Below are positions 1 through 35,765 of a stretch of 35,765 nt of DNA, in pieces (the first letter of the stretch is position 1; every line of letters starts with the position of its first letter). The position numbers and the translations under genes were made by a program. This DNA comes from Flavobacteriaceae bacterium (GTDB taxonomy: Bacteria; Bacteroidota; Bacteroidia; Flavobacteriales; Weeksellaceae). The notes below the pieces were generated by a model. That model saw nothing but the letters and a program-made list of their open reading frames with translations. It was not told the DNA's origin and ran no database searches. The stretch is from positions 1-35,765 of the forward strand of contig JAITMJ010000054.1 of assembly GCA_031277475.1 (NCBI GenBank), in the 5' to 3' direction.

Positions 1-71
1 TTGTATCGCTGGCGATTCAAAACTATACCTGCTTTGCAGTATTCTTCACTGCTACATCTTGGACATTTCAT
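1..71 (-). CDS. Transposase N-terminus (IS1-like zinc-ribbon start), partial
   Basis: Reading the minus strand from 71, the frame begins MKCPRCSSEEYCKAG and continues to NRQRY at the window edge. A CxxC zinc-ribbon knuckle, then a further Cys, then a basic NRQRY stretch, is the usual start of short IS1-type transposases in Bacteroidota. Only 23 codons are visible, so catalytic residues cannot be checked. The start overlaps the stop codon of the truncated upstream gene (ATGA overlap at 68-71), a by-product of the insertion. Another zinc-ribbon protein is possible but less likely at a gene breakpoint. Confidence 0.55.
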   Translation of the reverse strand, partial: MKCPRCSSEEYCKAGIVLNRQRY

Positions 72-118
72 ATATTTTTTTTGCAAATATAATATATATA
101 TATTAAATTAACAATACC
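1..118 (-). mobile_element. End of an insertion sequence, probably IS1-like (partial)
   Basis: The segment holds the start of a transposase-like reading frame (1-71, minus strand) and an AT-rich end. The similarity between this locus and the copy at the right end of the window stops at position 118, where the minus strand reads GGTATTGTTAA; IS1-family ends often begin with GGT. The IS therefore seems to have inserted into the secreted-protein gene at 68-844. The element runs off the left edge, so its other end and the target duplication cannot be seen. Family assignment is tentative. Confidence 0.55.
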
Positions 119-844
119 ATAGATTTTAGTAATTTTTTCAGGAGTGCTGAATGTTACATTCGTAATTTCTTTTTCAGGATTCTGATTTTTGAAAGAATTA
201 AAATCTTTGTAAAAACCGTTTGTTAGCTCCGTTGAATTGTAAAGACTTAATTTTTGTTTTTCAATATTGTCAAAGTTTTTTAAATCATCAAATGTATAAT
301 AATCTGTAGCCTGTGCTTTTACGGAGATATTTTTACTGATGAAATTACTAATCATTTCACTTCCTTTTTTCATGACTGCTTTGGTAACATCCATTGAAGA
401 ATGATCAATCACAGAATCCATCTCACTAAGGTATGTGTAAGTATCATCATCATTTTTTGCAAACAGGTATGCTTGAAAATAGCAATAACCATGCTCGCTG
501 AATGCTCCGGTAAGTTCCGCAAAATACAATTGTTTCAGATACATTACAATAGTTCCGTTTTCTGTTTGATCTCCGTTAATATGATTTAGAAGATTTTGAA
601 ACTGATTAGCAAGGCTCGTAGCGGGTACTACTTTTGCCTTTGCATTGAATGCTCCTTTTTGAACAATTCCCAAAGAAGTTGTGTCTATCCGAGCGTCAAT
701 TAATTTAATCGTTTTATAATAACTTTTGTCCAACTTTTGTTCGGGCATACTTATGGAAAAATCTTCGAAGCGCTTTTGAGCGGTCAAAGTTCCCATTAAA
801 CCTACTGCAATCAGCAGATAAATTCTTTTTAATTTTCCTTTCAT
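68..844 (-). CDS. Secreted protein of unknown function, C-terminally truncated by an IS
   Basis: The product has a signal peptide (about residues 1-22, ending LTAQ) and no recognised domain. Residues up to about 242 (FSTPEKITKIY) are native. The last ~16 residues (GIVNLIYIYYICKKNI) are encoded by the IS end, and the stop lies inside the transposase start. The 3' part of a near-identical copy at 34801-35297 shows what is missing: an ELIDGKEKEIKKDE segment, a hydrophobic glycine-rich stretch (FFGIIGGLIASG) and a C-terminus ending ITEVKK. The gene follows icmF by 91 bases on the same strand. The truncated protein may be non-functional. Confidence 0.7.
   Translation of the reverse strand: MKGKLKRIYLLIAVGLMGTLTAQKRFEDFSISMPEQKLDKSYYKTIKLIDARIDTTSLGIVQKGAFNAKAKVVPATSLANQFQNLLNHINGDQTENGTIVMYLKQLYFAELTGAFSEHGYCYFQAYLFAKNDDDTYTYLSEMDSVIDHSSMDVTKAVMKKGSEMISNFISKNISVKAQATDYYTFDDLKNFDNIEKQKLSLYNSTELTNGFYKDFNSFKNQNPEKEITNVTFSTPEKITKIYGIVNLIYIYYICKKNI
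118..310 (-). repeat. 193-bp inverted repeat, left copy (pairs with 34801-34993)
   Basis: This stretch of the truncated secreted gene recurs at 34801-34993 in opposite orientation with 3 mismatches in 193 positions by eye. Two of the three are synonymous; one changes Thr to Ala. Similarity stops sharply on both sides. The left copy continues into the N-terminal half of the gene, the right copy into the C-terminal half. Confidence 0.9.
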
Positions 845-935
845 AATATTATAAATTTTAATCTTTTAATTTTTAAATCCCTCAATTTCTATATCTTCAA
901 AGCCAAAAGCAAAAAGCCAACAGCCATCAGCAAAC
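845..935. repeat. Intergenic spacer with GCCAAAAGC-type short repeats
   Basis: The spacer between icmF and the secreted gene contains short units such as AAGCCAAAAGCAAAAAGCC and CAGCCATCAGC. Similar units occur at 8717-8735, 13651-13667, 33751-33765 and 35467-35486. No gene is seen here. Confidence 0.6.
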
Positions 936-3900
936 CTACATATTCCGCCTATATTTCCCGCCCACTTCAAACAGCGCATTCGTGATTTGTCCGAGCGAAC
1001 AGAATTTCACGGCTTCCATCATCACGGAAAAAAGATTTTGTTGATTGATTGCCGCATATTGCAATTTCTGCAAATATTCTTCGGATTTCTCGCCGTTCGA
1101 GGTTTGGAAATTTTTCAGATTTTCGATTTGCAACCGCTTTTCTTCTTCGGTAGAACGGATGACTTCTCCCGGCAGAACAGTCGGCGAACCGTCTTTCCCG
1201 AGAAACGTATTCACGCCGATTATCGGATATTCGCCGGTGTGTTTCAGCATTTCGTAGTGCATGCTTTCCTCCTGAATTTTAGAACGTTGATACATCGTTT
1301 CCATCGCTCCCAAAACGCCGCCGCGTTCCGTGATTCTGTCAAATTCCGCATAAACCGCTTCTTCTACCAAATCCGTCAGTTCTTCAATGATGAACGAACC
1401 TTGAAGCGGATTTTCATTTTTCGCCAAACCGAGTTCTTTATTGATAATCAGTTGAATAGCCATCGCTCTTCGCACAGATTCTTCGGTTGGCGTGGTGATG
1501 GCTTCGTCGTAAGCGTTCGTGTGCAGCGAATTGCAGTTGTCATAAATGGCATAAAGTGCTTGAAGCGTGGTTCTGATGTCGTTAAAATCAATTTCCTGCG
1601 CGTGAAGCGAGCGACCCGAAGTTTGAATATGATATTTCAACATTTGGCTTCTTTCGTCTGCGCCGTATTTCAGTTTCATCGCTTTTGCCCAGATTCTGCG
1701 GGCAACTCTGCCGATTACCGCGTATTCCGGATCGATTCCGTTAGAAAAGAAAAACGATAAATTCGGAGCGAAATCGTTGATGTTCATGCCTCGGCTCAAA
1801 TAATATTCCACATAAGTGAAACCGTTTGCCAGCGTGAAAGCCAACTGCGAAATCGGATTGGCACCGGCTTCGGCGATGTGGTAACCGGAAATGGAAACCG
1901 AATAAAAATTTCGAACTTTATTTTCAATAAAATATTCCTGAACATCGCCCATCAATCGGAGTGCAAATTCGGTGGAAAAAATGCAAGTATTTTGCGCTTG
2001 ATCTTCTTTCAAAATATCTGCCTGAACGGTTCCGCGAACATTTGCAATGGTTTCGGATTTTATGTTTTCGTAGGTTTCCGGGTCTAAAATTTCATCGCCT
2101 GTGATTCCCAAAAGTTTCAAACCCAAACCGGTGTTGGAAGGCGGCAAATCTCCGTTGTAGAAAGGGCGTTTCAAACCTTTGTCGTCGAATTTTTCTTTTA
2201 ATTTTTCTTCAACTTTATGCCAAAGATTATTTTCGCTAATGTATTTTTCCACGTTTTGGTCAATGGCGGCATTCATAAAAAAAGCGAGCAACATCGGTGC
2301 GGGACCGTTAATCGTCATCGAAACGGAAGTCAAAGCATTAATTAAATCAAAACCGGAATAGAGTTTTTTGGCATCGTCTAAAGTAGCGATGGAAACGCCT
2401 GCATTGCCTATTTTTCCGTAAATATCGGGTGGAAAATCCGGGTCTTGTCCGTAAAGCGTTACCGAATCGAAAGCGGTGGACAAACGTTTTGCGGGCATTT
2501 CTGCGGAAACGTAATGAAATCTTCGGTTCGTTCTTTCCGGGCTGCCTTCGCCGGCGAACATTCTGGTCGGGTCTTCGCCGGTGCGTTTAAACGGATAAAT
2601 TCCGGCGGTAAATGGAAATTGCCCGGGAACATTTTCCTGACTTTTCCAACGCACCAAATCTCCCCAATCTTGAAATTTCGGCAAAGCGATTTTCGGAATT
2701 TTCAAATGCGAAAGCGATTCGTATTTGGTTTGCACATTGATTTCTTTGCCTCGAACGAGGTAGGTATAAACGTCCTGCTCGTGCTTCTTTTTAAATTCGT
2801 GCCAGCCGTTTAAGAAATAAATATTTTCTTGGCTCAAATCTTTTTTAATTTTTTGATAGCGTTTTTCGATGATTTCCTGCGATGCGGAATCGCCTTCCAA
2901 AATATTTTTCGCACCGTGAAGTTGATAAAGTTTTCTCGCAATTAAGGCTTGTTCCAGCGTTTCATTATCGTAAACACGATTGTTTTCCACGATTTCCGAA
3001 AGATAGCGCACGCGTTTCGGCGGAATAATCGTGGCTTCCTCGGAAACATTTTGCTCGATGTATTCGTTTAAATTAATATTTTCAACTTTCGTATTGATTT
3101 TTTTAATGAGTTGATTGTACAATTCCGTGGTTCCCCAATCGTTGAACTGACTTGCCTTAGTGGAAAAAACCGGCATTTCTTCCAATGTTTTATCAAAATA
3201 TTGATGATTTCTCTGAAACTGCTTTCTTACGGCTTGAAGCGCATCCAAAGCACCGCGTTTATCGGATTTGTTTAAAGCGACAAAATCTGCATAATCCAAC
3301 ATATCAATTTTTTCCAACTGCGTGGAAGCACCGTATTCGGGAGTCATCACATATATCGAAACATCGGCGATTTCGGTGATTTCCGAGCCGCTTTGTCCGA
3401 TTCCGGAAGTTTCTAAAATAATGATGTCGGGTTTTGCCAATTTTAAAACGTTGAGCGCGGAATGAATGTGCGGCGAAACCGAAACATTGTTCTCGCGAGT
3501 AGCCATTGAACGCATATAAACGCGTTTGTCATTAATGGAATTCATCCGAATCCTATCGCCCAAAAGTGCGCCTCCGGTTTTCTTTTTTGAAGGATCTACG
3601 GAAATAATCGCTATTTTTTTATCGGGATTTGCGCGCAAAAATCGGCGAACCAATTCGTCCGTCAGCGAGGATTTTCCGGCGCCGCCGGTTCCTGTGATGC
3701 CGATAATCGGAATTCTCCTCACCCCCGACCCCTCTCCAAAGGAGAGGGGAGAAGTGGAACGTTTATTTATTTCTTCGATTAATTCGGGTTTTTCTTCGGA
3801 AAAATTTTCTACGGCAGAAATTATTTTGGCGATGGATTTTGAATCTTCAAAACGGATATTGTCCAAATCCTCGATTTTCACGTCTTTTCCTGTGGCGAAA

Positions 3901-4328
3901 TCGGATTTTTCCACCACATCGTTTATCATGCCTTGAAGTCCCATTTCTCTGCCGTCGTCCGGAGAATAAATTCTGGCGATGCCATAATCCATCAAATCCT
4001 TGATTTCTTCGGGGAGAATCACGCCGCCGCCGCCGCCGAAAATTTTAATTTGCGGAGATTTTTTTTCTTGAAGCAAATCGTAAATGTATTTAAAATATTC
4101 GTTGTGTCCGCCTTGATAAGATGTCAGGGCAATCGCATTCGCATCTTCCTGAATGGCGCAATTCACAACTTCTTCCGCAGATTTGTCGTGCCCGAGATGA
4201 ATCACTTCGCAACCCGTAGCCTGAATCATTCTTCGCATAATATTAATCGCGGCGTCGTGTCCGTCAAAAAGGGAGGCGGCAGTAACCACCCGCACTTTAT
4301 TTTCGGGAATATATTTTTGGTTTTCCAT
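936..4328 (-). CDS. icmF: Fused isobutyryl-CoA mutase/GTPase (methylmalonyl-CoA mutase family), IcmF
   Basis: Predicted B12-dependent acyl-CoA mutase fused to its G-protein chaperone, interconverting isobutyryl-CoA and butyryl-CoA (related acyl-CoAs possible). Domain order matches IcmF: N-terminal cobalamin domain with DGHDAA (residues 22-27); a MeaB-type GTPase with P-loop GTGGAGKS (about 212-219) and NKSD; then the mutase barrel with [16 protein letters not shown]. The start is placed at ATG 4328, giving 1130 aa. A TTG start at 4367 is unlikely because a TAnnTTTG box at 4355-4362 lies within that extension. A 16-residue insert (about 190-205, [16 protein letters not shown]) between the cobalamin and GTPase domains comes from a palindromic repeat and keeps frame. 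The last ~80 bases are duplicated at 35312-35391. Confidence 0.9.
3717..3757. repeat. Palindromic repeat inserted in frame in icmF
   Basis: The core is a perfect inverted repeat, CCCCTCTCC-AAA-GGAGAGGGG (about 3730-3750), embedded in C-rich sequence. On the minus strand it encodes [13 protein letters not shown] and on the plus strand [12 protein letters not shown], a peptide that recurs as an interspersed repeat in many Bacteroidota. It lies in the linker before the GTPase domain. Confidence 0.75.
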
Positions 4329-4354
4329 AAAAAATTCAGAAAATTTACAGACTC

Positions 4355-4362
4355 CAAAGATA
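4355..4362 (-). promoter_or_regulatory. Probable -7 box of the icmF promoter
   Basis: The minus strand reads TATCTTTG, matching the Bacteroidota -7 consensus TAnnTTTG. It lies 27 bases upstream of the preferred icmF ATG at 4328. No clear -33 TTG was seen, so this rests on one box plus position. Confidence 0.45.
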
Positions 4363-4511
4363 GCCAAAAATTCGCGATTTGGGATTTGAATTTTTGAGGC
4401 TTGGTTTTTAAATTTGAAGAATTTGGGGCTTGGTTAATGTGATGGTAAAAAAAACAAAAGCACCCTGAAATGCTGCTTAATAAAATGAATATATAAACGG
4501 TTAATATCTCA

Positions 4512-5660
4512 TTATTTCATTTTTTTCGTTCCTTCGTACATTTCGTATTGCAAAAATCGGGTTTCGAGTTTTCCGTTGTAGAGTTTTATTTTTCGCGAAG
4601 GTCTGAGTCCGATTTTTTTCGCCATTTCCAAATCCGAAGTGATGAGCCAAGCCAAAGTGTTGGGATAATTGTTTTTAAACGTATCGCCGATTTTTTTGTA
4701 AAAATCTTCCTGATTGATGGAAATTCTCTCGTCGTAAGGCGGATTAAAAACGATAAGCAAAGGAAAATTTTCTTTTTTGCTCTCGAAGAAATTTTGTTTC
4801 CGAACTTCGATAATGTCTAGCATTTCAGCAAATTCTATGTTTTGTCGAGAAAAAGAAATCATTTTTTCATCGGTATCAAAACCGATAATTTTCCCGTTAA
4901 ATTCTTTTATCCTGTTGATTCTGAACTCTTTAATTTTATTAAAAAGTTCTTCGTCATAATTTTTCCAATGTTGAAATCCGAAGTTTTTACGAAAAATTTG
5001 TGCCGGCAAATCCATGGCAATCATCGCTGCTTCGATTAAAAAAGTTCCGCTTCCGCACATCGGGTCGAGGAAATTTCCTTTTCCGTCCCAGCCTGCAATT
5101 TGCAACATTCCGCTCGCCAAAACTTCGTTGATTGGTGCTTCGCCGTGCTGTTTTCTGTAGCCGCGTTTAAAGAGCGGTTCGCCGGAAGCATCCAAAGAAA
5201 TCGTAACCAATTCTCTATCAATATGAAGGTGGAATTTGATGTCCGGATTTTTGGTTTCCACATTCGGGCGTTTGCGGAATTTTTGTTGAAAAAAATCGAC
5301 AATAGCATCTTTCATTTTCAAAGTCATAAATTGAGAATGTGTGAATTTTTCGGAGTGAACGGTGGCATCAATCGCAAAAGTTTGGTTGATGTCCAAATAT
5401 TCGGACCACGGAAATTTGGAGAGTTTGTCGTAGAATTTTTGTTCGTTGAAGGCTTTAAATTCAAAAATCGGGACGAGAATTTTCAGAGCCGTTCTTGCAG
5501 AATAATTGATTTTATAGAGAAAACCCAAATCGCCCACGCAATTTACGGCTCGGGTTCTGATTTCCACATTTCTGCCGCCGAGTTTTTGGATTTCCGCGGC
5601 AAGAATTTCTTCGAGTCCGAAAAAAGTTTTGATTTGGATGTGCAGGTTTTCGGTGTTCAT
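4512..5660 (-). CDS. rlmL: THUMP-domain class I SAM-dependent RNA methyltransferase (RlmL N-terminal type)
   Basis: Predicted 23S rRNA guanine-N2 methyltransferase (m2G2445 type). The 382-aa protein has an N-terminal ferredoxin-like/THUMP region (about 1-155), the family motif LFKRGYRKQHGEAPINE (163-179), SAM-binding DPMCGSGTF (199-207) and catalytic NPPY (306-309). It corresponds to the first half of E. coli RlmL and lacks the second methyltransferase (RlmK) domain, as is common in Bacteroidota. It lies 83 bases downstream of the ABC transporter on the same strand and may be co-transcribed. The exact target base is inferred from the family. Confidence 0.85.
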   Translation of the reverse strand: MNTENLHIQIKTFFGLEEILAAEIQKLGGRNVEIRTRAVNCVGDLGFLYKINYSARTALKILVPIFEFKAFNEQKFYDKLSKFPWSEYLDINQTFAIDATVHSEKFTHSQFMTLKMKDAIVDFFQQKFRKRPNVETKNPDIKFHLHIDRELVTISLDASGEPLFKRGYRKQHGEAPINEVLASGMLQIAGWDGKGNFLDPMCGSGTFLIEAAMIAMDLPAQIFRKNFGFQHWKNYDEELFNKIKEFRINRIKEFNGKIIGFDTDEKMISFSRQNIEFAEMLDIIEVRKQNFFESKKENFPLLIVFNPPYDERISINQEDFYKKIGDTFKNNYPNTLAWLITSDLEMAKKIGLRPSRKIKLYNGKLETRFLQYEMYEGTKKMK

Positions 5661-5743
5661 GTTTGGGTTTTTGTTTTGGATTTCGGAATTTTTGCAAGCC
5701 GATTCACATCACATTCCTTTAAAATTTTATTCCGCAATTCTTT

Positions 5744-7582
5744 TCACTCAAAATTCTGGAGTTCGACCAATTTTCTGTAAACGCCGTTTTTGCTGAACAA
5801 TTCTTGGTGAGTTCCCTGTTCTACGATGTTTCCGCGTTCCATCACGACAATCAAATCTGCTTTTTGAATCGTGGAAAGTCGGTGCGCGATGACGAGCGAT
5901 GTGCGGTTTTCCATCATTTTTTCCAAAGCGTCTTGCACAAATTTTTCGGATTCCGTGTCCAACGCAGAAGTGGCTTCATCCAAAATCATAATCGGCGGAT
6001 TTTTCAAAACGGCTCTTGCGATGGAAACCCGCTGTTTTTGTCCGCCTGAAAGTTTATTGCCGTCGTCGCCGATGTTCGTGTCGTAGCCGTCCGGAAGTTG
6101 AGAAATGAAAGCATCGGCATTTGCAATTTTTGCGGCGTGAACGATTTCTTCTTGCGTAGCTTCGGGTTTTCCCATGCGAATATTATTGTAAACCGAATCG
6201 TTAAAAAGCACGGATTCTTGCGTTACCATTCCCAAAAGATGCCGATAATCCTTCAGTTTCAGATGTTTAATATCAATACCGTCTATCGCAATTTCGCCTT
6301 CGGAAACATCATAAAATCTTGCCAAAAGATTGGCGAGCGTGGTTTTTCCGCTTCCCGATTGCCCGACCAAAGCCACAGTTTTTCCTTTCGGAATCGTGAG
6401 GTTGAAATTTTTGAGGATAATGTTGTCTTTATCATAATAGAAACCGATATTTTTAAATTCGATATTCTGTTTCAAATCGGAAATCGGAATCGGGTTTTCA
6501 ATTTCCTGAACTTTCAAATCGTAGTCCAAAACTTCGGACACGCGCTCCAAACTTGCCAATCCGCCCTGAATTGAGGAAACGGCGTTGGATAATTTTTTGG
6601 CAGGATCTAAAATTTGAAAAAACATTCCCACAAAAACAAGGAAAATTTCCGGTTTCATCGTGTGTTCCTGCAAAATTTGTTTTCCTGCAAACCAAGTGAT
6701 TAATAAAATGGTAACCGACCCGAGAAATTCGCTCATCGGCGAGGCGAGTTCTCTTCTTCGGCTCATTCCGATAGCAAATTTTTTCCAACTGTTTGTGGTT
6801 TCGCGGAAACGATTTTTCAGGATTTTATCGGCGTTAAAAATTTTAATAATTTTCGATGATTTCAAGGTTTCATCCACCAAAGAAAAAAGATTTCCCAATT
6901 CTTCCTGTGCGGAATATGCTTTTCTTTTCAAACTTTTTCCGATTCGGGAAATCAGCCAAGCCATTATCGGAAAGACGATGAGCGAAAATAAAGTGAGTTG
7001 CGGCGAAAGAATAAATAATGTGATTAACGTGGTGATGATCATAAACGGCGCATTCACAACATCCACCAAACTTCCCATAATTCCGCTTTCCACGCTGCCG
7101 ATATCATTAGAAATTCGCGACATCATATCGCCTTTTCGCTTTTCGGTAAAAAATGAAACCGGAAGTTTCAGAAATTTATCATACATCGCAGTTCGCAAAT
7201 CGCGGGTAATCCCGACCCGATAATTCACCAAAAGAAAAGCACCGATATATCTGAAAATATTGCGCAAAAGAAATGCCACAGCCGTGATTCCGCAAAGCAC
7301 CGCCAAAACATTTACAGCACCGTGTTCATCAATATTAATTTGAATTTTGTAGTAAACCAAATCTTTGAGATAGGAAAAATATTTCCCAAATTCGCCGTTC
7401 CAAACCGGAATTTTGGAAGTATCAATTTCGCTTGCCGTTCCGAACATCACGCCCAAAATTGGGAGCATCGTGGCTACGGAAAATACGTTGAGCAGAGAAT
7501 ATAGCAAATTAAACAACATACTTCCCCAAAGATATTTCTGATGGGGTTTTGCAAAGTTTAAAATTCTGCGGAAAGGTTTCAT
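5744..7582 (-). CDS. ABC transporter, fused permease/ATPase (MsbA-like exporter)
   Basis: A half-size ABC exporter of 612 aa expected to act as an inner-membrane homodimer. The N-terminal ~330 residues form the transmembrane domain, with hydrophobic segments near 20-45, 90-120, 180-215 and 285-330. The ATPase domain carries Walker A GQSGSGKT (407-414), signature LSGGQ (511-515), Walker B IMILDEA (531-537) and the H-loop His (about 567). The architecture matches MsbA and other lipid or drug exporters; the substrate cannot be read from sequence. It is divergent from folE, with a 238-base spacer. Confidence 0.9.
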   Translation of the reverse strand: MKPFRRILNFAKPHQKYLWGSMLFNLLYSLLNVFSVATMLPILGVMFGTASEIDTSKIPVWNGEFGKYFSYLKDLVYYKIQINIDEHGAVNVLAVLCGITAVAFLLRNIFRYIGAFLLVNYRVGITRDLRTAMYDKFLKLPVSFFTEKRKGDMMSRISNDIGSVESGIMGSLVDVVNAPFMIITTLITLFILSPQLTLFSLIVFPIMAWLISRIGKSLKRKAYSAQEELGNLFSLVDETLKSSKIIKIFNADKILKNRFRETTNSWKKFAIGMSRRRELASPMSEFLGSVTILLITWFAGKQILQEHTMKPEIFLVFVGMFFQILDPAKKLSNAVSSIQGGLASLERVSEVLDYDLKVQEIENPIPISDLKQNIEFKNIGFYYDKDNIILKNFNLTIPKGKTVALVGQSGSGKTTLANLLARFYDVSEGEIAIDGIDIKHLKLKDYRHLLGMVTQESVLFNDSVYNNIRMGKPEATQEEIVHAAKIANADAFISQLPDGYDTNIGDDGNKLSGGQKQRVSIARAVLKNPPIMILDEATSALDTESEKFVQDALEKMMENRTSLVIAHRLSTIQKADLIVVMERGNIVEQGTHQELFSKNGVYRKLVELQNFE

Positions 7583-7794
7583 CTGTTTATATTTTATTTT
7601 TTTCAGCGGTCAGATGGAACACCTTGTACAATCATTGCCTCTGTCATTTTTATTTTTTTTTAAAGGAATCGGCGAATCTTCGATTTCGCTTGTGTGTCAA
7701 TATTTGTCATGGGTGTTTCATTAAAAATAATAAACCGCAAAATTACGGAATTTTTGTCGAGGCAGGAATTCACATTTCTTATGTTCTTTTTATT

Positions 7795-7802
7795 TATATT
7801 TG
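7795..7802 (+). promoter_or_regulatory. Probable -7 box of the folE promoter
   Basis: TATATTTG matches TAnnTTTG and lies 18 bases before the folE ATG at 7821. No well-spaced -33 TTG was found. Confidence 0.5.
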
Positions 7803-7820
7803 CGTAGTTTAAACTAAAAC

Positions 7821-8474
7821 ATGAACAATTTTACGGACAGTGACGATGATGTTTTCACCGGAAAAGAACACACGCCGATTCGCAACGGTGCTTTCGATTT
7901 AAAACCCGAAGAAAAAATCGAAAAAATTGAAAAACTTTTCGCCGAAATTATGCACACTCTCGGTTTGGATATGATGGACGATTCTCTGAAAGATTCCCCG
8001 AAACGCGTGGCAAAAATGTATGTCAACGAAATTTTCGGCGGACTGCTTCCGGAAAACAAACCCAAAATTTCAACGTTTTCCAACAAATACAAATACCGCC
8101 AAATGCTCGTAGAAAAAGACATTTCTATGTATTCGTTTTGCGAACATCATTTTCTCCCGATTATCGGAAAAGCGCACGTTGCCTACATTTCCAACGGAAA
8201 AGTAATCGGACTTTCGAAAATCAACAGAATTGTGGATTATTACGCAAAACGTCCGCAAGTTCAAGAACGGCTGACGATGCAAATTGCCGATGCGATGAAA
8301 GAAGCGCTCGGAACCAAAGATGTGGCTTGCATCATTGATGCGAAACATCTTTGCGTGAATTGCAGAGGCATAAAAGACGAGGCGAGTTCCACAATTACGG
8401 CGGAACTCAGCGGAATTTTCCGAACCAATCCGATTACGCGGCAGGAATTTTTGCATTATGTCGGAAGTAAATAG
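7821..8474 (+). CDS. folE: GTP cyclohydrolase I
   Basis: Catalyses GTP to 7,8-dihydroneopterin triphosphate, the first step of folate/pterin synthesis, as a zinc-dependent decamer. Zinc ligands match the family: Cys107 and His110 in SFCEHHFLP, and Cys178 in HLCVNCRG. The signature [20 protein letters not shown] covers about 129-148. At 217 aa it is full length, with an acidic N-terminal extension before the conserved core. It is transcribed away from the ABC exporter and stands alone. Confidence 0.96.
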
Positions 8475-8838
8475 TTTAACATATTGGTAATCAATGTTTT
8501 ACATGATTAAAAACTCAAAATGTATATTAGAAATTTCGGTTTGTTAATATCATCCAAATACAGAAAAATTTCAAAAATTATTTTGCTTTTGTTTAATCTT
8601 TTCAGATAGTATATAGAGAAAGCATAGGAACATAGAAAACTAATATCTCTATATGGTTAAAAAAACGATTCTTTATTTCAGCAAAGATCGTAAGCTGCTA
8701 AAAATCCCTAAAAAAAGCCAAAAGCCATTCGCCAAAAAGTTCTCTCATATTTTTATATGAGATGATCGAGTTTCGAGTTTCAGATTTCGGGTTTAAACTT
8801 TGACAAAGTTTCAAATCATTTAATTTTTAAGAATTTTT
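8475..8838. other. Intergenic region with a hairpin and short repeats, no gene seen
   Basis: This 364-base spacer lies between two convergent genes. It contains GCCAAAAGCC-type units (8717-8735), a perfect hairpin TCTCATAT-TTTT-ATATGAGA (8743-8762), a GATCGAGTTTCGAGTTTC unit (8764-8781) and an ACTTTGACAAAGT palindrome (about 8798-8810) related to elements at 24272 and 26822. The hairpin could end transcription from either side, but no strong U-tract follows. Confidence 0.55.
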
Positions 8839-11346
8839 TCAACCTCTGCTTTTTCCGGGTAGCGGCATATTTCTACCTTTTTTCGTCGGGGACGAAGAAG
8901 GTGCTGTCGGATTTAATCTCGGATTGGGAACTTCTATTTCCGAATCTTTTGGAATCGGTGGCGGCGCAAACGGATTTATCGGCTCTACTTTTCCTTCGGG
9001 TTTTGGCTCCGTTGGTTTCTCTTCCTCAATTTTATTTCCTTGTTCGTCGGTCATTTCGATTTTCAGACCGCTTTTCAGGTATTTCAACATTTCTATGGCT
9101 TTCAGACCTTCCGGTGTTTTTGCGTAATTTAAAGCGATTTGTTCCAACTGCAAAATCATCACTTCTTTTCCGGCGGTTTTTCCGGTGTTAAAAGCGTTTA
9201 AGAGTTCAAATTTCGGAACCAATGCATCTTTCGGATATTGTGCGAGAGCGGAATCAATAGTTTTTTGACTGTCTTCGTATTTTTCGTTTTGGTAGAGGTC
9301 AAAAGCATCGGCATAAATTTGCAAAACTTCCGGAGACGATTGCGAAAACTCTTTATTTCTCGGGTTTTTCACATATTCTGCGTAGGAAGTGTAGGGAAAT
9401 TCGTCGAGGATGGTTTGTTTGGCGCGTTCTCCGGCGGCGGGATTATTTTCATAATTCATTGTGAAAATCAGATAGAGAGCTTGAAGTTTCACGTCTTCTT
9501 CCGGTTCCGGTTTTTCGTCTATCAACTCGTAAAGTGTTTTTGTAGCCAATGGTTTATCGTCAAAATAGGCATCGTACATTCTTCCCAATCCCAGACTTGC
9601 GGTGTCTCGTGCTTTTTTCAGGGCGGCGAGTTCGCTTTCTTCAGTTGGGATTTTTTCGATATAAAATGCGGGGTCGAGCCTTCGCGGATCGGGAGCCGTG
9701 GTTTGTCCCATCGCTTCATTTTTTATATCTTCCAAAGTAGAAGTTTGCGCAGAAAATCGCCAATTATCGGCGAGTGCTCTGTTTCCCCAAACTTGTTTGA
9801 AATTGGTTTGTCCTTTTGAAATTGTGTTTGTATTGCCAAAATAAAAACTTCCGCCGCCGCTGTTTTTCGGGTCTGAAAAATCTTGAAAACCGCCGGTATT
9901 TCCTGCGAAAATAGAATTGGCATCATAATCTCCCGTATCAAAACCTTCGCTTCTTTCGGCTCTTTTTTTCTCGAGTTCGGCGATGGCTTCTTTCTCTTTC
10001 AGTTTATTGATATAGTCTGTGAAATAGGCGATTTGTTCATCTTCGGACATTTTTGCCAATGCCAAAATACTGTCGTTATTTTTGATTAAATAATAATTTT
10101 TAGTTATTTGTTTGATGTTTGCGGATTGTTCTGCCAGACGTGCTTTTTCCGGTTCGTAAGTCATCACGGCGAGTGCGTAATCGTAATAAGTTCCGGCATA
10201 AAGATAATCGCTTGCGTCAAAATAGGCTTTCCCGATTTCGTAGAAAGCGCGACCGCGAATTTGCGGATCTGAAGCGTCTCCAACGATAGATTTTCTAAAA
10301 TATTCATCGGCTTCATCGGGTTTTCCGGCTTTTTTTGCCATCAAACCGAGTGCGTAATAAAATTCGTTTTTTCGAGAAACGTAGGTTCCTTTTTTACTGA
10401 TTTTTTCTATTTTTTGTTTCCATTCATCATAATTATCGGAAGCGGCATTAAAGGTTTTTGCGATTTCGATTTGAGATTTCACTTCAAAATCATAGTCGAT
10501 GGAATATTTGTAGGCGGCGGCGAAACTTTCGTGGGCTTCGTCATTTCTGCCGAGTTCCGATAGAATTTGTCCACGCAAAAAAGCGATTCTACTTCTAAGT
10601 TCTCGGTTTTTATTCAGTTTAAAAGCATCTGCAAGTTCGGCGGCGGCTTCTTCTTTTTTCCCGTCTTTTAGTAGCATTTCGGAATAATAAACGCTCGCTA
10701 ATTTTTTGTATTTTTTCTTGATTTTATCTTGTTTTAAAGCGAGAAAAACTTCATTGGAACGGTAATAATCTTCCAATTTCGCATAGGATTGACCTTGATA
10801 AATTTTTGCAAGCGGAAGTTTTTTGCTTTTTTTGAAGTTTGGGAAAATTTTATTCACAGCTTCGAGTGCTTCCAAAGGTTTATTTTGATAGAGATAGGAT
10901 TTCGTGAGTAAAATATAAGAATCAAAAATTCTCTTGTTTTTTTCTTCGCCGGATTTTATTACGGAATATTTTCTGATGGCTTTTTCGGCTTTGGCTCCGG
11001 CGATTTCCATGGATGTTGAGGTTCCGCTTTGTTGCGTTTGCATTCCGGGATCGCCACCGCCGGGAACTCCGATTTCGTTGCCTTTAAACAATCCGGAATT
11101 GTTGGTTTTGGGTTGGTCGGAAACAACATCGTATTTCAAAATCGGAATATAATTCGCATAAAAATTTTCTTTATAGGATTTTTTTCTATCTTCAAGTTCC
11201 GTATTCAGTGCTTCTTCGCCATTGAAAAGCGTGTTGTAATAGGTGTGAAAACCCTTCAAAAAAGTAGAATTGTTTTGCTTTTTTTTCTGAGAGGAACACG
11301 CCCCAAAAACCACGAGTATAAAAAGGAATAAAATTGTTTTTCGCAT
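8839..11346 (-). CDS. sprE: Gliding motility / type IX secretion lipoprotein SprE (PorW-like), TPR protein
   Basis: An 835-aa lipoprotein with signal peptide and lipobox FGAC (Cys17), probably outer-membrane anchored. The start of the mature region (FLKGFHTYYNTLFNGEEAL, then NFYANYIPI) is typical of SprE/PorW, needed for type IX secretion and, in gliding species, motility. Helical TPR-like repeats cover about residues 120-450 and 580-770. A central low-complexity section contains SIFAGNTGGFQDFSDP, and the C-terminus is rich in Pro, Glu and Lys. No other T9SS gene lies in the window, so the presence of a full T9SS is inferred. Confidence 0.85.
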   Translation of the reverse strand: MRKTILFLFILVVFGACSSQKKKQNNSTFLKGFHTYYNTLFNGEEALNTELEDRKKSYKENFYANYIPILKYDVVSDQPKTNNSGLFKGNEIGVPGGGDPGMQTQQSGTSTSMEIAGAKAEKAIRKYSVIKSGEEKNKRIFDSYILLTKSYLYQNKPLEALEAVNKIFPNFKKSKKLPLAKIYQGQSYAKLEDYYRSNEVFLALKQDKIKKKYKKLASVYYSEMLLKDGKKEEAAAELADAFKLNKNRELRSRIAFLRGQILSELGRNDEAHESFAAAYKYSIDYDFEVKSQIEIAKTFNAASDNYDEWKQKIEKISKKGTYVSRKNEFYYALGLMAKKAGKPDEADEYFRKSIVGDASDPQIRGRAFYEIGKAYFDASDYLYAGTYYDYALAVMTYEPEKARLAEQSANIKQITKNYYLIKNNDSILALAKMSEDEQIAYFTDYINKLKEKEAIAELEKKRAERSEGFDTGDYDANSIFAGNTGGFQDFSDPKNSGGGSFYFGNTNTISKGQTNFKQVWGNRALADNWRFSAQTSTLEDIKNEAMGQTTAPDPRRLDPAFYIEKIPTEESELAALKKARDTASLGLGRMYDAYFDDKPLATKTLYELIDEKPEPEEDVKLQALYLIFTMNYENNPAAGERAKQTILDEFPYTSYAEYVKNPRNKEFSQSSPEVLQIYADAFDLYQNEKYEDSQKTIDSALAQYPKDALVPKFELLNAFNTGKTAGKEVMILQLEQIALNYAKTPEGLKAIEMLKYLKSGLKIEMTDEQGNKIEEEKPTEPKPEGKVEPINPFAPPPIPKDSEIEVPNPRLNPTAPSSSPTKKGRNMPLPGKSRG

Positions 11347-11498
11347 AGTTTTTTAATAACTTTTCTATCGGAAATTTATTGTATAAAAATCTGAATATTT
11401 TGTAAAAGTAATAAAAATTACTCGTCCTAAAAACTCCAAAACAAAACTTCCTTATCAGTATTTTTTATTACTCTGTACTGGTGTGAAATAAATACTAA

Positions 11499-11506
11499 TA
11501 ATTTTG
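11499..11506 (+). promoter_or_regulatory. Possible -7 box of the pcrA promoter
   Basis: TAATTTTG matches TAnnTTTG, 36 bases before the ATG. A second match lies at 11518-11525. No clear -33 element separates them, so either or both may be chance in AT-rich DNA. Confidence 0.3.
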
Positions 11507-11541
11507 TCTAAAAAAACTAATTTTGCCCTTTCTGAAAATTT

Positions 11542-13857
11542 ATGGAAAACTTTTTGAAAGAACTCAACACCGCGCAATATGAAGCCGTAACTTCTACGGA
11601 CGGTCCGCTGATGGTTTTGGCGGGTGCCGGCTCCGGAAAAACTCGCGTACTCACGATGAGAACCGCTTTTTTGATTTCAAACGGCGTGGATCCTTTCAAT
11701 ATTTTGGCACTCACTTTTACCAACAAAGCTGCGAGAGAAATGAAAGACAGAATCGCAAAAGTGGTCGGCGAAAGCAATGCGAGAAGTATTTGGATGGGAA
11801 CTTTTCACTCGGTTTTTGCCAGAATTTTGCGAAGCGAAGCCCGATTTCTCGGCTATCCGTCGAACTTTACGATTTACGACACGCAGGATTCCCAAAACGT
11901 CATCAAAAAAGTTTTGAAAGAAATGAACATCGATTCCGATCTTTATAAACCCAAAAAAGTTCAGGCTAGAATTTCGACTTACAAAAACAACCTCATCACC
12001 GTAAAAGCCTATTACAACAACCCGGAATTGATAGAAGCCGACGAAAAAGCGAATATGAAATTCATCGGGCAGATTTATCAAAAATATGTGGAAACCTGTT
12101 TCAGAAACGGAGCGATGGATTTCGACGATTTACTGCTGAAAACCAATGAATTGCTGACGAGATTTCCGGAAATTTTAGCCAAATATCAAGACCGTTTTCG
12201 CTACATTCTCGTGGACGAATATCAAGACACGAACCATTCGCAATATTTAATTGTGAAATCTTTGGCTTCAAAATTTGAAAATATTTGTGTGGTCGGCGAT
12301 GATGCGCAGTCTATTTACTCTTTTCGAGGTGCGAATATTTATAATATTTTGGGCTTTAAAAAAGATTATCCCGATGCAAAAACGGTTTCATTGGAACAGA
12401 ATTATCGCTCTACGCAAAACATCGTAAACGCTGCAAACGCCGTGATTTCCAAGAATACGCAGCAGTTCAAAAAAAATGTTTTCAGCCAAAATGAAACCGG
12501 CGAAAAAATAAAAGTATTTCGCGCACTTTCCGATGCCGATGAAGCCAATTTTGTGGCGAACAATATTTGGGAACTTCACAACGCTAATCAAATGAAATTC
12601 AATGATTTCGCTATTTTATACCGCACCAATTCGCAAACCCGCGCTTTTGAGGATGCACTGCGAAAAAAGAATATTCCGTACAGAGTTTACGGCGGTTTGT
12701 CGTTTTACCAAAGGAAAGAAGTGAAAGATTTGGTGGCTTATTTGCGGCTTTTAATCAATGAAAACGATACGGAAGCACTGATGAGAATCATCAATTATCC
12801 CATTCGCGGAATTGGGGAAACTTCGCAAAATAAATTAATTGTTCTCGCTGATTCACAAAACATTACGATTGCTAAAATTTTAGACAACATCGGTTTTTAT
12901 GCTCCGCAACTCGGTTTAAACAACGGCGTGATTACCAAACTTTCGGATTTTTGGAGTATGATAAAAGCGTTTCAAGTTTTGCTGAAAACCGAAAATGCGT
13001 ATCAAGTGGCGATGGAAGTGGCGAAACGAAGCGGTTTAATCAAGTTTTTGAAAGACGACCAAACGCCCGAAGGAATTTCCCGCGTGGAAAATGTTCAGGA
13101 ATTGATGAACTCGATGCAAGGTTTTATTGACGAGCAGCAGCAGTTGGAGGACGGCGATGCTTCGCTTGCGAATTTTCTGGAAAACATCGCACTTTCCACA
13201 GACCAAGACAATAAAGATAAAAACGAGGGCGACAAAGTTTCTTTGATGACGGTTCATCTTTCCAAAGGTTTGGAATTTCCGGTGGTTCATCTCGTTGGTT
13301 TGGAGGAAAATCTGTTTCCGAATTTTATGAGTTCGTCCACGCGAGATGAGTTGGAGGAGGAACGCCGATTGTTTTATGTAGCCCTCACGAGAGCCGAAAA
13401 ACAGGTGTTTTTCACTTATGCCGTTTCCAGATTTCGGTGGGGAAAAATCACGGATGCCGATCCTTCGAGATTTTTAAGCGAAGTGAATGCGGAATATATT
13501 GATTTCATCAATCCCGCTGTGGAAAGCCGTTTTGTGAACAATTCCGGATTGAAATCGAATATTTTTGATGATATTCCGACCGAAACTTTTTCGTTTAAAA
13601 AACCGTTTCGACAACCCTTCGACTCCGCTCAGGGTGACAACGCCAAAAGCCAAAAGCCAAAAGCCAACTCAAACCCGTCGCTTCTGCAAAAATCAACAGT
13701 TCAGACGGAAATTCTTTTCAAAATATTGAAGTGGGCGATAAAGTTCGGCACGATAGATTTGGAATCGGCGAAGTGGTTTTCCTTGACGGAACCGACCCGG
13801 AAAACATCAAAGCAAAAATCCAATTCCAAAACGGCGACGAAAAAAATCTGCTTTTAA
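11542..13857 (+). CDS. pcrA: ATP-dependent DNA helicase PcrA/UvrD (SF1A), C-terminal tail frameshifted
   Basis: A 3'-5' DNA helicase for repair and replication-conflict resolution. Motifs in order: Walker A AGAGSGKT (27-34), GTFHS, VDEYQDTN (motif II), VGDDAQSIYSFRG (III), LEQNYRST (IV), TVHLSKGLEFPVVHLVGLEE (V), and YVALTRAEKQ (VI). The helicase core is complete. After about residue 690, a repeat-derived insert (RQPFDSAQGDNAKSQ...) shifts the frame. The conserved tail (VGDKVRHDRFGIGEVVF ... LLLRFAKLVKV) remains intact in the next frame and ends at a TAA at 13881-13883. As read, the protein ends at 13857 with an unrelated lysine-rich peptide. Real mutation, programmed slippage or sequencing error cannot be told apart here. 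Confidence 0.88.
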   Translation: MENFLKELNTAQYEAVTSTDGPLMVLAGAGSGKTRVLTMRTAFLISNGVDPFNILALTFTNKAAREMKDRIAKVVGESNARSIWMGTFHSVFARILRSEARFLGYPSNFTIYDTQDSQNVIKKVLKEMNIDSDLYKPKKVQARISTYKNNLITVKAYYNNPELIEADEKANMKFIGQIYQKYVETCFRNGAMDFDDLLLKTNELLTRFPEILAKYQDRFRYILVDEYQDTNHSQYLIVKSLASKFENICVVGDDAQSIYSFRGANIYNILGFKKDYPDAKTVSLEQNYRSTQNIVNAANAVISKNTQQFKKNVFSQNETGEKIKVFRALSDADEANFVANNIWELHNANQMKFNDFAILYRTNSQTRAFEDALRKKNIPYRVYGGLSFYQRKEVKDLVAYLRLLINENDTEALMRIINYPIRGIGETSQNKLIVLADSQNITIAKILDNIGFYAPQLGLNNGVITKLSDFWSMIKAFQVLLKTENAYQVAMEVAKRSGLIKFLKDDQTPEGISRVENVQELMNSMQGFIDEQQQLEDGDASLANFLENIALSTDQDNKDKNEGDKVSLMTVHLSKGLEFPVVHLVGLEENLFPNFMSSSTRDELEEERRLFYVALTRAEKQVFFTYAVSRFRWGKITDADPSRFLSEVNAEYIDFINPAVESRFVNNSGLKSNIFDDIPTETFSFKKPFRQPFDSAQGDNAKSQKPKANSNPSLLQKSTVQTEILFKILKWAIKFGTIDLESAKWFSLTEPTRKTSKQKSNSKTATKKICF
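13605..13667. repeat. Interspersed repeat inserted in the pcrA linker
   Basis: Contains CCCTTCGACTCCGCTCAGGG followed by TGACAA and three GCCAAAA units. Related TTCGACAAACTCA...TGACA elements occur between genes near 18673, 19512 and 32237. Here the element sits in coding sequence and separates the helicase core from its tail, which is one frame off. Confidence 0.7.
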
Positions 13858-13883
13858 GGTTTGCGAAGTTGGTGAAAGTGTAA
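13668..13883 (+). repeat. pcrA 3'-end segment, copy A (reference copy)
   Basis: The last 216 bases of pcrA in the ancestral frame. It encodes a small tail with VRHDRFGIGEVV and ends RFAKLVKV plus TAA. Partial copies follow at 16569, 17084, 17861, 18554, 19441 and 20371, all in the same orientation. Confidence 0.9.
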
Positions 13884-13904
13884 AAAAATCTATTTTATCG
13901 AAAA

Positions 13905-14909
13905 TTAAATTGTAAATAATGAAAAGCAATTATTTTCAAATGCGATAATTATTTTGTTTTCATCGGTAAAAATTTGTAAAATATTTTGAGTTTCATCATT
14001 TGTTTTTGGAAGAATATAGCTGTAAATATAATCGCCTTTTAAATCATAAACATCAATTACAATTTTTTTCTTTTCGGTATTTCTGTTTGAAAATATGTGA
14101 AGCTGATTTTTATATGTGAAGGAAGCCATATTTGTGTTGTATGTATTATCCCTGCCATAAACAAAAATATCTCCTTTTTTTATAATATTTGGAAGTGGGG
14201 TTTTATCTAATGTATTGATTTTGTTTATTAATCTAAAGTTTTTAAATATCCATAACAAGGAAGATTTGTTCGTGGCGTAGATGATTTCTTCAGATCCATC
14301 AATACTTCCAAAAAAATTACCGTTATATTTGAGAGCGTTTTCGGCAAACAATGAATTTTTACTTTTTTGAATAGTTTCAATAAGAGTTAATTTGCTTAAA
14401 AACAGGTTTAATTTAAAAAATCCGAATGTGAAATAATTATTTTCTGCATATTCTCCCAAAATGTAATAATCGTCTTTAAATTTTTTTATAGAGGAAACTT
14501 TCAAATTTTTAAAAGGAATGCCATGATTATTTACGAAAAGATGTGCCGATTCGTCAACACATAAAACAGAATCTTTCAAAATATAGAGAGGAAACAGATT
14601 GTTTTTAAGTTGAAAATTTTTACTGCTGATTTTATGGACAGACATATCGTAAAAAGTAAAATTAAAATCAGTATGGTTTTTGAAAATTTTACTTGAAAAA
14701 GTATTGGGAATATCAGAGGGAAAAGTTGGAGTAAATGTTGAATCCGAAACCTTAATGCAATCTTCAAGAGGTTTTAAAACACTGCTTTTGTAATTACGTT
14801 CAAAAGTATATTTTTTCTTGTTGAGGAATGACCCTGCAAAGTTAAAATATATGATTAATACCAGTAACAGATTAATAATTATGAGATGAGTTATCTTAAT
14901 ATTTTTCAT
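13905..14909 (-). CDS. Membrane-anchored protein, probable beta-propeller-like exported domain
   Basis: 334 aa with an N-terminal hydrophobic anchor (about 8-28) lacking a clear cleavage site, followed by a beta-rich region with propeller-blade-like stretches (YYILGEY, GDIFVYGR, LHIFSNRN, IVIDVYDLKGDYIYSYILP, NKIIIAFENNCFSLF). This last pattern resembles BF3164-type six-bladed propeller proteins found beside small exported peptides in Bacteroidota. Last gene of a run reading peptide, GLPGLI, MauE-like, this gene. Its start overlaps the MauE-like gene by 14 bases, indicating translational coupling. Function is unknown; the propeller call is by eye. Confidence 0.65.
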   Translation of the reverse strand: MKNIKITHLIIINLLLVLIIYFNFAGSFLNKKKYTFERNYKSSVLKPLEDCIKVSDSTFTPTFPSDIPNTFSSKIFKNHTDFNFTFYDMSVHKISSKNFQLKNNLFPLYILKDSVLCVDESAHLFVNNHGIPFKNLKVSSIKKFKDDYYILGEYAENNYFTFGFFKLNLFLSKLTLIETIQKSKNSLFAENALKYNGNFFGSIDGSEEIIYATNKSSLLWIFKNFRLINKINTLDKTPLPNIIKKGDIFVYGRDNTYNTNMASFTYKNQLHIFSNRNTEKKKIVIDVYDLKGDYIYSYILPKTNDETQNILQIFTDENKIIIAFENNCFSLFTI

Positions 14910-15315
14910 ACTTTTTCTGATAATTCATAAAATTTTTTGATAAAAACACCAGTACTATCAATATAATATTTATCAACAAATGAATTTTATAACTCAAACC
15001 GTTTAAAATTCCGCCACATCCACACACTTCGTATCTATTCAGATAGAATAAAATAGAAATGTAAAGTGTGAATATCAATAAAAGAATCGCAAGAAAATTT
15101 AATCCGATTTTTTTACTAATCAACAACAAAATGATTGTTGCAAATTCAATGATTAAGACAAAGTATGCCAAAAGATTTGAAAGTTGCTCTCCAAATATTC
15201 CTGTTTTAAAAATATTCATTTGAAAAGCAGAAACATTAAACATTTTATTAGCAAAAACATAAGACATAAAAATGATTAACATATAGTATATTATATCGGA
15301 AATATTTTTTTTCAT
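14896..15315 (-). CDS. MauE/DoxX-like redox-associated membrane protein
   Basis: A 139-aa protein with four predicted membrane helices (about 5-22, 43-67, 72-92, 111-131). Between helices three and four it has EVCGCGG, a cysteine pair like that of MauE/DoxX-family proteins thought to exchange thiols or electrons with exported redox partners. The ATG at 15315 was chosen; an upstream TTG at 15333 overlaps the GLPGLI gene and is less likely. A role in disulfide handling of the small Cys-containing peptide of this cluster is an inference from context. Confidence 0.72.
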   Translation of the reverse strand: MKKNISDIIYYMLIIFMSYVFANKMFNVSAFQMNIFKTGIFGEQLSNLLAYFVLIIEFATIILLLISKKIGLNFLAILLLIFTLYISILFYLNRYEVCGCGGILNGLSYKIHLLINIILIVLVFLSKNFMNYQKKYEKY

Positions 15316-15319
15316 AATA

Positions 15320-16153
15320 CTATTCCAATTCAACAGGATTATTATATTCGGATAATTCTTTTTTTATTGAATTTGTTGTTTCTTCGATGTATTTTTTACT
15401 AAAACCTCCGAAAATTTCCATTACTTCTCCACTGCCGGTAACTAATTTTCCTTCTTTTAATTTTTTTGACGGATCTTTTTTATAGTTAGAATAGGCTTTT
15501 AAGTATTTTTCTTTTGTGGTAAGGATTGCTCTTGAAAAAATATCGGGATAAAATGGTTCATTATTGATTTTTTTCAGTCCGATAAAAGAAAATTGATAGG
15601 AGTTTGTAGAATCTTGAAGTTCATAAACCAAACCGGGCAATCCTGCAAATGTATAAGGGAATATATTTAAAGGAATATCCGTAGTGAACCATGCTTCCCA
15701 AACTCTTCCTTTGTAATTTGCGATTGCTTTTTGACAGTCATATTCATCACATCTTTTTTTCTCACTTAGAAAATTCCAGTGAATAACCGATTTTTCAGGA
15801 TATTTGTATGAATCCCCATCAAAATTTTCCACCAAATACATTTCGTCATTTTTTAACAAAACACCTTTATTCCAATGAGTTGATCCAAGATCATCAAAAT
15901 TAATATATGCACCACCGGCTACATTTGATATTGTATTAAGATTGGTCATTATAGAATCCGATCGATAATATACATTATTATAAAACATTGACAATTTTTC
16001 TTCGGGATAAATATCCAATAAATAAAAATCGGTCGTGATTGAATCTTTTTTACTGTTTGGTTTAGAATCTACTTTATAAAAAATTCTATAAGATGATTGG
16101 GCTTGGAAACAAATAATAAAAAGAAAGAAAATAAACTGCAATATTGCTTTCAT
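15320..16153 (-). CDS. GLPGLI family exported protein
   Basis: 277 aa with a signal peptide (about 1-18, ending CFQAQ). The central motif FAGLPGLVYELQDS (GLPGL followed by a beta strand) defines the Bacteroidota GLPGLI family, whose biochemical role is unknown. The C-terminal part is basic and helical (EKYLKAYSNYKKDPSKKLKEGK). It follows the small peptide gene with a terminator-like hairpin between them, and precedes the MauE-like gene by only a few bases. Confidence 0.85.
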   Translation of the reverse strand: MKAILQFIFFLFIICFQAQSSYRIFYKVDSKPNSKKDSITTDFYLLDIYPEEKLSMFYNNVYYRSDSIMTNLNTISNVAGGAYINFDDLGSTHWNKGVLLKNDEMYLVENFDGDSYKYPEKSVIHWNFLSEKKRCDEYDCQKAIANYKGRVWEAWFTTDIPLNIFPYTFAGLPGLVYELQDSTNSYQFSFIGLKKINNEPFYPDIFSRAILTTKEKYLKAYSNYKKDPSKKLKEGKLVTGSGEVMEIFGGFSKKYIEETTNSIKKELSEYNNPVELE

Positions 16154-16182
16154 AACTAAAAATTTTAAAGCATAAAGTTATT

Positions 16183-16214
16183 AAAAAAGAGTCTTTCGCA
16201 AAAGACCCTTTTTT
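16183..16214 (-). terminator. Terminator/attenuator hairpin between peptide gene and GLPGLI gene
   Basis: On the minus strand an 8-bp stem GGGTCTTT / AAAGACTC (one G-T pair, loop TGCG) is followed by TTTTTT. It lies 19 bases after the peptide stop codon and 30 before the GLPGLI start. This suggests high expression of the peptide with partial read-through into the downstream genes. It is bidirectional in form (A-tract on the other side). Confidence 0.7.
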
Positions 16215-16232
16215 CATTTGGGTATCTACTAA

Positions 16233-16433
16233 TTAATGACTAACAGTAGCGTTTTCTGTCCAGGTACCATATACTGTGGTTCCTCCGGCTGTTCTTCCAC
16301 AGGTAGCAGTGGTATTTCTACAATATCCTCCTGCAACCTTGCCTGTATCATTTGCTTTTAAATTGGAGGAAGTTGCAATCGTAGCTGAAACAATACCAAC
16401 AAAAGCTAATGAAATTTTAAACAATTCTTTCAT
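16233..16433 (-). CDS. Small secreted Cys-containing peptide precursor
   Basis: 66 aa. A basic N-terminus and hydrophobic core (MKELFKISLAFVGIVSATIA) form a signal or leader of about 27 residues. The rest (TGKVAGGYCRNTTATCGRTA, then GGTTVYGTWTENATVSH) is rich in Gly and Thr and has two cysteines six residues apart. The layout resembles NVEALA and DUF6520-type small exported peptides of Bacteroidota, which also sit beside MauE-like and propeller genes, but the NVEALA motif is absent. First gene of the cluster and separated from the next by a terminator hairpin. Function is not known. Confidence 0.65.
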   Translation of the reverse strand: MKELFKISLAFVGIVSATIATSSNLKANDTGKVAGGYCRNTTATCGRTAGGTTVYGTWTENATVSH

Positions 16434-16568
16434 GTTAATAAAAATTTTAAATTAAAAATTCGATTCTTGCACTTCTTAAGCGTTGCATACTTTTTAAAAC
16501 TTTTAGGAGATAAATAGCCGCAAATTCCATACTGCAAGAAGTGATAGTTTTCGATTGACACACCGAAT

Positions 16569-16784
16569 CTCAAACCCATTGCTTCTGCAAAAATCAACAG
16601 TTCGGATGGAAATTCTTTTCAAAATATTGAAGTGGGCGATAATGTTCGGCACGATAGATTTGGAATCGGTGAAGTGGTTTTCCTCGATGGAACCGACCCG
16701 GAAAACATCAAAGCAAAAATCCAATTCCAAAACGGCGACGAAAAAAATCTGCTGCTGAGGTTTGCGAAGTTGGTGAAAGTGTGA
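16569..16784 (+). repeat. pcrA 3'-end segment, copy B (216 bp)
   Basis: Aligns without gaps to copy A over 216 bases with about 12 differences by eye. Most are synonymous in the pcrA tail frame (exceptions: a Val-to-Ile and a Lys-to-Asn codon). The frame is open and ends RFAKLVKV plus TGA. No helicase sequence precedes it. Confidence 0.92.
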
Positions 16785-16785
16785 G

Positions 16786-17044
16786 TTATTTTGTTAGCAA
16801 AATAGTAGCGTAAAGTCCTAATATCATAATAGTTAGCGTAATAAAAATTCCTAACATCCATCGACCTTGTTCCTTAAAACCTCTTTCCAAATCTTCTCTC
16901 GTTGCTAAATGTTTTGTTTGTTGGTTAATGTCTTTTTCTATTTTTTTTTTCGATATAAGATGTAAGGTTTTCCGCGTTTTCTTTACCCAATTTTTCAGCG
17001 AGTAAAGAATACATTTGTGTAATAGTGAGCGTTAGCATAAACAT
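16786..17044 (-). pseudogene. DUF1640-like coiled-coil membrane protein, frameshifted
   Basis: The minus strand encodes a homologue of the intact 88-aa protein at 29262-29528: first part LTITQMYSLLAEKLGKENAE...SYIEKK, second part KHLATREDLERG...GRWMLGIFI, then IMILGLYATILL. A run of ten A residues (complement of 16941-16950) joins the halves one base out of frame and creates a TAG. Nine A would restore about 85 codons. Its stop lies one base beyond pcrA tail copy B. It may be a pseudogene or a phase-variable tract. Confidence 0.75.
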
Positions 17045-17083
17045 TTTTTTAGACTCACACAAAATTAATGTTTTTTTTCAAAA

Positions 17084-17129
17084 CAAAAAAAATCTGCTAT
17101 TGAGGTTTGCGAAATTGGTGAAAGTGTGA
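17084..17129 (+). repeat. pcrA 3'-end segment, copy C (last ~45 bp)
   Basis: Matches only the last codons of pcrA (NLLLRFAKLVKV plus TGA). Differences from copy A are synonymous (CTA/TTG Leu codons, AAA for Lys). It lies downstream of the DUF1640-like pseudogene. Confidence 0.8.
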
Positions 17130-17190
17130 CGATTCAAAGTTTGAGGTTCAAGATTCAAGGTTAATGTTCAAAGTTCAATGTAAAGTGTTT
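17130..17190. repeat. TTCAAGG/TTCAAAG short intergenic repeat
   Basis: Repeats of GTTCAAGATTCAAGG and GTTCAAAGTTCAA. Similar sequence occurs at 29199-29235, 30132-30180 and 30713-30747, all between genes. Confidence 0.6.
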
Positions 17191-17195
17191 GATTT

Positions 17196-17666
17196 TCAAA
17201 AAGTTAAAATTCTTATTGCCTTTACCACAACAAAAATTAGGAAAGAAATAGCGTATAAATACAGATTGGATAATCGGTAGATTTCTTTTCTGTTTTTGGT
17301 TAAAAATTGCCAAACAACGAGAATTAACATACTGATTATCAAATTAAAATTGTGAGTTTGACCGGATATTTCTGCTTGACACAAACGTTTCAGAAAATAA
17401 TAAATCAAAAAATAAACGGAAACGTATATCAACCAAGTGTTAAAATAAATATTGAAAACAACGAGAACGCTATCAGAAATGAGTTTTTTATAGAAAAAAT
17501 TTAATCCCAACAAAACGATATAAATGAGAAAAAAGTTTACCAAAATTGTTGTAACCCCAATAAAATCGGTATAACGAAAATAAATCCCCGCAAAAATAGC
17601 GTTCATCGTATGTGAGATAAACGCTATAATTACAAGTGTGATGATATTTTTAATAAATAAGGGCAT
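17196..17666 (-). CDS. Small integral membrane protein, unknown function
   Basis: 156 aa with four or five predicted membrane segments (about 5-27, 37-58, 68-92, 107-120, 135-155) and short basic loops (KNRKEIYR). No family recognised. It stands alone on the minus strand between pcrA tail copies C and D, so it forms one module of the accessory array. High AT content and isoleucine/phenylalanine richness are typical of such cargo. A partner or immunity role for a neighbouring module cannot be shown. Confidence 0.6.
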   Translation of the reverse strand: MPLFIKNIITLVIIAFISHTMNAIFAGIYFRYTDFIGVTTILVNFFLIYIVLLGLNFFYKKLISDSVLVVFNIYFNTWLIYVSVYFLIYYFLKRLCQAEISGQTHNFNLIISMLILVVWQFLTKNRKEIYRLSNLYLYAISFLIFVVVKAIRILTF

Positions 17667-17670
17667 TAAT

Positions 17671-17856
17671 TTCGGCGATGGTTTTTCTAGTTATAAATTT
17701 CGTGTTTCAACATCAATAATACAAAAAATATCAATATTTAATGATTTTACGGGCTTTATCGTTTTCAATCTCTCCGATCAAGACACCGCCGAAAAATTAA
17801 GCCTTCAAATTGAAGAACTCATCAAACAGATTCGGAAAACAGACGGAGGGTTGTAA
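17671..17856 (+). other. Possible gene fragment (low confidence)
   Basis: An open stretch encodes SIFNDFTGFIVFNLSDQDTA then EKLSLQIEELIKQIRKTDGG. It looks like the beta-alpha end of a small protein rather than random translation. Its only in-frame ATG lies within the start of the divergent membrane gene and no ribosome site is evident, so it may be a remnant C-terminus. Confidence 0.25.
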
Positions 17857-17860
17857 TTTT

Positions 17861-17905
17861 GTTTTCCTTGGCGGAAAACATCAAAGCAAAAATCCAATTC
17901 CAAAA
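17861..17905 (+). repeat. pcrA 3'-end segment, copy D (internal part)
   Basis: Matches the middle of the tail (VVFLD... to KIQFQN) with an 11-base deletion between two GGA triplets. It stops at CCAATTCCAAAA, close to where copy G also stops (CCAATTCC). Confidence 0.75.
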
Positions 17906-17911
17906 AATCAG

Positions 17912-17919
17912 TATTTTTG
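17912..17919 (+). promoter_or_regulatory. Possible -7 box for the ParE-type toxin-antitoxin pair
   Basis: TATTTTTG matches TAnnTTTG, directly after pcrA tail copy D and 34 bases before the antitoxin ATG at 17954. Confidence 0.4.
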
Positions 17920-17953
17920 TATCGTCTGCAATGCACCGATAAAAAGTTTTGCT

Positions 17954-18214
17954 ATGGAACATACAAGTTTAAATGAAATTTACAGCGAGATACAGCATTT
18001 GTCAAATTCAGACCGACAAACGCTCTACAATCGAATGAAAAATGAGTTTTACGGAAATACCGAAATCGTGGCATACACCACCGACGGCGAACCGCTTAGC
18101 CTCGATGAATACCGTAAAAGAGTTGAGATTGGTATTGAACAATGTGTAAAAAATGAAGGCATCAGTTTGGAAAATTTGAGCAAAGAGTTGGGTTATATTT
18201 ATGAAAGTTTATAA
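17954..18214 (+). CDS. Antitoxin of a ParE/RelE-type toxin-antitoxin pair
   Basis: 86 aa from the ATG at 17954; an in-frame start further upstream would run through pcrA tail copy D and is rejected. The protein is helical and acidic, with GEPLSLDEYRKRVEIGIEQC, a pattern common in antitoxins partnered with RelE/ParE toxins in Bacteroidota. Its end overlaps the toxin start by 14 bases, as in many toxin-antitoxin operons. Expected to neutralise the toxin and repress the operon; no DNA-binding motif was identified with confidence. Confidence 0.75.
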   Translation: MEHTSLNEIYSEIQHLSNSDRQTLYNRMKNEFYGNTEIVAYTTDGEPLSLDEYRKRVEIGIEQCVKNEGISLENLSKELGYIYESL

Positions 18215-18518
18215 AATAATACTCTCAAATTTGGCAAAATCAGATTTGCAAAACATTGTATCGTATCTGACAAATACCGAAAGTTCTGCAACAGCAAAAT
18301 ACGTTGAACACGGTATTTTATCGGCAATGAAACGGCTGAAATATTTTCCTGCCGCGTATCCTCAAGACGAATTCGCCGGCACTGACAAGATAGAAATTCG
18401 CTTTCTTATCAAATGGAGTTACAAAATATTGTTTTTCATTGAAGCAGATACCGTTCAGATTGTCGGAATATTTCACACGGCACAAAATCCTGAAAAACTG
18501 ATGGGTGAAATGGAGTAA
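18201..18518 (+). CDS. ParE/RelE-superfamily toxin
   Basis: 105 aa, normal length. Starts YKIILSNLAKSDLQNIVSYL (basic strand-helix), continues with RLKYFPAAYP, and ends with IRFLIKWSYKILFFIEAD and VQIVGIFHTAQNPEKL, the strand-loop pattern of plasmid-stabilisation ParE/RelE toxins. Whether it acts on gyrase (ParE) or ribosome-bound mRNA (RelE) is not decidable by eye; the FHTAQNPEKL ending favours the ParE-like group. Follows its antitoxin with overlap; flanked by pcrA tail copies D and E. Confidence 0.85.
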   Translation: MKVYKIILSNLAKSDLQNIVSYLTNTESSATAKYVEHGILSAMKRLKYFPAAYPQDEFAGTDKIEIRFLIKWSYKILFFIEADTVQIVGIFHTAQNPEKLMGEME

Positions 18519-18553
18519 AAATATCCGTTATTTATCACGAAAATTATCCGAAA

Positions 18554-18738
18554 ACCGACCCCGAAAATATCAAAGCAAAAATCCAATTCCAAAACGGAGA
18601 TGAAAAAAATCTGCTTTTGAGGTTTGCGAAGTTGGTGAAGGTGTGATTGTTTAAAGTTTAAAAAAATCTACTTTCGACAAACTCAATCAGACACATTTAA
18701 ACTGAAAATATCTTTTTTGTCTTGACCACGGATTTTGT
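18554..18738 (+). repeat. pcrA 3'-end segment, copy E, plus shared flank
   Basis: 18554-18646 matches the tail from TDPENIKAK to VKV plus TGA; all differences from copy A are synonymous. From about 18603 to 18738 the sequence, including the 3' part of the 59-aa gene, is repeated at 19441-19580, so the gene pair between is flanked by a ~136-bp direct repeat. Confidence 0.85.
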
Positions 18739-18876
18739 TTTCCGTTTTTCTCTTTGATTTTTTTCTTTATCCGCTTTTATAAAAGCACTCAGTTCTTTTT
18801 TTTGTTTTTCGGTCAAGGGTTTTCCCTGTATCACAAAGTCAACGCCTTCCGGTTCTCTGATAAATCCCATAATCAT
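18697..18876 (-). CDS. Small basic protein, possible partner of the 176-aa protein
   Basis: 59 aa: MIMGFIREPEGVDFVIQGKP, then LTEKQKKELSAFIKADK and a Lys/Arg-rich tail. Short proteins beginning GFIREPEGVDF are familiar next to small genes in Bacteroidota, but no function is assigned. The start overlaps the stop of the 176-aa gene (ATGA at 18873-18876), or translation may begin at ATG 18870. The coupling suggests a two-gene module, perhaps toxin-antitoxin. The last 13 codons are repeated at the 19441-19580 copy (TKSVVKIKKTFSV). Confidence 0.6.
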   Translation of the reverse strand: MIMGFIREPEGVDFVIQGKPLTEKQKKELSAFIKADKEKNQREKRKTKSVVKTKKIFSV

Positions 18877-19403
18877 CTGTTTTTAAAATAAGTTTCAATT
18901 AAAATATTAGCGGCGGCGGTATTGATAACCATTAATTGTCCGCCAAATAATTGTGCGTTTAGTGTTGTTTTGTAATGTTCAATTAATTTCGTCTTTGCCG
19001 TGAAAGAAACATATCCTCCAAATCCTTTTTGAAATGAAGTTTTGCAAACGTAGGCAACCAAATTTCCGGCAACACCTTCATACAATTTATTTCTTCCAAG
19101 ATTGAAAGGAGCCGTTTCTAATAAATCCATATAGATATGATCATCATTTACGGTAAACGAAACCAATCCTTGAACAATATTCGGATTTTTTACAATAGTT
19201 AATTTGAATACTTCTTTTTTGTTGTTATCAAATTCGGATTTCCAATTAAAATTCCAACCGTTTTTCTTCGATATTTGAGGCAAATCTGCTTTCGTAAATC
19301 GAATGACATCCGTATCAAAACTATCTCCGGAAATAGTATTTCGGATGGAGTTTGTGAGGAAATCAATTTCAAAATCCAATTCTATTTTTTTCTTATCTTT
19401 CAC
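18873..19403 (-). CDS. 176-aa protein, possible GNAT-like fold
   Basis: Starts with GTG at 19403 (no suitable ATG near). The second half (ETAPFNLGRNKLYEGVAGNL, KGFGGYVSFTAKTKLIEHYK and INTAAANILIETYF) resembles the strand-helix pattern of GNAT acetyltransferase folds, though the usual Q/RxxGxG/A acetyl-CoA motif is not evident. Coupled to the 59-aa gene. Acetyltransferase-fold toxins exist in bacteria, so a toxin role is possible but unproven. Flanked by direct repeats carrying pcrA tail sequence, marking it as a mobile or exchanged module. Confidence 0.55.
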   Translation of the reverse strand: MKDKKKIELDFEIDFLTNSIRNTISGDSFDTDVIRFTKADLPQISKKNGWNFNWKSEFDNNKKEVFKLTIVKNPNIVQGLVSFTVNDDHIYMDLLETAPFNLGRNKLYEGVAGNLVAYVCKTSFQKGFGGYVSFTAKTKLIEHYKTTLNAQLFGGQLMVINTAAANILIETYFKNR

Positions 19404-19440
19404 CTTGCGAATTTACGAAATTTCACCATCATCAGCAGCG

Positions 19441-19580
19441 AAAAAAAATCTGCTTTTGAGGTTTGCGAAGTTGGTGAAGGTGTGATTGTTTAAAGTTTAA
19501 AAAAAATCCGCTTTCGACAAACTCAATCAGAGGCACATTTAAACTGAAAATGTCTTTTTTATTTTGACCACGGATTTTGT
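19441..19580 (+). repeat. pcrA 3'-end segment, copy F, plus remnant of the 59-aa gene
   Basis: 19441-19485 repeats the last ~45 bases of pcrA (TGA end). The following bases to 19580 match 18647-18738 closely and on the minus strand hold the last codons of a second copy of the 59-aa gene. Confidence 0.85.
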
Positions 19581-19741
19581 GTGAGATTTTTTCAGTCGGC
19601 AGCAAGCATATAAAAAACTAAAGCTGCTTTCATCACCAACACAAGTTTGGGAGAGGAGGAAGCAGCATCACGCCGCAAATGTACGACTTAAATTCCGATT
19701 AACCTATTTTTTGATTTTTTTTTGCAATTTTGTGACGAAAT

Positions 19742-20374
19742 ATGACAGAACAACAACTAAAATATTATCTCTCAAGTTCAAGATTTAATGTTTATCTTGC
19801 CAAAACCAATAATCATTTTGCCAAAGCCTATCAACTTTATAAAGCAAACATTGAACTTTCCGAAGCATTTTATCCCATTCTTTCTATACTTGAAATCAGT
19901 TTGAGAAATGCTATTCACGAAACATTGAAAACACATTTTCAAGACGAGTATTGGTTTAAAAACAATTTGCCTATTGAGTTTTTACCTTTTGTCTCGGAAG
20001 CGACACAAAAACTGACAGCACAACGTAAAATCATTACTGCCGACAGAATAATTGCTGAACTGAATTTTGGATTTTGGAGCAGATTGTTTAATCGGCATTA
20101 CACAAGTCTGCTATGGAAATCTCTGAGACTTATTTTTAAAAACACCCCCAAACACTTACGACAAAGAAACACAATATCAGACGCATTATACAACGTACGA
20201 ACATTGCGAAACAGAATTTATCACTATGAGCCTATTTTCGGTAATCTGCAAGATTTGGAAAATCAATACAAACAAATGATGACATTTCTAATGTGGCTGG
20301 ATAATGGCTTACCAAAGTTACTTATTGACCTTGACCGTTTTAATGATGTGTTAAAAAAAGTAAAAACGATATAA
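19742..20374 (+). CDS. Abi family protein (AbiD/F-like, HEPN RNase fold)
   Basis: 210 aa, all helical. The ending LYNVRTLRNRIYHYEPIFGN contains R156-x4-H161 (RNRIYH), the Rx4-6H motif of HEPN ribonucleases, in the position typical of Abi-like proteins linked to abortive phage infection. Near residue 51, EISLRNAIHETL is the second conserved helix. The stop codon is formed by the first bases of pcrA tail copy G (TAAAGTTCGG), so the natural C-terminus may have been trimmed or extended by a few residues. No antitoxin is adjacent. Defence role is inferred from family. Confidence 0.8.
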   Translation: MTEQQLKYYLSSSRFNVYLAKTNNHFAKAYQLYKANIELSEAFYPILSILEISLRNAIHETLKTHFQDEYWFKNNLPIEFLPFVSEATQKLTAQRKIITADRIIAELNFGFWSRLFNRHYTSLLWKSLRLIFKNTPKHLRQRNTISDALYNVRTLRNRIYHYEPIFGNLQDLENQYKQMMTFLMWLDNGLPKLLIDLDRFNDVLKKVKTI

Positions 20375-20460
20375 AGTTCGGCACGACAGATTTGGAATCG
20401 GCGAAGTGGTTTTCCTTGACGGAACCGACCCGGAAAACATCAAAGCAAAAATCCAATTCC
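20371..20460 (+). repeat. pcrA 3'-end segment, copy G (internal part)
   Basis: Matches the tail from DKVRHDRFGIGE to KAKIQF, with one synonymous difference noted (GAC for GAT). Begins within the Abi stop codon and ends at CAATTCC, near the endpoint of copy D. Confidence 0.88.
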
Positions 20461-20539
20461 ATTCGCAGTTTTCGCAGTGCTTTTGACAAAACTAAAAACT
20501 ATAAAAACTTGTAAATTTGTAACTCAAAATAAATATTCG

Positions 20540-20799
20540 ATGTATAGAACAATATTCACCCCGACAGTAGCAGACAGCAAAATTCCTTTCACGATTCCTT
20601 CCGAATGGTGTACGGTAAAGAAATAGAATTTATTGTTTTTCCGATAGAGCACGAGTTTGAAGAAAGCCCAAAAAGTGAGAAAACAGATATTATGAAATAT
20701 TTTGGTGCTTGGAAAACAGATAAGTCGGCGGCGGAAATTATTGCAGACATTCGCGATAGCCGCACTTCCGGGAAAACACGAAATTTAGGATATTTTTGA
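20540..20799 (+). pseudogene. Antitoxin remnant, frameshifted
   Basis: An ATG at 20540 opens MYRTIFTPTVADSKIPFTIP and ends early. The neighbouring frame continues WYGKEIEFIVFPIEHEFEES and ends SGKTRNLGYF. Together they give a normal antitoxin of about 86 aa partnered with PIN toxins, broken near 20605. It is followed by a PIN remnant. Confidence 0.65.
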
Positions 20800-20808
20800 T
20801 TTCACATT

Positions 20809-20913
20809 ATGGCAAAATATCTGTTGGATACGAATATGATTCTGATAACCGATAATCAAAAGCATTTGAAACGTTTATCCGAGATAGAAATAGAAAATTG
20901 GATTATCCGATAA
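20809..20913 (+). pseudogene. VapC-like PIN toxin remnant, internally deleted
   Basis: Encodes 34 aa: MAKYLLDTNMI, the start of PIN-domain toxins with the first catalytic Asp, joined directly to LITDNQKHLKRLSEIEIENW, the usual C-terminal part. The middle of the domain, roughly 90 residues, is missing. Spaced 9 bases after the broken antitoxin. Non-functional relic. Confidence 0.7.
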
Positions 20914-20928
20914 AAATCCGCTTCAAAT

Positions 20929-22086
20929 CTACTCCGCGCTTTCTGTTGCGAAATGAAAAATCGGTTTCAAAGCGTTCATTTTCTGCAAGTTCTGTTCTTT
21001 TGCACGGATTTTTTTGCCGTCGAAATCGAGGATTAAAAGGCTGTCTTTTTTGGAATAAAAAAATCCGATTTCTTTCCGATTTCCGGAATAATCCTCCAGC
21101 AAAATGGTATGTTCCGAAGTGTTTTGGAAGTAATGAAAATCTTTGGTTTCGCCGTTTTCATTCATAAAAATCAGATAATGTTTTCGATGAAAAAACAAGT
21201 ATTTTGTTTCGGAATTTTTGTCTAAAACCTTGAAAGCACCGTGCAGAAAAGGTCTTTTTTGTGCATCGTCGTTAAAGTTTTCAAAATTGAAATACGGAAA
21301 AAGTATCGCTGCCGCCGAAAGACCGAGAACCGCAGTTTTGGCGAACACAAAAACGGGTTGAAATTTTGTGTTTTGAAAAAGGCGATTGCCGCCCAAACGT
21401 TCTCGTTTTTTCAGAATCAGAAAGCGATAGATGTTCCAAATATCGTCTTTTGCGGCGAACAGCGTCATCAAAAATAAAATTAAAGAAAACAGTTTTACGG
21501 AAATATCAAAACCCAGATTGATGAACAAAATATTCAGAAAAATTCCTGCGGAAAGCATTAAACCCACAATTTTTGTCTTTCGGAACATCAGAAAAACGGC
21601 AGCCGAAACTTCTACGATTCCCGAAAAAACGGAATAAGTTCGCGAAATTCCCATCGTGCTCCAAAACAAAATATCGCGGTCTAAATTTCCGAATCGGCTG
21701 TATAAAATATTGGGTTCGGGAAGGTAGAATTGCGCTTTGAAAACTTTGTCGAACCCGTATTTTAAAAGAACGATTGCGAGATAAATACAGATAATTTCTT
21801 TTGAGATTTCGTTTCGTTTGATGAAATATTTTGGCGGAATGAAAACGGAAATCATTATCGAAATCATTAATAAAAATCCCATTAAAATAAACATCGAAAG
21901 GCTGTCCGATGAAAAATCCACGCGAATATTTTCTTTACCGAAAACGCTTGCCGAAACCAATTTTGCAAAATTTCCAAAGAGAAATTGCGAGATATTTCGT
22001 TGGAAACTTCCCAAAAAATCCAACGGAAAAAATAGGATAAACAGCAGAAAAAAACAGCCTGCAAAAATTGGAAATTTATTTTTCAT
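20929..22086 (-). CDS. DoxX-like multi-pass membrane protein
   Basis: 385 aa from ATG 22086, one base after the stop of the preceding gene; an earlier ATG at 22113 overlaps that gene and is less likely. Several membrane helices fill the first ~260 residues, including LKYGFDKVFKAQFYLPEPNI and GIVEVSAAVFLMF, a pattern like DoxX/HTTM-type proteins. The C-terminal ~130 residues form a soluble, beta-rich domain (HGAFKVLDKNSETKYLFFHR, HTILLEDYSGNRKEIGFF). No catalytic motif seen. Probably co-transcribed with the two genes upstream. Confidence 0.6.
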   Translation of the reverse strand: MKNKFPIFAGCFFLLFILFFPLDFLGSFQRNISQFLFGNFAKLVSASVFGKENIRVDFSSDSLSMFILMGFLLMISIMISVFIPPKYFIKRNEISKEIICIYLAIVLLKYGFDKVFKAQFYLPEPNILYSRFGNLDRDILFWSTMGISRTYSVFSGIVEVSAAVFLMFRKTKIVGLMLSAGIFLNILFINLGFDISVKLFSLILFLMTLFAAKDDIWNIYRFLILKKRERLGGNRLFQNTKFQPVFVFAKTAVLGLSAAAILFPYFNFENFNDDAQKRPFLHGAFKVLDKNSETKYLFFHRKHYLIFMNENGETKDFHYFQNTSEHTILLEDYSGNRKEIGFFYSKKDSLLILDFDGKKIRAKEQNLQKMNALKPIFHFATESAE

Positions 22087-22087
22087 T

Positions 22088-22723
22088 TTATTTTTTTCGA
22101 GAAATAAAAGCATTCAAAATTGAAATCGAAAACACAAACAATATCAATAAGTTGCTGACCAAACTTGCTTGTTTTATTTTTGAAGTTTTGATTTTTGATG
22201 TTTTGGTTTTGGAACTTTCTACGGCTTTAAATTTGGTGGAACCATCTTTGTAGTTCGGACTGATTTTCACGTTTTTCAAATTTTTATAGGTGTGGTTTTT
22301 TTCATCGTATTTTAGAAAAACCGTGGAACTGTCGCGATAAGACACCGAATAAAACAAACCATATTCATTTTCTTTAGTTGAAAACTCCAAAGTATTATCA
22401 TCCGGATTTTTGTTTTGATTTTCGTCGGTTTTTATCGGAAAAGTTTTTACATTTCTGTCGTTCAACTTAATCCGATCATATCCCCATCCTGATTTGGATA
22501 TTACAACTACTTTTTCATCATTTACAACAATTACGGAATCAATTTTAGTTTCAAATGGCGGATTTCCCAAATTAGAAAAATTGGAATCGAATTTGTTTTC
22601 AAAAACGGCTTTTTCAAAATTTGCCATATTTCCGCTGTGGCTTTTGTAGGCGATGATTTTGGTTTGTGATAAAAGCAAATTAGCGGAAAAAATTGCCAAA
22701 CACGTTAAAGTTAATTTTTTCAT
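22088..22723 (-). CDS. Exported protein with C-terminal membrane anchor, unknown function
   Basis: 211 aa. Signal peptide MKKLTLTCLAIFSANLLLSQ, then a soluble domain of about 150 residues (GWGYDRIKLNDRNVKTFPIK), a Lys/Ser/Thr-rich stalk with a SKIKTSKIK repeat, and a C-terminal hydrophobic helix (about 187-206) ending ISRKK. This suggests a periplasmic domain tethered to the inner membrane. The signal peptide is nearly the same as that of the SIMPL protein at 24442-25410, including at DNA level. Function unknown. Confidence 0.6.
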   Translation of the reverse strand: MKKLTLTCLAIFSANLLLSQTKIIAYKSHSGNMANFEKAVFENKFDSNFSNLGNPPFETKIDSVIVVNDEKVVVISKSGWGYDRIKLNDRNVKTFPIKTDENQNKNPDDNTLEFSTKENEYGLFYSVSYRDSSTVFLKYDEKNHTYKNLKNVKISPNYKDGSTKFKAVESSKTKTSKIKTSKIKQASLVSNLLILFVFSISILNAFISRKK

Positions 22724-22750
22724 TTTTTTATTTTTTTAATGATTATGATT

Positions 22751-24238
22751 TTATTTTACCCTAAAAAACAATTGATTATTATCCATAATTTCTGCTTCAA
22801 TTTTATTTGATTTGAACAGATTAAGCAATGTTTCTTTATCTGTCGGTGGTTCAAATTTGGAAAAATCAATGTTCACGGTTCCGTTAATTTCGGCATCATC
22901 AATCAGCAGTCGTGCATTTTCGAGTTCATAATTTTGTTCTTGTATTTTAATGATGATTGTAGCATCCTCAATGTATAATCCCATAAAATTTTGAATATAT
23001 TCATCGGAATGAAGGCGGAACGGAAAATCCTGCTTTTCGTATTGCTGGTGAAAAGATGAAATATGTCCGAAATCAATTTTATTTTCGTAAATATCCAAAT
23101 CAAAGGAATATCCGAATGGCACTATTTTTAAAGAATTTTCTCCAAAATAAAACGAATCTGAATTGAACGGATCAAAATTAATTGCCTTTTCATTTTCCAC
23201 GACAATTCTTTCGTAAGGCAAATTTTGATATTTGAAATCGGCGCGAACAATGACGGACAATTTTTTCTCTTTGCCGGAAATATCTTTGATGTTCGGATTT
23301 GATATTTCCAGAGCGATGATTTCATCTTCAAAACCAAATTGCAACGAGCCATAATATTTATCAATCAAATATTGTGGATTAAATTTGTATGAACGCGAGG
23401 GCGGATTAAGAAAATTATAAACGTAAGTGATTAATTCTTTGGCATTTACAGACGGCATATATTTTCCGTATTCTTTATAAAATTTATCGAAAAATAAAGA
23501 AATACTTAAAAAATAATCGTGCATAGTTCCGTATTTTTCATTAATATTTCTCAAATATTCATCTCTTATTGCTCTGATTTGTTCGTAATCTGCACTCGAA
23601 TAACTGTAAGATTTTCCCGTGTAATTTTCATAAAAATCTTGCATATATTTTTTATCGCTTGTGAGATATTCGGAAATTTTATAAACGTTAAAATCCACTT
23701 CCGAATCAAGTTCTAAATAAAGCAACGCCATATAATCTCCAAAACTTGGTTTTCGAGTTTTCAGAACAAAAATAGAATCTGCTCTGTTTGGCGTTTTGTT
23801 TTGCTTTTCAATGTTCCATTTTGCTTTTGAATAATCATCAAAATATCTTTCCCAATTTTCATACCGATACTCAAAATTGTGCTTTACATAAAACCGATTT
23901 TCCTTGCACGGCGTTAAATTAACCGTCATATTTTTGTGTCCGATGATTGGAAATTTTATGTTTTCTACCAATTCTACCTTGCCGGAAAAACGTTGATAAC
24001 CGGACGGATATTTTTCATAAATACAAAAAGTTTTATTTTTTAGAATTTCAAAATCAAAATTAAAAACAGAACCTAAATTTTTCGGCGGAACATCCCATTT
24101 TATGAATGAACTGCAAGGATTAAGAAATCCGTAGTCGCTTTTTTCTTTTCCCTGCGGACAATCATTCGGCTGAGCGTTCAGAAAAAAAATATTAAGCGTA
24201 AAAAATAGTGCCGATAAAGTCTTGTAATGTAAATTCAT
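22751..24238 (-). CDS. Large exported protein of unknown function
   Basis: 495 aa with a signal peptide (ending FFLNAQ) and an early cysteine pair (NDCPQGKEKS ... LNPCSSF). The body is rich in Tyr, Asn and Asp (NYTGKSYSYSSADYEQIRAI) with beta-rich C-terminal segments (ATIIIKIQEQNYELENARLL). No known domain recognised. It lies 27 bases upstream of the anchored exported protein on the same strand, so the three genes from 24238 to 20929 probably form one operon, acting at the envelope. Confidence 0.6.
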   Translation of the reverse strand: MNLHYKTLSALFFTLNIFFLNAQPNDCPQGKEKSDYGFLNPCSSFIKWDVPPKNLGSVFNFDFEILKNKTFCIYEKYPSGYQRFSGKVELVENIKFPIIGHKNMTVNLTPCKENRFYVKHNFEYRYENWERYFDDYSKAKWNIEKQNKTPNRADSIFVLKTRKPSFGDYMALLYLELDSEVDFNVYKISEYLTSDKKYMQDFYENYTGKSYSYSSADYEQIRAIRDEYLRNINEKYGTMHDYFLSISLFFDKFYKEYGKYMPSVNAKELITYVYNFLNPPSRSYKFNPQYLIDKYYGSLQFGFEDEIIALEISNPNIKDISGKEKKLSVIVRADFKYQNLPYERIVVENEKAINFDPFNSDSFYFGENSLKIVPFGYSFDLDIYENKIDFGHISSFHQQYEKQDFPFRLHSDEYIQNFMGLYIEDATIIIKIQEQNYELENARLLIDDAEINGTVNIDFSKFEPPTDKETLLNLFKSNKIEAEIMDNNQLFFRVK

Positions 24239-24271
24239 TTTTTTTGATTTAATGATTTTTAAGTGAAAAAC

Positions 24272-24437
24272 ACTTTGTCAAAGTTTAAAATCTTTGACAA
24301 AGTTTAATTTTTGTGCCGCTCTACGAGCGGTTTCCTACTTTTCTCTTTATTCCACAGGCTTCGCCTGCGGTTATTCATATTAAGTCCTACGGACTTTTTT
24401 CTTTTAGCGAATTTATGCTTTTACTTTGTCAAAGTTT
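24272..24437. repeat. Composite palindromic repeat with several hairpins
   Basis: Reads ACTTTGTCAAAG ... CTTTGACAAAGT (24272-24303, perfect 12-bp arms), then three hairpins with 3-base loops: CCGCTC-TAC-GAGCGG (24316-24330), CAGGC-TTC-GCCTG (24355-24367) and AAGTCC-TAC-GGACTT (24382-24396), then ACTTTGTCAAAGT again (24425-24437). The 21-base ends are direct repeats. It lies between two same-strand genes and might also act as a terminator. Confidence 0.8.
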
Positions 24438-24441
24438 AAAA

Positions 24442-25410
24442 TCATTTACCCAAATTCAAATTTTTCATATCGCCATTCGGAGTGATTAAAATATATTCTT
24501 TGTTTTGCGGCTGCTTTTTCTCTTTGTGTATCAATACTTTAATTTCGTACATCACTTGGATTACGGGTTCCACAATGGTCGGATTTATCACAAAATCAAA
24601 TTCTTTATCAATAATCGGTTGATAATACAAAGTCGTGGATTTTTCCGCACGCTGAATATAAGTCGGTTTTCTCAAATCAAGCGAATTGCTGCTGTTGTAC
24701 GCTTCGTAGGATTTATACATTTCCACCGGAAGCATAATTTTATATGCGTCTGACGCTCCTTTTTCCGCATTTGCAGAAGTTTCGCCCAAAAGCGTTTCAT
24801 AGTTTTTCGTTTTTTCCTGAACCACCGTTTTTGCTCTATTCATCAATTCTTTTTTAATGTTTTCAAGATTTTCGGAAAAATAATCCACCCGAACCAAATC
24901 GTAGATTTCGTTTTTAGACAAAATCGTGATGATGTCGTTCAGTTGAGCCGGATCCGTATATTTTATGTGAATATTTTTTTTCAGTTCAAAACCTTTCGGA
25001 ACCTCATTGTACGTTTTTCGGCTGAATATTTTTTTCTCGGCTTCCATCTCATAAACAGGAACAAAAGAAATCATATCCACATAAGTTTCCACATTTTTTT
25101 TGTATTTAATTTCAGCCAAGGGTTTTGATATTCTATTGTCTATCAAATCGTTAACTTCCTCTGTCGTTTTACCGACTTGCGTTACACTGAATATCGCAAC
25201 ATAAGTATCCGCTTTCACGTTTGCCAATCCTTTCACGCTGATAACAATATCCGAACTCGAAGGCATTCCGACATTAATATTGTTGTCGGGATATACAATT
25301 TTGTTTTGATAATTAATATTTCCAGAATCGTAATTAATATTTCCGGAAACTTGCCCGAATAATGTTTGACCTGCGAATAACGCCAAACACGCTAAAGTTA
25401 ATTTTTTCAT
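24442..25410 (-). CDS. SIMPL-domain (DUF541) exported protein
   Basis: 322 aa: signal peptide MKKLTLACLALFAGQTLFGQ, then a SIMPL/DUF541 domain from about residue 54 (SDIVISVKGLANVKADTYVA) to about 220 (SENLENIKKELMNRAKTVVQ), matching the family's opening strand and the long helix before the end. SIMPL proteins are periplasmic or outer-membrane-associated and of poorly defined role. The C-terminal ~90 residues extend beyond the domain and carry beta strands. It is separated from the next same-strand gene by the multi-hairpin repeat. Confidence 0.82.
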   Translation of the reverse strand: MKKLTLACLALFAGQTLFGQVSGNINYDSGNINYQNKIVYPDNNINVGMPSSSDIVISVKGLANVKADTYVAIFSVTQVGKTTEEVNDLIDNRISKPLAEIKYKKNVETYVDMISFVPVYEMEAEKKIFSRKTYNEVPKGFELKKNIHIKYTDPAQLNDIITILSKNEIYDLVRVDYFSENLENIKKELMNRAKTVVQEKTKNYETLLGETSANAEKGASDAYKIMLPVEMYKSYEAYNSSNSLDLRKPTYIQRAEKSTTLYYQPIIDKEFDFVINPTIVEPVIQVMYEIKVLIHKEKKQPQNKEYILITPNGDMKNLNLGK

Positions 25411-25860
25411 TTCTTTTATTTTTTAAAATTATTCGGCAATATTAAATTTTGCATCGAAAAAAGTTTTGGAAAAACCGCTTTCTCTTTGCTGTAAAGTTTT
25501 TTCAGTATATTTACAGCCGTTTTACAGCGCAGTTTTTCACCCGAAAAATTACTTTTGCCAAATGTAAAATTTTGTAAATATCAGATACTTTGTATATTTG
25601 GAAACGGCTTCGGAAACGGAGGCGTTAAAAAATTTTAAACAAGTTTCGTTAAGAAATTTTCATTGTTTGAGTGGCGGCAAAAATTTAACTTATGAGAACA
25701 AATTTATCTTTCCGCCCGAGTTCTGAAAATTTTAGAAAATTGTTTAAAATTTTAGCCGAGTTTCCAAGCCTTGAACTTTTGGTTCTTTTGCTTCAAGGCA
25801 AAAGAACAGAAAATCAACAAGTTATATTTTTTTTAACTCTAAATATACGATAGGTTTTAA
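25411..25860. other. Divergent intergenic region with promoters and a hairpin, possible small RNA
   Basis: This 450-base region separates the SIMPL gene (minus) from the 298-aa gene (plus). On the minus strand TACATTTG (25559-25566) fits a -7 box for the SIMPL gene. On the plus strand a full promoter lies at 25571-25600, yet 260 bases before the next gene. A perfect 10-bp hairpin, GTTCTTTTGC-TTCAAG-GCAAAAGAAC, follows at 25782-25807. A long leader or a small RNA of about 200 bases would fit; no convincing coding sequence is seen. Confidence 0.45.
25571..25600 (+). promoter_or_regulatory. Bacteroidota-type promoter (TTTG-N18-TATATTTG)
   Basis: TTTG at 25571-25574 and TATATTTG at 25593-25600 fit the -33/-7 consensus with 18 bases between. 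This is the best-formed promoter found in the window. Confidence 0.55.
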
Positions 25861-26757
25861 ATGACAGACATCGAAGTTTTCTACGAACTGAAAAAAAATA
25901 TTCTTTCGGAATATCGCAAACATTATCCTTATTTTAAAGGAGATTGGAGCGGTTTCGGTTCAAAAGATATTCAAAATCTCACAGATTTGATTTCGGAAAA
26001 CCAAAAAGAAAACGTCAGCGAAAAATGGATTTACACACACCTGAAACCCGAAACCAACGACAAACTTCCGAGAAAAGATATGCTGGATATTTTTTCAAAA
26101 TTCGCGGGATATTCCGGCTGGAGCGAGTTTCATCACCTGAAAACCGATTCGGAAAAAACATTAATTCGTAAATCCAAAAAAAAATCGGTTGCAATTTGGG
26201 TGATTCCAATCATCATTATTTCGCTCGCTTTAATGATAATTATTCGGAAAAAACCGGAAATTGCGGAAAAGGAAATCTCGATTAAAAATTCCTACACCGG
26301 AAAAGAAATTCCGAAAAATGAAATTAAAATTTATGAAATCAATAAAGATGAAAAAAAAGAAATCTCGGCAGTAAATTCCAAAATCGCCCTCGAAAAAGAC
26401 AGCGTGAAAATTGCGGTGGAAAGTCCGTTTTACGAAACCCAAACCGTGAAAATATCCGAGGAAAACCCGGCAGAAATTTTGCTGAAACCCAAAGACAATG
26501 CGATGATGCTGAAGGCTTTTCTCTCCGCCGAAATCAAAGATTGGCAAACCAGAAAACAGCAGTTGGAAACCATTTTGTCCGAAAATACCGAAGTTTTGCT
26601 GATGCTGAAAAACAATTTGGGAACCGAATATTTTAACAAAGAAGATTTCATCAAACAGATTTTAATTCCTACCGAGCGCACAAAAACGTGGAATATAGTA
26701 GAACTGAAAAGCGATGAAAGCAACAAAATAAATTTTATAAGAATAACGGAGGAGTAA
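25861..26757 (+). CDS. Membrane-anchored protein with N-terminal helical domain, unknown function
   Basis: 298 aa. Residues about 1-95 form a helical cytoplasmic domain (FYELKKNILSEYRKHYPYFK, EKWIYTHLKP, LPRKDMLDIFSKFAGYSGW), which recurs in Flavobacteriia proteins of unknown role. A membrane helix follows (about 103-125). The outside part has a short beta domain (NSYTGKEIPKNEIKIYEINK) and a helical C-terminus (EIKDWQTRKQQLETILSEN). This resembles a sensor or adaptor spanning the inner membrane. No enzymatic motif. Followed by a palindromic repeat and two exported proteins. Confidence 0.55.
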   Translation: MTDIEVFYELKKNILSEYRKHYPYFKGDWSGFGSKDIQNLTDLISENQKENVSEKWIYTHLKPETNDKLPRKDMLDIFSKFAGYSGWSEFHHLKTDSEKTLIRKSKKKSVAIWVIPIIIISLALMIIIRKKPEIAEKEISIKNSYTGKEIPKNEIKIYEINKDEKKEISAVNSKIALEKDSVKIAVESPFYETQTVKISEENPAEILLKPKDNAMMLKAFLSAEIKDWQTRKQQLETILSENTEVLLMLKNNLGTEYFNKEDFIKQILIPTERTKTWNIVELKSDESNKINFIRITEE

Positions 26758-26819
26758 AAACTAAATTTTTAAAAACTAAAAACTGAATTTTTTAAAAACT
26801 AAAAACAAAAGGACTTAAA

Positions 26820-26856
26820 AACACTTTGTCAAAGTTTAAAATCTTTGACAAAGTTG
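26820..26856. repeat. ACTTTGTCAAAG palindromic element
   Basis: Nearly the same as 24271-24303: the perfect inverted repeat ACTTTGTCAAAG / CTTTGACAAAGT with an 8-base loop. It is located between same-strand genes. Confidence 0.75.
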
Positions 26857-26936
26857 TTGAAAAAAAGAGAAAAAACTTTGTTTTTCCGTGTGAAATGATA
26901 TGAAAATTTTAGATTAAGAAAATAAACTAATTGAAA

Positions 26937-28076
26937 ATGAAAATATATATAACCGCAATATTTTTGATGGTGTTTCAAATTAATATTTTCGGACAACCCG
27001 GAAGTTGTGATGTTCAGGCATTGAATATTATTGAAAATATTCGAGGTGTAAATTTAGATACTGCCGAGATTTATTCAGGAAGAATAATGCGGTTAGGCGA
27101 AACGTCGGTTTATGATATTGTTACAAAAAACTCAATAGATACCAAAAAATTAACACTAACAAAAATATTAAATCAACTCTGCATAGGTATTTCTGATTAT
27201 AAATCTAATCTTAAAAATAGGTTTTATTATTCAGATTCTCACAGTATTTTTGTTGATAATGTTTTAATCATTAAGAATGGGGGTAAGAAAATGTATATTG
27301 TTTTTCCCGATAGTTTAAATTATAATCATCCGATAATGAGAGCGTATTTTTTGGATGCAATTATCAATACCACTAATTTTCTAAATGTTGATAAGGGAAA
27401 TTATCGCCCTTCTATCATTTATTATCCGACAGTCTATATTTCGGGTATTGATTTCCAAGAAGGGGTATTTTTTGTGAAAGATTATGAAAAGAAATTTGGC
27501 ATAAAAACATTTCAACGAGAAGATATTTCCGAATTTTTTACAGATGGAGATTATAAAATACCAATATATAATCCGGTAAATGTTTGGAATGAAGTATTGT
27601 ATTTTGTTTCCCCTTTTGATGAAAATAGAGGACTTGACTATTCTAAATCTTTTCAGGGAAATTATACCGAAAGTCAAGCCATTGAAATCATTGCAAAAAA
27701 TTCTCCCGAGATAATCGAGAGTCTTTTGATTAACACAATCTATATTCCAACAGAGAGCCCCAATCGAAAGTTATTTGAGGAAATTTGGTACTCTATGTTG
27801 GGGAGAAATAAATTGGAAATACAAAATCGTGAATTAATGAAAAAATATGATGCAAAAGAAATGTCTATAAGCAGAATGTACGAAATTCACAAAACTTTTT
27901 TAGAAACAGATTTTTTCACCATTTTGAAATCAGATTTTGAATTAGCCCTCAAATATCATAATTATCTTATTGATGAAAAAAATGATTTGAAACTTTTTAA
28001 AGATTTCATTCAAAAAAACAATTTACAATTTACCAAAGAACAATTAGAGCGATTTATAGATAGTGTGGAAAAATAA
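26937..28076 (+). CDS. Exported protein of unknown function
   Basis: 379 aa from the ATG at 26937; a TTG six bases earlier is in frame but less likely. Signal peptide ends INIFGQ. The mature part has a beta-rich N-terminal half (HSIFVDNVLIIKNGGKKMYI) and a helical C-terminal third (IHKTFLETDFFTILKSDFEL, then KFIQ-type helices). No domain recognised. Unusually AT-rich even for this window. It precedes a second exported protein by 21 bases, suggesting co-transcription. Confidence 0.6.
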   Translation: MKIYITAIFLMVFQINIFGQPGSCDVQALNIIENIRGVNLDTAEIYSGRIMRLGETSVYDIVTKNSIDTKKLTLTKILNQLCIGISDYKSNLKNRFYYSDSHSIFVDNVLIIKNGGKKMYIVFPDSLNYNHPIMRAYFLDAIINTTNFLNVDKGNYRPSIIYYPTVYISGIDFQEGVFFVKDYEKKFGIKTFQREDISEFFTDGDYKIPIYNPVNVWNEVLYFVSPFDENRGLDYSKSFQGNYTESQAIEIIAKNSPEIIESLLINTIYIPTESPNRKLFEEIWYSMLGRNKLEIQNRELMKKYDAKEMSISRMYEIHKTFLETDFFTILKSDFELALKYHNYLIDEKNDLKLFKDFIQKNNLQFTKEQLERFIDSVEK

Positions 28077-28097
28077 TTTTAAAAAAAATAAAAACCA

Positions 28098-28667
28098 ATG
28101 AAAAAGCCGATATATTTACTTTTTTTTCTGATTTTTTTTAAGGGATTTTCGCAAAGTTCTCAGCAAGAGATGATTCCCGAAAAAAATGCTCCCGAAAGTA
28201 TTGTCCGAAATTTCAGCAATACCGAAATTTCCGTTTATCAAAAGAGTTCTGCGGAAAAATTTCGCCAATTTGCGGAATATTTTAATCTGTATCAAAAAAC
28301 GCCGGACGCAGATTTGAGGCGGCAATTGGAACAAAATATTTTCAATCTGTTCACCGATTCGGATGTTGAAATAGCCGATTTTTTGGGCGACGGCAAAAAT
28401 TTATCTCTCCGAAAATTCCTTCGCAAATATCAAAATTCGGGAATTTCCATTGACGTAATTTCGGAAAAGTCGTCGGCGGAAATCGGCGAAAATTCGTGGT
28501 TTAATGAATATGAAATCGAAATCGGCGGAAAAAAAATGTTCTTAAAACAAAACATTTATTTCCAAAAAACCGACAAAAAATTCGGAAACAAAACCAAACA
28601 GGTTTGGGAAATAAAATTGGGGGAAATTTCTTTTGACATGATACGAAAAATCCAATGTTTCGGGTAA
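28098..28667 (+). CDS. Small exported protein of unknown function
   Basis: 189 aa with a hydrophobic signal peptide (MKKPIYLLFFLIFFKGFSQ). The body has a helical part with FRQFAEYFNLYQKTPDADLR and a C-terminal beta part (YEIEIGGKKMFLKQNIYFQK, WEIKLGEISFDMI). No domain recognised. Follows the 379-aa gene closely. Downstream bases 28668-28736 hold a TTCGACAGG...CTGACA repeat and then the nuoA promoter region. Confidence 0.6.
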   Translation: MKKPIYLLFFLIFFKGFSQSSQQEMIPEKNAPESIVRNFSNTEISVYQKSSAEKFRQFAEYFNLYQKTPDADLRRQLEQNIFNLFTDSDVEIADFLGDGKNLSLRKFLRKYQNSGISIDVISEKSSAEIGENSWFNEYEIEIGGKKMFLKQNIYFQKTDKKFGNKTKQVWEIKLGEISFDMIRKIQCFG

Positions 28668-28752
28668 TCTTTCGACAGGCGCAAGACGCATCGCTCAAAC
28701 TGACAAATCTCATTACCGCATTATCTCATTTTCAAATTGCCGCATTATTTCT

Positions 28753-28760
28753 TAAATTTG
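28753..28760 (+). promoter_or_regulatory. Probable -7 box of the nuo promoter
   Basis: TAAATTTG matches TAnnTTTG, 21 bases before the nuoA ATG. A TTG at 28736-28738 is closer than usual for a -33 element. Confidence 0.45.
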
Positions 28761-28781
28761 CAATATTATAAAATTTTCAAA

Positions 28782-29153
28782 ATGAATTTACCTTCCGATT
28801 ATTCTTATTTATTGATTTCCATAGCGGTTTCGCTTGGTTTTGTGGCGGTGGCTTTGTTGGGTGCAAAATATTTGGGACCTCGACAAAAAAAGGGAAAATC
28901 CGTGAAAAATGAAAACTTTGAATGTGGAATCGAAATCGAAGGAAACGCCCGAACTCCGTTTTCCGTGAAGTATTTTCTCACGGCAATTTTGTTTGTGCTT
29001 TTCGACATCGAAATTGTATTTTTTTATCCTTATGCCGTCAATTTTCGAGAATTTGGAATCGGAGGATTTCTTGCCGTTCTCGCATTTGTAGCGGTTTTCT
29101 TTCTCGGATTTTTCTACATTCTGAAAAGAGGCGCGCTGGATTGGGATAAATAA
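28782..29153 (+). CDS. nuoA: NADH-quinone oxidoreductase subunit A
   Basis: Membrane subunit of respiratory complex I. 123 aa with three helices (about 8-30, 66-88, 93-115). The hallmark FECGIEIEGNARTPFSVKYF and FDIEIVFFYPYAV are present, including the conserved Cys loop and Glu/Asp residues. The start at ATG 28782 gives the normal length; the longer in-frame extension overlaps the promoter. First gene of the nuo run, separated from nuoB by 430 bases containing a DUF1640-like gene. Confidence 0.95.
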   Translation: MNLPSDYSYLLISIAVSLGFVAVALLGAKYLGPRQKKGKSVKNENFECGIEIEGNARTPFSVKYFLTAILFVLFDIEIVFFYPYAVNFREFGIGGFLAVLAFVAVFFLGFFYILKRGALDWDK

Positions 29154-29261
29154 CAATGTAACAATTTATCAGTGTAACAATGTAACAATTAATGAAAACT
29201 TTAAACTTTGAATTTTTGAACTTTAAATCTTGAATTAATTAAAATTAGAAACATCAAAAAA

Positions 29262-29528
29262 ATGGTAATCACACTAACAAAACTTCACACGTTGCTTGCA
29301 AAGCAATTAGGTGAAAATACGGCTGAAAACCTCACGACTTATATTGAAACAAAGATAAAAAGCGAGGTTGAGAACGACACAAAAGGATTAGCGACAAAGG
29401 CTGATATGGCGGAATTAAAAGCCGTTTTGAAAGACGATATTATTAGCCTGCAACGTTGGATGGTTGGTATTTTTGTTGCGCTGTCGCTGATGATTCTCGG
29501 ACTTTATGCAACGATACTTTTGAAATAA
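29262..29528 (+). CDS. DUF1640-like coiled-coil protein with C-terminal membrane helix
   Basis: 88 aa. Helical N-terminus (LTKLHTLLAKQLGENTAENL), coiled-coil middle (KGLATKADMAELKAVLKDDI) and a C-terminal membrane helix (MVGIFVALSLMILGLYATIL). This is the layout of DUF1640/CCDC90-type proteins; bacterial roles are unclear. It is homologous to the frameshifted copy at 16786-17044. Lying between nuoA and nuoB, it is not a known complex I gene and appears to be an insertion, flanked by TTGAATT/TTCAAG-type and ACTCGTAACTCG-type short repeats. Confidence 0.75.
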   Translation: MVITLTKLHTLLAKQLGENTAENLTTYIETKIKSEVENDTKGLATKADMAELKAVLKDDIISLQRWMVGIFVALSLMILGLYATILLK

Positions 29529-29583
29529 AAAAATAATTATAGAACCTCATAACCCGAAACTCGTAACTCGTAACTCTAACAGA

Positions 29584-30132
29584 ATGAAACAAATCATAAA
29601 AACAGATGCGGCGGCACCTCCGGGATATTCCGGCGAAGGATTTTTTGCCACGAAATTGAGCAGTTTAATCGGAATGGCGCGTTCATTTTCGCTTTGGCCA
29701 TTGCCTTTTGCAACGTCTTGTTGCGGCATAGAATTTATGGCGATGATGGCTCCGAATTACGATTTGGGAAGATTCGGCGGCGAAAGAATGAGTTTTTCCC
29801 CAAGACAAGCAGACGTTTTGCTGGTTTGTGGAACGATTTCCAAAAAATTAGGACCGATTTTAAAAGAAATTTATACCCAAATGGCGGAACCGAAATGGGT
29901 AGTTGCAGTTGGTGCTTGCGCTTCCAGCGGCGGAATTTTCGATACATATTCCGTTTTGCAAGGCATAGATAAAGTGATTCCGGTGGACGTTTACGTTCCG
30001 GGTTGTCCGCCGCGTCCGGAGCAAATTCTGGAAGGATTTATGCAAGTTCAGGAACTTGCCAGAAGCGAATCTTTAAGAAGAAGAGACACGCCGGAATATT
30101 TGGCGTTGTTGGAGAGTTATGATATTAAATAA
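29584..30132 (+). CDS. nuoB: NADH-quinone oxidoreductase subunit B
   Basis: Peripheral-arm subunit of complex I holding the N2 [4Fe-4S] cluster next to the quinone site. All four ligands are present: Cys46-Cys47 (TSCCGIEFMA), Cys112 (VGACASSGG) and Cys141 (VPGCPPRPEQ). 182 aa, normal length. Separated from nuoC by 619 bases holding a toxin-antitoxin pair. Confidence 0.97.
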   Translation: MKQIIKTDAAAPPGYSGEGFFATKLSSLIGMARSFSLWPLPFATSCCGIEFMAMMAPNYDLGRFGGERMSFSPRQADVLLVCGTISKKLGPILKEIYTQMAEPKWVVAVGACASSGGIFDTYSVLQGIDKVIPVDVYVPGCPPRPEQILEGFMQVQELARSESLRRRDTPEYLALLESYDIK

Positions 30133-30195
30133 TTCAAAGTTCAAAAATTCAAAATTCAAGGTTTTGAACTCGAACTTCAAAAGAAAAATTATATA

Positions 30196-30429
30196 ATGAG
30201 AGATTTTTTAGTATATACAAAAACCGAACAAGAAGCCGTTTTTTTTGCCGAATTATTAAATAAATTGAATGTTCCTTATGACAGCAAATTGAGGAACAAC
30301 ACCGTTAAAACAAATAAAAAACGGATAAAAATTCCGAACAAAAGAACAATAGAAGCCATCGAAGAACTCGAAAGCGGAAACGGAGTCAAGTTTGAAACAG
30401 TGTCGGATTTATTTAAAAGTATAAATTAG
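30196..30429 (+). CDS. Antitoxin of a YafQ/RelE-type pair
   Basis: 77 aa. The C-terminal NKRTIEAIEELESGNGVKFE then TVSDLFKSI is the toxin-binding segment common to antitoxins paired with YafQ-like toxins. The N-terminal half (VFFAELLNKLNVPYDSK) is less typical of DNA-binding antitoxins. One base separates it from the toxin gene. Located between nuoB and nuoC, an unusual place. Confidence 0.75.
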   Translation: MRDFLVYTKTEQEAVFFAELLNKLNVPYDSKLRNNTVKTNKKRIKIPNKRTIEAIEELESGNGVKFETVSDLFKSIN

Positions 30430-30430
30430 T

Positions 30431-30712
30431 ATGTATCGTATAGAATCTTCAAATCAATTTTTAAAAGATTTAAAGTTGTTGAAGAAACGCAGCATCGCAG
30501 ACTTTCAATTATTGGAAAATTTTATTAAATATTTAGCGAAAAAAGGGGCAAAGAAATTAGATAAGAAATATAAAGCCCATAAATTGTCGGGGAATTATAA
30601 AAATTATTGGGAATGTCACGTTAAACCTGATTTATTGCTTATTTGGAGTGAAAATGAATCTTTAATGCTTGTAAAATTAGCCCGAACAGGAACACATTCC
30701 GATTTGTTTTGA
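30431..30712 (+). CDS. YafQ-family mRNA interferase toxin
   Basis: 93 aa, normal YafQ size. The catalytic set of YafQ is conserved at nearly the same positions: His50 (AHKLSG), His63 and Asp67 (ECHVKPDLLL), His89 and Phe93 (RTGTHSDLF). Expected to cleave mRNA on the ribosome when freed from its antitoxin. Follows the antitoxin by one base. Because it sits inside the nuo run in the same direction, it may be co-expressed with complex I genes. Confidence 0.9.
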   Translation: MYRIESSNQFLKDLKLLKKRSIADFQLLENFIKYLAKKGAKKLDKKYKAHKLSGNYKNYWECHVKPDLLLIWSENESLMLVKLARTGTHSDLF

Positions 30713-30751
30713 TAAACTTTGAACCTTAAACCTTGAACTTTGAATTTAGTT

Positions 30752-31246
30752 ATGACGAACGAATTTGTTTTAGAAGCCATCACAAGAGAATTTCCGGAAG
30801 CGGTGCTCGGCAGTTCCGAGCCGTACGATTTCCTGACGATTGAAATCAGAAAAGAAGATCTCAAAAAAGTAATTCATTACCTTAAAGATTCCTCTTTGGA
30901 AATCAATTTCTTGACGGATATTTGCGGCATCCATTTTCCCGAAAACAAGGAAAAGGAACTCGGCGTGATTTATCACCTCCACAATATGAAAACCAATTTC
31001 AGAATCCGCTTGAAAACCTTTATGCCAAAGAAAAATGCGGAAGTAGAAAGCCTGACCGATTTGTATTCCGGAGCCAATTGGATGGAGCGCGAAACCTTTG
31101 ATTTTTTCGGAATAAAATTCAGTGGACATCCGGATTTGAGAACTATTTTAAACGATCCCGAACTCGGCTATCATCCACTTTTAAAAGAATATCACTTGGA
31201 AGACGAAAGCAGAACCGATAAAGATGATGCGATGTTCGGACGATAG
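30752..31246 (+). CDS. nuoC: NADH-quinone oxidoreductase subunit C
   Basis: 30-kDa-type peripheral subunit of complex I. 164 aa from ATG 30752; a TTG 12 bases earlier lies in a short repeat and is less likely. The signature SLTDLYSGANWMERETFDFF and HPDLRTILNDPE (with HPLLKEYHLED) is complete. Not fused to NuoD. No nuoD follows; the next genes are unrelated, so the rest of the operon has been displaced or lies elsewhere. Confidence 0.93.
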   Translation: MTNEFVLEAITREFPEAVLGSSEPYDFLTIEIRKEDLKKVIHYLKDSSLEINFLTDICGIHFPENKEKELGVIYHLHNMKTNFRIRLKTFMPKKNAEVESLTDLYSGANWMERETFDFFGIKFSGHPDLRTILNDPELGYHPLLKEYHLEDESRTDKDDAMFGR

Positions 31247-31281
31247 TCCGGCGGCTGGCTTTTGGCTTGTGAATTTTGAAT

Positions 31282-31806
31282 ATGAGATTACTATTTTTAA
31301 CTTTCTTATTGGTTTTTGAGTTTGTTCATGTGAATTTAAATGCACAAGAAAAATCTATAAAAATAATAAATACCGAATGGGCAACTTGCAATTTAGATGC
31401 GGAAAAACCAAGCGATTACGGTTCTGTCTTTACATGGGAAGATGCGCTAAAGGCTTGTCCCGAAGGCTGGAGACTTCCGACAAAAACAGAAATTGATAAT
31501 TTAATGATATGCTATAAAGGTGAAGGGATGTTGAATGGAGTAGAAGGTTTTTGGTTCAATGAAAATGGAGAAGAACAAAATCGTTTATTTTTTCCGATAG
31601 GTGGTTTTATAGAACCTTCTTCAAACTCAATCAAATATCAAAAAATTTGTGGAGCCTATTGGTCGTGGACTTATTATAACTTTGTTGGTTTTTCTCCCTT
31701 CCATTATATTCTTACTAATACAAAATCCAAGGATTTCGGAGATTATGAAGACAACCATCAAAATTACAAGTTTGCTGTTCGTTGTGTGAAAGGGACATAT
31801 TTTTAA
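31282..31806 (+). CDS. Exported FISUMP-like protein
   Basis: 174 aa from ATG 31282 (an in-frame TTG lies just upstream). Signal peptide ends NLNAQ. TEWATCNL, then FTWEDALKACPEGWRLPTKT, EIDNLM and a C-terminal FAVRCVKG are the conserved pieces of the 'Fibrobacter succinogenes major paralogous' (FISUMP) domain, a C-type-lectin-like surface domain common in Bacteroidota. It lies 35 bases after nuoC, where nuoD would be expected. Confidence 0.8.
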   Translation: MRLLFLTFLLVFEFVHVNLNAQEKSIKIINTEWATCNLDAEKPSDYGSVFTWEDALKACPEGWRLPTKTEIDNLMICYKGEGMLNGVEGFWFNENGEEQNRLFFPIGGFIEPSSNSIKYQKICGAYWSWTYYNFVGFSPFHYILTNTKSKDFGDYEDNHQNYKFAVRCVKGTYF

Positions 31807-31928
31807 AAATAGACATCATTAAACAAAATATGATATTAAAATTATAAATTTTAGATTTTAAATTATAGCAAGAGGAAAAAGGAACGAAATACATTAATAC
31901 ATTTTACACTAATACACAGTACAAAACT

Positions 31929-32201
31929 ATGGAACAAAAATATTGTCAAAGTTGCGGAATGCCTTTAGCCGAACCGAATTTGTCGGGAACCAATAAAGAC
32001 CAAACAAAAAATGAAGATTATTGCATTTATTGTTTTAAAGACGGAGCCTTTACGCAAGATATGACTATGGATGAAATGATTCTTCATTGCGCACAATTTG
32101 TAGATGAATTTAATAAAGATTCCGAGCAGAAATTGACCAAAGAAGAAGCTATCGCCCAAATGAAAACCTATTTTCCAAATTTGAAACGCTGGAAAGTATG
32201 A
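31929..32201 (+). CDS. Zinc-ribbon domain protein (PF12674-like)
   Basis: 90 aa. Two metal-binding knuckles, CQSCGMPL (about 6-13) and CIYC (about 32-35), bracket GTNKDQTKNEDY, followed by FTQDMTMDEMI; this pattern is typical of a family of small putative zinc-ribbon proteins. The C-terminal half is helical and ends in a KRWKV tail. Function unknown. Stands alone after a 122-base AT-rich spacer. Confidence 0.85.
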   Translation: MEQKYCQSCGMPLAEPNLSGTNKDQTKNEDYCIYCFKDGAFTQDMTMDEMILHCAQFVDEFNKDSEQKLTKEEAIAQMKTYFPNLKRWKV

Positions 32202-32214
32202 ATTGTTTGTTTTT

Positions 32215-32310
32215 GACGGTTGGCGTGTCACACTGATTCTTCGACAAACTCAGAATGACAAGTCGATTTTGAATCTTGAATTTTGTCAGGCTGAACAAAG
32301 TCAAAGCCCA
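32215..32310. repeat. TTCGACAAACTCA / TGTCA-type interspersed repeats
   Basis: Contains TGTCACACTGATTCTTCGAC followed by AAACTCAGAATGACA, and TTTTGTCAGGCTGAACAAAG. The TGTCA...TGACA ends form an imperfect inverted repeat. Related pieces occur at 13613, 18673, 19512, 28671 and 35417. Confidence 0.6.
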
Positions 32311-33302
32311 TAAAACCTCTTCTTAAAAATTTTCATTCCCAAATTTGTCGGAAGGTTGTCCAAAAAATTTTTCTTTTTCGTGTCTGTAGAAAATTTTGAT
32401 GAGAAATAATCCCATAAACTCAAGGATTTCAGCGTTTTATAATTGGAATAACTCTCTTTCCAAAGTTTTTCATCCTTTTGGGCTTTCCAATTCATAATAA
32501 GCGTATTGTGTTTATAATCAATAAGATATTTTAAAATCAAATTTTTGCGTTTGGTATTTTTTTCTTCTTTCAAGGCTTGGTTGATGTGTTTTCCGATGGC
32601 AAACCAATTGTCAAAATTTCTTTTATCCCGATTATGAATCACGGAATTTTTATGCAAAAAATAAGTGTATGTGATGTCTTTATGAATTGCAATTTTATTG
32701 ATTTTCAGCATAATATGAAATGTCCAAAGTTCATCTTGCGCAAAAAGTCCTTTCACGAAATAAAGTTTATTTTGCCTTAAAAAATCGGTTTTTATCAATT
32801 TATTTACGGCATAAGTTACCAACTGTCCTTCTGAAAAATCTTTCAAAATTTCATCATTTCCGTTAATAATTTCTTTTTCGCTTTTTATTTTGATGCAAAT
32901 AGATTTTTCGCCGGTTTCCAATTGTTCGCATTCCAACTGAGAAATCGTCATTTCGGCGGCGGTTTTTTCGGAAATATTGACCAAAGTTTCGATGCAATTT
33001 GGGGTAATCGTATCGTCGCTGTCCAAGAAAAAAAGATAGGTTCCGTTTGCCGTGTCGATGCCTTTATTTCTCACCACCGAAAGTCCGGAATTTTCCTCCA
33101 AATGATGGATTTTCCAAGTGTTTTGAAGGTTGTTTTTTCGGATAAAATTTTCCGCAATTTTCACGGAATCGTCCGGAGTTTGGTCGTTAATCAACGTAAC
33201 TTCGAGATTTTTGTAAGTTTGAGCCAACACGGAATTTAAACATTTTTCCAAAAAACTTTCGCATTTAAAAATCGGAATGGAAATCGTAACCAAAGGTTGC
33301 AT
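32301..33302 (-). CDS. Family 2 glycosyltransferase (GT-A fold)
   Basis: 333 aa. N-terminal GT2 domain: VTISIPIFKCESFLEKCLNS, LINDQTPDD, NSGLSVVRNKGIDTANG and the DxD-type FLDSDDT (about 91-97). The C-terminal half is helical and basic, as in capsule or LPS glycosyltransferases. Expected to add a sugar to a surface polysaccharide; donor and acceptor are unknown. Divergent from the epimerase gene downstream, which may supply its nucleotide sugar. Confidence 0.88.
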   Translation of the reverse strand: MQPLVTISIPIFKCESFLEKCLNSVLAQTYKNLEVTLINDQTPDDSVKIAENFIRKNNLQNTWKIHHLEENSGLSVVRNKGIDTANGTYLFFLDSDDTITPNCIETLVNISEKTAAEMTISQLECEQLETGEKSICIKIKSEKEIINGNDEILKDFSEGQLVTYAVNKLIKTDFLRQNKLYFVKGLFAQDELWTFHIMLKINKIAIHKDITYTYFLHKNSVIHNRDKRNFDNWFAIGKHINQALKEEKNTKRKNLILKYLIDYKHNTLIMNWKAQKDEKLWKESYSNYKTLKSLSLWDYFSSKFSTDTKKKNFLDNLPTNLGMKIFKKRFYGL

Positions 33303-33342
33303 GTTCTATTATTAATTTTTCAAAAATACCGATTTAGATTCA

Positions 33343-33447
33343 AAGATAAAAGACAATAGACAATAGACAATAGACAATAGACAAGAGACAAGAGACGAAA
33401 GAGTAAAAACAAATCTCGAAACTCGAAACTCGAAACTCGTACCTCGA
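33343..33447. repeat. GACAATA tandem repeat and ACTCGAA tandem repeat
   Basis: Five or six units of GACAATA/GACAAGA (33353-33394) followed by several ACTCGAA units (33415-33447). Similar ACTCGTAACTCG units occur at 29557-29577 and 33708-33725, and a CGAGTTTCGAG unit at 8767-8777. Confidence 0.8.
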
Positions 33448-33480
33448 ATTTGCCTCCTGCATTTTTATTTTTTTTTAATG

Positions 33481-33660
33481 GTGTCGGCGAAACCTAACGG
33501 AGTGGTTCGGCGTAGCCAATCCTTCGGATTTGCGTGAGGGATGGAAGTGGAAATCCTTTTTTTTGCGGTTGGGATTTTTGCGGTGGCAAAAAAAAGATTG
33601 CAACGGACAGCCCGACCCGAGCGGTTGCAATGTTTTGGCGAGGGACACGCCCAAGAAATA
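33481..33660 (+). ncRNA. Candidate structured RNA (possibly flavo-1-like)
   Basis: GC-richer than its surroundings and without a convincing reading frame. It folds into a hairpin AATCC-TTC-GGATT (33518-33530) and a long stem AATC-C-TTTTTTTTGC paired with GCAAAAAAAAGATT (33552-33566 with 33586-33599, one bulged C). Conserved-looking blocks are GCGTGAGGGATGGAAGTGG and GCAACGGACAGCCCGACCCG. From memory these blocks recur in Flavobacteriia genomes, and the flavo-1 RNA is one candidate identity, not checked. The strand is set by the downstream promoter and block order, and is also inferred. Confidence 0.5.
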
Positions 33661-33682
33661 GAAAAAGGCAAAATACATTTTA

Positions 33683-33690
33683 TATCTTTG
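33683..33690 (+). promoter_or_regulatory. Probable -7 box of the epimerase promoter
   Basis: TATCTTTG matches TAnnTTTG. It lies after the candidate RNA and 78 bases before the preferred epimerase start, so an upstream start at 33541 is unlikely. Confidence 0.45.
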
Positions 33691-33768
33691 TGGAAAATTT
33701 TCGGGATACGAGTTACGAGTTATGAGTTTGATTCTGAATTAAATAGCAATAAGCAAAAAGCCAAATAC

Positions 33769-34752
33769 GTGAATACATTAACACACAAAAAAATTTTAAT
33801 TACCGGCGGTGCGGGATTTATCGGTTCCAATCTTTGTGAGGAACTCCTAAATTTGGGCGGAATTGTAACTTGTCTCGACAATTTTTCTACCGGAAAAAAA
33901 GAAAATCTCGATTCTTTTAAAAATCATCCGAATTTTACTTTAATTGAAGGCGATATTCGCGATTTGGAAACTTGCAGACAAGCCTGTGAAAATCAGGATT
34001 TTGTGTTGCACGAAGCCGCGCTCGGCTCTGTTCCGCGTTCCATCCACGATCCGATTACGAGCAACGCCGTGAACGTCAGCGGATTTCTAAATATGCTCGT
34101 CGCCGCAAGAGATTCCGGCATTAAAAAATTTGTTTACGCCGCAAGTTCCTCCACTTACGGAGATTCCGAAACGCTGCCGAAAGTGGAAAACCAAATCGGA
34201 AAACCGCTTTCGCCCTACGCTGTTACGAAATATGTGAACGAACTTTATGCCGATGTTTTTAAAAAAACTTACGATTTTAATTCCATCGGATTGCGGTATT
34301 TTAATGTTTTCGGGCGAAGGCAAGACCCAAACGGTGCTTACGCTGCGGTGATTCCTAAATTTGTGATGCAACTGATGAACCGCGAATCGCCAATCATCAA
34401 CGGAAACGGCGAATATTCCAGAGATTTTACTTATATCGACAATATTATTTTAATCAATCTTTTGGCACTGACTTCCGAAAATCCGGCTGCAGAAAATCAA
34501 GTTTATAATGCGGCTTTCGGCGAAAGAACCACGCTGAACGATTTGACGAAATATCTTAAAAAATACCTTTCAGAATTTGATTCCGAGATTGCAAACGTGG
34601 AAATAAAATACGGCGATTACAGAAAAGGAGACGTTCCACATTCTTTGGCAAGCATCGAAAAAGCCCGCGAATTGCTGAATTACAATCCGAAATTTTCAAT
34701 GAAAGACGGTTTGAAAGAAGCAGTGAAATGGTATTGGGAGAATTTGAAATAG
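33769..34752 (+). CDS. wbpP: NAD-dependent UDP-GlcNAc C4-epimerase (WbpP-like SDR)
   Basis: Predicted to interconvert UDP-N-acetylglucosamine (or its uronate) and the galacto form for surface polysaccharide. Begins with the NAD-binding ILITGGAGFIGSN (glycine motif about 13-19), then DNFSTGKKENL, AALGSVPRSIHDPI, SSSTYGDSETLP and catalytic YAVTK, then RYFNVFGRRQDPNGAYAAVI. 327 aa from GTG 33769, which matches family length. The longer frame from 33541 would cross the candidate RNA and repeats, so it is rejected. The divergent GT2 gene is a likely pathway partner. Confidence 0.88.
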   Translation: MNTLTHKKILITGGAGFIGSNLCEELLNLGGIVTCLDNFSTGKKENLDSFKNHPNFTLIEGDIRDLETCRQACENQDFVLHEAALGSVPRSIHDPITSNAVNVSGFLNMLVAARDSGIKKFVYAASSSTYGDSETLPKVENQIGKPLSPYAVTKYVNELYADVFKKTYDFNSIGLRYFNVFGRRQDPNGAYAAVIPKFVMQLMNRESPIINGNGEYSRDFTYIDNIILINLLALTSENPAAENQVYNAAFGERTTLNDLTKYLKKYLSEFDSEIANVEIKYGDYRKGDVPHSLASIEKARELLNYNPKFSMKDGLKEAVKWYWENLK

Positions 34753-34800
34753 ATTTGGAAAGATACGAAAACCATATGCTTTTCTCATAAGGTTTTTTTG

Positions 34801-35297
34801 GCTACAGATTATTATACATTTGATGATTTAAAAAACTTTGACAATATTGAAAAACAAAAATTAAGCCTTTACAATTCAACGGAACTAACAAACGGTTTTT
34901 ACAAAGATTTTAATTCTTTCAAAAATCAGAATCCTGAAAAAGAAATTACGAATGTAGCATTCAGCACTCCTGAAAAAATTACTAAAATCTATGAATTGAT
35001 TGACGGCAAAGAAAAAGAAATCAAAAAAGACGAGGTTTATTCTGTTGTGTATCAAGGTATTTCGTATATTATATCCCTACTGAAAACCTATTCACTAAGG
35101 CAACAAAAAGAGATAATGATTTTTATTTTACAGGAAAAATAAAATCTACTGCCAAAACCGGAAATGTGGTGGCGGCATCTGCTTTCTTTGGTATTATAGG
35201 AGGTTTAATAGCCTCCGGCTCTAATTCCGTACCATTTGAACTAAAGCTTGATTATATAAACGGGGGTTTTATTCCGATTACAGAGGTTAAGAAATAA
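34801..35297 (+). pseudogene. 3' part of a secreted-protein gene, 5'-truncated and frameshifted
   Basis: Begins abruptly at ATDYYTFDDLKNFDN without a start codon; the first 193 bases match 118-310 in inverted orientation. It then supplies the C-terminal half missing from the left copy (ELIDGKEKEIKKDEVYSVVY). Near 35066 one frame ends and the next continues YIPTENLFTKATKRDNDFYF, KTGNVVAASAFFGIIGGLIA and ends ITEVKK plus TAA at 35295-35297. A single base change near TCGTATATTATATCC explains the shift. Confidence 0.85.
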
Positions 35298-35311
35298 AAA
35301 TTTGTAATGCC

Positions 35312-35391
35312 GGAAGCCGTGAAATTCTGTTCGCTCGGGCAAATCACGAATGCACTTTTTGAAGTGGGCGGGAAATATAGGAGGAATATGT
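35312..35391 (+). repeat. Copy of the icmF 3' end
   Basis: 80 bases match 938-1017 (inverted) with 4 differences by eye, all synonymous; 28 codons are open from an ATG at 35307 ([20 protein letters not shown] ... YRRNM) to a TGA at 35391-35393. No other mutase sequence is present. It directly follows the secreted-gene remnant. Confidence 0.9.
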
Positions 35392-35414
35392 GAGAGTGGC
35401 GGCTGGGTTTTGTC

Positions 35415-35486
35415 ACACTGAGCGGAGTTTTCGCCCGTAGGGCGACACAAATCTGCAGGAAATATAAAAAGCCATTCGCCAATCGC
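35415..35486. repeat. Interspersed repeat cluster
   Basis: Contains TTTTGTCACACTGAGCGGAG, a CGCCC-GTA-GGGCG hairpin (about 35430-35442) and an AAAAAGCCATTCGCCAATCG unit (35466-35485). The same repeat types flank other genes in the window. Confidence 0.55.
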
Positions 35487-35765
35487 CTACTCAAACTCAT
35501 TCAAACCGTACAAAATTTCCTTCATTTTTGAGCCGTTGATTTCCACAGGTTTGTACGCAACGTTGAATTTCTCGATGGCAACGTCCATATCGGATTTCAG
35601 TTTGGTGTATTCGGGCGGAAGTTGGCTCTGGCACTGGGTTGCGTTCTCGTAACTGTTCAGAATGATTTTAAATTTTCGGTAAAATTGTTCGCCTTGGTCG
35701 ATGAAATTGTTGTATTCATCGATGAAACGTAAGAGCCGATCTATCGGAAACTCGATGTTTACTTG
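35487..35765 (-). CDS. C-terminal part of an unidentified protein (partial at window end)
   Basis: 92 codons plus TAG, open to the window edge. The sequence is helical with aromatic residues (FPIDRLLRFIDEYNNFIDQG, ATQCQSQLPPEYTKLKSDMD, INGSKMKEILYGLNEFE). No membrane helix or known motif is seen in this part. It converges on the icmF-tail copy. Family not recognised. Confidence 0.6.
   Translation of the reverse strand, partial: QVNIEFPIDRLLRFIDEYNNFIDQGEQFYRKFKIILNSYENATQCQSQLPPEYTKLKSDMDVAIEKFNVAYKPVEINGSKMKEILYGLNEFE

Follow-up and report, generated by a model that had tools for sequence, protein, structure and literature searches.

Flavo-1, catalogued as a small RNA, may rather be an interspersed hairpin-forming DNA repeat

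Introduction

Between a glycosyltransferase-like gene and an epimerase-like gene of a Flavobacteriaceae bacterium lies a short stretch that a first-pass annotation flagged as a candidate structured RNA, with Flavo-1 as a possible identity. The locus raises the question of what a Flavo-1 copy is: an RNA gene, or an element of the DNA itself. The existing records favor RNA, whether a stand-alone sRNA or part of a UTR, at many loci. Rfam lists the family (RF01705) as "Gene; sRNA", and Weinberg 2010 (PMC2864571) rates it as "probably" RNA and probably not cis-regulatory. Since 2010 the family has been listed among bacterial small RNAs with no function assigned. According to an F. psychrophilum transcriptome study (PMC9723704), Flavo-1 matches are found on either strand of transcribed regions without distinction, and many are in none; some 5' transcribed regions overlap matches, which also speaks for RNA. 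The available portions of the literature on Flavo-1 or RF01705 nowhere call it a DNA repeat, and a search for work on palindromic repeats or REP elements in Flavobacterium returned nothing relevant.

The Flavo-1 Copy in the Window

The window, meaning the whole stretch of 35,765 nucleotides that was analyzed, gave a single match in the Rfam scan: RF01705 at 33527–33621 on the forward strand, with 65.8 bits (E 2e-12) against a gathering score of 42 bits. It covers the full model (1–76) and agrees with it in both sequence and structure. As had been suspected, the match is a genuine Flavo-1 copy; its parts are a basal stem, a pair of 3x3 purine internal loops, a T8/A8 stem, and a variable apex. 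When the copies from the same genome were oriented and aligned, conservation began at 33532 and ended at 33651, with divergent sequence beyond, and these limits define the whole element (GCGTGAGGG...GGACACGCC, forward strand), which has a 5-bp terminal inverted repeat, GCGTG/CACGC, at its ends. The two hairpin arms, GGGATGGAAGTGGAAATCCTTTTTTT (33538–33563) and AAAAAAAAGATTGCAACGGACAGCCC (33588–33613), were delimited as an inverted repeat (I3) and by covariation. They are 26 nt long and 73% complementary, with a perfect 11-bp inner stem (33556–33566/33586–33596), and resemble the "14-bp stem with a bulge" first described. The apical segment (33567–33585) is variable; the palindrome CAAGGAGGCATGCCTCCTTG is found there in three own-genome copies (L010, L016, and L018). 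A lineage-specific 3' extension, ending in GGCGAGGGACACGCC, runs past the Rfam model (33614–33651) and was not found in the copies of G007, a Flavo-1-rich genome of another genus.

Other parts of the original description also held. Additional inverted repeats are present (e.g., 33592–33604/33624–33636), as is the sequence block GGACAGCCCGACCCG, and a GC-richer stretch does exist, with 50% GC at 33490–33619 versus 27–36% just upstream. An upstream module with TCGGCGAA and CCTTCGG (33481–33531, forward strand) emerged from the comparison of own-genome copies. TCGGCGAA lies within 70 nt upstream in 11 of the 20 copies, and the repeat is therefore often composite. Farther out, the element is flanked by tandem repeats of short units (AGACAAT; ACTCGAA) and by an inverted repeat of 30 nt with 83% complementarity (33344–33448 and 33700–33729).

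The folding energy of the sense strand is ordinary, with a z-score of −0.03 as RNA and −1.03 as DNA. Consequently, the structural evidence is comparative. The Rfam match, the 20 copies in the genome, and the covariation put the feature beyond chance. An open frame that runs through the element (33541–34752) was considered as a conserved peptide and ruled out because the length of the poly-T tract differs between copies.

The element lies between two divergent genes. Upstream, on the reverse strand, is the glycosyltransferase-like ORF of 333 aa (32301–33302), labeled from the first-pass annotation and a reading of its translation; downstream, on the forward strand, is the NAD-dependent epimerase/SDR-like ORF (33769–34752), with a presumed GTG start at 33769 in the frame open from 33541. 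Promoters of Bacteroidetes follow the consensus TTG-17..23-TAnnTTTG, with TAnnTTTG as the −7 element. The separate downstream promoter proposed earlier is plausible because a TAnnTTTG box, TATCTTTG, stands at 33683–33690 on the forward strand as a possible −7 element of the epimerase gene; a sigma-70 scan found no promoter downstream of the element. Flavo-1 lies upstream of this box and is predicted to be outside both mRNAs of the flanking genes.

Copy Number, Gain, and Loss

The genome itself (2.99 Mb in 156 contigs) holds 20 Flavo-1 matches, 19 of them over the cut-off; two of the 20, identical stretches at contig ends (L014 and L015), are probably one copy. Of 59 relatives, 31 have matches, and counts among relatives range from 0 to 123. 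G007 has 106, and its genus mates G059, G074, and G080 have 91, 123, and 113. Across a phylum sample the distribution is patchy (46 of 296 genomes), and in one genus, g20, the number falls to 0–4 in the close relatives G352 and G286. Our control, the 6S-Flavo RNA, was found once per genome in 43 of the 59 relatives; none of the 59 gave a match over the Rfam gathering score, and one clear match per genome was used. Phage, plasmid, and viral-contig collections were scanned and gave no Flavo-1 copies. High copy number, intergenic position, and palindromic form, by which REP-type elements are recognized, are all found in Flavo-1.

Individual sites show both gain or loss and long retention. At a g20 site for which 27 of 30 fetched loci had both flanks, the element was present in 13 and absent from 14. 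Some sites without it carry other sequence and some a short spacer, and one of the 14 (G372) has a Flavo-1 core elsewhere in the locus. A third core type (TTAC...GTAA) is represented by several of the g20 copies. In some species the slot at these loci (L245–L274) holds other, partly repeat-like sequence, as if elements replaced each other. Such presence and absence at one site, together with a copy number of 0 to 123, weighs against a structured RNA.

Dispersed copies with a short terminal inverted repeat, as seen in the window's own genome, would also suit a MITE of a cut-and-paste (DDE) transposon. However, the ends differ between genera (TAGCCCC...AGCTCCTA in G007), no autonomous partner was found in the 1.72 Mb of loci scanned, and no target-site duplication was definable at the empty g20 sites, which are too diverged for the ends to be placed. 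We regard a MITE as very improbable.

One G007 copy was tracked through 23 genomes of its genus. The element is recognizable by eye in at least 18 of the 22 whose contig reaches the site, sometimes interrupted or decayed; the left neighbor has been exchanged in several genomes, and pair types are swapped between genomes (the pair table covers the 14 rows that fit a strict pattern; 9 did not). Retention of this length across a genus hints that the element is selected for some function and is no mere parasite, which counts against the reading as a DNA repeat. It is one reason to consider that Flavo-1 might be a selected chromosomal site (for gyrase, SMC, or another nucleoid protein, or at a gene boundary) that was duplicated and kept for its function.

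Gene Context and Orientation

The placement of the copies bears on that possibility. Among 70 copies examined in G007, 69 could be classified: 68 fall between genes, and the remaining one is inside a possibly spurious ORF of 130 aa. Only 11 of the 68 lie between divergent genes, which is below expectation by count (p = 0.016) and at p = 0.055 by length. Both features would suit a chromosomal site, as would the bias between replication strands in G007, where the sense strand falls on the lagging-strand sequence in 72 of 106 copies (sampled GC skew, p = 0.0003) and the best antipodal split, 75 of 106, was reached by 0 of 500 shuffles. However, the bias was significant in G007 alone: p was 0.44 in G025, 0.94 in G026, 0.11 in G031, and 0.074 among the 52 of 123 matches listed for G074. 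The strand bias of G007 may also follow from gene orientation, described below, and it was kept out of the main evidence. A site kept for its function is, moreover, hard to match with the 0–4 copies of G352 and G286, and we judge this explanation unlikely, though worth keeping in mind.

The orientation of the copies relative to genes speaks to the RNA question. Of the 46 G007 copies between co-directional genes, 32 have the sense strand opposite to those genes and 14 have it in the direction of the genes (p = 0.011). In the loci that we inspected, without a tally, we read Flavo-1 as lying beyond the terminator-like hairpin of the gene, outside the flanking transcription units. A promoter of its own was sought as TTG-17..23-TAnnTTTG and found upstream of none of 70 copies in G007 and none of 18 in the window's own genome (0 of 88). 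The structured RNA that was initially proposed is disfavored by its context, with neither a local promoter of this type nor, in G007, an orientation that follows the genes.

Base Pairing

Covariation, which had been named as a check on the candidate, is excellent. Among 40 copies, including that of the window (L002), RNAalifold gave 21 pairs, and 15 of them have changed on both sides. Of the three outcomes named beforehand as refuting the candidate, two, a missing Rfam hit and a lack of covariation, did not come about. The basal stem has the form 5'-GNA-(2 bp)-GGA-3' on both strands, with one subfamily departing from it; as we read it, GNA and GGA give two 3x3 purine loops in two-fold symmetry. 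The apex is free to vary; other palindromes occupy it in some copies, such as CAAGGAGGCATGCCTCCTTG in the three own-genome copies or a repeat of GATTGCTTCACTTCGTTCGCAATGACA in several from G007. Covariation of this quality favors a structured RNA, in which tandem sheared G-A pairs could arise within the GNA/GGA loops.

The kind of pairs points the other way. G-U occupied 8 of 597 cells in an alignment of 29 Flavo-1 copies, one per genome. Across 70 G007 copies, 5 of 700 cells in 10 core pairs were G-U; this count also includes 31 non-pair cells, largely from subfamily alignment. The 6S-Flavo RNA, a real RNA of the same genomes, had 48 of 419 in 28 sequences (Fisher p = 1e-12 and 2e-16, respectively), so that G-U is about nine-fold scarcer in Flavo-1. 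Watson-Crick alternatives of the transversion type made up 258 of 467 cells in Flavo-1 versus 31 of 95 in 6S. A structure fitted to 18 own-genome copies alone gave G-U in 35 of 496 cells, but in only 1 of 269 in the shared core. Rows L014 and L020 were dropped from the own-genome counts, and L224 and L243 from the 6S set, where a contig end had shifted the coordinates.

A pooled alignment of 116 copies, in which L022 was counted with G007 and left out of the one-per-genome group, gave 30 G-U, 24 A-C, and 47 other cells of 1739; the alignment is poorer for G007, and the ratio of 30:24 is probably inflated by misalignment. In the clean alignments G-U:A-C was 8:2 and 5:1, which are too few cells for a test of strand symmetry. 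This excess of G-U over A-C fits a weak RNA constraint and counts against a DNA repeat. G-U fractions from single-sequence folds did not separate the groups (0.083, 0.042, and 0.181 for Flavo-1 and 0.111 for 6S) because minimum-energy folds differ from the conserved structure, and the comparative count alone separates the two families. The Rfam-sense strand was also the stronger of the two in predicted folding of single-stranded DNA, in 28 of 29, 63 of 70, and 18 of 18 copies (109 of 117 overall).

Flavo-1 is a dispersed, mainly intergenic family that is gained and lost at given sites and whose arms covary almost strictly by Watson-Crick pairs. Because a DNA repeat accounts better than an RNA gene for the number of copies, their gene context, and their pattern of pairing, we think it probable, with reservations, that Flavo-1 is an interspersed hairpin-forming DNA repeat. 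That it is a structured RNA at its many loci seems unlikely to us, given its near lack of G-U pairs.

The Search for a Mover

If Flavo-1 is a DNA repeat, something should move it, and RAYT (TnpA_REP, Y1 HUH) transposases, which move REPs, are an obvious candidate. The Y1 transposase domain PF01797 occurs in 25 of 31 Flavo-1-positive versus 5 of 28 negative genomes (Fisher p = 1.5e-6) and, within the family, in 21 of 26 versus 2 of 10 (p = 0.0013), both tests ignoring phylogeny and genome size. By description, our A3 family of transposases matches TnpA_Y1 subclass 2.6 in length and in its WQ, YIH[QN]NP, and SS features, so far as the available part of Quentin et al. 2018 (PMC6006769) defines a subclass of Bacteroidetes genes flanked by "atypical secondary structures". 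Genes of this kind are broken by stop codons in G007 (C1:3055912–3056440; L326 and L339) and G005 (C7:18838–19360; L328 and L340), which are among the Flavo-1-richest genomes of the family sample.

Physical linkage is absent. Flavo-1 was near 0 of the 20 PF01797 loci scanned at the gathering threshold, 0 of 8 of these at E ≤ 5, and 1 of the 20 A3-family loci scanned out of 30 (L318), several of these places recurring among the PF01797 loci. Across all 40 Y1/RAYT locus entries, L318 is thus the only one with Flavo-1 nearby, a result that also weighs against a DNA repeat. Flavo-1 as the cognate REP of the L318 RAYT was rejected, as the RAYT there has hairpins of its own. In the window's own genome, where loci L050–L054 were inspected directly, four RAYT-like genes (G000: C30:5467–5811, C152:14809–15156, C143:2111–2449, and C27:17059–17403) likewise appear to be flanked by their own hairpins (e.g., CCGTAGGC...GCCTACGG), unlike Flavo-1. 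REPs normally flank their RAYT (PMC6006769). Genome G026 has 37 Flavo-1 copies and no A3-family gene. Finally, no invariant columns were found for a GT[AG]G hairpin foot, and GTAG occurs only where the N of the GNA loop is T. A RAYT of this or another subclass was therefore set aside as the mover, and we hold it to be quite unlikely that Flavo-1 is a REP moved by such an enzyme. Within the 1.72 Mb of scanned loci, we saw no longer element bounded by Flavo-1 ends.

Relation to Known Elements

Flavo-1 is REP-like in its behavior but departs from REPs in two respects, linkage to a RAYT and a fixed foot. Like REP/BIME elements, as described in the available parts of PMC6006769 and PMC3733652, it is an imperfect palindrome with many intergenic copies, a patchy distribution, subfamilies, and strand polarity. 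Unlike them, it spans about 80–120 bp rather than 20–40 or 21–65, lacks the fixed GT[AG]G foot, has a hypervariable apex, and does not flank a RAYT gene. The STAXI motif covaries as Flavo-1 does, and the accessible portion of PMC2864571 records that its authors considered a role in single-stranded DNA; it differs in sequence and taxa, and its UUCG loops were argued to favor RNA, whereas Flavo-1 has no fixed loop. Within Rfam, the window copy fits RF01705 throughout; its 3' extension lies outside the model, and its features point to a DNA repeat in a family catalogued as RNA.

Another comparison is offered by integron attC sites and the ends of IS200/IS605, which act as single-stranded DNA hairpins with a conserved base, a variable terminal structure, and one active strand, and in this Flavo-1 may be alike. 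Unlike those, it showed no gene-cassette arrays, and no transposase gene lay between copies in the 1.72 Mb scanned.

As a DNA repeat, Flavo-1 could work as follows. The hairpin would form in DNA, from single strands exposed at replication or by extrusion. A factor acting in trans, its gene lying elsewhere than next to the copies, would recognize the basal stem, in which the GNA-2bp-GGA loops have two-fold symmetry, and would move or copy the element, and correction from arm to arm or copy to copy in DNA would keep the pairs perfect. A more far-reaching form of this proposal is that Flavo-1 belongs to a distinct class of element that exists as a hairpin of single-stranded DNA, with the stem and its symmetric purine loops as the site of a trans-acting nuclease or transposase, the apex as a cargo slot for palindromes, and arm-to-arm correction that holds the stem to Watson-Crick pairs. 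We offer it tentatively, as a possibility less likely to be right than wrong. If it were true, the G-U test might serve to reclassify further "RNA" families of Rfam.

The consequences of a DNA repeat would be practical. Hundreds of annotated "sRNAs" in genomes of Flavobacteriia would be mislabeled, it would be clear why the F. psychrophilum transcriptome revealed no function, and there would be a factor that processes hairpin DNA to find in these genomes. A scarcity of G-U pairs is easy to look for in other RNA families known from covariation only.

Additional Observations

Some features of these loci stand apart from Flavo-1. In two genomes a Y1_Tnp match is embedded in an ORF of great length (1245 and 1284 aa), at G000:C133:20592–20912 (L054) and G031:C1:850252–850506; the surroundings of L054 resemble a restriction-modification methylase and hold repeated CAAGGGGATTAATCCCCTTG palindromes. 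The end of the window partly duplicates its start. Positions ~34800–34993 are 98% identical to 118–311 in reverse orientation, and ~35304–35391 are 92% identical to 938–1025, also in reverse, at the 3' end of a mutase-like gene. The two ends of the contig are thus partly duplicated.

Follow-up and report, generated by a model that had tools for sequence, protein, structure and literature searches.

Small genes lie between core genes and copies of their own ends at icmF, pcrA and other loci of a Flavobacteriaceae genome

The window, a stretch of 35,765 nucleotides that is one whole contig (C26), carries two core genes whose 3' ends recur elsewhere in it (Table 1). At its left end, the gene for the fused isobutyryl-CoA mutase/GTPase icmF is followed by the first part of a secreted-type gene, which is interrupted by the end of an IS1-like element. 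At its right end, a second, truncated copy of the same secreted-type gene precedes a stranded copy of the icmF 3' end, and between these two ends lies pcrA with an array of partial copies of its own 3' region. The listed pcrA open reading frame stops at 13857 in a shifted frame, while the frame of the conserved C terminus stops at 13883; a short dispersed repeat with many genomic copies (13612-13667) is located within the pcrA linker near the 3' end. The rightmost part of the window (35411-35765) is multi-copy sequence, with 81-92% copies on contigs C116, C71 and C38, and this is probably the reason why the assembly stops there.

Table 1. Features of the window (contig C26 unless another contig is named) and of the icmF tails elsewhere in the genome
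Feature	Position	Strand	Remarks
IS1-like element end at contig end	1..117	.	partner end on C5; 8-bp target duplication aaatctat
Cargo 1, secreted-type gene, 5' part	118..844	-	adjoins icmF downstream; interrupted at 118 by IS1-like end
Full-length icmF (fused isobutyryl-CoA mutase/GTPase)	936..4328	-	NF045497 1744.6 bits, above cut-off
pcrA host gene	11542..13883	+	TIGR01073 770.7 bits, under 911.2 cut-off
pcrA tail 1	16569..16784	+	95% over 214 nt
pcrA tail 2	17083..17129	+	91%
pcrA array cargo: antitoxin-like gene and ParE-type toxin	17810..18518	+	PF05016 E 2.4e-7 on 18201-18518
pcrA tail 3, internal piece	17872..17905	+	100% over 34 nt
pcrA tail 4	18553..18646	+	93%; 3' flank common to tail 5
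pcrA tail 5	19442..19485	+	95%
pcrA tail 6, internal piece	20371..20461	+	99% over 91 nt
Second cargo-gene copy, 5'-truncated (3' part, 1-nt deletion)	34800..35297	+	194 nt, 98% to 118-311; C5 alignment
Stranded icmF tail	35304..35393	+	terminates at stop TGA
icmF tail on C100	10662-10772		111 nt, 95%; directly behind a cargo gene other than the secreted-type one
icmF tail on C135	661-722		62 nt, 90%; behind a helix-turn-helix gene
icmF tail on C5	57537-57608		74%; decayed; behind the rest of the left cargo gene

The first-pass annotation had reported that the end of icmF recurs behind the remnant of the secreted gene, and we could confirm this: positions 35304-35391 align to the reverse strand of 938-1025 with 92% identity over 88 nt, a match that is not due to chance given its E value of 1.8e-30 against the genome. 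A codon comparison over the last 80 nt likewise reproduced the four reported differences between icmF and its tail (GGA/GGG, GCG/GCA, CTG/CTT and CGG/AGG, all synonymous), as well as the different stop codons (TAG in icmF, TGA in the tail). The statement that the changes are only synonymous, however, fails for the interval to which it was applied (from 35307), since the codon at 35310-35312 falls inside it and has changed from ATG to CCG (Met to Pro). This same change is common to the tail in the window and to the icmF tails of C100 and C5. Overall, the genome contains four stranded icmF tails (at the right end of the window and on C5, C100 and C135), three of which, all but that on C5, are remote from icmF. 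A second full icmF, which the first-pass annotation had named as a potential source of the fragment, was ruled out because the genome holds one full copy.

The two copies of the cargo gene at the two contig ends are inverted relative to each other, and it had been proposed that an arrangement in the order icmF, secreted gene, icmF tail was broken apart by an inversion. Inversions accompanied by duplication at their breakpoints have been described in Helicobacter (Furuta et al. 2011, as cited in PMC3874152). The left copy, however, continues through the IS1-like element into C5, where it has its own 3' end and tail. We assign this element as IS1-like from its 20-nt terminal inverted repeat, GGTATTGTTAATTTAATATA, which is present at both ends, and from the duplicated aaatctat, the transposase not being seen whole; the partner end lies on C5 at L020:19858 onwards. 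After this partner end, C5 carries the remaining cargo gene and then its decayed icmF tail, so that the order icmF - cargo - icmF tail is readable directly across the element and an inversion is not needed. The right-hand piece of the window (34800-35393) has a cargo/tail junction that is identical in place to that of C5, and its cargo part aligns to the C5 copy of the secreted-type gene with a 1-nt deletion. Because the two contig ends share 194 nt as well as the junction, this is a duplication rather than a split gene: the right-hand piece is a second copy of the junction of cargo and tail, not the missing half of the left gene. It would have arisen by a later duplication or rearrangement of this junction that left it inverted and ~34 kb from icmF, and we regard the inversion as highly improbable. 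A further copy of the IS1-like end is found on C104 (L123:9469-9586).

The layout of a full gene, a cargo, and a copy of the 3' end of the gene had been noted at both icmF and pcrA, and it holds at both, with six tails behind pcrA. Two of the pcrA pieces (20371-20461 and 19442-19485) represent different, non-overlapping parts of the gene end. As many as 21 of the 24 differences in the pcrA tails are located at third codon positions, which is at variance with local duplication followed by decay (P = 3e-5, in a test that assumes a third-position share of 46%). Because the tails thus differ almost only at third positions, they point to two functional pcrA alleles having met at this array.

A genome-wide search for stranded gene ends behind cargo, which had been suggested as a check, was strongly positive. 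The scan covered 1.87 of 2.99 Mb (63% of the genome) and employed 150-nt tiles at the gene end of 406 open reading frames of at least 1200 nt. The last-150-nt tiles yielded 39 stranded copies from 21 genes, as compared to 0, 1, and 3 copies for the next three inner tiles. Where a copy was local, i.e., on the contig of its own gene, it was located downstream and on the same strand in 16 out of 16 cases and never upstream; the icmF tail of the window, being on the other strand at the far contig end, is outside these 16. Among the 21 genes, clpB, pcrA, carB, comM, fadE, dpp7, and argS were inspected by eye, and we counted seven tails for clpB, the six for pcrA, three for carB, two for comM (on another contig), and one each for fadE, dpp7, and argS. 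The icmF end-piece is accordingly one of dozens in this genome, in which small foreign genes, often toxin-antitoxin pairs, reside beside long core genes. At such sites, cargo lies between the core gene, which stays whole, and a copy of 30-300 bases of the end of that gene on the far side, and this arrangement recurs at many core genes.

Tiles from the 5' end failed as a clean negative control, yielding 46 matches that were mostly mis-called starts, signal peptides, and dispersed repeats but included a few true heads, and inner gene tiles were therefore taken as the control. Short copies of a 5' end were located upstream and on the same strand for a purH-like gene (L022:1020-2798), an ftsW-like gene (L028:2726-5204), and genes in L034 and L127. 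Since a few core genes carry such heads, the process is not specific to 3' ends; heads are the mirror image to be anticipated whenever a direct target duplication leaves one gene intact. The rule is an insertion flanked by a direct duplication with one intact gene kept, not a capture at 3' ends, and from the proposal of a general process that captures cargo at gene 3' ends, the generality is retained while the restriction to 3' ends is not.

The longest array that we observed is that of clpB on C93 (L113:990-11548), where toxin-antitoxin modules and other small genes lie between the seven 3'-end copies: a HEPN/MNT pair, an addiction-module antidote, a Fic gene, PIN-domain genes (one over and one under the Pfam cut-off), and a weak RelB-like antitoxin. 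In the carB array on C138 (L156:198-7399), the cargo between the tails comprises, among others, a gene for a MutS-like ATPase (1530-2828) as well as two pairs of small genes that are related in sequence (EKEYFGF motif). The richness of the clpB cargo in toxin-antitoxin modules, together with the variable target duplications of ~100 bp reported for restriction-modification systems (PMC3874152, PMC3031569), would fit an active insertion with long target duplication in which the cargo, of toxin-antitoxin or restriction type, is itself the driver, an idea put forward for restriction-modification genes. Yet, the icmF interval and several others hold neither kind of module but secreted proteins or DUF6000, and such cargo is therefore not required for insertion; we consider a cargo-driven process unlikely.

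Cargo pieces measure ~0.8 kb in the median and have a GC content of 32% (versus 39% in long genes), and most of them are without a second copy in the sampled genome. Being AT-rich and mostly single-copy, the cargo was imported rather than copied locally. These properties bear on the alternative that the cargo was copied from a source resident in the chromosome, by local duplication or by template switching. Outside pcrA, the pooled tails display a mild bias only (57 of 130 differences at third positions), and most of them are compatible with a duplication followed by decay, as this alternative would have it. It accounts neither for the cargo nor for the pcrA tails, which look like foreign alleles, and we hold it to be quite unlikely. 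Tails of one host gene, moreover, have derived changes in common (the CCG codon at icmF, and changes at carB) or flanks in common (pcrA tails 4/5; clpB tails 1/3), and this sharing suggests a re-use of tails, i.e., that later insertions copy those already in place.

The icmF site was found both filled and empty in relatives. In G234 (L266, Weeksellaceae), icmF is followed by a cargo of 136 amino acids, a direct repeat of the icmF end and terminator, and the next gene. The repeat is ~300 nt long and identical at 245 of 293 aligned positions. In three Chryseobacterium (L204, L207, L239), icmF is followed by a single terminator and the same next gene as in G234, without cargo. The empty site is that of relatives and not of the locus in the window itself; none of the 40 relatives searched was of the same genus. 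At L206, a different small cargo occupies the icmF site, and only ~75 nt around the terminator are repeated. Among Hymenobacter, two of nine icmF loci have tails, one with two tails and three cargo genes (L244; DUF6000, a PD-(D/E)XK nuclease family gene, and an unknown gene) and one with a single tail (L254), and few Weeksellaceae loci have them. The icmF end was also surveyed across the family, with three candidates scored per genome so that the count is a lower bound. Of 178 genomes with a match, at least three had more than one, namely the present genome, G234, and the MAG G012, in which the matches form a close pair. Within 0-5 kb behind icmF, the Hymenobacter loci L238-L254 have a gene content that changes with nearly every species, while further on a few families recur; this stretch is a variable region. 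In Chryseobacterium, homologues of the secreted gene itself are found immediately behind icmF or a short distance away on that side (loci L190, L193, L194, L197, L207, and L217), and the cargo family of C100 likewise has members close behind icmF in several genomes of this genus. The secreted gene could be an ancestral neighbor of icmF instead of an import. The occurrence of both families next to icmF is also what would be expected if donor DNA carried icmF along with its own neighbors.

Prophages and islands integrate into gene 3' ends, as e14 does in icd, and there the 3' end of the gene is duplicated with synonymous changes, similar to what we observe; tRNA genes are targeted by phages and islands as well. 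A recombinase that targets gene 3' ends, with the element bringing a replacement end and displacing the old one, would account for the layout and for the synonymous bias, and the stop codon or its vicinity is often where tails end, with several beginning ~105 nt ahead of it. However, a search for tyrosine recombinases (PF00589) gave no match on the array contigs C26, C93, C138, C30, C40, C65, and C112. A comparison of the pcrA pieces, some of which are non-overlapping, revealed no fixed core common to all tails, and the duplication extends over the terminator (L266) or a flank (pcrA tails 4/5). The affected genes are furthermore unrelated, some of them being affected at the 5' end, and the cargo is, unlike a prophage or island, short and devoid of a tyrosine recombinase. 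With no tyrosine recombinase, no common core, and variable ends, site-specific integration is disfavored, and we judge it very unlikely.

We consider it likely that the stranded icmF fragment goes back to a long target duplication, as its distal copy, and that this duplication arose by homology-anchored import, along the following lines. The cell would take up, probably through natural transformation, a linear DNA of another strain or species in which foreign neighbors adjoin a conserved gene end. A single homologous crossover within the common gene end, either after the DNA has circularized or combined with an illegitimate join that falls further upstream in that gene, would then yield an intact gene, the cargo, and the old gene tail. 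Pieces from mid-gene would disrupt the gene and be lost, so that surviving duplications would sit at gene ends, with tails downstream and heads upstream. Later insertions would use the resident tails and copy them again, which would build arrays, and the tails would decay afterward. Competence genes are present in the genome (comEC on C91 and dprA on C19). Riemerella belongs to the same family as the source organism. Species of this genus are naturally competent (PMC8383284, PMC7965970). The route with a join inside the anchor gene would be a case of homology-facilitated illegitimate recombination (HFIR). Both HFIR and circularization with a single crossover have been described, but the usual product of HFIR is a deletion, not a duplication, at the illegitimate joint (PMC3240628), such that many of the events require the assumption of circularization followed by a single crossover. 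In addition, the three icmF tails away from icmF call for a later rearrangement or relocation, and an unrecognized enzyme behind the insertions is possible.

Among known systems, insertion with long target duplication (Nobusato et al. 2000, as cited in PMC1643837, PMC3874152, and PMC4978471) comes with a variable direct repeat of ~100 bp that flanks the cargo and a single copy in a relative without the insertion. At the loci described here, direct repeats of tens to hundreds of base pairs surround the insertions, and, at icmF, G234 contrasts with the empty single-copy sites of L204, L207, and L239. The original cases, as relayed in these papers, differ from the present ones, which occur in Bacteroidota, carry toxin-antitoxin, secreted, or unknown cargo, keep an intact core gene at one end, and form serial arrays with up to seven copies at one gene. 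Restriction-modification cargo, which characterized the original cases without being strictly definitional, was absent from the cargo that we examined. HFIR and circularization with a single crossover share with our proposal that one homologous anchor suffices for importing nonhomologous DNA (PMC3240628); with its usual deletions set against the duplications here, HFIR is a candidate for the mechanism only. In Vibrio, a comparable process involving effector-immunity modules has also been ascribed to HFIR (PMC5361080). In those T6SS effector-immunity arrays and rhs orphan tips, serial insertions behind a common anchor similarly displace older pieces downstream and leave 3' remnants, but it is the variable end of the anchor itself that is replaced, whereas here the core genes stay functional and the cargo is unrelated to them (PMC5361080). 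Chromosomal integron cassette arrays resemble the present ones in that small genes are separated by repeats. Here, however, the repeats are ordinary coding ends of housekeeping genes that differ per host gene, the cargo is found in both orientations, and no integron integrase was detected beside the arrays in the PF00589 search of C26, C93, C138, and C65.

The mode of insertion is thus known but little studied, and its density in this genome is unusual. New here are serial arrays at core-gene ends in Bacteroidota, for which we found no paper describing arrays of core-gene tails. Such insertions explain how small genes that lack a mobility gene can accumulate next to essential genes without burdening them, and they leave a simple, searchable scar, namely a gene tail downstream of the cargo. 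The occurrence of the icmF scar in both Weeksellaceae and Hymenobacter points to gene gain by a general route, which would escape ordinary mobile-element finders. More tentatively, and with considerable doubt on our part, copies of core-gene ends might act as portable homology arms. A cargo with its tail would then be a recombinase-free cassette that inserts behind the same gene in any strain and is recopied at resident tails, and the population would share integron-like arrays of toxin-antitoxin and other small genes behind clpB, pcrA, carB, icmF, and others, moved only by host recombination. If tails are indeed re-used as arms, the outcome would be integron-like without an integrase, which is testable in naturally competent bacteria. 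Finally, we observed such a scar in a further family: in a Cyclobacteriaceae MAG, the last 85 nt of a transporter gene (L223:18329-21168) are copied downstream on the same strand at 95%.
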